Part shown: piece by piece, positions 1 to 64,000 of the stretch
Layout: every line of letters begins with the position of its first letter
Position numbering within the stretch: position 1 is the first letter of the stretch
NCBI RefSeq assembly: GCF_042453785.1
Contig: NC_091664.1
Coordinates: 611,001-675,000 of the forward strand
DNA: 64,000 nt
Source: Malus domestica
Taxonomy: Eukaryota > Streptophyta > Magnoliopsida > Rosales > Rosaceae
Direction: 5' to 3'
Made by a program: the position numbers and the translations under genes
The notes under the pieces: model-generated
What the model saw: only the letters and a program-made list of their open reading frames with translations
What the model was told of the DNA's origin: nothing
Database searches by the model: none

Positions 1-485
1 CGAGATCAAGTTCTCAATGATTTTTCTGTATCTTTATTTAGGATTGATCTTGCATGAGATAACAGGTTTATGAGGGAAAGCTGTATCATTTACTTGAGCA
101 TGTTTTTCCTCCATAGTCAACGGTTTTTGCATATAAATAGGTTTTTCTTCTTTTCTCGATATCATAAGCTGTGTATAAATTAAGCTCGTGTTCTGGATTA
201 AATTTCTGAATCTATGTACCTTCTGGATCTGTACATACACTTTGTATGTGTTGCTACGAAATAATTTCTCTTATTATTGGAGTCCGTGGCACTAACCCAC
301 AATAACTTGGAATATATTATAACTTCTTTACTATACTATTATCTGATGATTGATGTTGTGTGATTCTACATCATAGTTGCTCTCAAATTAATCTGCTTGT
401 TGTATATATTCTTTACAATAGAAAAATATGCGGGCTATCAGTCATAATATTTGTTTTATTTATCTTTCTTTTGTCTTTCTTGCAG

Positions 486-3400
486 CCAGGGCACTTCCAA
501 GGCAATACTTATGATATAATATCTGCATTTCAGGTATGCCTTCTAATTTGAGGTTTGAATACTAATGTCAGAGCTGCCTACTTTTGGTTCTGCGTATAAA
601 GATGTGTCCTGTTAACTTTTTATTTTTTTTTTATTTATTTTTTTTTTTGTATTTCGTAAATATGGTCTTGTTTTCTTTTTGATTTTGTTTCTTTGGTATA
701 AGAAACAGTGTGTGTTTTGGCCCTTTCCATTTCCTTTGTGAAGCCATCAGTGAATGTGACAAAGTTGAAGAAAATTTCTCGTTTATTCCATTAGATGCTT
801 GAAGGGCCACATTCTGTGTCTTCCACAGTATTTTAACATGTAGAAGTTGATTTCTTTGGTTTTAGCATTTCATTTTGGTAAGCTTGTTTCCAAGACCAGT
901 AATGTAGTGCGACATGCAAGTTCAGTTAATCGACTAAATCACCAAAAATTGTCTAGATTCTAAGTTTTGTTTGCATTTGGTACAAATGGCTGTTCTTTCA
1001 ATGTTCTCATTAATAATATTGCTAGTATCCATGTTAAGATTCATGAAGGTTTATTGGAGAGGGATAGTCACACAAAATATGGTAGGGCAAAGCCTTCCGT
1101 GTTGGGAATGTTTTTTGGTTATCCGAATAAATAAACTCCATCCCTGAATGGGAGGCTGTGGAGAGCTTTCAGGGCGGTTTTTTGTTCAACTGCATGTTTA
1201 GCATCCCTGAATGGGAATGTCTTTGTTTCCATGAATAGAAAAGGATGATCTGGCAACTGCTTGCTGATGTGCGTAAAGTAAACTTCTTTACGCTGTTGCT
1301 GTAGAATATGTACTTGTTTGAATGAAGAGTACTTTCTACCTCTTTACCCTGAATATAGAAATTTTGAACTTATTCTTGCTGTTGTGATTTTAGATTCAAA
1401 GTCATGGCGTAGAATGTCAACCCAAACTTCAGTTTTTTTTTGTCGATAATTGCTTATGTAAATGCTGTTTGCCTTTAACATAAAAAGCTGTTTCAGAACA
1501 TAAATTGTTATGTTCTCAATGTGGCGAAGTCAAAAATTATTCTTAACAGATTTTTTTTAATACTTTTTACTGATATCGTAGTGTTATGGAGAATATGTAA
1601 GTGGATCCATAAGCGATGAGCAACGAAAGAATGTTGTCCTTAACTCTTGCCCTGGGGCTGGAGCTTGTGGTGGGATGTATACTGCTAATACGATGGCTTC
1701 TGCCATTGAAGCTATGGGAATGTCTATTCCTTACAGGTAGAGATGCCTTCAGAACAGAATTTAATTTAATATAATTTCTGTAAGCAATCAAATTCTTATT
1801 TTTGCCTTTGTTGTTTTTCACCCCTTCTCTAAAAGCTCTTCTACGCCTGCTGAAGATCCATTGAAACTGGATGAGTGCCGATTGGCTGGGAAATACCTCT
1901 TGGAATTACTGAAAATGGATTTGAAACCTCGAGATATTATTACTCCAAAGTCACTACATAATGCAATGGTTATTGTTATGGCATTAGGGGGGTCAACCAA
2001 TGCTGTTCTGCACTTGATTGCTATTGCAAGGTGAGAAGCCAGATTCTCCAGGATGCTAATAATTGTCTTGCATGAAAATATCAACTGACAAGACTCTTGG
2101 CAGGTCTGTTGGTTTGGAATTAAATCTGGATGATTTCCAGAAGGTTAGCGATAAGGTTCCATTTCTTGCAGATCTTAAGCCTAGTGGCAAGTATGTCATG
2201 GAGGATGTACACAAGGTATCCTTTCTTGCACTCAATGTAACAATTGGTGGCATATTTTATGTGTATATGCCATTTGTTTAGGTACATTTGGTACTTATTT
2301 CTCTTGATGAGCAAGGTAATGGTTTTCTTTAATAGATTGGAGGAACACCAGCGGTCATTCGGTACCTTTTGGAGAACGGGTTGTTACATGGGGATTGTAT
2401 GACTGGTATGCATGTTCAGAATCTTCATATTGTTTGCATCTTTGGAATTAATAGTTTAAGTTGTAATGCTTATAACATTAACATAAGGACATCCATTCTG
2501 TAGTCACCGGAAGGACAGTGGCTGAGAATGCAGAAAGTTTCCTTCCTTTGGCTAATGGACAGGTAAGATAGCTCTCCTCACAAATTAACTTTGTTTTCTG
2601 TTGAATCATGTGTTTGAATGAAGACCAACATCTAACATGGTTGCCTCATGCCTTTCTTTATATTCTTAAATTTTATCTTTTCTTCTTACTCATTCAGGAT
2701 ATAATAAGGCCCTTGGGAAACCCTATCAAGAAAACAGGCCATCTGCAAATATTATATGGAAATCTTGCACCAGAGGGTTCTGTAGCAAAAATTACAGGAA
2801 AAGAGGGGCTATATTTCTCTGGTGCTGTTTTCTGTTATTTGTTTAGTAATTTGTTTTTCTGTTCTTTTTTAATTTAAAATCCCCTTAACTGCTGAGTTCT
2901 TTATTAAAAATACTCCAGGTCCTGCACTTGTCTTTGAAGGTGAGGAGTCAATGGTTGCAGCTATCTCAGAGGATCCTATGAGTTTTAAGGTTGATTATTG
3001 TTTCATGATTGCACTTGTCTATGGAAATAATTTGTTCACAACCTTCCAATAGAAAATTCTGGTCTTTGATAAAACAAAAATTCTACATTTCCGTAGTGCT
3101 TGACAATCTTAGTGAGGTTTTCTGTTTGAATTCTAGGCATATTACTTTCAGCATCATTGTGTTCTACTAATTAAATTGAATTTGAATGTCGAAAAGGAAT
3201 ATCTAAGTTCTTGTATTGTATTTATTGTCCTTCAGGGGAAAGTAGTTGTTATTAGAGGAGAGGGGCCAAAGGGAGGACCAGGCATGCCAGAAATGTTAAC
3301 ACCAACCAGTGCAATAATGGGTGCAGGACTGGGAAAGGTACAGCTGTTCAAAATCTATTTTCTGGTTGTACTTGCTTTAGTTATCCAACTGTAATGATTT

Positions 3401-4271
3401 TGCTTCACACTGTTTGTTAGTAGTGTTTTAAATAAAGCTAATGATTATGTTTTATAAGCAATTAATCCCAGCATGACCCCTTCAAGTTCAAGCTACATTG
3501 CACTGCTTTAGTTGGTATGTAGCTATTGTTTCCTAGTAGATGTTTCAATGGATATTGCTTTTCGGTCCTGCAGGAGGTTGCTTTATTGACAGATGGTAGG
3601 TTTTCAGGCGGTTCGCATGGATTTGTTGTTGGCCACATATGTCCTGAAGCACAGGTGTTTTTAACTTTCCATTAATGTCATTTGATTTTAGCTTTTACAT
3701 CTTGATAGGTTGTGTCTATCTGTGTGTGTATTCCTTTGATTGCATTTTTCCGCGAGCTTCATGTTACTGGATCTACATGAAAACTTTGGGTACTTTGATC
3801 GGTACTTAATGTCAAATAGTTCTTGAAAATGAAAATTTAGTCATCCGTTCCACCAAGAAAATGAAAAACTAATGTGTTACAGCGATCAAGATTATTTGCA
3901 ACAGGCAGAAAATTTATACATCTTAGACACAAGAAAGGGAAATGAACTCATGGAATGCATTGTGAATTATTTTCAGGAAGGTGGTCCTATTGGATTAATT
4001 GAGAATGGGGACATCATCAATGTTGATGTTGCAAACAAGAGAATAGATGTCCAGTTAACCGATCAAGAGATGGACAGGCGAAGGAAGAACTATATTCCAT
4101 CGCCATACAAGGCTAACCGTGGAATTTTGTACAAGGTATGTGAGAATCTTGTTCTGCAACCATCCTTCCCGTGTTATGATTGTTATATTAATAGAAATTT
4201 ATCATCTTCTTTATGTGCAGTACATCAAGAACGTGCAGCCGGCTTCAAAGGGATGCGTGACTGATGAGTAA
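486..4271 (+). CDS. DHAD: Dihydroxy-acid dehydratase, chloroplastic (3' part, 12 exons seen)
   Basis: This enzyme (EC 4.2.1.9) dehydrates dihydroxy acids to 2-keto acids in valine, leucine and isoleucine synthesis in plastids, using an Fe-S cluster. The 5' exons, including the transit peptide, lie outside the window. The first exon seen (486-533) encodes [14 protein letters not shown]. Further exons are 1582-1736, 1836-2030, 2104-2215, 2336-2405, 2504-2562, 2698-2821, 2919-2989, 3236-3337, 3574-3654, 3976-4135 and 4221-4271. All have AG/GT borders. Family signatures are clear: [16 protein letters not shown] with an Fe-S cysteine, [21 protein letters not shown], and the C-terminal [15 protein letters not shown]. 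The protein ends in KGCVTDE with TAA at 4269-4271. Identity rests on near-continuous agreement with the plant DHAD sequence I recall. No break is visible in the exons present. Confidence 0.96.
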
Positions 4272-5790
4272 CGGTGAAGAATATCCGTAGACGGGGGTAT
4301 AGAGAGTGTGGTGGCAAGCTCAAATTGGCAAACCCCCTTAGGATGTGTGCAATTGGGTGTAGCTTATGGCGGCTCTTGTAGGATATTATGTCCAGTCGGC
4401 TTTGCTCTTGTAGGATATTATGTCCAGTCGGCTTTGTACCGCTTCTATCTTTTGTCGTATGTTTGTGCGTACCAATTTTGCGGGTTCTAGGTGTTTCAAG
4501 TTATCCTCTAGTTTTTCAGTTTTTATTTCTGTCTGCTATCTCCAACAGAATTTTATCGGCTAATAATCAACTTTTAATCTCAATTCGTACCTTTTACACA
4601 TCTTGTTTAATTTTGGCCGTATGTTCTGTTTGATTTATTTGATTAGATGACCATAAATAGAGGTGTGTGAGTAGCCAAGTAATCATTTCATACAAGTTCA
4701 TTGATATATTCTTTTTAATAACAAAATAATAATTAACCTTTTAGAAAAAAATATTAAATACAAAATAAAATAGCCAATTAGCATGCGCGTAAGTGATAAC
4801 GGTAAGGGTGCTCTGTGAGAGAAATTGGTGAGAGAGAGAGATGAGTTTAATTTCATCTAGAGAGTATCGAAAGGAAAGTGGTGAAGTGAAAAAATTAAGG
4901 GACTGTTTGGTATTCTATCAAAAAAAAAATTATCATTTCTCAAAACATTTATTAAGAACATCTCTTAAAAATAATTTTCTTTTAGACTCAAAAATTTATT
5001 TGGTATAAAATTTGAAATTATTTTTAGATCTTAAATTTAAACTGGACAAAAAATCCATAGAGAAGGCGGGAGAGGGAGAAAGAGGAGAGAGGATGAAGTA
5101 AAAAAGAAAGGATCAGAGCAGTAGAAGAGAGAGAGGAGAGAGGATCAGAGGATATAAAGAGGAGGAGGATAAAGAAAGAAGAGAAAAAGAGAAATAACGA
5201 AGAGAGTGGATAAGAGGGAGAGAGGAGGAGAGTAAAAAAAAAAGAGAAGGAGAAGAGAGAAAGAAGAAAAAAGGGAGAGAGATCCAGAGTGAGAGGAGAG
5301 GGGAGAGAGAGAACAAATAAAATGAGTGAGCTTTAAGTTTAAAAACTCTAAAAACTCAATTTTATTTTTAAAGAATATATATATATATATATATTTTTTT
5401 TTTTTAAGTTAGTCTTGAGTTTATTTTTTGAAAATAATCCTACTAAACAAGTTTTTAAGGTGTAAAACCTGAAAAGCGTTTGTTAAAATTCAAGAGTTCC
5501 AAACATGTTTTTTTTTTTTTAAGGCAAAAGTGAATCAAAATGATAAAAAAAAAAAAAAAGTCATTTGTCCACAAATATTTTAGTATATAGCTTAGTCCGA
5601 CACTGTACCAAGTAATTCATTATTCCTATCATGTTCAATCCAAACAAAACCAGTGCAACTTAGTCCATTAAGTTAGTTTAATCCGAAATTGTCTGTCCTA
5701 ACAAACGGGGCTAAAAGATTGAGTGCATTCTAATAGTTGGGCCACCGCATCTCAAAAGGCCCGCCAGGTCGACCCACAGTTTACGAGAGA
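4272..5790. other. Intergenic: DHAD 3' UTR, purine tract, possible MITE
   Basis: No gene is visible. The first 350 bases are probably DHAD 3' UTR and include a short tandem duplication near 4375-4435 (unit about 36 bases). Positions 5060-5320 are almost pure A/G on the plus strand, mostly GA/GAG repeats. The block from about 4900 to 5510 begins and ends with loosely inverted motifs of the type GACTGTTTGG / CCAAACA, as in hAT-type MITEs, but I could not fix its ends. Confidence 0.4.
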
Positions 5791-5849
5791 ACCTTAAAAC
5801 CGACCCGACCCATTTTCATTGCACAGGGGAAAGAGGGCTGATGGTTCGG

Positions 5850-6005
5850 TTCATCTCCCAACAGAGACCGAGATTTTTTTGGTCAATCAACAGAGAGAGA
5901 AGAGATTGGCCACGACTGCATGAGTCCATCTTCCTCTCTTCCTTCTTCTCTTCAAAATTTGGGCTTCTCTTTCGGATTTGAATCCACGACAACGAAAACT
6001 TCAGG
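5850..6005 (+). promoter_or_regulatory. Probable 5' UTR exon with upstream ORF of the RING gene
   Basis: A GA/CT-rich leader is followed by ATG at 5920 and a short open frame (MSPSSSLPSS...), ending at a possible donor near 6005. Joined to the acceptor at 7694, this frame is not the frame of the main protein. It is therefore better read as a leader exon with a short upstream ORF than as an N-terminal coding exon. The transcription start is not determined. Confidence 0.35.
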
Positions 6006-7697
6006 TTTTTTTTTCTTAATTTTTATTTTGTTTTAATTTAATTTTTGTTTTCAGCTCCTGAATTCTAAGTTCTTTCTGCCTGATCTGTTTCTACTTTTCC
6101 CATTAATTCACATCGTGGTTGGTTTCCATCTGATTGCAATTTTGTATCTAAATTGAGAAACTTGATGTTAAATTAGGTATTAATTATGATTTATTGTTAA
6201 TATTATGTCTTCTTTTTTTTTATAATTTTTTAATTCTTAATTTTCTCCCATGTTAACTGATTGGGGCTAGATCAATTTTTCTTTCTTAAAGTTCAATGCT
6301 TTATGTTTATTTCATAGAATTTGGTACTGTTTTATTTGCTTTCATCTTTATTGATTTATGATTAATTTATAATTTGTTATTTCTAGTATCATGAAATGTG
6401 TATTAGTAGTTATTTTGATGTTGGTTAACAGTTGTTCTGAATTTCGTTGTCTACGTATAAATGAGACTTGTGTGTTAACTCTAGATGATCTATTTCATTG
6501 GGCACCAGTTAAACCGGTATGACAATGAATTAAGCATTTCATTCTCATAGAGAATGTAGATTTGTTATATGAAAGATTAGAAATGCATTATTCCGTGTAC
6601 TTTTTGATTTGATCACTCTTTGAAGTTTTGAGCCTTTGACAGAATCTTCTTTTTCGTGTTAATGCCAGCCCCTTTGGGATTGTAGGCATGTAGAGGGATT
6701 GGGAGGCACTTTTAACTCTCATAGTTATTAAACTGCATTCCTTGTTAAAGGTCGGTTTGATCCTAACCATGGAATATTACAAGCTGGGCCATGAATCCAT
6801 TCCTAATTTACTTTTGAAGAGCTATTGACTTCGCCTAATTTTAACTATCTTGAATTTTCAAGTTCATACTTCATAGAGGCCTCTCACAACTTTTACAAAG
6901 ATATCAAATTTATAGGATCCAGCTTCTCTCCATTTGCAGTACCTAATGGCAGGGCAAGTTAAATCTGAACAATAAAATTCACCACCGGGGCCTGATACAG
7001 TGGTGCCCTCACCTTGGAAAATCTGGATTCGGCAACTGACCCTTCCATTTGCATGGAAAAGGAGGATGAGTCTTTTGACTTTTTCAAGCGTCATACGGTT
7101 CTCCATTAACAGGAGAATATAGTTACCTTTTCCATTCATGAAACCTGTCACTTCTGCCACATAATCTTCAATGACCACATTGTTCTATGTCTTGGGCCAT
7201 TACCTATTGTTGTCTTGTTGTAGTTTCCTTCTTTGATATTTTGTAGTATGTAACAATTCTCTTCCAATCAAATTTAATATCAGTTGTCTGAGTCCTTTTA
7301 AAATAATTCCAATCAATAACGTGTTCATTATGTAAGTCTGGATCTGTAGTGTACTGCATAAAGAGTCAAATGTTGATACTCTGCTGCGTAACTTGTCATA
7401 TAAATGGCACTTCTCCACCCACTATTCCTAATAGTTATTGAAAATAAAGAAAAGGAAAAAGGAAACGATATTTTTTACTTCTGTTCTAGTTCTAGTAGGT
7501 GCTCAAATGCTGTGTTTCTTACAGAAAATGTATCTACAAGCAGCTGGTTAACTTTTTTTTTTTCTATGATTCTTAGTAATGTTTTTTTTTTATGCGTACT
7601 TTCAATTTATTTATAGCATTTACAGACAATAATTCTTGTACCAGTAGCAGTTGCTGACTTATTTGATTTTTTAATTATTTTAAACTTGGTGCAGATT

Positions 7698-10600
7698 ATG
7701 GAAGACATGGACATCGATCAGGTAGTGGAGGTACCTGACACGCCTGATAGATTAGCTTCCAGACACATTCTTGGCAGAGAATCTGTTGGTAAAGTCAGTA
7801 ATTCATCATTTGTTCGTGACTTGAGTAATCCAAACCTTGTGGATGAAAAATATGTCAATGGGCCAAAAATCAGGGATAATGGGCATAGTAAAAGACTAGT
7901 TATACGTCCTCCGAGAAATCTTAGCAATCTTGACAGTAAGAGTTGCAGTAACTCTAATGTTGACAATTCATCTGCTTCCAATAATACTCCCATTTTCCGG
8001 AGAGGTACAGTGAGCAAAAGCTCCAGTCGTGAAGCCAAATATTGTACGGGAACTGATAATGTGGACAAGGGAAAGCCTATGAGAATCAAAATTTCTTCCA
8101 AACCATCTGCTTGCCAAGGAAATACTCACTTTTCTGATATAGCCAAACAGAATGGTTACACTCAATTACCTGAAAAGGATTTTCCACTTGGTGAATCAGA
8201 CGACCTTGTAGCCGAAGACAAAAGAAAAGGGCAAGTAGTATCAGACGGCTGCTCTTCGGTAAATTGCATTCCAAGTCATTCAGAGGGATCCAGAAATAAT
8301 TTCAAGGGGAAGGAAAAAATTGATGATAGTGCATTTAATGGTCTGGGTTTAGCTTTGGCTCTTGGCAAAGGAGTTGATCCATCCCTTGATCCTCAACATA
8401 GGCAACAAAATCATGTGCCTCTTCATTCTGTTAACCTTCCGAGAGTCAGTGGCCAAAAAAGGTTGGTACGGAATGGGTGTATTTCCCCCCATAATATAGC
8501 AACAAGGACTAAACAGTTAGCTGAAAAGCCTAACCATAGTTCCAAGGATATTGAACAGAGTCATTCAGGGAATGTGGATTCCAATGGTTCACCATATGTC
8601 GTAGACATAAGTGACATAGTTTCTGAAGACAATAATAGTGAAAGAGTGAAAGGGAAAGGGAAAGGTGTAATAATTCATTCTTCTGAACCAAAGGAGAATA
8701 ATGCAAGAATTATTCGTACATCTGGCAGGTATTTTGTTTACAAAGCTATTTTCTTGGTTAGATACTCTTTTAAGTAAATGTTCTGGTTATTACTTTCTTA
8801 ATGAGTAAGATTTATATTTCAATACCTGGTTTAAATAAGGCTGAAGAATTTAAAGGGTTGCTGGTTTACTATTTAAGAGTGATATAAGGGTTTTACTTCT
8901 CAGATTGTCATAACCTTGTCCTTCTGTTATTTTGTTAGTTTTGAAAAACTGCAGTCAACCACACTGGAGCTAAATTCTATATTTGTGTGTGTGTTTGTCT
9001 ACATGCGTGTGTGTGTGTGTGTTTGTCTACATGTGTGTGTGTGTGCGCATGTACATTGGCTTTGGTTGCGAGATCCTACAACCGAAACTTTCTAAACATA
9101 TGTATATATATGTCTATGTATTTGTATACAAATTTCTAAGTTTGTGATGTGGCAAACCATATTTCATTATCATTTTCTTCCTTTATTAGTTTTGGGCAAT
9201 GATCACCAAAACCGCAGAAACTCGACAAAAATAACCAGATGTGTCTCCGGCCGACTACGTTAAGAATTTCTTTTTTCCTGCTTGATTGTTGTTGCCAACA
9301 GTGTTATTACCGGCTTCTGTTTATTGTTTGTTTTTACCAATTCCTTGCGACCTTATGGCATGATATTTTTTTTTTTTTGCAGCAGTCTTGTAAATGATAA
9401 TAAAGAAGCTAATGGACTCGGTGATCTTGGTAGCGATTTCAATGGTGGCTGGAGAACTACACGTAATCGTTCAAGGCAAATAGATAATTTCTTGCCTTAT
9501 TCAACCGAGCATTTTCCCAGGAGAACCAATGGAGTTGGAAACTTTATCAACCAACATCAAAATAGGGTAGATAGGAGGGATATCAGGAGTCGAGGAAATC
9601 AAAGGACTGAAGGTTTTGTAGAAGATCTAAATGCAACTCAAACAGCTTCAGGGCATGTGTCTGAGCTAGGCTGGATTACTGGGCCATCTCATGCAGCAGA
9701 GACAGTTATTAAAAGGCACAAGAAACGGGGATTAAGTTCTGGAAGTCATGCTGAATGCTCTTCACCGGTGTCTGTTGACTCGGATATTGTCTTTCTTGGG
9801 TCATCCGAGGCATCGGAAAGTTTAAAATCATCTAGGATCCAGAGACCTCAGTTTCAGGGAGCGTCAACTCGAGTTATTGAAGTTGATGATTTGTCACCTG
9901 CTGCAGGGCACTCTGTCGCTCAAGGTATCAATTCCATAAATGACGATTTTGATGCAAGGGCAAGACAACTAGAAGCTGATGAGATGTTGGCTCGTGAACT
10001 ACAAGAACAATTATACCATGAGGTGCCCATTGCTGGAGGTGGTGAGGTCAGTGCTTTGTTGTGGACCAGGTTGTGTTTGTGTGTTTGTATATTTGTGCAT
10101 GTGGACATTCAGATGCTTGTCTTTTACCAAGTCTTGTGTATCTGTTCACATTGTAGCAGGTTGATGAACATCTAGCATGGGCACTGCAGCAGCAGGAGGA
10201 GAATACTTTAAATACTTATTCTAGAGGAAGTCACAGTGCATCACATCGTGTGAGGGAGCCTCTTTATTCTCTGTAGTCTGTTGATAGCATGGTTTACTAA
10301 TTATAAGTGCATTTATGGTGACTTCCACATGATTATTTAGAACTATTCTGATACACATGGTTGTAGGAATGATATCATATTCATATCACAGAGATGAACA
10401 GATCATTTCTGCTGTGCCAGAGGCCTGGGCTTCTGTCCCTAGAACTGAAAAAAGAAGTTATTATTTCTTGTTCATGCAAGCATTCTGAAATTCGGTCATT
10501 GGACAAGTGGTTGCATATGTCGTCGTTTGATCTTAATTGACGTTTTTTTATTTATTAATTTCCTGTTTTAAAACCAATGCCTTTGTGCCTTTGAAAATGG

Positions 10601-12408
10601 ACATTTATTTCTCTATGAATGACTATGATTTATGCTGTTTGGTAGCGGTATTTTGTATTAATTATTTTTTCTTATGTTATATAGAGAGGTTCAGCAATCT
10701 TGCATTCAAACAGACAACCCCTGCCAGAATCTTTACAGAACCATTCCAATAGGAGAGGAACCCGGGCTCGAGACTCTTCCAGCATGGCACAGTTGAGGAC
10801 TCGCTTTCGCAACCAGTCTAGAGTACCAACTAGAGGAAGAAGTCGGCGATTTCCCTCCGACATGGATCTAGAAATGGTAATTCTTTTTATCCCTTTTATT
10901 TCTTAGAGCCTGTTTGAAAAAGATCAAAAAGAGAGGAGAGGAGATAAGGAGGAGAAATGAAAGAATTTAAAGGAGAGAAGAGAAACAATAACACACAATT
11001 GTTTATAAATAAGGCTAAAAACAATTTTAATGTTTTGTCGTTTCTGGTTTTATCTATTCCCTTCCGCGTTTCCTCACTTCTCTTTTTCTCATCTCTAACT
11101 CTCCTCATTCTTGTTATTTGGGAACCAAGAAGAAAGATGTTATGAAACGGATCTTTACTGCCTGTTTCTTGCTTGCTGTGTTTGATGATTAAATATCCCT
11201 TGACGAAAATGGAACCTCTAATTGTCTACTTTTGTTCGTTTTGATCGGATGATCAAATTTCTCTTCAAGGGATTGAGTTTTTCTTTTGAATTTTTTGAAG
11301 TGTCATGCGCCCTTAAACTGGGTCTTCGTTCTAATGTCCCTTTAACTTTGAAACAATCAATGTCCCCCTGAAATTTAGGATGTCCTAAACAATGCCCTTC
11401 ACTAGCTTAAGCCGTCACAGGAACATGTACGGGTCACATGAAATGACAAGTCATACCAGAAAGTTATTGAATAACAAGCAGGTAGCATGTGTGAAAATTT
11501 TCACTCTCTCTGCAGCCACCCAACCTCAACCTTCTTCTAACCCGTCACCACCATACTTCCCCATCTTGACTCGCCCCAACCCCCTCCCCAACTTTTTTCC
11601 TCCGCCACACATGGCTACACCTTCCCCTGCTCCCTCTCTTGTTTTTTTTTCTTTTTTCGTTAAACTAATTTATGCTATTTGATGCAGACATTTAATGTAT
11701 TAGAAGCTTTAGAGGCTGCTGTTGAGGACTTTAGTGATGTGGGACTGAATGCTCGCATGCTTCGAGTTCAGAGGGATTTCAATGAGTAAGAGTTTTTTTC
11801 TATTTAACCATTTATGTCTTGCTTATTCTCATCTGAGCCTTGTATCATGCTAGACTTTAAAATGATACTTCTTTTATCAAACGGCTTCTTACATTAAGAT
11901 TCTGGGCATGGTTAATTATTTTTAAAATCTCAATTCAAATACCAGTTAACTTTTGCATCTTCATTTTTTTTTCAGCAATGACTATGAGATGTTATTGGCA
12001 CTTGATGAGAACAATCATCAGCATGCTGGTGCAACAGCACATCAAATTAATAATTTGCCACAATCTACAGTTCAGGTAGGTGGAGTGGAAGTTGAACAAT
12101 TATTGAAAATAGTAACCTATTTACTTCTAAGCTTCTTGTGGTGGGCGATATTCCCAGCCATCATATCTGCATGTTTACCTGCTGTGAAGTAATTGTTTGT
12201 GGTTTCTTTGTTGCACAGAGTGACGCCTCTGAGGAAACTTGTGCAATTTGTCTGGAAACCCCAACCATTGGAGAAACAGTTCGCCATCTACCTTGCTTGC
12301 ACAGATTTCACAAAGATGTAAGCACTCCAAATTCTTGTTTAATTAGCTTTCTCCAAGCAAATGAAGCCATCGAATATCTTACTCTTGTTTTTGTTGGTTT
12401 CCCTTCTT

Positions 12409-12446
<38 letters not shown>

Positions 12447-12538
12447 CTCCCATCTGTTTCTCGTTTCATTTTCAGTGCATTGATCCATGGCTTGGTAGAA
12501 GGACTTCGTGCCCAGTTTGTAAGTGTTCCGTCACCTAG
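7698..12538 (+). CDS. RING-H2 finger E3 ubiquitin ligase (8 coding exons)
   Basis: The predicted protein of about 778 residues has a long, polar, Ser/Asn-rich and probably disordered N-terminal region and a C-terminal RING-H2 finger. Exons: 7698-8728, 9383-10046, 10160-10249, 10685-10876, 11688-11785, 11976-12075, 12219-12317 and 12476-12538. Phases agree throughout. The finger spans the last two exons: CAICLE, then CLHRFHKDC, then CPVC, giving C-x2-C...C-x-H-x2-H-x2-C...C-x2-C. The stop TAG is at 12536-12538. The ATG at 7698 follows the acceptor at 7694 directly and starts the conserved-looking MEDMDIDQVVEVPDTP. A helix-rich stretch (RARQLEADEMLARELQEQLY) lies near residues 530-550. The C-terminal RING would recruit an E2; substrates are unknown. 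The 9380-9385 acceptor is a cagcag tandem, so a one-Ser variant is possible. Confidence 0.88.
8980..9045. repeat. (GT)n microsatellite in intron 1 of the RING gene
   Basis: Imperfect TGTG runs, interrupted twice by a tctacatg word, sit in the intron between the first two coding exons. Confidence 0.85.
12413..12442. repeat. (TC)n microsatellite beside the last RING-gene acceptor
   Basis: About 15 TC units lie 35 bases upstream of the 12475 acceptor and may act as its polypyrimidine tract. Confidence 0.85.
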
Positions 12539-13277
12539 GTTGCACCGCGATTCACCATTCAGGGTAGCTTGTGACAACAGCATCTTAATTATGTTTGTGG
12601 GGTCAAGGCAGTCATCGGTTCATTTTTGGTTTTCTTCTTAAGGATGTTCTTAACAACTTGTTCAGGTGGTAACATCTGGTCTTCTGCTCATACCATAAAA
12701 GAAAGCTCAACTATACCTGTGTAGCTCGATACTCGAGTGATTAATTTAATTTCCAGGCCTGATTAGCTCCGGTTTTTTGTATTTAACGTCGATGCGGCTG
12801 TCAGCATAAGTTCCGATGCATACGAGTACGAATCCGACCTCATTACTGGATCGATGCTCATTTGCGTTGGGAATGCCCTGATTGTTTGGATAGGATACAG
12901 GTACGCATTAAGTGTAGTAATTTTGGTTTTGGCGAGCATTGTCCGATCGGCGCTTCTGATAGGCCCGGCAAGAAAATTTGATAAAATGCTTGAGTTACTC
13001 AATTTTTGAGAAAGATGCAATGTTGAGGTTTTGCAAGATCTTTGGCTTCGCGGTTAAAATCACAAACCACGCTCGGATAAAACTTCGACAGTAGAGGCAA
13101 AGTGAGGAGTGTCAAGGGGTTAACTAACAAAATTTGAGTTCCAAGGGATTACGTTCAACTCGAGTTGAGTTTGTAAAAGAAGAGAAGCAAATACGGGGTT
13201 GTGAAAAGTCAAGGTTTTGTGTTCGAATCTCCTTTCTCATTGCTTAGTGTTAATCATCTATTATTTGTCAAAGAGAG
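12539..13277. other. Intergenic, 3' flank of the RING gene
   Basis: Contains the probable RING-gene 3' UTR and further unique-looking sequence. I see no supported gene. Confidence 0.4.
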
Positions 13278-13430
13278 CACATGGAGATAACTCCAAAGCA
13301 GTGGGAGTCCTTTCGACTTCCACGCAGCTTCAGCTCGTGCAATGCAATGATCAAATGAGGTCTCACACAAACCTTTGCTCAAGTTGTGTCAGCAAATTCA
13401 AATTCATGTTCTAAAATTAAAATTAATTTA
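13278..13430 (-). pseudogene. Thiolase gene fragment duplicated from the KAT2 3' region
   Basis: About 150 bases closely resemble 16146-16310 of the downstream thiolase gene, in the same orientation. Shared words include ctccaaagc, tcctttc, ctcgtgcaat, cgaggtctca-like and tttgctcaag. The stretch covers part of a late KAT2 exon and the intron next to it, so it came from genomic DNA and not from a spliced transcript. It is degraded and too short to function. The source copy starts about 2.9 kb further along. Confidence 0.6.
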
Positions 13431-13603
13431 GCATATTCAAACTTGATAGTTTGAAACCATAATTTTGACGATACTACCAAATGTCATCGCATTCTTTTGA
13501 AGCAAACGAAAGCAAAGAGAAGATAACAACGACATAAAACACCTCGAGGCTCGACTGCCTTATATTGCTCGGCTACACATTCCTTTTTCCTCCGAAAGAA
13601 TGA

Positions 13604-14562
13604 TTAGCAACAGTAATCACCATCCTCGACCGTCTTAAAGCAAAGAAAATCCAGCAGCGTCACAGTTGCTGCTAGTAAAACATGAGATACACACGCGCCT
13701 CCCTTATCTTCTCCACTGTAGGTCATGCGACGAAATCCATCTTCATCCACAGCAGACATCAATGCAACTGCAACCATTGCAACATTAATCCGAACAACTT
13801 TATTTGTAATTTGGGAACAAGTTAGCTGGATGATATCATAAAACAAACAATGCGTTGCAGTGCTACTCACCACTTGCAGGTATCCTCCACCGAATACAAT
13901 CAACATCAAATTCTCTGGGTGTCGTATCAGTGAGAACATGGTATCTGCAGTCACAAACACCGGGAAGGCCATAAAACTGCTTGACAACCCCTTCATCTTA
14001 TGACTAGTTAGTCAAATGAAAGAAATGAGCTTGGAGTTGGCTTTTGCTGCAACAATCACATTTTCCTTATTGTATGCAGATGTCATATTACACAATTTCC
14101 AAATTAGGTGAAGGTATCTTATATCCACTCGTGGAAAGGATGTAAAACATATTTGATGCAGAAAAGTTGTTACTGGTAGTCTGGTATATGATCTTCCACA
14201 ATTTCCAAACGTCTATATTGCGTGGTTGTGGTTCGCAATCCTCCCAAAACCTGCTGAAAATATATCAAAACCATAGATGAAAAAACTACGACAACAATTG
14301 TATTCCATTGTAGCAATACGAATCAAGATGACTAAAGCACAGAGGAAATGACAACTAACTTCCGTCTCTTGGCCATGTCATGTCAGGCATCCCGGACTTA
14401 TCCGTAAGCAGAAGCGTCTGCGCAATAACATTCATAGAGACTCAAACTAGAACAGTATGTATCCATTGAATGCACAGGACATAAACATAATTTGATTAGA
14501 TACCATTCTTACCTTGTATATTCTACCATTCCAAGGGTCTAAGAGACCAATGGGCTTTGAAA
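13604..14562 (-). CDS. Unrecognised minus-strand exon-like blocks
   Basis: I do not recognise this gene. Four minus-strand blocks have coding character. About 14562-14517 reads PGFSKPIGLLDPWNGRIYK followed by GTAAGA. About 14415-14360 reads TLLLTDKSGMPDMTWPRDG. About 14260-14172 reads QVLGGLRTTTTQYRRLEI and onward. 13996-13604 is an open frame of 130 codons with two hydrophobic stretches and the C-terminal FKTVEDGDYCC. The first two read like a soluble-protein segment. Whether the blocks belong to one transcript is unclear. A related stretch (MSAVDE...DGF) recurs at 14820-14875, and the flank at 14300-14350 is repeated at 14600-14660, so local tandem duplication has occurred. A decayed gene is as likely as a live one. 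Confidence 0.3.
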
Positions 14563-15932
14563 ATCCTGGTTTCCTGCAAGCATAAATGGAAGGGGAAACA
14601 ATCTTGCTCCACTGCAGCAGTACAAATCAAGATGGTTAAAGCACTAGTGAATTGACAACTAACTACCACCTCATTTCAAGAGTTATGTCACACCTCGTAG
14701 CAGCACCGAGTGACGAGGAAGAAAAACGTATCTAATTCACTAGCACTGAGTGACGAGGAAGAAAACGTATCTCACTCACTCATGTTCTTACTCGTGACAG
14801 ATCAGTGTGTATCAAGTGAAGAAATCCATCATCATCCTTATTTTCCTCATCAACTGCAGACATCAAGCCACCTTTGACAGTGGAAGAATTGGAGTTATCA
14901 AGTGTTTCTACGTCCTCGGAGGAGCAGTACTACTTTCTTTTTTTATTTGAAATAATAGGAGTACAAAATAACTCTCACTATTTTCTTCTCCCTGTCTCTA
15001 AGCTCGATATAGCTAACTGATATTTTTCTTCTCCATTCCCCTTCGTCTTTCTTTCCTCTCCTCTTCCCATGTCTTCTTCTCTCTTACTTTGGACGATTGT
15101 TTTACAGGCGTGCCTTTCAACCTAATAAGCCTACCCAGACACTTTCTTTGACAAGTTCGTAACAGCATGAGTCATCCACTCAAACCAAATAATAAATGGA
15201 AAACGCGTGACCATTCATATGTACAACACTTGGAGGCTTTTTTGCCTTGTTGAGAGGGGTTAGGCAAATCATACCCCACCATTATCTTAGTCAAAAGTAA
15301 ATGTTTCACTCCGCAACAACATGAATTATATAATTAATTAATTATTGAGCAAACTTATATAATTATAAGCCTTACCTATTTGCCTAATCTTTTGAGGGAC
15401 AAATTTTTTGAACAAGGCAAAATGGGACAAATTATAAGCCTTACTTATATAATTATTGAGACGTTTTCATTCACTATTGTGCCATTAGCGAGATAATTTC
15501 ACGTAATATTTTCATTTCATGCTGATCTACTCGAGTTACGAATTTTTGTAATTTATATGTCCGCCATAAATAAAGCGATATTTAACTCGCTATACACGTG
15601 AGTCAAACTTTAGACATTACATAATAACATAAAAAGGATGAATGCGTTCACCATCACACTTTAAATACATAAGAATATTTGCTTCACTATGATTTCTCGG
15701 TATGTCAAACATTATTAAGAGGAATTGCAGAGACAAACTCTGAACATAAGATAAACAACAGCACAGATCGAGCACAAGGAGGAGATCCCGATAGAGTTCG
15801 CATCTCATGACCTATTAGAGTAAATAACCCCATATTAAAATGCAGCAACCTTATTGCAACGCTTCATTATAATTTTCGTTCTCAACCCTACATTATTGAT
15901 AGGAGCGCGACGATGTTCGATAGATATTCCTT
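14563..15932. other. Intergenic with short local duplications
   Basis: Holds a diverged second copy of about 14300-14370 and of the MSAVDE-coding stretch. A 45-base tandem repeat (gagtgacgaggaagaaaa core) lies at 14708-14780. An AT-rich section follows at 15300-15600. No supported gene. Confidence 0.4.
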
Positions 15933-18900
15933 CTACCTAGCATCCTTGGACAAAAGATGAATGTGGGATTCAACTTTGCGCGCATTACACAGTCCGTCGA
16001 CAGAGTCCCCCCTTTCGAAAACAGCTGCTGCCCCCATCCCTGTGCCTGCATTTTCCAAATAACAGCCATTGTTAATACTTGAAACGGGCAATAATATCAA
16101 TGCTCCCGCACACAAAAGAGAAGGGGAAGAATTATTTACCTATGCACATTGATATCACTCCAAAGCGGCAGTCCTTTCCTCGTCGCTTCATCTCGTGCAA
16201 TAAAGTGGCAACAGCGCGAGCACCTGCAATGGTCATACGAGGTCTCAGTACACTCCACAAACTTTTGCTCAAGTAAATAGATTTCTGCTAAGAAATTCAG
16301 ATTTCGTATTCTGGAAATACAATTTTAATAAACAGTTTAATTCATGAATTATGGCACATTCAATATTTTTATTAATATGTAGACTTCAAAATTCCAATCC
16401 GGACAAATTTAACAGACAATTTAATCTGTTAGCAAACCGAAACCATTATGTTTATCTTTTACAGATACGAACGCTATACTGAAAGCTACGGAGAGGCAAT
16501 AGGGAAATCTAATCGAAAACAATCCAGAACCTACAAGATCAAAGAAGAGGTAGAAACTAAATATATAGGGTTTAAGCATGGAGCAGCTTCCCATTTAATT
16601 GAAATAAAACTCTGGCTACTAGTGTAAGAGTAAGGGTGCCAAATTACAGTTTCAGAAATAGTTGCTAGAGAAAATTGGGAATTTATGTAAAAAATTCAAC
16701 CCTTCAGGATCCAGTAACCTATAACAATACTGGAAGAAACTAAAACACAATGCAGTGAGCCATACAAAGTGGAATATTAAGTATGTACCTGTTGCACCAA
16801 GTGGATGCCCAATGGCAAGTGCACCTCCATTAACATTGATCTTTTCTGGATCAAGGCCCAACTTGTTACGGCAATAGAGATATTGGGATGCAAAGGCCTG
16901 CACAGAGGGGCATTTTTTATGTCAATTCATACTTGCAATGCCTAAAATCAGATGCAGAGATTCTACACTGATTAATACCTCATTTATCTCAAAAAGATCA
17001 ATATCATCAAGCTCTAAACCAGCAGCCTTGACTGCAGCTGGAATTGCAACAGCTGGGCCAACACCCATGATGGCTGGATCCACACCAACAGCAGAAAAAC
17101 TCCTGCAGAATAAAAACAGGGCAAAGTTATAAACTTTCAAAATAGTGCCAGCTCATTTAGATTAGCTTGGGAGGCAAAATAAGTCTTTTCAGAAACTACA
17201 ATATAATTTTAGAGGAAGAATCCCAATTCAATAGCCAACCCTCAAGTTCTGAAATCCTTTTCATATGCTTTTAAGTGAATAGAAACTGATTAGCTGTGAG
17301 CCTGTGAATTACAAAGACTTATGTAACATAGAACCGAGTGCCATTTTGGTTTATCCCAGAAAAAGTTGCTTGATTGAAAACCAAGGTTCACAGCTTTAGT
17401 AGATATAAAGTAGCAAATCCAATAAGCATGCTGATAGAATTAAACTAGCAAACCCCAAAGGTACAGAAAAATATGCTGGGTATTGAGTCCTACAAGGATA
17501 GACACTTCTGAGCCTGCTTGTTGAAAAAGTAACGGAACATTGGACTCCCCAAATCTTAATTTCACCAGGCCGAAATTGCAGGTCAAACAAAAAAAGGGGA
17601 GCCCCTACTGTCCAATAGATGCACGACTTCAACGAGAAGCATACCTGAATACACCCAGAATCGGCAATCCTTTTTGCTCAGCTACGCTTCTCTTCATCAA
17701 GAGAACAGCTCCAGCACCATCACTAACTTGACTAGAGTTGCCTAAAAAGGGTACACCAAATGATGATATTGAATAATGCGATGATACTTTTTAAATAAAT
17801 TGATTTATCATTTGTCAGAAGGTACCAGCAGTGGTGCTCCCATCTTTCTTAAATACAGGCTTCAACTTCGCCAGGTCTGCCAATGTTGTGTTCCGAATCC
17901 CATCATCAACAGAAATTGTAACAGGTTTCTCCTCACCAGATTTTGGGTCGACAATCTATTGTAATCACTCAAATCAGTGCCACATAAAGACCATGCATGC
18001 CCTTGCACAAATGCATGCAAACATAAATAGCCAAAACTGTACATTACCTTGGTTGCCACAGGAATAATTTCGTCTTTAAATTTACCAGTAGCAGTAGCAG
18101 CAGCTGCCTTCCTATGAGAATCAACCTAAAACAAGTATTTTGAAAAATCAATAAACATTGACAAAGCAAAGTAAAATACACCAAACAGAAAGATTTATTC
18201 AACTTACTGCAGCCTGATCTTGCTCCTTCCGTGAAACTCCAAATCGATGAGCAACATTTTCTGAGGTGATTCCCATAGGAAGAAGGCAATTCTGGGCTTG
18301 TTCAAACATCTTCACCTGACCATAATGCAAATTTATGAATCTTACAATCCTGTTAAAGACATCAATTGTGCAAGGAACTATTTTTCTAAAAGGGAAATAA
18401 AGGACAGAAAAGAAAGTACAGGAGAGAGAGAGAGAGAGAGAGAGGCTACTTTAGGGTTAACTGATCCTTCCCATGCCATTGGATTTGCAGTCATAGATTC
18501 CAACCCAGCTCCAATTCCTGCATCATAATCCGAGAAAAGGTAAACTAAAGATAAGGATACTTGTCTGAAGTGAATTGATCCTGTGATAATTACAAAGAAA
18601 AGCCTTGACAAAGACTAACCAATATCATAAAATCCTGCCCTTATAGACGCAGCTACATCAGCAACGGCCTGGAGCCCAGATGAACATTGTCTGTTCACGG
18701 TTCTAATTGGCACAGTCTCTGCACATTATAGCCATCATGCGCACGAGTAACAATTAACAAACAGTTGAGATACTTAAGGATCATTACATTTGCTTTCAGG
18801 GTATACATACCAGGGAAGCCAGCATAAAAGGCAGCCATTCTGCACTCACTAGCTCTTTGAGATCCTGGAGCCAACACTGTACCCACAACAATATCTCCAA

Positions 18901-19525
18901 TTTCACTTGGGTTCACATTGGTCCTTTCTACAACTGCCTACAGCAAGCAATTGTTGTCCCAGTAAGAAAAAAAATATACTTCTTTCTATCAATTCAAGAT
19001 AACAATAGTTCAAGGAATAATACTTGTTCCTATCAAACTTCACCAGAAACAAAAACAAGAAAGCAAAAACGAAGATAATGGTAATAACAAACCTTCAAAA
19101 CAGGTGCAAGAAGATCATCAGCATGAGTATCCTTGAAGCCGCCGCGTTTCGCCTTGCAAATCGGAGTCCGATAAGCTCTGCAAGCCAAAAATGCTCAGAA
19201 TTGTCAACCAAAAACATCTCAAAAATCTCTACGAATCGATACACATACAAAATTGAACCTGATCGAGGAGCATCAGGTCATATCATTTGGGAAAGTAAAC
19301 AACTTACGCAACAATCACCACATCATCTCCGAACACGTGTGTCCTCGCATATGCAGCGCTGTCCCCAGCCGCACATGCCGATGCCTGATATCAAAAATAC
19401 GCAAAACAAATCTCCCAAAAATTAATAAACCACCAATTATTCCAGTAGTCTGTCGGAGAACGAAATTTGAATCCGAAATCGGTTTTATCAAATTACAGAG
19501 CTGGAATTCGATCGAATTCAAATCT

Positions 19526-19561
<36 letters not shown>

Positions 19562-19714
19562 TTGTTGAATCAAATCAAATTAAGGTTGAATCGAACTTTG
19601 GGGATGACGAAGAGGAGTAAGAGAGAGGCTTACGGAGAGAGAAGAAGAAGAGTCGGCGGAGGGAGGGCGGAGGTGGTCGAGCAGAACACGCTGCCTGTTG
19701 ATCGCTTTCTCCAT
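15933..19714 (-). CDS. KAT2: 3-ketoacyl-CoA thiolase, peroxisomal (KAT2/PED1 type)
   Basis: This thiolase (EC 2.3.1.16) does the last step of peroxisomal fatty acid beta-oxidation, cleaving 3-ketoacyl-CoA to acetyl-CoA. It also acts in jasmonate synthesis. Exon 1 (19714-19634) starts [15 protein letters not shown] and holds a canonical PTS2 import signal, R-Q-x5-H-L. Exon 2 (19384-19308) encodes [16 protein letters not shown]. Later exons give [36 protein letters not shown] with the active-site Cys, [88 protein letters not shown] with the catalytic His, and [16 protein letters not shown] with the second catalytic Cys. The protein ends LLSKDAR, stop at 15933-15935. Exon content matches the roughly 460-residue plant enzyme from end to end. 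No break is seen. Confidence 0.95.
18421..18444. repeat. (GA)n microsatellite in a KAT2 intron
   Basis: About 11 GA units lie just 3' (in gene sense) of the exon encoding the [11 protein letters not shown] segment. Confidence 0.8.
19533..19558. repeat. (AT)n microsatellite in KAT2 intron 1
   Basis: About 13 AT units between coding exons 1 and 2 of the thiolase gene. A second AT run lies upstream of the gene near 19993-20018. Confidence 0.85.
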
Positions 19715-19809
19715 TTTTGGTGCTTCTGCGTCTTTGTGTCTGGTATGAAGCTCGAAAACTGGGTGAGATGGTCAGACAAGCAAGCAAATGAAGGGCCGCG
19801 TCTGTTTGG

Positions 19810-19817
19810 TATTTATA
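19810..19817 (-). promoter_or_regulatory. Candidate TATA box of KAT2
   Basis: TATAAATA on the minus strand, about 96 bases upstream of the ATG at 19714. This is a plausible position for a plant core promoter with a short leader. Confidence 0.5.
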
Positions 19818-20280
19818 CAAGTGATAAATGCCGGTCCTCGGCCTGGGCGGTTCAGATCTGTCTCGGCCAATGCATAGATGATTCGGTTTTCTAACAATTA
19901 TCAGATTTTGTTAAATTTTCAGGTGTGACGTACAAGCTCTGCAAGTGTTTCACTTCCACCCTTCCCTTCCGCGCGTGCTTTTGCATTTTATATTTATATA
20001 TATATATATATATATATTTTTATTTATTTATTTAAACCTTTTGTTTCTTACGCGCTTTGGACGGGCGTGGGCTTTTATTTTGCAATATGAAAGCGAAACT
20101 ATGGGAATGCGTGCCCGCTTGTAAAATGGAAGATAAAGATGGGGATATTCTTTTTATCCTTCTGGAAAACAGTGCTATCACAAACTAACAGCTCAACATT
20201 ATTAGGGTATAAGGTCATCACCAACCGAATGAAGAACAGATAACTCGTTTTAGCCTGGACCTTTAATAAATTAATATTTT

Positions 20281-20580
20281 AATGTACAGGGCATGGTCAA
20301 TGAACATATCCACCAAATCCACCAAATCCTTTGCACAAACCCACCAAATCCTGAGTTCCTTCCAAACCCTCGCCGCCGAGTCCCTTCCCTTCACTAAGCT
20401 TACCTACTTCGTGGGCACCATCTCCGCCATTGACAACCGGCGTTTTTCCAAACCTTGTGGTTAAATGCTCCAGCATGCACACCCATGGTTAATGGCTTTG
20501 AAAGCTGGTACTGGATACGATGGTGAGGAGATCATGAAATTGTTATCCCAAAAGGTCTTATGGCTGCGGTGTGTTTTTAG
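20281..20580 (+). other. Unidentified sequence inside the Harbinger element
   Basis: A proline- and serine-coding 60-codon open frame begins at 20282. Its alternative frames are about as open. I do not recognise it. It may be a captured gene scrap, since it lies between the element end and a MULE-like terminus. Confidence 0.2.
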
Positions 20581-20699
20581 ATCTTAGGGTTAGTTTTTCT
20601 AATTTTTTATTTTTTAAGTTTATTAATTTTTAAATTTTTTAATAATTATGTGGGTCCCTATGACACGTGATGCCTAGTCACTATCCACGTGAGTGCCAC

Positions 20700-20860
20700 G
20701 TCATCAGTTAATGGCTGATTTAACAACAAACTTAATGGATGTATGAAAGTGTCCTAAAATTATGACTTTATGTACCTCTCTGGAATAAAAAAACTTCAAG
20801 TATTAAATGTTGAAAACCAAGAAACTTCGGAGTAGTAAACTGAGATTAATCCTAAATTTA
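20700..20860 (-). mobile_element. Mutator-like (MULE) terminal fragment
   Basis: The stretch containing attaaatgttgaaaaccaag and agtagtaaac is the same family as the long terminal repeat of the MULE at 37841-40573, whose right end has actaaatgttgaaaaccacg and agtagtaaac. Only one terminus was found here. Confidence 0.5.
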
Positions 20861-20971
20861 AAAACTACAACTTATATTTAAAAACTACAACTGAAATTTA
20901 AAAAAAAAACAAAAAAACTACAACTTATATGTAAAAACTACAACTAAATTTTAAAAAAAATAAGGGAAGTA

Positions 20972-21080
20972 TTATTGGTACTCCAAAAATCTCATTCTAC
21001 ACTCTGAACAAGTGTATTTTTCTTTCCTAATATAGAAAGTTTGGAGTGTAGAATGAGATTTTTAGAGTGCTAATAACAAT
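20972..21080. mobile_element. Small foldback MITE
   Basis: Two arms of about 35 bases (core aaatctcattctacactc and its reverse complement) surround a short AT-rich centre. The whole is about 105 bases. It lies downstream of the Myb/NAM-like ORF within the Harbinger element. Confidence 0.65.
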
Positions 21081-21215
21081 TCCAAAAAATAAACAACTTA
21101 AATTTAAAAAATACAACAACTTAAATTTAAAGTCCATAATCAACATCATCTTCATCATCCACCATCGTAGGAGTATAATCGGATGTAAACAATTGTCGCG
21201 GGCTATAATTTCCCT

Positions 21216-22104
21216 CTAATTGTTTTTATCAAAATAGGCCTTACTCATTTGACTATAATCTGAAGTGTTCCTTTGCATATTCCTATAATTCATCTGTTCT
21301 TGTATTTGTTTGACCCGTTCTTCATGCCTACAGTTCATTTCTTCCGCGACAAAGGCATTTTGCTCCGCCATTAATTGCAACGAGGCCACCACTTCATGTT
21401 GAGCGGCGTAATCATCATTTGCCTTACCCTTTTCCTTCAACCTTCGGGCCTTGTTTCGTCCCATAGCCCTAGGTATGGAACATTCACCCGAAGACGGATT
21501 TTCTACCCTTATTTGTTGAATGGTAGGAGATCCATCTTCATCCCCATCTACAGCTGAGGATTGAGTTCCGAACAACATCATAAGACCTACTCTTTGTTGA
21601 GGTGGATCTTCAAATAACACCCACCCTTTACAAATTTCCCAACAACTGTGAAACTGAAAGGGTTTTGAGCTGCCCTCCATATACAATTCCTTCGCTTGGC
21701 GTACCTAGAAAATATAATTACAAAAAGTAAAGGAAATTAATTTATGAAATTAAATGTAATATAATTAAATATTTAAAATAAATTGTGAAAACACTTACTT
21801 CGTTGTAGTAATTGGTGCCACTTTCGTGTCTACTTGCGGCCGCCAACAGTGCTTGATGCCATTTATTCAAACTTGGATGAAGTTGTTTTTTCCATCTTGA
21901 AGAACTGCTCTCGTGGTTTCGGGTATTCAGTGGAGTGGTGCCTTCGTAGAACTCATAGTATTTTTTGGACACACGAGTCCAAACACCTTCACTTGTTTGA
22001 GAACTTCCCCTCACACTATCTTTTGAGACCTATCTATAAGCCTTGCAAAGAGTTTCATCTTCTTTTCGGGTCCAAGCCCTACCTTTCATTGCAGACGAGA
22101 CCAT
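21216..22104 (-). pseudogene. Harbinger-associated Myb/SANT-NAM-like ORF1 protein
   Basis: This is the DNA-binding accessory protein carried by PIF/Harbinger transposons and often annotated in plants as NAM-associated or glutathione S-transferase T3-like. The N-terminal block has the Myb-like RAWTRKEDETLCKAYR, followed by GVWTRVSKKYYEFY and SSSRWKKQLHPSLNKWH. A GT-AG intron lies near 21805-21705. The C-terminal part has FQFHSCWEICKGW, then NKARRLKEKGK and a coiled-coil-like EEMNCRHEERVKQIQEQMN. An in-frame stop follows the KAYR motif at 22030-22032, so the copy is probably inactive. Upstream and downstream exons are otherwise intact. Confidence 0.75.
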
Positions 22105-22479
22105 TTGAAAATTATTGAAAAATTTGAAGGAAAGATTATTGGAAGAGGTAAGAAATTATGAGAATTGAAATGGTGAAAATTATGTGAGAAATTGTGTAGG
22201 AATACTTAAGTATTTATAGGAAAAAATGAGAATTTTAAAAAAAAAATTTGGGCAAAAAAAAATCAAATCCAACGGTAATTGACGTCAGTTAGCCGTTGTG
22301 TTTAAATTTTGGCCTAGCCCGGGGCTGACTGACTGGCTGGTTTGGGTTGGCCGGTTGGCCCTTTGGCCCTTTTTTGTCCAGTGGGGCCCACGAGCTCTTT
22401 GGCCTAGCCCTAAGTTGGAGACGGTTTTCGGGCTATTTTCGGCCCTCTGGCACTCTGAACCATTCGGTTGAAGATGGCC

Positions 22480-23689
22480 TAAGTACCCTTAAAAAAAAAA
22501 ATTTTAAAAAGAAACGCATGTCGTTTAGGTACTCGTTTTACTTAAATAGATTTTGAGTATTCAAATTTAATCCAATTTTGTGTGATTTTGTGGAACTCCT
22601 CTCTTCTTAGTGTAAAAATATCGATGTATTACAAAAAAAAAATTAAATTCCATTTTTTTAACTAAAAATAATTTTTGAATTTCAAGTAAAATGGTAGGGT
22701 GTTTTTAGAAATTAAACTCAAAATAAATTTTAATTCTCTGTTCGGTTGCTTGCCCTTGAAGAAACTGAACAGAGAGTCTATATAATCTTCATCCAGATAT
22801 CTGTAGGGTTTAGATATATCAATTTTTTTGGTGTAAACGAATTTAGAAAATTATAAAACTCCCATGTATGAACACATGTTTTCTCCTTTCAGCCCCTCAA
22901 AATCTTCCAATACTTAATTGAAAATTTGGACGCTCAATTGTTGATGAACGCTAAAACAAAATACACAAGTATCTAGACAAGGTTGCAAGGTGTAACTTTT
23001 ATAACTTGGCCGACAAGAAATTTGAGTAAAAATGGCGAAAGCCTAGCAGTGATTGAGGACTTCTTGGGTGTTATAGAATAGAAAATAGGATAATGACCGT
23101 AAGCTGTAAAAGAAAATTGGTGAGTGAAAAGGAAAGATCAATTTTCTAAGACATAAACTAAATATACCCCAAGCGAAATCCTGGGCAAAACTGAACTCTG
23201 CCTGGGTTTATTGTTATCACTCCATAAACCGAAAACTCATACCGCCCGCATTGTGCTTGTTAGTGAATGAAGCACCAAAAGCTCTTAATTTCATGAGATA
23301 TGTTGTAGAGATTAAACTTAAATGTTAAGTTGAGGGGTGAAAACTGTGTTCATCATTCATACGGAAGCAAATAAGGGGATAGATTTCAATAGCATTCCAA
23401 AAGGAATGCTGATTTACAAGCATCCAAGTATTCCTCCATTACATAACTTAAGCTAAGGATCCATTGCACATGGTGGAGAACATATAGTGATTTAACTACC
23501 TAGACAAGGTAAATATATATAAACTATACAACCAATGCGAAATACAAAACCGCCCCCGTCCTAAAATGGCTAGCAAAAGAGGACGGGTATAACCTAGGAA
23601 GGTAAAGAACTCCAAGAGTTTGAGCAATTTACCAAGACCTTGAAAGCCGCATGACATCTGAAAAGTTTCCAGAGACATTCCAAAGCGAC
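22480..23689. other. Intergenic, AT-rich; 3' flank of VAMP gene
   Basis: No ORF of note. The last 300 bases or so probably hold the VAMP 3' UTR. I see no repeat with clear ends. Confidence 0.4.
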
Positions 23690-26189
23690 TTAGGTACACT
23701 TGAAACCACGGCAAATAGTTAAATATATCATGAGGGCTATGAGAATGAGGATCCCCACGACAATCAGTTTCATCTTCATGTTCTGAAACCACATCTTTCT
23801 TTTCATTTTTGTTCCCTGTGTCCTGAAATCTTGGGCCTGCAACAAGCGAAAAATGAGGGAGGGATAAAGAAACTGAAGCGAGAGCAAGTACAGCACCCTG
23901 CAGTGTCTATCTAATCGAATAACCATATCATCTTCCCGCAGCCAAACCTAACAGGGCATGGGTTTCCAGAAGTTAAACTAGCTCAAGCAGTAATGATTCT
24001 TGGACTAACCTGGGAGCGAAGATTATCAGTTTTATCCACCAACAGCTCAATCTTCTCTCCGCGATCAAGAACCTGCATAACATATGAATTTCCATGACTA
24101 AAAATCAATGACATATTTACCTACTTAATTGTACTGAGAAAAGTCAGAATTAATATTCTCATTGAAGTGTTTACTAGTTATTTCACAACGATTGTTAAAA
24201 TGAAACAGGAATCGAGTTATACCTATTACAATTTACAAATGCTTTTCAGGAATCAAAATAAAAATCATTCGGATTACTTGAGCACCATTGTACAAAGAAA
24301 CATTTGTATAAGGTTCAACTATTTATTAATAAAACACTGGAATTACTAAAGCACCATACGCATCATAAGGGAGTTTCTGATGTCACGTAAAATCAGAGAA
24401 ATCAGAAGTTTCTTGATTTTTTTTAATTGCAGGTAAACACTGACATTTGCATGCATGAGAATGATTCCCATTTCGGGTAAGCAAACATATCATCAGTCAA
24501 TGTATGGGAAACAAAAATGTAAGAGAAAATAACCAAAACTGAAGTCATTATAGTGTATACTCAAAATTAGTCAGAGATATTGATACGACTGCCACAAATT
24601 ACCATTTGTCCGACGAAAAATAAAAATTTGTTAAGCAAATGTTTTAGCGACGGGTTTTGCACGACGAACTTTGCTCTATGGACTGTTGCCGGGCGAAATT
24701 AGAGATGATGAAAATGTATTTGGTCTGACAAAGTTATTTCGTTTGTAAATGTTCTTTTTTATTTTTTTTATTTGTAGTGTACCATTGCTAAAAATCATAC
24801 AGGATAGGCCGCTAGGGATCAGAAAGAAGTGAGCAAAAGTAGGTTATATCGTAGTCGGTCTCAAGTTCTCAACTTCCAAATTACTTATAGAAGAGTTACA
24901 AAAATATGCTAAAATAAACAGTAGCAGTTCACTGTACCTTCTCAATATTTTCCATCATAACACCCTTGACCTCAGTAACCTGAGCCTTCACTTTTGCAAG
25001 CTTGTTGATCTCTTCAGGGTGATCAACACAGTACTTCATGTGGTCCTTCAGTTTGGGTCTAAAACATCCATACAAGAGTTAGCGTATCATTTGAAAAAAC
25101 AAAATTTGTTGCCATGAGAACTGAGGACTTAAAAGAAATAAATACCCAAACTCTCTGTTCAGTCCATTGGCAACAGCAGTCGCAGCTTTCCCACCACCAT
25201 ATCTTTTGTTGAAATCATCCTTGATTCTCTCCAGGTAGGCAATTGGAATTTGCCTCCCAGCAGATTCAGCAGCAACTACACAGTAGGCTGTAGTATCCAA
25301 AATCAAGAGAGTTTAAAACCCTAATCCGATAATACGTATGGGGATTATGGACCACTTCATAAGCATTCATCTTCGCAGAGTACGATTTTCTTTTGGGTTG
25401 AAAGAATTCAAACTAAAGACGGTCTTCAAATACTACTAGCGATCTAGTTATTAGTATATAAAATATAGATAATCAACCACCACCAAGAGCAACCACCAGC
25501 AACCTTGCCATGCACTCATTCTATAAGATCTGATCAACTGAGTACAGGCAGAGGGAGACCAGCAACCGCCTTTCTCGATTGCTTGAGAATTATAAGAAAG
25601 TAAACGACTAGATGTTAAATCTCATGACATCTCAAATCCAACAAAACAGAGATCACCAAAAGTTTCAAATCGTCAAATCATATCTTTTCACATAGTGCCG
25701 GCACAATCATTGGCCTTTCTGTACCACCGAAAGTTTCAAAGCATTGCGCATCGCGAAAAACCACGTAATGAAATAATCAAACCCAACAATTTAGTTCAAC
25801 CAAACAAATAGTTAACATTAATCAGCGTTTTCAATTTCATAAACGTAAACTTATATAATCCTCCCATTCCAACAACGAACAAACCGAAGAGAAAAAGATA
25901 TAGATCAGAAGAAAATAAATAAATCAAAGTTGACAAATAACGAATAAATTGGAAGGAGACCGTAAAAATGCACGAGGAAATGAATGCATGGGGACTCACT
26001 GAAGCCGTTTTCGACGAGGTAATTGAAGGTGTGGCCATCGCAATTGTAGGTGAACTTGTTGTTGGAGGAAGGAAGCTTCTGGAGGCATTGAGCGGCGATG
26101 GTGGTGAAATTTCCAGTGAACTCTGTGTACTCGGCGAGAATCACAGAGCCTCGAGCGACGAAGCTGTAGATCAGAGATTGCTGCCCCAT
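23690..26189 (-). CDS. VAMP721: Vesicle-associated membrane protein, VAMP72 family (VAMP721/722 type)
   Basis: An R-SNARE that drives fusion of secretory vesicles with the plasma membrane and cell plate. Five exons: 26189-26000, 25287-25146, 25058-24938, 24072-24010 and 23836-23690. Phases agree and give 220 residues, the usual size. Residues 1-110 form the longin domain, starting [21 protein letters not shown]. The SNARE motif covers about 125-185: [20 protein letters not shown] then [20 protein letters not shown], with the central zero-layer Arg in [10 protein letters not shown] single C-terminal transmembrane helix ([19 protein letters not shown]) is followed by RGFKCT. Intron 3 is about 870 bases and holds a CACTA-like remnant. 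721 versus 722 cannot be decided from sequence alone. Confidence 0.95.
24560..24779. mobile_element. CACTA-like remnant in a VAMP intron
   Basis: One edge reads TTTGTAGTG (CACTACAAA on the other strand), the CACTA terminal signature. The inside has gcgacggg and acgacgaac words common in plant CACTA-derived elements. No matching second terminus was found. Confidence 0.4.
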
Positions 26190-27110
26190 CTCAATCCCAA
26201 ATTACAGAAGAGAAAGAAGAAAAAAAAACTAACTGTAATCCCAATCAAAATGTGGTTGTACGGAGATTCAGAGAAGAGAGAGACGATGGGATGGAAAGAA
26301 CGAAAATGCTGAATTTACGCAGGGAGAGAAAGAATGAGCAATATACCGTATTTTTCTTTTCTTTGAGTTCCTGAATAGAACGACGTCGTAACTTTAGTGA
26401 TGTAGTTAATTTAAATTTCGCAGTTGCCAAAAAAAAATATATATAGAAAATAGATATTTTATTTGAACCCGTATAACTTCATTTTTTTACACTCAACTTA
26501 CTCTACACCCATATTACTTTTAATTATACTATTAATATCTCTTAAACCCAAATTTATTGCCTAAATTATCCTCTTAAACTCAATTCAATATGTAAATTTA
26601 TAATTTTTACACCCATTTAATGTTCTCTCCTTCCAAACAGGTATATTGTGTTTCTTTTCAATACGTTGGATGAGTTGTTTGATTTCTCAACTGAAATTAA
26701 AGTGAAAAGTGCTTATGAAAAGCCTTACCCTACTGGCTACAAATCCTGAACAAAATCAGATATTCGAACATCATTTTTGGTCTAGTGGAAATGATGTGTT
26801 TCGGTATGATTTACTCAACTGAATTTCACCATAAACATCGAAATAATTTTTTTTTTTACACTATTAATGCGTCCTTTCAAAATTTCCAACAGGTCTGTTG
26901 TCTTTAGCAAACAATGAACTTGAATTTAACGCCATTCTGTGCACAATTAAGAAAAAGATGCGTGATGGTAAGAATTTGATTATTAAGTGTGAGTTCATAG
27001 ATAAAATTTAATTTTACTGTTAATTTTATCTTTTACTTGATGGTCATTATACAATACGACAAAAAAGAGAATTCACATTTAAAGTTTAAATTAGGTGTAG
27101 AGTGAAGTTA
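26190..27110. other. Intergenic; VAMP promoter side, AT-rich
   Basis: The first 200 bases are the VAMP leader and promoter. Words near 26470-26520 (taacttc, ctctacaccc) recur inverted near 27090-27110 (gtgtagagtgaagtta), which suggests a decayed terminal-inverted-repeat element across 26470-27110. Its ends are not clean. Confidence 0.3.
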
Positions 27111-27854
27111 TCTATCTATATATATAAAGTGAGAAGACAAAAAAGGTGAAATATTCAAAATACCAAAAAATGCCCTTCCCTAGTTAAGAATTCCAGAACA
27201 AAACAATTTAATTAACAAGGGTAAAATAATAAAACTAGGTCATTTTGAAAATTTCAAACAAATAACTACTTGATAAAATTAATATTACTATATTTGACCA
27301 TTAAAAAAAAACTAATACATAAACATAATAAATAAATAAAGTCAATTAGTAGGCGTGTGCTAAGGGGCTAGTATGGCGGAGAAAAATATGAAAGGTGCAT
27401 AGACCAAGGCGGGAAGGTTACACAGGACAAAGTTGTGTGGTGGTTAGTTTGTCCTCCGCCTTTTCCTCCGCTTCTCACTGGTAGAGTAGTGGTGTTGTGC
27501 CCTCACAAGTATTGTAAAAATAGGAAATTCTGCTTTTTCTTAAATTTCATTTGTGCAAAAATGTTATCTCTACTAATTAATGAAATATTTTTTGTCAATC
27601 AAAAGAGGATGAAAAGACAAATTAGTCTTCTATCACACAAAAAAAATGATGGACAATAATGTAATTTCACAAGTTCAAATTTTATTGTTTTTTATTGAAG
27701 CTTCACCTACAGGTGATGTTAAAATACCTTCAATATTAAAAAAAAATCAAAAACAAAAACCTCTCACCCCCCCCCACGTTCTCTCTCTCCCTCTCTCCTT
27801 CTCATTTTCTAAAAAAATGTATTCATATACACAAAGTGTGTAGGCAAATGCTAG
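27111..27854 (+). mobile_element. Candidate non-autonomous Helitron
   Basis: The block begins TCTATCTATATATATAAAG directly after an A. It ends in CTAG directly before a T, the A|T target expected for Helitrons. A short hairpin (ACACaaaGTGT) lies about 12 bases before the CTAG end. There is no RepHel protein inside. A second GGGGCTAGT word at 27366-27374 could mark an older nested end. Confidence 0.5.
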
Positions 27855-28045
27855 TATGTTATTATCTTAAACGAAATTTAAGTGGAATTTCACCGAAATT
27901 ATGTATGAACAAAGATGGGTTGTTTTACTCTCAGACTATGGCTTAAACGAAATGAGCTACTAATTAAGTAATGTGGTTGGGTTCGGTTTGAGCTAAAATT
28001 ACTGGTTTGATGTAGGTGGTTTAGCCTAAACTCAATACTATTCGC
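27855..28045. other. Short AT-rich intergenic gap
   Basis: No feature seen between the Helitron candidate and the first MITE. Confidence 0.4.
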
Positions 28046-28472
28046 GGGGTGTATTCAATTAGGATTTTAAGAGATTTTAATTATTTTAATAAATCTAGTG
28101 GTATTCAATCATGATTTTAAGTGATTATCTGAAATTCTAGATGTATTCAATTATAATTTTAAGATAGTTTATTAAAATCCTTAGAAATCCAGGGGTATTC
28201 AATTAAGATTTTAAAGAAGTTTATAACATTCTAGGTATATTCAATTAGAAATTGATTTTAAAGAATTTGAGAAAGTTGATGAATTAGAGGGAATTGGATA
28301 GATTTCGTAGTATATTTTAAGCATTCACAAATCTCACATCTTCCCATAAGATTTCGAGGGAATTGAATCAAAATTTTATATGGAATCTCTACAAATCAAT
28401 TAAACTCCACAAAAATCTATGGATTTATAAATCAATTAAAATCTCTCACATTCTCAATTGAATACACCCCCC
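28046..28472. mobile_element. MITE family A, copy 1
   Basis: Begins GGGGTGTATTCAATTAGG and ends with the inverted partner AATTGAATACACCCC. Inside, the word gtattcaatt recurs five or more times at intervals of about 50 bases. No clear target duplication is visible at this copy. Confidence 0.65.
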
Positions 28473-28489
28473 TTCAATTCTCATTCTTA

Positions 28490-28811
28490 TACTATGTTTG
28501 GATGAAGAAATTTAATATTAATAAGGATTTTAAAACGACAGAAATTGAAACGATGAGATTATATTTTTTAGAATTTATGAATTTTCTTATTTGGTTAACC
28601 TAAAAAAACAATAAAATTGAATACAGAATTTGTTATTTTTAAACTCTCAATAATAGAAATTGGGAAATGACACCTATTTACATGGAATTTAAACTTAGGA
28701 ATTGGAGGTCCCAAATTCCAAGTTTTTTTTCATGCGGAAATTGGTGCATGTATATATATAAATTATGATTTTATTCAAATTCAAGCCTATTTCCTTTATC
28801 CAAACATAATA
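28490..28811. mobile_element. Tourist-like MITE family B, copy 1
   Basis: The terminal repeat TACTATGTTTGGATGAAGAAA matches, inverted, the right end ...CCAAACATAATA. TTA flanks both sides (28487-28489, 28812-28814), so it is PIF/Harbinger type. It lies 17 bases from MITE A copy 1. Confidence 0.7.
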
Positions 28812-29104
28812 TTAGTGATTTACATCAACTATTGTACAAAGTTATACATTTTCTTAGTGTTTCATTTTTCAAAAATTTATTGTGTTAGCACATTGTCAAA
28901 TCTAATAGTCATGTGCACTAAAAGACTACAATTGTACATTTTCCTTTTGGTGAGCAAGGCGGCTAAGCTCAAAAGTCCTTTTTGATCTTTTAAAATCTGT
29001 CTCGCTTAAAAAAAAATCCGTTAAAATCTTCTAAAATCCCAATTGATTACAATTCTTTAGTCAGGTTTAGAAAGGTGAGTAAAGGTTCTCAAAACTAACA
29101 TTAA

Positions 29105-29910
29105 GGGGGTGTATTCAATTGAGAATTTGAGAGACTTTAATAGATTTATAAATCTGTGGATTTTTATGTAGTTTAATTGATTTGTAGAGATTTCATATAA
29201 AATTTTGATTCAATTCCCTCAAAATTTCATAGGAAGAGGTGAGATTTGTGGATGCTTAAAATACACTACAAAATCTCTCTAATTCCCTCTAATTCCTTAA
29301 CACTATGTTTGCATGAAGAAATTTAAGATTACTAAGGAATTTCAAAATGACGGAAATTGAAATAACAAGATTTTATTTTCTAGGATTTGTAAATTTTCTT
29401 GTTTGGTTAACCTAAAAGAACAATGGAATTTAATACGAAATTTAATACGAAATTTGTTATTTTTTAACTCTGAATCATAGAAATTGGGAAATGAAACTTA
29501 TTTACATGGAATTTGAACTTGGGAATTGGAGGTCCCAAATGTCAAGTTTTTTTTCCACGCGGAAATTCTAAATTTCTATATTTATGAATCCAAACAAGAG
29601 AATTGGTGCATGTCAATTTATAAATTTTGACTTTTACCAAAATTTCAAGTTTATTTTCTTCATCCAAACATAGTGTAACTTTCTCAAATTCTTTAAAATC
29701 AATTTCTAATTGAATACACCTGAAATGTTATAAACTTCTTTAAAATCCTAATTGAATACACTCGGATTTCTAAGGATTTTAATAAATTATCTTAAAATTC
29801 TAATTGAATACATCTTGAATTTTAGAGAATCACTTAAAATCCTGATTGAATACATCTAGATTCATTAAAAGAATTAAAATCCCTCAAAATCCCAATTGAA
29901 TACAGCTCCC
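29105..29910. mobile_element. MITE family A, copy 2 (inverted), split by MITE B
   Basis: Left edge GGGGGTGTATTCAATTGAG and right edge AATTGAATACAGCTCCC. Apart from the central insert it reads as the reverse complement of copy 1. TTA precedes the left edge at 29101-29103. Confidence 0.65.
29301..29675. mobile_element. Tourist-like MITE family B, copy 2, nested in MITE A
   Basis: Termini CACTATGTTTGCATGAAG and, inverted, CACTATGTTTGGATGAAG. TAA duplications sit at 29298-29300 and 29676-29678. It interrupts MITE A copy 2, so it is the younger insertion. Confidence 0.75.
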
Positions 29911-30538
29911 TGACAATGCCATGCGGAAGGAAGCAACCTCAAAGAAAGAATGACGATCGCTGGCCTTTAAGTTTAACTATCGAGGTGAATAATCATTTCC
30001 CTGTTCATCGATTTCTTTGTCATTCGTTAGAACACCTGCATGATCGATGTTGATGCCTCGATCAACATTCATCACTGTCATTCATCCGCAGGGTGTGAAC
30101 TATTTGCGCCATAGATATTACTGCAGGAGGATAAAAGTTATGCGTGCTAATGACTTTTGTCCCTCCCGAAAGAAAAGAAAAGAAAAACATGAATATAAGT
30201 AGTAAAGGAGAAGAAAGATGAGAAAAAGAAGGGAAGAATTGAAAATGGTAAGCATGATCTACAGAATAAAACGCAATAAAACTCGCAGCATAACTGAATT
30301 CAGAACAACATAGGATTTTGTCAAGTCGAAGCAATATTAACATGTATAGTCCTTGAAACATTTACAGAGATTTGTAGGAACAGTTATCTAACACTGCATA
30401 AGCCCTCCATCAGTAGCTGTTCTTATAATTACATTTGCAATGGGTGCCAATGCCATGCACCCCAAGTTAGAAAGTTTTTTTTTTCGAACCAAAAAATTCT
30501 TGATATTAGTTTGTAATTCCTTGATTGTGTTATTGGTA
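29911..30538. other. Intergenic; CSLD 3' flank
   Basis: Probably includes the 3' UTR of the cellulose synthase-like gene. A short inverted pair (gatcgatgttgatg / ctcgatcaacat) is at about 30041-30070. No gene seen. Confidence 0.4.
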
Positions 30539-33500
30539 TTAGATCTGCACGTTTCCACCACCGAAATTGGCACCATTTGGAGGATTGATTAGTACCCAGA
30601 GCAAAGATGTTGTGATTGCAAGCAGCCCTGCCCAGACATAGATGATCGTAGGTATCCTTCCTCTCCTTCCCATCAAGCCCTTCATAAATGGGTACATGTG
30701 AACCAACACCCAAAAACTAAAGAATAGTCCTCCGAGTAGCCTATTCCATTGCGGTATCACTGCGTATAAGGTCCTTGAGATTCCAATCACAATTGCAATA
30801 ATGTTGACAATTATGATTGTGAGAGGCATTAGGAAGAGACTTGTCCATTTTACAACGTAAAGGTCTGCATAAATGTCTTCTTCGTCCTCAGCAGTAGACT
30901 TGGTGGTTAAGGTGAAGCTAATTTCGATCCCAGCTACGACTTTGAGGAGACCCTGGATGACAGCTACAAGGTGAGCACTGGTTCCACCGATGACCCAAAA
31001 CTGCTCGTTACGCCACCATTCCTCAAGACCGATGCCAGACCATCTGACTTCAAGTAGGGAGAGGAGACACAGACAGACAGTGATGGTAAGGAGGTAGACA
31101 AGGAAGGCGACATTTAGGCCTGCAACTATGAATTGACCTGTGAAGAGGCAGAGTGCTGGGAGGAAACAGTAAACAACCAGAAAGATTGAGGTGAAGGGAT
31201 AAATGCCGACATTGAGGTATGCAATACGCTGTAGAAACTTGAGGCGCCGGCATGCAAGAAATGCATTGTTCCTAGAGTAGAAGATTTCCACAGAACCAGT
31301 GGCCCATCGGAGTACCTGGTGCAATCTGTCCGTAAGGTTGATAGGTGCTGTGCCACGGAATGCATCACGCTTTGTGAGACAATACACTGACCGCCATCCA
31401 CGATTGTGCATTCTGTAACCTGTCACAACATCCTCTGTCACAGATCCGTAGATCCAACCTATTCTGTCTCCCCATTCGGTGTTGTCCTCATACCTGTGTG
31501 TGCACGTGTGTATGCGTTCAAACGCCCGCAAACACCAATGAATTAGTAAATCTATTGACTGAATTGCGGTGTTGACTCATGCTGTCTAAAAATGTGCTTC
31601 TTTTAGCATGATTTTTTTATGTTACTTACCAGCAGGAAATGACAGCAACTGCTTCGGCAACAGTGGGAGCATCGAGTGGCTGACGTGGTTCAAGCAGCGC
31701 GCCAGGAGGGCGGCCATTCTTGACAGACATGTGATCCGCAAGAGGACGTCCTTGAAACTCAGTGACAGCTATGGAATCTGTGAACATTTGTGAATTTCCG
31801 AACTTCTTTGGAAGGCCTAAGTCCGGGTGATCTGCCAGAGGTTGTTTTTCTGAGTTCGCTTGGTCTGGATCAGACAGTAACTGTTCCTCCATCTCATGGT
31901 AATTTGGAGCTCGGGCCTTGATCGTCCCAAACATTCCTAAATACTCATTTGCCCTCGGCGGGTGGAACCCGTACAGTGCAAAACGCCTGAACATGCACCC
32001 AGTTCCAACATACACTGGGCCTTGGAGACCGTCCAGGGCTCTCATATTTCCTGTATATTGATTTACAATTAAATCCAAGAACTTTCATCACTTTCAGTTT
32101 CACATTAGCTATCAAATTCAATTAATTAGTCAAAGCGCCCTGATCAAACATATAAAGATTACCATCAAAGAAGACTGTATTATGATTTGCATAACGGTCA
32201 GATGGGTCGATCCCTTCAAATCTCTGAGGAAACTGTATGTAGCATATCCGGTCTCCACCACGGTCCATCATGAAGCACATTCCCTCCCTTATAGCTAGAG
32301 AGTTATAGATATAATGGTCACAATCCAAATTAAGCATGAATGGACCGTTGGACAATATTGCTGATGCTCGGACCATGGCATTCATGGCTCCTGCCTTCTT
32401 GTTGTGGTCGTATCCAGGTCGCTTCTCTCGCGACACATAAACAAACATTGGGATTCGAATGTCCACCCCTGTGAAGTCTAATTTTTTCTCATCCGGAAAA
32501 CCCATTACAGGATCCATGTCTGGGACCTTACTCATTACCTGTATATATGTTTGGGATTAAAGTTTTGAACGCACTCAAATATGAAACAGATAGAAAAAAA
32601 AACAAGTCTTACAACATTTGAGATTCAAACTTTCCGGACTTGCTTTAGTGCCTCTAGCATCACTCCTTACGACAACACCAACATATTATTAGCTAGTTAA
32701 TATGTACATACGTATCAATCACCTGTAAGATCCCAGCATGGTCTCCCTTTTTATGATCAGCGCAAGGTTCGAGCCACGTCCCCGGCCAGTGTGTTCCGTC
32801 AGCCATCCACGTTGCCTTTGTGATGTTCGTTGCCTCCTCTTCCACTGGCTCTGCTCCACCTCCACCAGCGCTTCTTTCCTTGGTAAGCTTCCTTTCCTTC
32901 ATGTTCTCTCTGGAGTTATACATTTCACTTCGTTTGCGAATTACATCAGGAAGACCATTGATCCTAACCTTAAATTCATCATATTCTCTCTTGATCCATC
33001 TCCGATCCTTGACAAAATCAGGCCGCTTCTTGTTCTTGGTAGGGTCAACTTTGCTGCTAAAGTAACTGTCTGGATTCCTAGGCTCAATATTGTGTTTTCG
33101 GCAAAAGGGGACCCAAACCTGCAGTGCACATGTATATATTTAGACGACGTATAGGTACGTGTATAATTCTTCTAGATCTGAATTTTTTTATGTTACAGAT
33201 CAATTGGTTTGTCTAAGTTCATTATAGTAAGCCAGTTACTTCTTCGACCGAAAAAAAAAAAACCAATTACCTCAGCAAAGTTAACAGCCTCAGCCATGGC
33301 CTCAAAGGTGAGAATGGCACCACCATCATCTGAAATGTAAGCCGAAAGCTTTTCCACAGGGTATTGGGCGGCAAAGATAGAGAGGAGGGTATTGGCAGTG
33401 ACAAGAGGCGGTTCCTTTTCAGGATCGGCGGTGGAGATAAAGACATCAACACCGGGGAGGTCAGACCGCCCAGTAGGGTTGGTTGCAGAAGGTTGCTCAA

Positions 33501-34734
33501 ACTTGTCATGTAGGGCAGCTAAGTCCGTGGCACGATTTATGGGGTTCAGCTTGGGAAGTATGTCTAAAATCCATGAAAATGCAAACCAAATCTCACAGAC
33601 TATGGAGATTCCCCATAGCCACATTGCATCCGGGTTTGGATTCCTCACTCGCCATATTATAAAAAAAAACAGTACCACCAAACGGATAACCACTAGTAAC
33701 CTGCATAATGTATACATGTATATATGTTATTGATTGAATGGCCTTTTCTTTTCCTTGCCCTTGTGCTTTGATGAAAATCCTTCTTTCACCATATGAACTT
33801 GAAACTGTTGACTTTCTTTTCCTGCTTTTATTTCGTGTCCCAAGTTACTCCATTCTATCCAATTGGTGAAGAAAATTTCTAACTTGGCTGTTGTGGAAGT
33901 AGAGCCAAAACAAACAAAATGGCAAGTTTCGAGCAAAATGTTTAGTTCCACATAAGCTAAGTAAACGATTTTCCAACCAGCTTATGGAATGGGTTAACAT
34001 GGCACGAAACGAAAGCACAAAAAGCCTAATGTAATTGTTAATTAAGAAGCTCACTGGATGTAAATTCTTCTTTTTTGTATCAATAAAATTCTTTCGTACC
34101 GCCGAGATTCTAACAAAAAAAGTCAGTACCTGTAAGGGCTAAGAATAGCAGGAGGAACCTTAACCTTCCTGGTGAGTGGTTTCCATGGCTTGTCAATAAA
34201 ATCCTGCATGCTCATTTCTATTTCCGGACCATACTTGTTCTCTTGCTGATCTGACCAATATGCGTTTCCAATCCCATACGTTCCTTTCGACTCAAACAAC
34301 CAACGGTTGTGATCAAAGTCCCCAGTTTGGCTTCTCAATAGTATTGATTTGTTATTTGATGATTTCATCACCGACATTCTCCTGTCCATCTTTGCGGCCT
34401 CACTGTCGCCACCGCCACCATCACCACCCCCTCGCCTAGTCTCCGCCCCAAACCTTGATGGTCCATATGGCCCTGGACCATCATGCTTGGGATCCGAGGT
34501 TGTTCCTGCACTGGACGACCCACCTGGCTGGTTGTCCGGTGTGGGAGGCATCATCACGGTGTAGTTGATGTAGTCATTTTCGCCTGAGAACTCCCCGCTC
34601 ATGTCCAAATCATCGTCCCGGGACAAGCTCATCACACGTCCGCTGGACGTTCGGCGAGCAAACTTGACACCCTTCGGTCCTTGGCCGGGAGATGACGATG
34701 TTGATTTCTTTGATGAATTTGATGAGGTTGCCAT
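30539..34734 (-). CDS. Cellulose synthase-like protein D (CSLD1/CSLD4 type)
   Basis: A GT2 glycosyltransferase of Golgi or plasma membrane that makes wall glucan or mannan. CSLD1/4 relatives act in pollen tube tip growth. Six exons: 34734-34130, 33700-33271, 33118-32723, 32538-32163, 32050-31630 and 31493-30539. Together they encode 1060 residues. The N-terminal part has [18 protein letters not shown] and [13 protein letters not shown] but no cysteine-rich zinc finger, as in the shorter CSLDs. Two transmembrane helices follow LSPYR. The catalytic signature is seen as [28 protein letters not shown] and QVLRW (D,D,D,QxxRW). Six C-terminal helices end in [15 protein letters not shown]. The start at 34734 gives [15 protein letters not shown], right for the family. 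No break seen. Assignment to the D1/D4 pollen clade is from recalled similarity. Confidence 0.93.
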
Positions 34735-36066
34735 ATCTGTATCTCCTGATGATGTCTATGCTTTTCCTAATGTAATTGTGCTAGAAAGCCCTAATGATCG
34801 ATTATTCCATGCCTAAATAACTAGAACATGTAATTGCGCGTGTTGCTTGTTACGCACGCAAAGATGAGAATTTGGAATTCCGTGTATAAAAAGAGAGGGA
34901 GGAGGTGGAAACATGAAATTCTGGGACTCAGGAGGTGGAGCAATTGGGATCGACGTTGAAAGTTCAATCAGCGGTTGAAGGAGAGGCCAAATATGGTAAT
35001 GGCTGATAAGTTGAATGGTCCGAAATTGCTTCTCTATTTTTAGGTTTGGCTGCAGCGGATCTCACTCCCTTGTTTCAATCTGTCTCATTCATATTTTATC
35101 TTCGTAATGGATAGATGGACATTGTTTGAGCTTTGTGAATTGGTGGTTGCAGTTTTGTACGCTACACCAGTAGTGGTACTGAATCAATGTCAATCAAGCT
35201 TGCATGTTGGGTTTAAATAAGTTGCAGCAATTTAATTGAATTTTGTTGTCCCAGTTTGTATATAATCTTATTTCTCGATTTTAATTGAGAGTTTGTAGTT
35301 TTAAACCTTTGCAGCAATATCTATATTATTACTACCCGTTATTGATTGATTTCACACGCTCTATAATTAGTTCGAAGTTGGCGTGAATTGACATTTAATT
35401 TTGTATTTACACACACGTGTCCAGGGATGAAACCAGAGATTTGTATGGATAAAGACATCCTCAAACAACAAAGTCATAAATTAACAGGCCAAAGAATTTA
35501 CTAAACAAAATACTTATATATTAATCCATAAGATTTTTCATACAACATATTATAGTATACTCGACGTGTATTTTTCATGTTTTGAAAGCGTTGCATAGCA
35601 ACTTCATTACCAATAATATCAAATATCTCACTCTATAAAAATAATCATGTTATCATTCATCTATTGATCACCAATCCGATATCTCGATCGATTCTTCAGA
35701 AATTTCACGACTAAGAATGCTCTTTCAGAGTTAGCAATTGCAACTGAAAGAGTTAACGCTAATGTCAAACCAATAATACACCTTCTTAATGGCACAAACA
35801 TTTACATTTTTTCCAACAAAAAAAATTTAAGTGAGGGCATCCAGCCCCCTGGCCCAAGGTAGCTTCGTCCTTGCTTGTGTCATGTTTGCCAGAATGTCAT
35901 GTGCTTTGTTTGTAAGTACTATTTGCTTGATCTAGTTTTCGGGATTTAACATTTTAGAGTCTTGATTTGTGCAATTAAGTTTTATTACCTTTTTTTATTG
36001 TAACACAATTGTAATCCTATATGTATCTCCTTACGAAGCAGAATACAGAGATCTTGATTCCAAAAA
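34735..36066. other. Intergenic; CSLD promoter side
   Basis: CSLD promoter and leader, then AT-rich sequence with a decayed hAT transposase fragment at 35562-35757. No other gene seen. Confidence 0.45.
35562..35757 (-). pseudogene. hAT transposase C-terminal (dimerisation) remnant
   Basis: On the minus strand the translation VAIANSERAF...KFLKNRSRYRIGD resembles the hAT dimerisation region (typically VASAERSFS.LK.IK..LRS). The later FQNMKNTR resembles the tail of ZMYM1/TTF-type transposases. Two in-frame stops are present and no termini are visible, so this is an old scrap of a DNA transposon. Confidence 0.5.
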
Positions 36067-36760
36067 TCATACACTCTTAGGCCTAGGATCAATACCTTCC
36101 ACAATGAGGCCGCTCTTAGGTATGTCACTACTAGTTTCCCTTAGACTACATTCTACTGTTGCATTATCTCCTCCTCCATTGAAGAATTCGCCCATCTCAA
36201 TCTCTGTCCACCGGTCTCTTCCACGCCGCCGAGCATTTCGAGGCATATCTTCTAGAGGGTCTAGGATCATGCTATGATCCTCTGCAACTCCTCTTTGTTT
36301 GTAAACGATATGCAACGTAATCGGCGTTCCTTCAAACCCCCATTTGGATTCTTCGGGGAGCTTATAGACAAGGTAAGCTAAGCTGTATACGTCGTTCGTG
36401 GGGATAACTTTTTCGTCTCTATGCATCCCTTGATCTCAAGCCACCATACAAGTTTCAGCTCAGCCACTTGGGAGAACCTGTAATGATCCAGAATGTGTTA
36501 TATACATCATAACTCAATTTGCATAGTCAAATTAGTATTTACATAACTAATTAATTAAAGTTAAATTACTATGCCCTCGTCGAGGACGACAGGGTTTCGG
36601 CATAGTAATCTGAAGGCAAGAAACGCTCCCTAAGGACGTCAGATAGGGCAGCCGATCGGAATGTAGAGCAGACGAGGGACGACCGGCATGCATCTTTAGG
36701 GGACGTGAGGGAAAGAAAATGTGAGATGCACTCCCACGGTAATGACTCTAATCCCGGCAT
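36067..36760 (-). pseudogene. F-box protein PP2-B-like, broken
   Basis: PP2-B proteins join an N-terminal F-box, which would bind SKP1 in an SCF ligase, to a phloem-lectin PP2 domain. The first exon (36760-36569) reads LPWECISHFLSLTSPKDACR, a good F-box. The last exon (about 36473-36067) reads FSQVAELKLVWWLEIKGCIE, then DRWTEIEMGEFFNGGG and GLIVEGIDPRP, the C-terminal half of the PP2 domain. The middle exon expected between them is missing: only about 95 bases separate the two. In the last exon a duplicated gctta (about 36373-36382) shifts the frame right after TYTA. Both faults point to a pseudogene. The parent copy is not in the window. Confidence 0.8.
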
Positions 36761-37399
36761 TATGTTTGTTTGTCCTGATTGGTAACTAACAGCTAGCTAG
36801 ATATACATTTGAATTTTGAACGAATGTAATTTATTCGTCTTTTTTATGTATGTAAAAAATTGCACAATGGCTCATCCGCGTTGCGGTTAATTAGCATTGT
36901 GTTTCGCGTTTATTGATTTACAAAAAGGAAGTTACACTTGGCCAATCTAATGCCCTTTTGGTCAAATAATAGTTCATCGTACGCTATATAATAATAATCC
37001 AGTTATCAAATGGAAACAAATCTTTTAACAAATTAGACATTTTTTTATAGGTAAACTAATGAAAATGGTTTAAAAACTTTGAGTTTTAGCGATAAGGACA
37101 AAATAAAAGGTAAAGTACATAGTACCAAGATTGACTTTTTAGTGTAAAAATGTGATTCTTCGTTAAAATGAATAGTATCGAGAGCTTTTCGTTAAAGTTC
37201 CTTTTTATTATTATTATTAAACTTTTGGACCTCTCTTCGTCAGAGATGGCCAAGAGACATAAGCAGCCTCCCTGGGGCATTTTATCAAGCATAACCCATC
37301 GATTCCCACCGAGTCTGACTCACCACCCACCAAACATAAAAAATCATGTCGAAACGACATTGGGCCTAATCCGGCCTAGCCACATTACAAGTCCACTTA
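36761..37399. other. Intergenic with a probable MITE and a duplicated gene leader
   Basis: 37040-37215 looks like a short repeat I associate with Rosaceae genomes (gttttagcgataaggacaaa, ctttttagtgtaaaaatgtg, cgttaaagttcc). 37303-37354 is a second copy of the leader just upstream of the GCK gene. TTA at 37397-37399 is the left target duplication of the next element. Confidence 0.45.
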
Positions 37400-38040
37400 G
37401 AGCAACTCCACTGGTGTGGATAGCCCGATGGACCAGCAAGGATTTAATTCAATTGCCTCCCTATCCCAACTCCAGCTCATGAGGGCGATTGATTGAGGTG
37501 GGGCCGGAGTGAGAGGCTCGGCTCAAATCGTTGGCCCGAGAGTCTGAGGCCTATGTGATGCTTGGCTGACATCAACCACGTTTTAAAATTAATAAAAAAA
37601 TATTAATAAAAATGTAAAAAATTAAAAAAAAATCCGAACAAAAATTAAAAATTAAAAAAAATGATTTAATTTTTCTATAAATATGTTATCATTATCTTCC
37701 AACTTACACTATAATTTTATATTTTTTCAAATACTTTGTGTTGTAATTTCTTATTTAATAACATGTGGTACAACGAGACCGATTAAAAATCATATCCGAA
37801 ATTACAAATAAAATTATTTTTTATTTTTTATAAAATACTAGGGTAAAAGACTATTTACTACCATCATGTTTCGTGGTTTTCAACATTTAGTACATCAAGT
37901 TTTTTTCGTCTCAGAGTCATACCTAAAGTATAAATTTTGAGACAGTCTCATACATCCGTTAGTCAAACTATTAAATCTGTCATTAATTGTGACGTAGCAC
38001 CCATGTGGACAATGACTGGGCGCCACGTGTCATCCATGTT

Positions 38041-39336
38041 TTTTTTTTTTTCCTTCTTTTTCTTCTTCCTTCTTCTGGGGTTCGGTTCTTTTTTTTATTT
38101 TTATTCTTTTTCTTCTTCCTCCTCCTCCTTCTTCCTCTGGGTTGCAGGGGTTGGGGTTGGGGTTGGGTTTGGGAGGGGGGGGAGGGGGACGAACTGGGTC
38201 CTTTTTTTTTTTCTTCTTCTTCTTTTTCTTCCTCCGAATTTGGGTTGTAGATTCGGTTTTTTTTTCCCTTCTTCCTCCTTCTTCTTCTTCTTCTTCTTCT
38301 TCTTCTTTTTCAGATTCAGTTTTTTTTTTCTTCTCCTTCCTTCTCCTTCCTTCTTCTTCCTTCCCCTTCTTCTTCTTCCTCCGAATCTGGGTTGCATATT
38401 CGGTTTTTTTTCTTCTTCTTCCTCCGAATCTGCAACTTTTTTTGTTTTTTCTTCTTCCTCCTTCTCCTTCTTCCTTCCTCCTTCTTCCTTCTCATTCTTC
38501 TCCTTCTTCCTCCTTCTTCCTTCTTCTTCCTTTTTTTTTCTTTTTCCTCCTTCTTCCTCCTTCTTCCTTCTCCTTCCTCCTTCTTCCTTATCCTTCCTCC
38601 TTCTTCTTTTTTCCTTCCTCTTATTCTTATTCTTCTTCTTCCTCCGAATCTGGGTTGCAGACCTAGATTCGGTTTTTTTTTCTTTTTTTTTTCTTTTTCT
38701 TCTTCCTCCTTCTTCTTCCTCCTTCTTCTTCTTCTTCTTCTTCTTCTTCTTCTTCTTCTTCTTCTTCTTCTTCTTCTTCTTCTTCTTCTTCTTCTTCTTC
38801 TTCTTCTTCTTCTTCTTCTTCTTCTTCTTCTTCTTCTTCTTCTTCTTCTTCTTCTTCTTCTTCTTCTTCTTCTTCTTCTTCTTCTTCTTCTTCCTCCGAA
38901 TCTGCAACTTTTTTTTTCTTCTTCCTCATTCTTCTCCTTCTTCCTTCCCCTTCTTCCTTCTTCTTCCTTCTCATTCTTCTTCTTCTTCTTCTTCCTTCGA
39001 ATTCCGAATCTGCAACTTTTTTTTTCTTCTTCCTCTTTCTTCTCCTTATTCCTTCCTCCTTCTTCCTTCCCCTTCTTCCTTCTTCCCCTTCTTCCTTCTT
39101 ATTCCTTCTCTTATTCTTCTTATTCTTCTTCCTTCGAATCTGGGGAAAATGTTGGTTTTTTTTTTTTTCTTCTTCTTCTTTCGAATATGTTCCTTCTCTT
39201 TCTTCTTCTTCCTTCGAATCTGAGGAAGATGTCAGTTTTTTTTTTCTTCTTCCTCCTGCTTCCTTCTCCTTCCTCCCTTCTTCCTTCTTCTTCTTCTTCT
39301 TCTTCTTCCTTCTCTTCTTCTTCCTCCTTATCTCCT
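38041..39336. repeat. Pyrimidine tract with a pure (TTC)n core, block 1
   Basis: About 1.3 kb of almost pure C/T on the plus strand. It includes roughly 170 bases of perfect TTC/GAA repeat (about 38723-38893). Irregular CTTCCTCC repeats surround the core, with recurring islands of a ccgaatctg(gg) word. The long Phe, Leu, Ser, Lys or Glu open frames here are by-products of the repeat. Confidence 0.95.
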
Positions 39337-39598
39337 TTCAACCCTTTAAGCGAAATGTGGCAAAAGAAAGAAAAATCCATGGACTAACCCCATCGTCTCC
39401 ACCCCGTAGGAACTACGAAATCACCCCAAGGAAGCTTTCGGCATCCAGGGGTCGTGGACCGACCGTAGAACCCTGTTCAATAAGTGGACCGCATTAGCTG
39501 TCCGCTTTCAGGTTGGGTAGTAAGGGTCGAAGAATGGCAATCACTCATTCTTAAAACCAGCATTCTTAAAACCAAAGAGTCGGGTGGAAAAGCCTTCT
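39337..39598. other. Plastid-DNA-like segment (NUPT) inside the MULE
   Basis: About 260 bases of balanced composition contrast sharply with the C/T tracts on both sides. Words such as ccaaggaagctttcggcatc, gaccgaccgtagaaccctg and ttcaataagtggaccgcatt match, as I recall it, the spacer/leader DNA linked to the rRNA operon in the chloroplast inverted repeat. It carries several changes from the plastid form, so it is not recent. The exact plastid locus needs an alignment. Confidence 0.6.
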
Positions 39599-40378
39599 TC
39601 CTTCTTCCTTCTTCTTCATTCTTCCTCCTTCTTCTTCTTCTTCTTCTTCTTCTTCTTCTTCTTCTTCTTCTTCTTCTTCTTCTTCTTCTTCTTCTTCTTC
39701 TTCTTCTTCTTCTTCTTCTTCTTCTTCTTCTTCTTCTTCTTCTTCTTCTTCTTCTTCTTCTTCTTCTTCTTCTTCTTCTTCTTCTTCTTCTTCTTCTTCT
39801 TCTTCTTCTTCTTCTTCTTCTTCTTCTTCTTCTTCCTTCGAATCTGGGGAAGATGTCGGTTTTCTTCTTCTTCTTCTTCCGAATCTATTCCTTCTCCTTC
39901 TTCTTCTTCTTTCAAATCTGGGGAAGATGTCAGTTTTTTTTTTCTTCTTCCTCCTTCTTCCTTCTCCTTCCTCCTTCTTCCTTCCTCTTCTTCTTCTTCT
40001 TCTTCTTCCTTCGAATATGGGGAAGATGTCGGTTTTTTTTTCTTCTTCATCCTTCTCCTTCTTCCTTCCTCATTCTTCCTTCCACTTCTTCTCCTTCTTC
40101 TTCTTCTTCCTTCGAATCTGGGGAAGATGTCGGTTTTCTTCTTCTTCCGAATCTATTCCTTCTCCTTCTTCTTCTTCTTTCAAATCTGGGGAAGATGTCA
40201 GTTTTTTTTTTCTTCTTCCTCCTTCTTCCTTCTCATTCCTCCTTCTTCCTTCCTCTTCTTCTTCTTCTTCTTCTTCCTTCGAATATGGGGAAGATGTCGG
40301 TTTTTTTTTCTTCTTCATCCTTCTCCTTCTTCCTTCCTCATTCTTCCTTCCACTTCTTCTCCTTTTTCTTCCTCTCGG
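39599..40378. repeat. Pyrimidine tract with a pure (TTC)n core, block 2
   Basis: About 207 bases of perfect TTC/GAA (about 39628-39834) are followed by a minisatellite. Its islands of gaatctggggaagatgtcgg recur within C/T-rich spacer. A section of about 270 bases is tandemly duplicated (about 39833-40097 and 40108-40363). Confidence 0.95.
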
Positions 40379-40700
40379 GAAGATAAAGGTTTATTTATTT
40401 ATTTAATATATATATTTTATTTATTTATTTATTTTATAAATAATTTATTTTTAATTCCACGTGGGTGATATGTCCCAAAATTTACACTTTAGGTATGATT
40501 ATGAGATGAAAAAAAATTGATGTACTAAATGTTGAAAACCACGAAATATAAGAGTAGTAAACAATCTTTTACCTAAAATACTAATATTTTATTACCTATT
40601 ATCACAGTTATTCAGTTTAAAAGTGGATATGCAAAATATAATTACGGTTTATTAATTAAATAGTAAGTTGCCTAGGACCTTCCTCACGCTGGAGTTGCTC

Positions 40701-40709
40701 TTAGGGTTT
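40701..40709 (+). promoter_or_regulatory. Telo-box-like motif upstream of the GCK gene
   Basis: TTAGGGTTT (AAACCCTAA on the other strand) starts at the right-hand TTA target duplication of the outer element. It lies about 130 bases before the ATG. Telo-boxes are known in promoters of plant growth and translation genes. Function here is inferred. Confidence 0.4.
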
Positions 40710-40832
40710 CAATTGTTGTGGGAGCTGACTTTCTCATGCGCTGCCAGAACAAGAACAAACCATAGAGCACCGATTCCCACCGATTCCCACCGAGTCCGAC
40801 TCACCACCCACCAAACACATCAAAAATCTTAC

Positions 40833-41354
40833 ATGGCCGATTCAGCTTCTAAAACCCTAGAAGACCAACCTCCAAATCAGTCCTCAAACCCCCAAATGGA
40901 TACGAAAACCGTAGAAGAAGAAGAGGAGAAGTCCCAGCAAGAAGAAGTGAAATCGGAAAACGCGTCAAAAGCAGAAGGGGAAGCGGCGGCGGAGGATGAG
41001 GAAGAGGAGGAGGAGGCGGGAGAGTGTGGGTTCTGCTTGTTCATGAAAGGCGGCGGGTGCAAAGAGAGCTTCACGGCGTGGGAAGAATGCATCGAAGAGG
41101 CTGAGAAGAACAAGGAGGATATTGTGGAGAAATGCTTCGAGATCACTTCGGTTTTGAAGGAATGTATGATGGCTCACTCCGATTACTACGAGCCCATACT
41201 CAAGGCCGAGAAGGCGGCCGAGGCAGAGGCTGTTAAGGAATTGGAGAAGGAAAAGGCTGCTGAGAGCTCCGAACAACGAAATGCCGCCGTCGCCTCGGAG
41301 AATTCCCAGCAGCATTCCGGTTCTAGCGGCAAGCAAGACGCATTGCCCGGTTAG
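40833..41354 (+). CDS. GCK-domain protein
   Basis: A single-exon gene of 173 residues. Residues 1-65 are acidic and disordered (DEEEEEEAGE). The GCK domain follows at about 67-115: CGFCLFMKGGGCKESFTAWE then CIEEAEKN...VEKCFEITSVLKECMMAH. The spaced cysteine pairs resemble CX9C-type proteins, but the function of plant GCK proteins is not settled. The tail is Ala/Glu-rich and helical, then Ser/Gln-rich. I chose the ATG at 40833 because the longer in-frame start at 40668 would run through the end of the upstream transposon, and MADSASK is a typical start. Transposon DNA ends 132 bases upstream, so it may affect the promoter. Confidence 0.85.
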   Translation: MADSASKTLEDQPPNQSSNPQMDTKTVEEEEEKSQQEEVKSENASKAEGEAAAEDEEEEEEAGECGFCLFMKGGGCKESFTAWEECIEEAEKNKEDIVEKCFEITSVLKECMMAHSDYYEPILKAEKAAEAEAVKELEKEKAAESSEQRNAAVASENSQQHSGSSGKQDALPG

Positions 41355-42486
41355 GTGATTGCTGATTGCTAGCATGGTCAGTGATTGAGATTTTTGTTTT
41401 TATTGCGGAAATAATTAGTGGCAAACTGGTGTGGCAATTGAGAGGCCTGAAAATCAAACTTATAACACTGTCTGTTATCACAACAATTTTTACTTGATAA
41501 AACCAATAACAATCATATTTTCATTCTTGTTGTTTCTTCTGTTGAATTTCTTGCTGTTTGTTATGAATGCAGTGCTCTGTTTTCGTGTGTATGGATTCTG
41601 GAGTATTGTTACTTAATTCGCTATTCTCTCTTCGATGACTTGATATCTTTAGATGCATATGGAGAATTATCTTATTTCTGGTTATTGCTGATCGTATGGC
41701 CTCTAGCTGGATTTGAGAGTACATGAACGGCTATTACGCATGTATAGTAGGGTTTTGTGGTTTAGTCATTTTGGTGCGATTAGTTTGAGCTATCGTACTT
41801 ATGTGCGCTACAGATACTATTGATTATCAAATTATCAAATGGTTCCCCAGAATGTGGGTTTTTAAGATATCGAGAACATATTGAAGAGGAGTTGTCTTTC
41901 AAAAGTGTATCGTAAGTGAGTGTATAGATGTGATGAGTGACATTTTACACCGTGAAACAGTTTATGCAGGCTGCGGTTTGCATAGATTGCATCTTGATAC
42001 TGGGAAAAATTGTGTCAAGTATGAATCTGTTTTCTTGTGTAATGAGATGGTGAACATTTGGATCGATCATTGCTTCAATGTAAAGCATTAGAATTGTAAT
42101 GTTAAGTTAAAGGTGATGGGTGAAGGGATTGGTTATGGTACCTACATCTGTTATCGTAGTGCCATAGTGATTAGTGTGTTTGAACATGAATATGATATGT
42201 TGTTTGCCTTTTGTTGAGGATGAACGATGAAAATTTAAATGCGAGTCATCGAGGTTGGTGAGATAATATGGTGCTGCTGCTGCACCCCAACAATTGCTTA
42301 TAATTTGGTTTGAAGCTGATGGATTGGATATGGTTTTCATCGTTACCAGTCCGACTGCTTGATTCATAGCATGTTCATCTGTTATCTGCACTCTTCATCT
42401 GTACGATCTACTTTCCGGTACATTTGTCAGATCATTAGAAAGAAGAAGTAATGTGGCATCTGGTGAGGTGTCATTCCTAATGAATC
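41355..42486. other. Intergenic; GCK 3' flank
   Basis: Contains the likely GCK 3' UTR and unique-looking AT-rich sequence. The last five bases (gaatc, 42482-42486) are the target duplication of the LTR element. No gene seen. Confidence 0.45.
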
Positions 42487-43466
42487 TGTGAACACGGAAA
42501 ATTCCTGAAACGAAAGAGACAAGAACGAACGTGCACAAACAAATATTTGTATTTGATGATTTTGGGTTACAATCTCTCTCTATTTTGATCCTCTGATTCG
42601 ATCTCCGTAAGGTGTTGATTTGTGGGATGTGCGATTGATCCAAGGGCCGTCGAGGCTTGATCTTGGATGAACGAGGATGAACGGATCTTCGAGGGCTTTT
42701 GAGCTTGATCTTGAAGAATGGTGATTGACGGATCTTCAAGGGCTTTTGGGCTTGATCTTGAAGAACAGTGATGAACGGATTTCCGAGGGCTTTTGGGCTT
42801 GAACTCGAAGAACAGTGACGAACGGATCTTCGAGAGCTTTTGGGCTTGAACGGATCTTCGAGGGCTTTTGGGCTTGATCTCGAAGAATAGTGATGAACGA
42901 TGAACGCTTTCTTCAAGGGTCGTCGGGGCTTGGGCTTGATGAACAGCGAATGAGCGGATTTGTTGATGTTGTCGATCCAAAGGGGCCGTTGGGGCTTGAT
43001 CCTTGAGGATGAACAGTTGATGAACGATGAACGCTTTCTTCAAGAGGCCGTTGAGGCTTGGGCTTGAAGGTGGATGATTGTTGATCCAAGGGCCGTCGGG
43101 CTTGATCTTGGAAGAACGATGAACGAAGAACGCTTTCTTGATTCTTCGGGAACCTGGATGCTTGAGAGCTTCGGAGTTTCAGAGCTTCAGAGCTTCAAGA
43201 GTTTTTGCCTAATGATTTTTTTGGTCCCTTAAATGAATGAAATGGGCTTGTATTTATAGAATTTTCCAATGCCTAATTTTGAATATAATATCCCAGATGA
43301 AATAAGTCGTTTCTGCCAGGTGTTGACACGTGTCCTATTTGATGATTTTTCCAACTCATTTCAATTTTCGTTGAGTCACACGCTACGTGTAAAATTTATG
43401 TAATACATGAGCGTTGACACTTTGATTTATCGGTCAATATTTATTTACGAAATTTCGATGTCTACA
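42487..43466 (-). repeat. 3' LTR
   Basis: 980 bases, nearly identical to 50727-51706. It contains a minisatellite of about 50-60 bases built on ttcgagggcttttgggcttg. A polypurine tract (GAAGTGGGGGCATT on the minus strand) abuts its inner edge at 43467-43480. Confidence 0.9.
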
Positions 43467-43539
43467 AATGCCCCCACTTCAAGGCACGTCGTATACATGT
43501 GCTTGTCACGTGTAGGAGATGCGTTTTGAAGTCCCTTAC

Positions 43540-44220
43540 TGTAGATGTCGATCCAAGGGCCGTCGAGGCTTGATCTTGAATTGGGCTGGAGATTTCTTCA
43601 AGGGCCGTTGAGGCTTGATCTTGAATTGGGCTTGAGATTTCTTCAAGGGCCGTCGGGGCTTGATCTTGGATTGGTGTTTGAAATTTCTTCAAGGGCCGTC
43701 GAGGCTTGATCTTGAAGGTTGAAATTGGACCACAAGGAGCTTCATGTGGTAAATGATCTTTGGCTTTGGTAGTGGGTGAATCGACACGTATTTTGTTGCG
43801 CTTTGTTGACTTTCCACAGCTTTGATCTTGAACTGGGTTGAAGGATCTTCTGGATTCCTCCAATTGTTGATTTTCCACAGCTTATTCTTGAACTAGGTTT
43901 TGATTCAAGGGTGGTAGACACTTAATCTTGAATCGGACTTGTGATTTCCTCAAGGGCCGTCGAGGCTTGATCTTGAATTTGGTTGGAAACTTCTTCAAGG
44001 GCCGTTAGGGCTTGATCCTTGAAGGTTGACTTGAACACATGACAAGCAGGCACGAGGTGAAGGTGACGACTTGTTGCTCTGTTCAATCTTTCTAATTCAC
44101 ACCTGAGCAGTTTGGTCAACGGTATGATCTTCAAGATTGATGGGCTTTTCTTCCAGTTGGTGACTTGATCTTTAAGGATTTGATTCAAGGGTGGTGAATC
44201 GGCACGTGCAGCCTACAACG
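43540..44220. repeat. Internal minisatellite related to the LTR repeat
   Basis: The word caagggccgtcgaggcttgat and variants recur about eight times with spacings of 55-75 bases. The same motif occurs inside both LTRs, so LTR and internal DNA share one repeat family. Confidence 0.8.
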
Positions 44221-44329
44221 CCTAGTAAGTCGACCCAAGAATTTGAGGGTCAAAACGAATTCACCGTCAGAGTGATTGCAATTTTGATGATATGAGATAC
44301 TCTTGCTTTTGAAGAAGTAGCGGATGAAT

Positions 44330-44660
44330 CGGCACGTGCTTGGTTGCACTTGTCTCCACATGCTTCAAGGTATCATCTTCATTTCCTTTATCTGTTCCTC
44401 AGGCAGATGTGGCATCTTCTCGAGTTCTTCATCTCAGACTCTTTCCGCCGAGTTGACTGAGCATGCTGCATTCTTCTCTGCTTGTTTCTTCAGGCAGATA
44501 TGGCAGCTTCTCGAGTTCTTCAGCTCGGACTCCTTCTCCTGAGTTGACTGTGCAGACTGCATTCTTCTCTGCTTGTTCCTTCTGCACCTTGTCTCCACAT
44601 GCTGCAAGGTATCATTTTCACTTGCCTTATCTGTTCTCCAGGCAGATGGGGCAACTTCTT
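44330..44660. repeat. Tandem repeat of about 100 bases in the LTR element
   Basis: Two to three imperfect copies carry aggcagatgtggcatcttct, gagttgactg and cattcttctctgcttg. Confidence 0.6.
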
Positions 44661-45144
44661 TGGAAGTACAGCAGCAGTGGGAAACGAGTACTCGAGAGCA
44701 GTGCTAGGTAGGCAATCAGGGAAGGGTTCCAAGCAGTCGGTTCCTTACCCGAGTTTGAGTGGAAGTTCCGGCATATTGTTTTCTTTATCCTTGTCTTTGT
44801 AGGTAAGAACAAGGACAAAGGAAAGGACAGGGAGAACGCATGATATGAGATACTCTTGCTTTCTACCCTGGTGATATGAGATACTTTTGCTTTGGAGTCA
44901 TTGGCTTGCAGAGGTACCCCAAGGAATAAGGAACACTGAATGACTCGAGAGGTTTCGTTGGGAAAGCATTTTTGGAGATGAAGAAAGGCTCTGTATGTCT
45001 GCCTTGCTATGGAAGGTGAAGGTGGACAGTTATAGGAGGTCCCTTAATACCTGTAGAGGTATTATTCTTTCACTCGTGTCGGCAACTAACGCGTGATTGA
45101 ACAGTAAACTTCACGTGCTTTCTCCTTCACTGAAAATCTTTTGA

Positions 45145-45410
45145 CAAATTGCCCGTGATTTGCGCAAAGTTGAGTGTGCATATGACAGGTGATGACGCGG
45201 CTGAAAAAGACTGGCGCCTCTTCGATATCTGGGATCGGCGCTTCGACAAATTACCCGTGATTTCCGCAAAGCTGAGTTTGTGCGTGACGGGTGCTGACGA
45301 GGCTGAAAAAGACTAGCGCCTCTTCGATATCTGGGATTGGCGCTTTAACAAATTGCCCGTGATTTCCGCAAAGCTGAGTTTGCATGTGACGGGTGCTAAC
45401 GCGTCTGGAA
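45145..45410. repeat. Tandem repeat of about 105 bases in the LTR element
   Basis: About two and a half copies carry gtgatttccgcaaagctgag, gacgggtgctgac and gcgcctcttcgatatctggg. Confidence 0.7.
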
Positions 45411-45629
45411 AAGCAAGATGCTTCTCCGATTTCTAAGCTTGCCTCTTCGATTTTTGAATCGGCATTTTCGAACTCTGAGCTCACCTCTTCGATCTCTGAA
45501 ATGCCGTCGAGTGTTGATTTTATAGAGGCACGCAGTTCGTTTCAAAGCACACTTCGCTTGTGAAAACTCCCCTCTTGTACTTCTAAGATCTTGATTTGTC
45601 CGATCTCTTCTTCCTTCAACACTTTGAAA

Positions 45630-46298
45630 ATGTCTGGACCCTCCGACCGTCGTTTTGACTTGAATCTTGGTGAAGAGTCAGTCCCGCCTTCTCCAGACAA
45701 CATATGGCGCCCATCCTTCATATCCCCTACTGGTCCTCTTACCGTTGGGGATTCGGTGATGAAAAATGATATGACCGCTGCGGTGGTGGCCCGGAACCTT
45801 GTCACTCCCAGAGATAACAAACTACTTTCCAAACGGTCTGATGAGTTGGCTGTTAAGAATTCTCTGGCTCTCAGTGTGCAGTGTGCAGGTTCTGTGTCTA
45901 ATATGGCCCAACGCCTATTTGCTCGAACCCGTCAAGTTGAATCGTTGGCGGCTGAAGTGATGAGTCTCAAACAGGAGATTAGGGGGCTCAAGCATGAGAA
46001 TAAACAGTTGCACAAGCTCGCACACAACTATGCCACAAACATGAAGAGGAAAATTGACCAGATGCAGGAATCTGATGGTCAGATTTTACTTGATCATCGG
46101 AGGTTTGTGGGTTTGTTCCAACAACATTTGCCTTCGTCTTCTGGGGCTGTACCGTGTAGTGAAGCTTCGAATGATCAACCTTTGGCTCCTCTACTTCCTG
46201 GAGTTCCGCCGAGTGGTGAGGCTTCAAACAGTCAACCTCCAGCGCCTCTCATTTCTGGAGCTCTGCCGAGTGGTGAGGCGGCACATGATCGTCCTTGA
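45630..46298 (+). CDS. Antisense ORF (aORF) of the LTR element
   Basis: Encodes 222 residues on the strand opposite to gag, between the captured fragments and the 3' LTR. It is intact. The start MSGPSDRRFDLNLGEE contains an EAR-like DLNL core. A middle basic helix (SLKQEIRGLKHENKQLHKLA) predicts a coiled coil. The tail repeats a module of about 20 residues (SGALPSGEA...QPPAPL) three times. I recall this protein type as common in Rosaceae retroelements. Antisense ORFs at this place are known in Tat-lineage elements such as Grande. A leader with a TATA-like word at 45519-45524 (ttatag) precedes it. Function is unknown. A tail fragment of a second copy is at 52028-52078. Confidence 0.65.
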   Translation: MSGPSDRRFDLNLGEESVPPSPDNIWRPSFISPTGPLTVGDSVMKNDMTAAVVARNLVTPRDNKLLSKRSDELAVKNSLALSVQCAGSVSNMAQRLFARTRQVESLAAEVMSLKQEIRGLKHENKQLHKLAHNYATNMKRKIDQMQESDGQILLDHRRFVGLFQQHLPSSSGAVPCSEASNDQPLAPLLPGVPPSGEASNSQPPAPLISGALPSGEAAHDRP

Positions 46299-46440
46299 AG
46301 ATCCCCTCTTGTAAATTTGATTTGATTTGATTTTTTTTTTCTTCTTAAGGTATGTAAAATTTCCAGAAAAAATAAATAAAATGGACTTTTATTTCTCTTA
46401 ATGCTTTTTTTTATTTTTTTATTTTTTATTTTTTATGCAC

Positions 46441-46626
46441 GTGGTGCCAGATGCACCATCCATTTATATTTTCCTTTCTTTTCCTTTTTTTTATTTTTTT
46501 TATTTGCACATGGTGCCAGAGCACCAAAAGATAAAACTTTTTTTTTTTTCCTTTGATCATGGTGCCAGACGCACCAAAGATCAAACATTTATATTTTTTG
46601 CCTTTAATCACGTGGTGCCAGCACCA
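46441..46626. repeat. Four spaced short hairpins TGGTGC...GCACCA
   Basis: Near-palindromes at about 46441-46459, 46511-46526, 46559-46576 and 46611-46626 each have TGGTGC, a loop of about four bases (caga type), and GCACCA. They are separated by T-rich spacers. Confidence 0.75.
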
Positions 46627-46974
46627 CTTTGCTCCACTATGTTGTTTTTTTTATTTTTTTTATTATATATATATTTATATAAATTCTGGTGATGGGATGA
46701 AGAACTTGCAGGAAGGACGAAGACGGAGAGGGCTGTAGAGTGACGAGCTCGAGGGAGGCCAGGCGCTGCGGTAGAAGGAGTCGATGCCGAGAGCGCAGCC
46801 CAACTTGCTCCGGGTGTGCGCACCATGTGCAGCAGGTCGGGTTTGAGTGGAGTGAGGACGGAGGATACAAGTTGGCGTGGAGGCCTTGTGCGCTCAGATG
46901 TGTAGCTGCTGAGCTGCAGTTGCGTCGCAGGGGAAGATAAGGGCAGACGAGAGAAGACGAGATCAGGCTGCGGT

Positions 46975-47453
46975 GAGATGATTGGACTGGTGGAGGCCGA
47001 ACCGGCTCAGGTTTCTTCTCGATCCGAACAGGCGCCTCCCTCCTTGAAACCCTCTCGGGCTCAACATGGTTCCAGGAACTCGCCTGCAATTCCTCATCAG
47101 AACCCTTTTTCGGACCGGAATTCATCTCCGTGTTTGTCAATCAGAGGCTGAAACAACTCCTCAAACCTCGAACGAAGCTGATTGGCATAATTATACACCT
47201 CGTGGCCTTGGGGATTGTACCGCATGGCCTTCTCGAAAGTCAATCGTACATCAGCTGAGAAATCAGAAGGCGTTGAGGTCGTTGCTGGCGAGAATGGCGG
47301 AGGTGGACTGGTGGTGTCGGTGATAAATAGCATCATGGTGGGCCTGGCTTTAGGGCTTTCGGGGCCTGAAACGAGCTGCGGTTCTTGAGGCGGCCGAAGA
47401 TGGATGTTCTGAAAACGCCATGGCATGACCTCGAGAATGAAATCTAGCAGTGG
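46975..47453 (-). pseudogene. Captured bromodomain protein fragment (GTE2/GTE7-like)
   Basis: The minus-strand reading [20 protein letters not shown] matches the last helices of plant GTE-type BET bromodomains. RFEELFQPL follows, and further on the linker ELQASSWNHVEPERV and EKKPEPVRPPPVQ typical of GTE proteins. Only this part of the gene is present. It lies inside the LTR element, in the element's sense orientation, and follows the SAHH fragment in frame. GTE proteins read acetylated histones. This piece lacks most of the acetyl-lysine pocket and would not work as a reader. Confidence 0.65.
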
Positions 47454-47903
47454 ATCAACCATGATGATGTCCTTGTTACCGGCGGTGGTAACAAAGATAT
47501 CGGCCTCAGAGACAACATCTTCAAGGGGAAGAACCTGAAGGCTTTCCATAAGAGCCTGGAGGGCACAGATTGGATCAATCTCAGTCACAACCACGCGAGA
47601 TCCAGCTTGCTTGAGGGCAGCAGCACAACCCTTTCCGACATCTCCGTATCCACAGACAACTGAAACCTTTCCGGCAATCATAACATCAGTGGCTCTCATC
47701 AAACCATCGGGGAGAGAGTGACGGCATCCGTACAAGTTGTCAAACTTGCTCTTGGTAACAGAGTTGTTGACATTGATGGCGGGGAACAAGAGAGCGTCGC
47801 TGGCCTGCATCTGATACAATCTCTTGACGCCGGTGGTGGTCTCCTCCGAGACTCCGACCAACCTGTCCTTCATCTTGTGGTACCTCTTGGGGTCGGTTTT
47901 CAA
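47454..47903 (-). pseudogene. Captured S-adenosylhomocysteine hydrolase fragment
   Basis: About 150 residues of SAHH, the enzyme that removes the methylation by-product SAH. The reading [40 protein letters not shown], the NAD-binding [31 protein letters not shown] and [14 protein letters not shown] matches the centre of the plant enzyme (roughly residues 230-350). The N- and C-terminal thirds are absent. The piece stands within the LTR element in sense orientation and runs in frame into the bromodomain fragment. Together they form a 268-codon open frame (47903-47097). Confidence 0.9.
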
Positions 47904-48130
47904 GAAATCTGGATAAATGGTATGTAATCGAAAGATGGAGGACTCTCATCACTGTCTACTTTATTGACTGCGCGAATAGGCGTCTTCTCTTTCCCTTGAG
48001 AGATGTCGTTACAAAGGATAGGAGTAGCAGGCCTCACAAATCCAGGCCCAATAAAAGGATTTGTCCTGATTGCTGCACCGACTGGATTTAGGACTGATTT
48101 CATCCATTTCGGCTTGGGGACGACATTTAA
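47896..48130 (-). pseudogene. Captured fragment resembling SUVH-type histone methyltransferase (pre-SET start)
   Basis: The reading CNDISQGKEKTPIRAVNKVD then PPSFDYIPF follows the pattern DISxGxExxPIxxVNxVDxxxPPxFxYI that opens the pre-SET domain of plant SUVH/SUVR H3K9 methyltransferases. About 45 residues before it (NVVPKPKWMKSVLNPVG) are unassigned. The fragment ends where the SAHH piece begins. It is too short to be catalytic. Confidence 0.5.
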
Positions 48131-48152
48131 AATAGAGAGATACCCCACTTTG

Positions 48153-48220
<68 letters not shown>

Positions 48221-48242
48221 GTGTAAATACATAAAACATGTA

Positions 48243-48272
<30 letters not shown>
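48153..48272. repeat. (AT)n-(AC)n-(AT)n-poly(T) microsatellite cluster
   Basis: Compound dinucleotide repeats and two long T runs lie between the captured fragments and the gag-side repeats. Confidence 0.9.
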
Positions 48273-48273
<1 letters not shown>

Positions 48274-48454
48274 GTATAAAGAAATTGTAATAGCATCAAA
48301 ACTTTTAATTAAATCTTTATTCCTTATTTTGGTGTGACTGAACTCAAATTTTGAATATTTGAGTTGCCTACGTACCCTTCCAAAGAAAGAGATCAAGTCA
48401 AAACGTAGTTCAAATACATTTTTTTTTTTTGGTATTTTCTTTTTGTACCGTTTG

Positions 48455-48700
48455 CAGTTTTAACTCATGCAGGCAAGGAGTGTTGGTTTCGTTTGCAGTT
48501 TCAACTCGTGCAGACAAGGAGCATTTGGTGTCGTGTTGCAGTTTCAGCTCGTGCAGACAAGGAGCATTTGGTGCCGTTTTGCAATTTCAGCTCGTGCAGG
48601 CAAGGAGCTTTGGGTTGTTGCCTTTTAGGCTCGTGCAGACCAGGAGCTTTGTGCCATGCAGTTTAGACTCGTGCGGGCGAGGAGAATTTTGTGAATTTTG
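48455..48700. repeat. Tandem repeat of about 50 bases, six copies
   Basis: Copies share gcagtttcagctcgtgcaga and caaggagc with spacers of 20-25 bases. They lie just 3' of gag in element sense. Confidence 0.85.
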
Positions 48701-50651
48701 TCAAGCAATTTTGGAGAGGCGTTCCTCACAATTTTCATAGCAAGGAGCTTTGACCGCGTGATTGAAAAAATCTTCGGGCAAGAAGTCGCGCATCGTGATG
48801 GCAACGGACGATCTATGTGTCGAAATGTCATCATCTTCAACACGTTCACGTTGCTTTGAAGGTTGACAAGAGCTGCTTTGCCCCCTTTCCGATTGGCGGA
48901 CTTGTGGAGGAGACGTATGCTTCTTGTGCAATTTCTTAGGAGTGACTTGAGTCCATCCTTCAATTTTGCTTGTCTTGGACGATGCCCCCAGCGGTTGAGG
49001 TGAAAACTTTGAGTCGGAAGAGCCAGAAGTGAAGGTGGTATAGTTTGACTTCGCCACTTCGTCAAGATCTAGCTCGATGATTCCTTTCTGAGCCAGTTTC
49101 ATGATGAGATCTTTCAGCACGAAACATTTTTCTGTCGGATGACTGATGAAGCGGTGGAATTTACAGTATCTTGGACTGCCAGTACGATTTATCTCTTCTG
49201 GCCGTCTGCACTCAGGCAAGCCGATCACCTTCTTTTCCAGCAAGTCTTCTAACATGGCAACCACATCAGAGTCGGGGAATGGATAAGTTTTCTCCTCGAG
49301 CTCCTTCAAAGTGCGTCTACGCATCTCTTGATCACGAAAGCCTTCGGCTTGAATCGCCTTGCCTCGTGTGGAGATTTTGACAGGAGATGTGTTGACCGTC
49401 ATCGCTTCCTTGGTGGGTTTCCATGCAGCCTTTTCCACCTTTGTCTCAAGAACTTTGTCATTCTTGTAGTTGGCGATTGGTTCCTTCTTCCCATGATGGG
49501 CGATCAACTCCATGTCATGGGCGCGAGTGGCTAATTCCTCGAAGGTCCGTGGTTTAATGCCTTGAAGGATGTATTGCAAACCCCATTGCATGCCTTGGAT
49601 GCACATCTCGATTGAAGAGGTTTCCGAGAGCCTGTCTTTACAGTCGAGGCTTAGAGTGCGCCATCTGTTGATGTAGTCAATGACTGGCTCGTCCTTCCAC
49701 TGCTTTGTGCTCGTTAGCTCTAGCATGCTCACAGTGCGGCGGGTGCTATAGAAGCGGTTGAGGAATTCCCGCTCTAATTGTTCCCAGCTGTTGATGGACT
49801 CAGGCTCTAGGTCTGTGTACCACTCAAAGGCGTTTCCTTTCAGCGAGCGCACAAACTGCTTGGCGAGGTAATCCCCTTCGGTTCCTGCGTTGTTGCAAGT
49901 TTCAACGAAGTGGGCAACGTGCTATTTCGGGTTTCCCTTTCCATCAAATTGCATGAACTTTGGTGGTTGATAACCCCTCGGCATCCTTAAGGCGTCGATC
50001 TTCTTTGAATACGGCTTTGAGTACAACCCGGAGGTATTTGAGCTCCCTTCGTACTGTGCCTTGATGGTGTTGGTGATCATCTCTTGCAGCTGCTGGATAG
50101 AAAGAGATCCCATGAGTGCCGCTGCTTGGTCTGGCTCCGGCTTCGCATCGTTTTTCTCCACCTGAGGCTCTTCGTCTCCGCCAGCTCCTCCTTTTAGTGG
50201 ATCATCCTCTGGGTCGGGTTTATCGCCGTCCTGCGCCTCCAGTCGGTTGACTAGTGCTGCAATTTGCAAGTCTTTTTCTTCCACAGTTTGGGTTAGCCTT
50301 GCGATTGCTTCATTCATTTGAGCCAGCTGCTCATCGATTGAAGTTGCTCCAATGGTCATGACTTGCATGGCTGAACTGTCGCTTGAATCGGCATCAGAGA
50401 GCATGGATTCGGAGTATTTCCTTGGGCTTTCCCCCCTTGGTACCCTTAGTGAGGCTAAGGTGATCAAAGGCTCGTGCCTTGGGTGCTTTTGTTCCTTTGG
50501 CAGAGTTGATGCAGAGGTGAAAGAGGCGGCAAAAGTAGCTCTTGCCATGCTTCGAGTCGTGATGCCCAAAGTGACACCAGTTGCGACGAGGACGCTTTTG
50601 TTCTTTGCGCCGGTTACGGGAACAGTTTGAGCCTTCCTTGATGCCATTAAT
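48701..50651 (-). pseudogene. gag region of the LTR element
   Basis: The N-terminal part starts MASRKAQTVPVTGAKN and includes a coiled coil (QLAQMNEAIARLTQTVEEKD) and an acidic linker. The Retrotrans_gag core follows: GNAFEWYTDLEPESINSWEQ, REFLNRFYS and QGMQWGLQYILQGI. A short CxxH-like motif (CKFHRFISHPTEKC) lies downstream. The order and motifs are those of Ty3/gypsy gag proteins. The region is broken and treated as a fossil. Confidence 0.8.
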
Positions 50652-50699
50652 TTTGGAAGTGCGCTTGAATTTCTTGAACGGAGAAAGAGATGAGAGGCA

Positions 50700-50726
50700 G
50701 AGATTGTCCCACTGGGCGTGCCAATT
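50700..50726 (-). other. Primer-binding region of the LTR element
   Basis: Directly inside the 5' LTR, the minus strand reads TTGGCACGCCCAGTGGGAC, where the tRNA primer site is expected. I could not assign the tRNA. Confidence 0.5.
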
Positions 50727-51706
50727 TGTGAACACGGAAAATTCCTGAAACGAAAGAGACAAGAACGAACGTGCACAAACAAATATTTGTATTTGATGAT
50801 TTTGGGTTACAATCTCTCTCTATTTTGATCCTCTGATTCGATCTCCGTAAGGTGTTGATTTGTGGGATGTGCGATTGATCCAAGGGCCGTCGAGGCTTGA
50901 TCTTGGATAAACGAGGATGAACGGATCTTCGAGGGCTTTTGAGCTTGATCTTGAAGAATGGTGATTGACGGATCTTCAAGGGCTTTTGGGCTTGATCTTG
51001 AAGAACAGTGATGAACGGATTTCCGAGGGCTTTTGGGCTTGAACTCGAAGAACAGTGACGAACGGACCTTCGAGAGCTTTTGGGCTTGAACGGATCTTCG
51101 AGGGCTTTTGGGCTTGATCTCGAAGAATAGTGATGAACGATGAACGCTTTCTTCAAGGGCCGTCGGGGCTTGGGCTTGATGAACAGCGAATGAGCGGATT
51201 TGTTGATGTTGTCGATCCAAAGGGGCCGTTGGGGCTTGATCCTTGAGGATGAACAGTTGATGAACGATGAACGCTTTCTTCAAGAGGCCGTTGAGGCTTG
51301 GGCTTGAAGGTGGATGATTGTTGATCCAAGGGCCGTCGGGCTTGATCTTGGAAGAACGATGAACGAAGAACGCTTTCTTGATTCTTCGGGAACCTGGATG
51401 CTTGAGAGCTTCGGAGTTTCAGAGCTTCAGAGCTTCAAGAGTTTTTGCCTAATGATTTTTTTGGTCCCTTAAATGAATGAAATGGGCTTGTATTTATAGA
51501 ATTTTCCAATGCCTAATTTTGAATATAATATCCCAGATGAAATAAGTCGTTTCTGCCAGGTGTTGACACGTGTCCTATTTGATGATTTTTCCAACTCATT
51601 TCAATTTTCGTTGAGTCACACGCTACGTGTAAAATTTATGTAATACATGAGCGTTGACACTTTGATTTATCGGTCAACATTTATTTACGAAATTTCGATG
51701 TCTACA
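50727..51706 (-). repeat. 5' LTR
   Basis: 980 bases, about four differences from the other LTR. TATAAATA on the minus strand at 51491-51498 is a candidate TATA box of the element. Confidence 0.9.
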
Positions 51707-52740
51707 GAATCAAAATGGTTTTATATTTCTAATACGGTGGTGGGCATGAATTAAAGGGGAGACGACAGAGGAATTATGCATGACTCTCGGTAGAGTTTGC
51801 TCATGTGGAAGCAATCCTCCGACGCAACGTATAAAAATATTAAATTCAAATGAAAAATTTATGTTCGTGTAGAAAATGTAAAATCATGACTATAAGGCTG
51901 GGATAGAGCCACTTAAGCTACAAGTTAAATAATATTTTTCTTCTTTTACAAGTAAGAAGTTTTAAGTTTGATTTTCGTTAAAAGAGAATTTGAACCAAAT
52001 TAGCCAAGACTTTCTGGGGCCTTCTCTTTCTGGGGCTCTACCGACTGCTGAGACTTCTCCTAAGCAACCTTTGTGAAGGCTCCCTCTTGTTTGTTTATTT
52101 TGACTCAAGTATATGTACATATTTGTAACTTATCGGGGATATCAATAAATAAGCTTTCCTTCATTTCAACGTATTGTGTTAAATACACCAAAGCTTTCTT
52201 CGCTAAGTTCTTTGAATTTTCTTTTGTTGAAGCTTTGTGAGTGGAGCATGTAGGCTGAGGTAGTGTTCCCTTAATTTTCCGAGTGAGGAAAACTTCTCGG
52301 TTGGAGACTTGGAAAATCCAAGTCACTGAGTGGGATCGGCTATATGAATCTTAGAACGCCATTGTGTTCTGTCCTGTGTCATGTCCTCCGTTAGATCCAA
52401 GTACTCTAAGTCTTTTCTTAGGGTCTCTTCCAAAGTTTTCCTAGGTCTTCCTCTACCCCTTCGGCCCTGAACCTCTGTCCCATAGTCGCATCTTCTAATC
52501 GGAGCGTCAGTAGGCCTTCTTATGTAAAATCATGACTATCAAGGCTGGGATAGAGCCACTTAACCTACGAGTTAAATAGTATTTTTCCTCATTTGTAAAT
52601 GATAAGTCTTAAGTTTGATTTTCGTCAAAGAGAATTTGAACCAAATTAGCCAGACTTTTAAAGCCCGGCCCAAGTTGAGTTTTGTTTGAACTCCTTGTAT
52701 AATCCACAAATTAAAATTAAAAAGTAAATAATTGCAAAAA
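51707..52740. other. Repeat-rich intergenic stretch: retroelement scraps and a direct repeat
   Basis: A block of about 125 bases (ggctgggatagagccactta, ttaagtttgattttcgt, gaatttgaaccaaattagcc) occurs at 51885-52005 and again at 52527-52652. Between the copies lie the tail of a second antisense ORF (52028-52078, reading LSGALPTAETSPKQPL) and an RTE-type LINE scrap. No host gene. Confidence 0.6.
52326..52523 (-). mobile_element. RTE-type LINE reverse transcriptase 3' scrap
   Basis: The minus-strand reading APIRRCDYGTEVQGRRGRGR, then PRKTLEETLRKDLEYLDLTE and DRTQWRS is the C-terminal end of plant RTE-like LINE proteins. It is about 60 codons long. No other part of the LINE is present. Confidence 0.7.
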
Positions 52741-52742
52741 GA

Positions 52743-52814
52743 AGGTTCCGCTGCCGCGAATCGAACCCGGGGAGTCGGTGTTGAGTTTTGTTGAGCTATT
52801 CGCTTACGTCAGCG
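52743..52814 (-). pseudogene. Degenerate tRNA-like sequence (3' half like tRNA-Glu)
   Basis: On the minus strand CCCGGGTTCGATTCGCGGC then AGCGGA-ACC looks like a T arm, acceptor strand and following ACC. It is close to the 3' end of plant tRNA-Glu. The 5' half does not pair well and I see no convincing anticodon arm. Confidence 0.35.
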
Positions 52815-52879
52815 ATAAAACCTCTCATTTGGAAGGCCGAAGGCCTCGCAGCTCATTTCTGTAGCGGTGTAGCCCTAAC

Positions 52880-53000
52880 CCAACCTAGTTGAACGAAACT
52901 CTCTCGCTCTCTCTCCCCCCCCCTCTCTCTCTCATCACTCCCGCCGTCGCCTCTCTCTTTAGGGCTTTTCATCGGCAGTTGCTTCATTCATATTCTGCCG
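52880..53000 (+). promoter_or_regulatory. 5' UTR exon of NMD3
   Basis: A CT-rich leader (ctctctctcccccccc near 52905-52935) ends at a donor (CCG|GTAAGA at 53000/53001). The acceptor is ag at 53493-53494, two bases before the ATG. A leader intron of about 490 bases in a housekeeping gene is common in plants. Confidence 0.6.
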
Positions 53001-53496
53001 GTAAGAGTTTGTTTCCAATGGATTTGTGTTGTTTATTTATTCCCTTTGATTGTTTTTGTTGTCATCTGCCTCGAATGGATTCCGTTTCTATTGTTATTTG
53101 CAAATTTGTGTTTTGGGTTTTGCTTAATTCGTTTTCTCAACTGAGAAATAGGATTATTTTCGTTTGATTTATCATGTATTATGAGCGCGAAACCAGGTGG
53201 ATAGAAATTTTCGTGTTAATGATTATATTTTTTTATTTAATTGGAGTTATTTTCCTGAAATCTTTAGTTTTATGAACTAAATTCAACGCTTCGACTCATG
53301 AGAACAAGAAACAATTTTTATTCTGAATCTTATTTTAATTTTTCAGAATTCAGAAATGGGTTTGTTTATACTCTGCATATATATCTGTTCGTGCGAAAAA
53401 AAATTCAAACTTTGCCGTGACATAATACTAGCAATCTGGTTCTTATAATTGTTGTTGTTCTTATAATTGTTGTTTTTGTGTTTGCGTTCACCAGCA

Positions 53497-55059
53497 ATGG
53501 CCGAGGAAGCAATGGCTGAGGACGCAGGTATGTTTATGGTTCATCAGACTGTTGGGAGCGTACTATGTTGCAAATGCGGTATTCCCATGGCACCAAACGC
53601 TGCCAATATGTGTGTCAAGTGTCTGCGCTCTGAAGTTGATATTACGGAAGGTCTGCAGAAGCATGTCACCATTGTTCATTGCCCTGAGTGTGAGTGCTAC
53701 TTGCAGCCTCCAAGAACTTGGATCAAAGCCCAATTGGAGTCGAAGGAGCTGCTGACCTTCTGCGTTAAGAGACTCAAGAACTTGAATAAAGTTCGGTTGG
53801 TGCATGCTGAATTTATTTGGACTGAGCCTCACTCCAAGAGGATCAAGGTTAAGTTGAAAGTTCAGAAGGAGGTCCTTAATGGAGCAATACTTGAACAATC
53901 ATATATTGTTGAGTATGTTCAGCAAGAGCATATGTGCGAATCCTGTTCAAGGGTTCAGGCCAACCCTGACCAGTGGGTTGCATCTGTGCAACTCCGCCAG
54001 CATGTTTCTCACAGGCGCACATTTTTCTATCTGGAGCAGCTGATCCTGAAGCACGGTGCTGCTGCTAGTGCTATAAAGATAAAGCAGATGGAACAAGGTA
54101 TCGACTTCTTTTTCTCAAACCGAAGTCATGGTGTGAAATTTGTGGAATTTGTGGGCAAAGTTGCTCCAGTAAGGAGTCGCAGTGACAAACAGCTTGTTTC
54201 CCATGATTCTAAAAGTAACAATTATAATTATAAGCATACATTCTCTGTTGAAATAAGCCCCATTTGCCGTGAAGATTTGATTTGTCTGCCTCCCAAGGTC
54301 AGGTCTAGTTTGGGAAATCTTGGTCCCCTCGTGATTTGCACCAAAGTGACCAATAGTATTGCTTTGCTTGATCCGCTCACCCTGAGGCATTGTTTCTTAG
54401 ATACTGATCAGTATTGGAGGTATTCCTTCAAGTCTCTGCATACAAGCAGGGAGCTGGTGGAGTATATAGTGCTTGATATGGAGATTATTTCCCCTGAAGT
54501 TAATGTTGGTGGCTCAAGATATGCTCTAGCTGATGCACAAGTTGCTCGCGTGTCTGATTTTGGGAAGAATGACACTATTTTCAACATAAAAACACATCTC
54601 GGCCATATTTTAAGCCCAGGTGATTATGCTCTTGGTTATGACATGTATGGGGCTAACAGCAATGATGATGAACTAGAGAAATACAGGAGTCTGGTCATTC
54701 CAGATGCAATCTTAATAAAGAAGAGCTACGAAGAAAAGCGGCAGAAGAAGCGTGGGAAGCCTCGTCCCTGGAAGCTTAAATCCCTTGGAATGGAGATTGA
54801 TGATAAAAATAAAACAGATCAAGAAAAGGTGGAGTCGGAGTATGAACAGTTCTTGAAGGATCTGGAGGAGAACCCTGAGATGAGGTTTAACATGTCACTG
54901 TACAAGAATGAAGAATACCAGCCGTCAGAGATGGCATCTATGACTGATGGGGAAGATGCACCTTCTGTCCCACTTGAAGAGTTGCTTGATGACCTTAAAC
55001 TTCGTGACTCCGACCATGACGTTGAAGATGAGGAAGACGATAGTAGCATGCGGGAGTAA
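53497..55059 (+). CDS. NMD3: 60S ribosomal export protein NMD3
   Basis: NMD3 is the adaptor that binds pre-60S subunits in the nucleus and links them to the XPO1/CRM1 exportin. The coding region is one exon of 520 residues, normal for the family. The N-terminal zinc-binding part has four cysteine pairs: CCKCG, CVKC, CPECEC and CESCS. The central region is well kept (FIWTEPHSKRIKVKLKVQKE, YVQQEHMCESC, EQGIDFFFSNRSHGVKFVEF). The C-terminal third is charged, with KKSYEEKRQKKRGKPRPWKL as a likely nuclear localisation stretch. An acidic tail contains leucine-rich LEELLDDLKL, a good candidate for the nuclear export signal. I chose the ATG at 53497, right after the acceptor, which starts MAEEAMAEDAGMFMV. 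No break seen. Confidence 0.96.
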   Translation: MAEEAMAEDAGMFMVHQTVGSVLCCKCGIPMAPNAANMCVKCLRSEVDITEGLQKHVTIVHCPECECYLQPPRTWIKAQLESKELLTFCVKRLKNLNKVRLVHAEFIWTEPHSKRIKVKLKVQKEVLNGAILEQSYIVEYVQQEHMCESCSRVQANPDQWVASVQLRQHVSHRRTFFYLEQLILKHGAAASAIKIKQMEQGIDFFFSNRSHGVKFVEFVGKVAPVRSRSDKQLVSHDSKSNNYNYKHTFSVEISPICREDLICLPPKVRSSLGNLGPLVICTKVTNSIALLDPLTLRHCFLDTDQYWRYSFKSLHTSRELVEYIVLDMEIISPEVNVGGSRYALADAQVARVSDFGKNDTIFNIKTHLGHILSPGDYALGYDMYGANSNDDELEKYRSLVIPDAILIKKSYEEKRQKKRGKPRPWKLKSLGMEIDDKNKTDQEKVESEYEQFLKDLEENPEMRFNMSLYKNEEYQPSEMASMTDGEDAPSVPLEELLDDLKLRDSDHDVEDEEDDSSMRE

Positions 55060-55532
55060 ATGGTGGTTTAAACTGAATATTAAGTTCGTCACTGGGTACC
55101 TTCTTTAGTTTGGTTTTCCTTTAAAATTGTTTTTCGTATGTTTTTTTTTTCCTGCTTACAACAGTGGCTGTTTGTTGTACGGAAGAGTTGAGTGGACCCT
55201 TATTTGGAGCTAAATATGCTTGTTAGTTTTTATTACAGTAGTGAGAAGTAGGATGAATGCACAAGATACTTCTACTCAAAGGCTTTTGAATTTTTGTCAG
55301 GACGATGGCAAACAAAATTTCTATGGTGCTTTGGAGTATTCGACTCTCTGGAGTACTAGTAGTATAGAAAATCTCTTTCTCATGCTCCGGAGCATCCTTC
55401 AATTGTCACGTTGTATATCGAACTGATATACAAGTATAAAATCAACTGAAACTTTCTTCTTTAAAAAGATATTTGAAATTAAATGACAATGGCACAAAAG
55501 AAGAAAAAGCCCTTTCACAAAAAGCATAAAAC
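55060..55532. other. NMD3 3' UTR and flank
   Basis: Probable 3' UTR followed by short unique sequence. No further gene seen. Confidence 0.5.
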
Positions 55533-55957
55533 TAAGGGTTGGTTTGGTATTGATGTGCTTTGAAAAAAAACTGCTGGGAGAATAATCGGCTGTGCTGTGA
55601 GAATAAGCGGCTGTGAAATAAATCAACAGAGTGTTTGGTAAACTTTTTTGTAAAAGTGCTTTTGGAAAGAAAAAAAAAGCAGTTTGATAGTGGGTCTTTT
55701 TATTAAAGGAGCACTGTAGCTCCGTGTGCTTTGAAAAAAAACCAATTTTTCAAAGCTGCAAATAGCAGCTTCAGCTTTTTCCTTTGATTTCAGCTTGCAA
55801 ATAGCAGCTTCAGTTTTTTCCTTTGATTTCAGCTTATTCTCACAGCAGCTTCCAAAATAAGTTTTTTTTTTTTTCAGTTTACCAAACACCTAAAATTCTC
55901 ACAGCTTTTTTTTATGGGTGCTTTTTTTTTAAGCACCTCATTCCCAAACCACCTCTA
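55533..55957. mobile_element. hAT-type MITE
   Basis: Left edge aagggttggtttggtattga and right edge ttcccaaaccacctct are imperfect inverted repeats. The inside repeats motifs such as agcagcttcagctttttcc and agaataagcggctgtg in both orientations. This is the layout of a plant hAT MITE with long imperfect arms. No clean 8-base duplication was found. Confidence 0.6.
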
Positions 55958-56902
55958 AAGCAGCTATTACAAAAAGTAGTAATCTAAAGCATGACAATTG
56001 ACAAAAGAAAAAGAAAAAAGATAGCAGATAGCAGATGACATGGTAGTAGAGCGTGATGGGTTTCTTCCAAGAACCTGAGACTTGGCATCTGCTCTTCTTT
56101 CAGCACGGAGAAGAAAGAAACGCCCCATTTTCGTATTTACCGCTACATACGCCTGAGAAAGGATGGAAAATAAGGTAAATGAAAATCCAAAATCATAAGG
56201 AGTAATGTTCGACTTTTCATATTTCTAAAATAAACAATGTGTTTCCAATTTCATAACAAAAGGCTATGGTTTCAAGATTTTACCTATATGAGGGCATTCA
56301 CTTCATTCTTGTAAGCTTCGGTTATGCTAGTTCAGTCACCTACCCTACCCTAGTACACGGTATGCTACTCATTCATCCTTATTGTCTCGACTGTATCTTG
56401 GTTAACAAATTCATCATTTAGATTAAAGATGTAGTTGAGATAACTGATTCGGTAACGGACCGTTTGAGAACCATTTCACTTATTTTGGTTTTCACTTTTT
56501 GTACTTCAGAACTAATGAAAACCAAAACACTAAAAACGAAATGGACCCTAAACTTTTGTGCAGGAAATAGAAATCTTTATCATGGCATTGTAAGTGACAT
56601 TATCATGACCAACCAACCTCTTCATAAATGTTTTAAATGCTGCCCATGATTAAGGGGTTTTCCTTCTGAGATTTTGATCTCAAGGCATGAGTTAGAAAAC
56701 ACTTAAATTAGGACCCCATTGTGCACCTCAAACATTCATATATAATTTAACAACTAAGATACAAATCCTCAACTTAAGTTCTACATGCACACACAAACAC
56801 ACACATGATATAAGTACAGTGCCGGTGCAACAAAGTTACACTTGCAAATTGAATTGTACAATGGTCTCGTGGATGGGACTACTTTTAGAGAAAAAAGAGT
56901 AC
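55958..56902. other. Intergenic
   Basis: No gene found. A CA-rich microsatellite is near 56790-56808. The importin-like fragment begins just after. Confidence 0.4.
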
Positions 56903-59900
56903 CTGTGGTCTTTCTGAAGTTTGCTCAATATAGCATCCAGGTCCATGTGCATTCTTAAACTATCCGAAGAAACGTTCTTTATCAAGTGTTGTATTGCTGA
57001 TGCAGCTTGTTCCTGAATGCAAACAAGGAGATTAAGACCAACAGCTATACTCGTTTCCTACAATTAAATAACTAATGGGGCATTTCAAAAGATAAAAAGA
57101 AAAAAGAAAGTCTGGATGGATTTCAAAGTTCAAGAACCAAAGAGTAAAGTTTACAGTAAAGGCAAGAACTAAAGTAATACGAGCAAATAAACATCAAGCA
57201 TTACTGGTCTAGTAATGTCTCTTCCAAGCATTGCGTATCAATACACAATGGAAGACTGCTCTGAATGGATAACATTGAAACAGCAATGAAAAGTTCCATA
57301 TTTTATATAGCACGATGTTTCATATATGCTAGATACTTAGAATTCTTATAACCATAGTAAGATTTCTGTTTATCAGCTAAGCTCCATATACTAGGGTAAC
57401 TTAATAGCTTCTCGGTTCAGAGTCAACCTTTAGGTTAGGTAACTTAATAGCTTCTCGGTTCATAGTAAGGTTTTTGGCCACTTGATTAGTGGCCAAGTGG
57501 CCAAAAACCTTTCGGTGCATATAATAAAAAATAAAGGATATAATGATGTGGGAACATCATTATGAGGAGACAAATGATTATGTTTCCTTTTGTTTTGTTG
57601 AATTTTCAAAGGCAGAGAATTTGGTTTTTTACTTCCACCCTTTACCTTTGGAGAAGTAGAGAGAGTATCATTTGTTTTTTGGAGAAGCCCAACTTTGCTC
57701 AGAGAGCAGAGCATCCGAGCAGAGAAGAAAGGTGTGCTGCATTCCTCATTGGAAGAGAGCACCTCTCTTCAGTTAGTAATCATTCATCAAAGTTGTATTT
57801 GTTGTATTAGCTTTGAGCTTTGTATAGAGAGGAAATTATTCACAATATTTCCTTCACTATTTGGTTCTTTGGTGTGTGAGAGCTATTGGTTGTATTGGGG
57901 TTTTCGGTTGTGAGATTGCCAACACTTTGTAAACTCCCATTTGGTCGATAGTGGATTATTAGGTGAGCTCCTACTGCTCCGAGGACGTACTCCAGTTAAA
58001 CTGACTGTTGAGGAACCTCGTTAAAATCTTGGTGTCTTTTACATTTTGCTCTTGCATTCCATTTGATATATTTCCTGTGGGTTAGCTTGAGTTGGTTCCA
58101 ATTGGTTTGGTGCTATCCTAGCACAACACTTATTACTTAACTGTGTCTTTCATACTGCCCCTCCAGGCATCCTCTTACACATTTTTCACCCTTTGGTTTA
58201 TTACTCTATCCATCTTAATTTAGCTATAGGCTTTGGTTCCATATGCAATTCCTGGCAACCCAAATACTTTTCAAGGAGGAAAACAAAAGCAAATCTCTAA
58301 CTGAACAATATGACCATTCAAAACAAAACATGCCAGGGTAAAACGTAAAACATAACTACAACCATGTTCAAATAAGCACAAGGGAACTTGGCCTATCAAA
58401 ATTGAAGTAGAGAGATCTAGCAAAGACGAGGCACAATTATGTAAAACATTACTGATAAAAACCGAGCAAGTAATCACAAAATAACATAACAGATAGTAAA
58501 TTCATAAACCCGCACCTTTAATCTTGGAATCGAATGTTGGTCAAGTGCACTAACTAGTGCAGGCACAATCCTCAAATGATGAAGAATCTGCATTGCCTCA
58601 ATCAGGATTATAGGCAGTTGCATAAAATTAAAAGCTGCACAACAAACTTGAGACTGGGGATCTTGGAATGATTTCAAAATCATGGTTGTAACTTGTTCCA
58701 AATATTTTTTCATCAGTACCTGCACTAAAGGAATGGGTTGAGACATATCAATGATTTAAAGGATCGCATATAATGATGAAATAACAGGTACTGGATACCT
58801 GAGTTACTAACCACGTGCTAAGTTTACTAACACAAGCTTGTGCACTATAAATAGCTCAGACTAACAGGAGATAATCTAGCTTTATCATTAACAAACCTTA
58901 AACCCCAGTCCCAGGGCAAATGCGCAAACCAGAAAATCTATATGGTGTGTATACCATTCCTTCATCTTTTATTGATACCGACACACAATGTTAGTTGACT
59001 GAACCATATAAAAAGACAAGTTATGGTTTTTAAGACTGGTTGGTAACTCAGGTAAACCAACTAACCATCATACTTAGATGATCTGCAGTACAGTACCATA
59101 TCACATAAATATTTCTGAATACCAGTAGGCAAAAATCAAGCAATCAACCAGTCATAGAACTATTACCATCTCCTCTGAGCACTCCTTTGCAATAACCGCT
59201 AGCATAGAAATTCCTGCGTGGCGCTTCTTCCAATCGGAAGCATCCATGTACTCCAAGAACAACTCAAAAGCTATGGGGGTCATTGTCTTTTCACCTAAGG
59301 CGGTTGATATTTTTGTCAGGTATGCAATTCCAAGATCTGTCTTCCCAGCATTCTCAGCCTGCTCGCTTTCTGTGTTGTAACATGCATAGTCATCATTTAT
59401 ACTGAGAAGCAGTTTCATTGGGACTGCCAGCAGTTTAACCAAAGTCTGATGTGGCAGCCCCCTCATTGTAAGTGCCAAATCGCTTGCTTCTACTACGGTC
59501 AGCAAGAATTTGTGAACAAACACTTTGGTTCCCTCTGTCACCTGTTCACTGTCTACTATCTTAAGCATATCAAGTACTAGTTCGTTAAGGTAGGGCTTCA
59601 AGAGTTGTGGCTCTTCCTTTACCAACATTATTAACTCCTTGAGAGCCCCGCGAGCATAGTCTTCTTTCAAGTGACTTAACAAATTAAACAGTCCAACCAT
59701 CATCCCCCTCAAAAGGTCATGAAACCAATTCCGCCCTAATGAATTCGAAAACAAATGGATCAAACTAACCACAGCACCAAATGTCGCAACCTGAATATCA
59801 GCATTTTCCGAATTCAACATACGCAAAAATGCTGAGTGGGTAGGTTCAATGCTAGGAGCTAACGTTTCACAAATAACCGGACGATACACTTTTGGGAAAA

Positions 59901-60399
59901 AAGAACACACCCACAAAGCAGAAAGCTGAAACCTTTCGGAGTCCGACTGAAAAGACATCAACAAATAGTCAATGAGCTCCGGCCACTCATCGCCAGTCCT
60001 AGAAATCTCCACTGCCATTTCAGATGCAATGAGACAGAGAATCCTCAAAATGGGCAATGAGCCCTCTTCATGAAGGCGAACAAGAAATAGATTTTTAAGG
60101 TTAATTTGAGCATTCAATGACAACTTCGGCCAAAGGTCACCGAGCACAAACCGGAGAACAAGCGCAGACCTGGTGCGAATCTCTGCGGAAGGCCCGTTCC
60201 TAATCACAAAGAAAACCTTGATGAAAAGCAAATCCGGGAAGTGCTTTCTGCAACAATGTAGAAGGCTATAGGCCTGAGATTTTTGGGGCTCTTGAGGGCT
60301 GAAGAGATGAGAAAGGAGCGTCTCCATTGGCTGCACATCGTTCGAACTCAGAGTTGCGTAGGCTTGCATTTGCAATTGCTGAGAAAATACCGGCTCCAT
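56903..60399 (-). CDS. Importin-5-like (RANBP5/importin beta-3) HEAT protein, shortened
   Basis: Importin-5 proteins carry ribosomal proteins and histones into the nucleus and are near 1100 residues. Here three exons are visible: 60399-59167, 58719-58516 and 57012-56903. They give only about 515 residues. Exon 1 starts MEPVFSQQLQMQAYATLSSN and contains HEAT-like helices (SAFLRMLNSENADIQVATFG, SDWKKRHAGISMLAVIAKEC). Exon 2 has KKYLEQVTTMILKSFQDPQS and AALVSALDQ-type helices. Exon 3 has EQAASAIQHLIKNVSSDSLR. In exon 2 the usual VRWAAxNAxGQL segment is degraded to VCCAAFNFMQLPII. The C-terminal half is absent from the window, and transposon scraps fill the second intron. Either a truncated duplicate or a decaying gene. 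The ATG at 60399 is preferred over one at 60615 by fit to the family. Confidence 0.65.
57467..57511. repeat. Perfect 18-base inverted repeat
   Basis: Arms aaggtttttggccacttg (57467-57484) and caagtggccaaaaacctt (57494-57511) surround a 9-base loop. A 45-base tandem duplication (acttaatagcttctcggttc) ends just before it. Confidence 0.85.
57547..58140. mobile_element. LTR-like remnant, probably Ty1/copia
   Basis: Lies in an intron of the importin-like gene. It starts TGTGGGAACATCATTATGAG and carries a leader-like section (gaggacgtactccagttaaa, aggaacctcgttaaaatctt) followed by a ttggtgctatc word resembling a primer site. Only LTR and leader-like DNA is visible. It is an old fossil with no coding parts. 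Confidence 0.35.
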
Positions 60400-61273
60400 C
60401 GTCGTTCTTCGCTGAATTTGGTTTTCAGGAATCGTCATTTCGAATGTGGGGTTCTGAGGAACTAGAGGATTCGCTCGAGAAACCAAAAGTTGGTGGTTGA
60501 CGGTTCGATTTACTGATGAATAAATGAGTTTTGGGTTGTGAGACTTGAGACACAAGAAAGGTAGAACCAAACCAAAATTTGGGAGGGCACAAGGAAGACT
60601 GTCTGCACTGCCCAATGCAAGCTTTTACATTTTTCAAAGGAAATTGCAATGTATAACGAAATAGTTGAATTTTCCAGTTACAAGGTAAATATGCCTTCTG
60701 AGCCGGAAATTTTGAGTTTGTTTCTTATTGGGCCAGAAAAAGTTAGATACTGATAAGGATGAGTTGAATAATTGGGTGCAAGTGCACCGTATCTAACTCT
60801 TATGAAGACTCGCGTCTATTAATCTTGGTCTAGTGTAAAAATAATACAACAAGATTTAAACTTACAAAAGGATGCGAGGTTGATATTATTACTTTTACTT
60901 TTGATCTTGTACGTTGTGTTGAGAAACAAACATACTTTAATACATTCGACAACACCTTACATACATAAAGAAAAAATTTCATCTCCCTGATACTTTTTCA
61001 CGTAAAACTTTCAATGGTTGTCGTCAATGTCCATATTAATTTGATTCCTTATACAATCATACATGTAACATTCACACTACTTGTCATAACAATATTATTA
61101 TTTTATGTTAATATTATCGATGTGATTTTAGTAGAAACTGAAAAGCCTCCGCCAAAACTTGAAACCTTGCCGCCAAAACTTCAAAAATAGGGTTTTTTAA
61201 AGAATAACACTTTCCAAAGCTCCAATGCCGAACTAAGCAGAGGAAGTCCCGAAGAAAGAAGATTAGCATAGAA
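60400..61273. other. Shared upstream region between divergent genes
   Basis: The importin-like gene (minus) and the next gene (plus) start about 870 bases apart, head to head. The stretch is AT-rich; I see no other feature. Confidence 0.45.
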
Positions 61274-61559
61274 ATGAGGTCAAGGAAAGCTCCGGTGGCA
61301 TTTAGGGCGGCGGGGCAGCGCTCACTGCCTTCATTATTCTCGTCTTGCTCAAAAACGCCGTAAGGGAAAAGTCACCAAACCCAACGTTTTTCTCTTTTGT
61401 CGATTAAATTGGAGTTGATTTTTGTTAGATACAATTGTTTTGAGTGGAATTAGGGCCAAGGTTGCAGAAGAAAATCCAGATGAAGGCAACAATGTGCCAC
61501 TTTCGGACTCTTCAGAGAGGAAGCTGCTCCGGACTTCTGCAAAATCCACAACAGTAAAG
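61274..61559 (+). CDS. First two exons of an unidentified gene
   Basis: I do not recognise the protein. Exon 1 (61274-61359) encodes MRSRKAPVAFRAAGQRSLPS then LFSSCSKT and ends at a GT donor. Exon 2 (61454-61559) encodes AKVAEENPDEGNNVPLSDSS then ERKLLRTSAKSTTVK and ends at another GT donor. Phases agree, giving 64 codons with no stop. A leader with an agaagattagcatagaa context precedes the ATG. The sequence is basic and Ser-rich, as at the N terminus of a nuclear or chromosomal protein, but that is a guess. The copia element begins about 170 bases into the next intron, so later exons lie outside the window or are lost. Confidence 0.5.
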
Positions 61560-61731
61560 GTACCCATTTGTTACCTTCTGTTTGGTTGCTGAGAAAATTG
61601 TGAGGGAAAGAAAGAGACAAATCAAATACTGGGTTTTATATTTTCTGTCCAGATTTACTGTTTTCTCTGATTATTAGAAGCAAAAGAGGAATCTTGTAGG
61701 CTACATTTTACCCAAGTGAATCGTACTTTCG

Positions 61732-64000
61732 TGAAAAATTGCAACTTTAAGTTGCCAAAGGCAACTAGTTGTATTGTAAATTTGTAGAATTTTTTATGTG
61801 TATTTCATGAAGAAACAATTACAAATGAAACATATATATAGGAAAAGAAAGTAGACATAAGCCTAACTTGCCTAACTTGCCTAACTTGCCTAATTTCCTA
61901 ACTTGCCTAACTTGCCTAATTTACACAAAGAATGTTGACTAGCCTAACTTCACTAGTCATCCAACATGTTTATTTCATGCATACATTTTAACACAAGATA
62001 TGACTTGCATGCATTCTTCCAACACTCCCCCTCAAGCTGGATCGAGGGGATTCGCTGAGCCAAGCTTGCCCAATAACCGATGAAACTGAGATGATGCTAG
62101 TGCCTTTGTAAAAAGATCTGCTAGTTGATCATGGCTTCGTGTGAACATGGTCCGGATGATTTGCGTTTGAACTTGAGCTCTGATGAAATGACAATCCACT
62201 TCAATATGTTTGGTTCTTTCATGGAACACAGGATTGGCAGCAATGTGCATGGCTGCCTGATTATCACACATAAGCGTCATAGGAGTAGAACTAGGAAACC
62301 CTAAGTCTGAAAGAAGCCCTTTAAGCCAAATGAGTTCACATGCAGTGGCTGCCATGGCTCGATACTCAGCCTCTGCGCTGGAACGAGCAATTACTTGTTG
62401 CTTCTTACTCTTCCATGTGACAAGGTTTCCACCAACAAATGTACAATAGCCTGTGATTGATTTCCTATCAATTGCATTACCTGCCCAGTCTGCATCTGTG
62501 TAGCCACTAATGACAGTGGACTGATTGTTATGCATTGTAATTCCTTGCCCAATTGAACCCTTAAGATAACGAAGGATTCTCTTAACAAGGTTAAGGTGAT
62601 CAACAGTGGGAGAGTGCATGAACTGACTAGCCAAGCTCACTGCATATGTGATATCTGGACGAGTGATAGTGAGGTATATGAGCTTGCCTACTAATCGTTG
62701 ATAGTAGCTTACATCATGCATGGCTTCTCCATCTATGCTGAGCTTCAGTTTACAATCAACGGGAGTGATAGCAGGCTTGCAGTCAAGCATTTTTGCTTCT
62801 TGAAGGAGGTCCAATACATATTTCCGTTGATGTAGAAACAGTCCTTTTGAAGATGTGGCCATTTCGATCCCCAAAAAATACTTTAACCTCCCCAAATCTT
62901 TGATAGCGAAAGCTTGATGTAGTGAAAGTTTTAGTGCCTCAATCTCCATGGTATTATCTCCAGTGATGATAAGATCATCAACATAGACGAGGACCACCAA
63001 CTTCCCCTTGGTGCCAGTTCTTACAAATAACGAAGAATCAGCATTACTTCGCATGAATCCAGCCTTTTCCAGAACAGAACTGAGCTTGGCATACCAAGCT
63101 CTTGGTGATTGTTTCAATCCGTATATTGCCTTGTGCAATTTACAAACCATGTTGCCTTTAATACCATCATAGCCTGGAGGAGGTTGCATATACACTTCTT
63201 CCTGCAGCTCGCCGTGAAGGAAAGCATTCTTCACGTCCATTTGGTAGAGTGACCATCCACAATTGATTGCAACTGACAGTAAAACCCTGACTGAGTTCAT
63301 CTTGGCCACTGGTGCGAATGTTTCCTTATAATCTACACCAAAGGTTTAGGTGAAACCTCGAGCAACAAGTCTAGCCTTGTGTCTCTTGATAGATCCATCA
63401 GCTTTGAATTTAGTCTTGTAAATCCAACGACTTCCAACAGCCTTTTTTCCTGGTGGTAGTTGAACTAGGCTCCAGGTGCAATTCTCTTCCAGTGCCCGAA
63501 TCTCTTCTTTCATGGCTTGGTTCCATTGTGGGAGAAGAGAAGCTTCTTGAAAGCTTCTTGGTTCATAGTGCTTATCAATTTCACTGAGAAATGCAGCGTG
63601 AGATGTTGAGAACTTACTAAAGCTGATACATTCATTGATTGGATGTCGTGAGGCATATGTAACATAGTCCTGCAACCTAGCTGGAGGTTTTCTGATTCGA
63701 GGAGGATTTCTTTTAATCACCTGAGACTCTGTAGAGGGCGGAGAAGGATCAGAGTAGGGCTCCTCTTCACTCTCACTGGCAGTAATTTGGTCAGTTTGAA
63801 CTTCTTCACAATCTGGACTTACAATGACTGATCTCTTTTCCAACATCGGATAATTAAAGTTTTGAGGGAGTGGGAACATGTCAACTAAATCCTCCCCCTG
63901 ACTTGTAAAATAGGGATAGTCTTCTTCGAACTTCACATCTCTTGAAACTGTGCACTTCTTAGTGACTGGATTGAAGCACTTGTATCCCTTTTGAGTGGTC
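61732..64000 (-). mobile_element. Ty1/copia LTR retrotransposon, 3' part (runs off the window)
   Basis: The 3' LTR (61732-62024, 293 bases) reads TGTTGGAAGAATGCATGCAA at its start on the minus strand. A polypurine tract (CTTGAGGGGGAGTG) abuts it. Inside lie the copia reverse transcriptase, with WSLYQMDVKNAFLHGEL and YVDDLIITG, and RNase H, with YTDADWAGN, SSAEAEYRAMA and ERTKHIEVDCHFIR. The integrase C-terminal linker lies at the window edge. The visible part is nearly whole with at least one break. A short array of taacttgcc words lies in the LTR near 61863-61925. It sits in an intron of the unidentified gene upstream. Confidence 0.9.

Follow-up and report, generated by a model that had tools for sequence, protein, structure and literature searches.

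Why should a single LTR retrotransposon carry, side by side, fragments of three host genes that all touch methylation or chromatin? This question is raised by an element on the reverse strand of the window, that is, of the whole 64-kb stretch of DNA that was analysed. The first-pass annotation had noticed in it pieces resembling a SUVH-type methyltransferase, SAHH and a GTE bromodomain reader, and had proposed that transcripts or siRNAs from such cargo could touch the genes that silence the element, with chance co-capture as the null explanation. We compared the element with its relatives and with host genes in a genome of 651 Mb and 19 contigs (L-numbers below denote loci and C-numbers contigs), and the best account of the SUVH/SAHH/GTE combination is that of a single draw by a family taking up many kinds of host mRNA.

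The fragments lie in a complete element with the marks of an LTR retrotransposon, namely an LTR pair, TG...CA ends and a short target site duplication. Its parts are as follows.

42487..51706, reverse strand: complete gag-only LTR element of 9220 bp, with two 980-bp LTRs (TGTGAACA...TGTCTACA) and the target site duplication GAATC on both sides
50727..51706, reverse strand: 5' LTR (element orientation), 4/980 mismatches against the other LTR
42487..43466, reverse strand: 3' LTR, from comparison of the LTR pair
48701..50806, reverse strand: gag region, a single frame divided by an in-frame stop into ORFs 50806-49922 and 49921-48701 (Retrotrans_gag, 1.4e-14)
48449..48693, no strand: tandem array with a unit of about 43 bp, between gag and cargo (Tandem Repeats Finder)
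48150..48273, no strand: A/T-rich and (CA/TA)n tract at the 5' cargo border (limits by eye; scan about 48187-48236)
46636..46690, no strand: A/T-rich tract at the 3' cargo border (sequence and scan)
45630..46298, forward strand: antisense ORF found across the family (dN/dS 0.27-0.59 against 11 copies)

Downstream of gag the layout is thus the 43-bp tandem array, an A/T-rich tract, the cargo, a second A/T-rich tract and the antisense ORF. The element is young, as had been annotated: with substitution rates of 1.3e-8 to 4e-9 per site per year assumed for dating, the LTR divergence corresponds to an age of 0.16-0.51 million years. It is also gag-only, since reverse transcriptase, integrase and RNase H families gave no match at E 0.01 in 43 chosen ORFs of the internal region (at least 70 aa), and the presence of a gag domain together with the lack of pol matches places it among non-autonomous elements of the Ty3 type; a Ty3_capsid match in gag scores below the Pfam cut-off. 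In the part of gag at 48701-49921, dN/dS is 0.12-0.27 against 12 copies, three of them aligned only in part, and several family copies contain gag stops. The antisense ORF has no Pfam family above the cut-off and is interrupted by an in-frame stop in 9 of the 11 copies compared. Scans of the 64-kb window for tRNA and Rfam families gave no matches. About 2 kb from the element, CTT-rich repeats form long tandem arrays (38211-40375) whose nested periods range from 3 to 268 bp.

The cargo extends over 46860-48165, possibly from 46803, and is made of at least seven pieces. The three gene fragments that had been annotated are all present, but they are part of a longer mosaic, which along the element reads piece 1, SUVH, SAHH, piece 4, EF-hand-like, GTE, piece 7 and perhaps piece 8.

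48031..48165, reverse strand: piece 1, 135 bp, common to L020, L021 and L022 (95-98%) and to other places (81-98%)
47904..48035, reverse strand: piece 2, SUVH fragment from the beginning of the Pre-SET region; donor gene on C7 (L024)
47455..47904, reverse strand: piece 3, SAHH fragment of two fused exons; donor gene on C4 (L013)
47310..47458, reverse strand: piece 4, no host gene assigned; common to L017, L018, L026 (part) and L009 (part), 89-97%
47264..47316, reverse strand: piece 5, 53 bp, 52/53 against the cargo of L019, where it lies near an EF-hand-like frame
46975..47276, reverse strand: piece 6, GTE bromodomain fragment; donor gene on C5 (L011), 297/302 columns
46860..46981, reverse strand: piece 7, no host gene assigned; common to L023, 113/123 columns
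46803..46857, reverse strand: possible piece 8, 55 bp, common to L015/L016, 90.9%
47097..47945, reverse strand: open frame of 282 aa through SAHH, pieces 4-5 and GTE, with SAHH and GTE each in its own frame

All three gene assignments proved right, and the suggestion that a young LTR element has captured host fragments is now backed by identified donor genes. The SAHH piece is the clearest, with Pfam AdoHcyase_NAD at E 1e-48, PDB entry 3ond at 1.3e-87 and a match to the C4 gene of 97.6% over 292 and 98.1% over 160. For the other two, domain scores stay below the Pfam cut-off and the donors decide: the SUVH piece (Pre-SET remnant, E 0.0062; PDB SUVH6, 3.6e-4) agrees with the C7 gene, a 541-aa frame with SAD_SRA, Pre-SET and SET, at 130/132 aligned bases (142 columns, with gaps of 7 and 3 bases), and the GTE piece (Bromodomain fragment, E 3.7e-4, 20.9 against a cut-off of 21.7 bits) comes from a C5 gene whose protein has Bromodomain and BET. 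All three lie in the sense of gag, as annotated, with 97-98% identity in aligned bases to the host genes. The capture looks recent, since for SAHH and GTE the donors are closer than second gene copies (C13 at 91-95% and C10 at 94%, respectively). The EF-hand match of L019 falls below the cut-off (E 7.1e-4), and in L020, L022 and L030 piece 1 continues into a longer frame without a library match, which we take to be a CCCH/ankyrin gene. GTE-like fragments of 89-92% were also seen in L025, L027 and L028, without family LTR, gag or antisense ORF (8.5-9 kb each); these are possibly other retrocopies.

Does this cargo exist elsewhere? Such a search had been recommended in the first-pass annotation, and it gave a divided answer: L009 and L010 share the cargo in part, but no second place matches SUVH, SAHH and GTE together among the 43 matches listed (best 40 of 63 candidates scored). 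Of the focal pieces, L020-L022 hold piece 1, L010 holds piece 1 and SUVH, L009 holds piece 1, SUVH, SAHH and part of piece 4, and the focal copy has all L009 blocks plus the EF-hand-like and GTE pieces. Judged from these sequences, the series reads as stepwise growth and exchange, in which the piece 1-SUVH block (with L010) and the SUVH-SAHH block (with L009) look like earlier steps, and the EF-hand-like and GTE pieces might be later additions or imports from other copies. The SUVH/SAHH junction is found again in L009, on a different contig, which argues against an assembly artefact, an explanation that we therefore rejected. Cargo also gets copied on with the element, as the 519-bp KCS-type piece recurs in two further copies, L040 (C2) and L043 (C14), together with another piece of 230 bp. 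A 548-bp piece of the KCS gene type (95%) was seen in L041 and L042, where the 2 kb examined contained no element backbone. The zone comparison was made with the 13 of 20 loci that have the full zone; L009, L023, L029, L032, L034, L035 and L036 were dropped for a missing flank.

It might be assumed that the 282-aa frame is a new expressed gene and that the cargo is kept for its protein, as proposed for Bs1. SAHH and GTE do stand in their own frames within one open frame, and at L026:5513-6298 fragments of a KCS-type gene and of a decarboxylase likewise form one open frame. Yet a 1-base insertion shifts the GTE part, the whole cargo is not common to any listed place, and an open frame of this kind is estimated to arise by chance about once in nine cases, so we regard this explanation as very unlikely.

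The chromatin theme itself can be judged against the cargo of other copies. In loci found through the focal cargo (11 loci, ORFs of at least 70 aa, L016 being omitted as a near copy of L015), sense frames contained GH17, DUF4057, KCS-type, P450, kinase, decarboxylase, EF-hand and PP2C families (104 ORFs, two from the window), and antisense frames SAHH only (100 ORFs; five other listed families are matches of the same ORF). The Pfam scan left out L029-L032 and L034-L036, and L033, whose cargo contains Frigida, was scanned in one ORF. Loci found in this way are a biased sample, having been baited with the cargo, and a second set was therefore drawn blind to cargo by a gag search, which gave 1,460 first-look candidate places with the best 40 scored. 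The set consists of 12 copies, ranks 2-13 of the 38 places (focal included) that cover the 2,021-base gag query with at most 12 bases missing, and for each copy a stretch of 2.2 kb starting 300 bases past the query was taken. Pfam gave the following cargos.

L049: LRR kinase with brassinosteroid island
L050: P450 and LRR
L051: Arm
L052: DUF1218, and CDC20/Fizzy below the cut-off
L053: HMG-CoA reductase, another part of the gene being in L058
L054: RRM and PPR
L056: HATPase_c
L057: P450

There are ten cargo architectures among these 12 copies (L057/L059 and L058/L060 are near-identical pairs), and at least nine of the ten contain a Pfam host domain; in L055, no Pfam family was found in five of eight frames tested singly. 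With L059 and L060 omitted from the ORF sets as near copies of L057 and L058, 23 Pfam families were found in sense (89 ORFs) and one in antisense (75 ORFs; at least 65 aa). Throughout, the matches of Bromodomain, Pre-SET, EF-hand, PP2C and CDC20-Fz are below cut-offs. Coverage by other non-sister copies falls from 60-100% ahead of the cargo border to 0-8% beyond it, with a default border at position 450 used for L054 (no tract detected), L055 and L058 (tract starting before the lower limit of the rule). Some sequence is nevertheless common to copies on the cargo side: L051 and L055 have 137 bp of cargo in common, and a stretch of 78% in L049 and L055 crosses the border. The element is a member of a large gag-only family of the Ty3 type, with a cargo slot downstream of gag and between two A/T-rich tracts, and most sampled copies have in this slot a mosaic of their own that includes pieces of host genes. 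P450 fragments were seen in L015, L050 and L057, and the parts of HMG-CoA reductase differ between L053 and L058; some families may have been captured more than once because their mRNA is abundant.

With pieces of other origin in the same cargo and unrelated genes in siblings, the special methylation or chromatin theme does not hold, and a functional version of it was rejected on the ground of the sibling cargos; the null explanation of chance co-capture accounts best for the three-gene combination. One may still ask whether the cargo was selected against silencing, so that SUVH, SAHH and GTE transcripts or siRNAs would lower the host silencing genes and aid the element. Three loosely related genes in one cargo might suggest so, as might the exact 21-base windows that it has in common with the genes (233 with SAHH on C4, 194 with GTE on C5 and 62 with SUVH on C7), although any cargo captured recently should show similar sharing. 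Moreover, SAHH was captured twice independently: L015:3998-4434 and L016:3567-4003 contain a spliced fragment of the C4 gene with other end points, antisense to gag and lacking the same intron as the focal piece. This second capture is, however, a biased count, as it was found by an SAHH search. Against selection there are the unrelated genes of siblings, the absence of a second three-gene place among the matches listed and the nature of the pieces, which measure 53-450 bp and bear no sign of selection (5 nonsynonymous and 5 synonymous substitutions in the SAHH piece, an uninformative ratio). An anti-silencing role of the cargo is unsupported, and we hold it to be extremely unlikely. A transcript of the L015/L016 SAHH fragment would be antisense to SAHH mRNA.

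How, then, do host fragments enter the slot? Donors were found for six fragments in three elements, with about 97-98% likeness in all: SUVH, SAHH and GTE in the focal copy, P450 in L015, and KCS-type and arginine decarboxylase-type genes in L026 (Pfam FAE1_CUT1_RppA/ACP_syn_III_C and Orn_Arg_deC_N, respectively; presumably KCS and ADC by short gene name). Both testable donors were spliced, as GT-AG introns are absent from the SAHH (two captures) and P450 cargo, and in the focal copy the two SAHH exons are fused exactly at the position of the donor's GT-AG intron. At nine junctions in these three elements, 7, 8, 7, 4, 1, 5, 2, 5 and 7 exact bases are shared. The mean is 5.1 against 0.70 in an empirical null of random joins in host-locus sequence, in which none of 1,000,000 sums reached the observed 46 (maximum 28). 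At several of the nine, one donor is another element copy or an unassigned locus and not a host gene. The count of 1 at the SUVH/SAHH junction was read from alignment rows, a later substitution having made the automatic count -6, and the possible border 46857/46860, with 0 shared bases, is outside the nine; when it is counted as 0 with the first six, the result is unchanged. In L026 the jump from the KCS-type to the decarboxylase fragment falls within an 11-bp near-match, over the putative KCS-type stop codon.

Microhomology is a mark of end joining too, and the shared bases at the nine junctions would thus also suit capture at the DNA level, in which genomic fragments are joined by end joining or nested insertion and then amplified. 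But the exact absence of introns from SAHH (two captures) and P450, the strong sense bias and the confinement of variable sequence to one slot are at odds with this, and such an origin seems unlikely. Spliced donors, sense bias, short junction matches and blocks common to copies point instead to template switching between co-packaged RNAs, of which an excess of shared junction bases and spliced donors (SAHH, P450) are predicted results. On the other side, one SAHH capture (L015/L016) and one LRR match are antisense, the resolved junctions are nine in three elements, pieces 1, 4 and 7 are without an assigned host gene, and end joining of DNA or cDNA leaves microhomology as well. On balance, we find it very probable that the mosaics arose by serial jumps of reverse transcriptase between element RNA and packaged host mRNAs within a fixed zone, and that the chromatin theme is due to chance.

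In this scenario of serial jumps, gag particles would package host mRNAs together with element RNA, and reverse transcriptase would be supplied by another element, as pol must presumably come from elsewhere. During first-strand synthesis the enzyme may leave the element RNA where the sequence is of low complexity or matches over a short stretch, copy part of an mRNA, jump again and ultimately return to the element RNA, the A/T-rich tracts being the likely entry points. Serial jumping leads to cargos that grow stepwise and are reshuffled between copies. A further idea, which we put forward tentatively and consider somewhat doubtful, is that of a dedicated capture slot, where the flanking A/T-rich tracts, being poly(A)-like, would help reverse transcriptase to land on host mRNA and where cargo turnover would outpace divergence of the backbone.

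Parts of this picture are familiar. Bs1 of maize has a low copy number and lacks introns. Pack-MULEs and Helitrons retain introns. Like the focal copy, which carries several unrelated host fragments in one element, Bs1 is described as an LTR element that contains parts of three host genes (PMC13317346); it is, however, one element type with one three-gene set, whereas here a large family has its own cargo in most sampled copies. The same source portrays Pack-MULEs and gene-carrying Helitrons as single element kinds with fragments of many host genes (PMC13317346), but these are DNA elements capturing genomic DNA, and the fragments seen here are spliced and mostly sense. Template switching between LTR RNA and mRNA at microsimilarity is also central to LTR-mediated retroposition (Tan et al. 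2016, cited in PMC5408686), for which, in the account cited, several switches are thought possible; the present case differs in that multi-gene mosaics are built serially, within one family and at a fixed slot. Pepper NLR retroduplication likewise places host genes from spliced mRNA in LTR elements, many of them non-autonomous (PMC5664825, PMC3726574), and a single family with a combinatorial slot does not appear in the parts of its descriptions consulted. In layout, the element resembles Retand, Grande and RIRE2, which have a long region with an antisense ORF before the 3' LTR, and tandem arrays in about half of Retand (PMC11963269, PMC7264820), but it lacks pol, and host-fragment cargo is absent from what we consulted of their descriptions. 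An antisense ORF with a TRP28 domain is reported for 97% of Retand clusters (PMC11963269); in our antisense ORF there is no match to TRP28 (PF04195) at E up to 1, and this mark of Retand was set aside. Related literature includes PMC4668562, PMC6445120 and PMC1950507. Among open-licence papers, judged by title and opening of the abstract, none described an LTR family in which a single slot is occupied by distinct multi-gene mosaics, which is weak evidence of absence. The known parts are those of Bs1 and LTR-mediated retroposition, and what seems to set this family apart is the variety of mosaics, each from several genes, at one slot.

A thematic cargo in a single element, be it chromatin or another theme, should accordingly be judged against the cargo of its siblings. 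Should the 12 copies prove representative, this one family would provide many recent and datable multi-gene chimeras with known donors, from which one could directly measure, in a plant, how often an LTR element captures mRNA, by what junction rules, with what donor bias and with what fate. If a dedicated slot is real, it would amount to an RNA-based shuffler of gene fragments on the scale of Pack-MULEs or maize Helitrons, long-lasting within one plant lineage.
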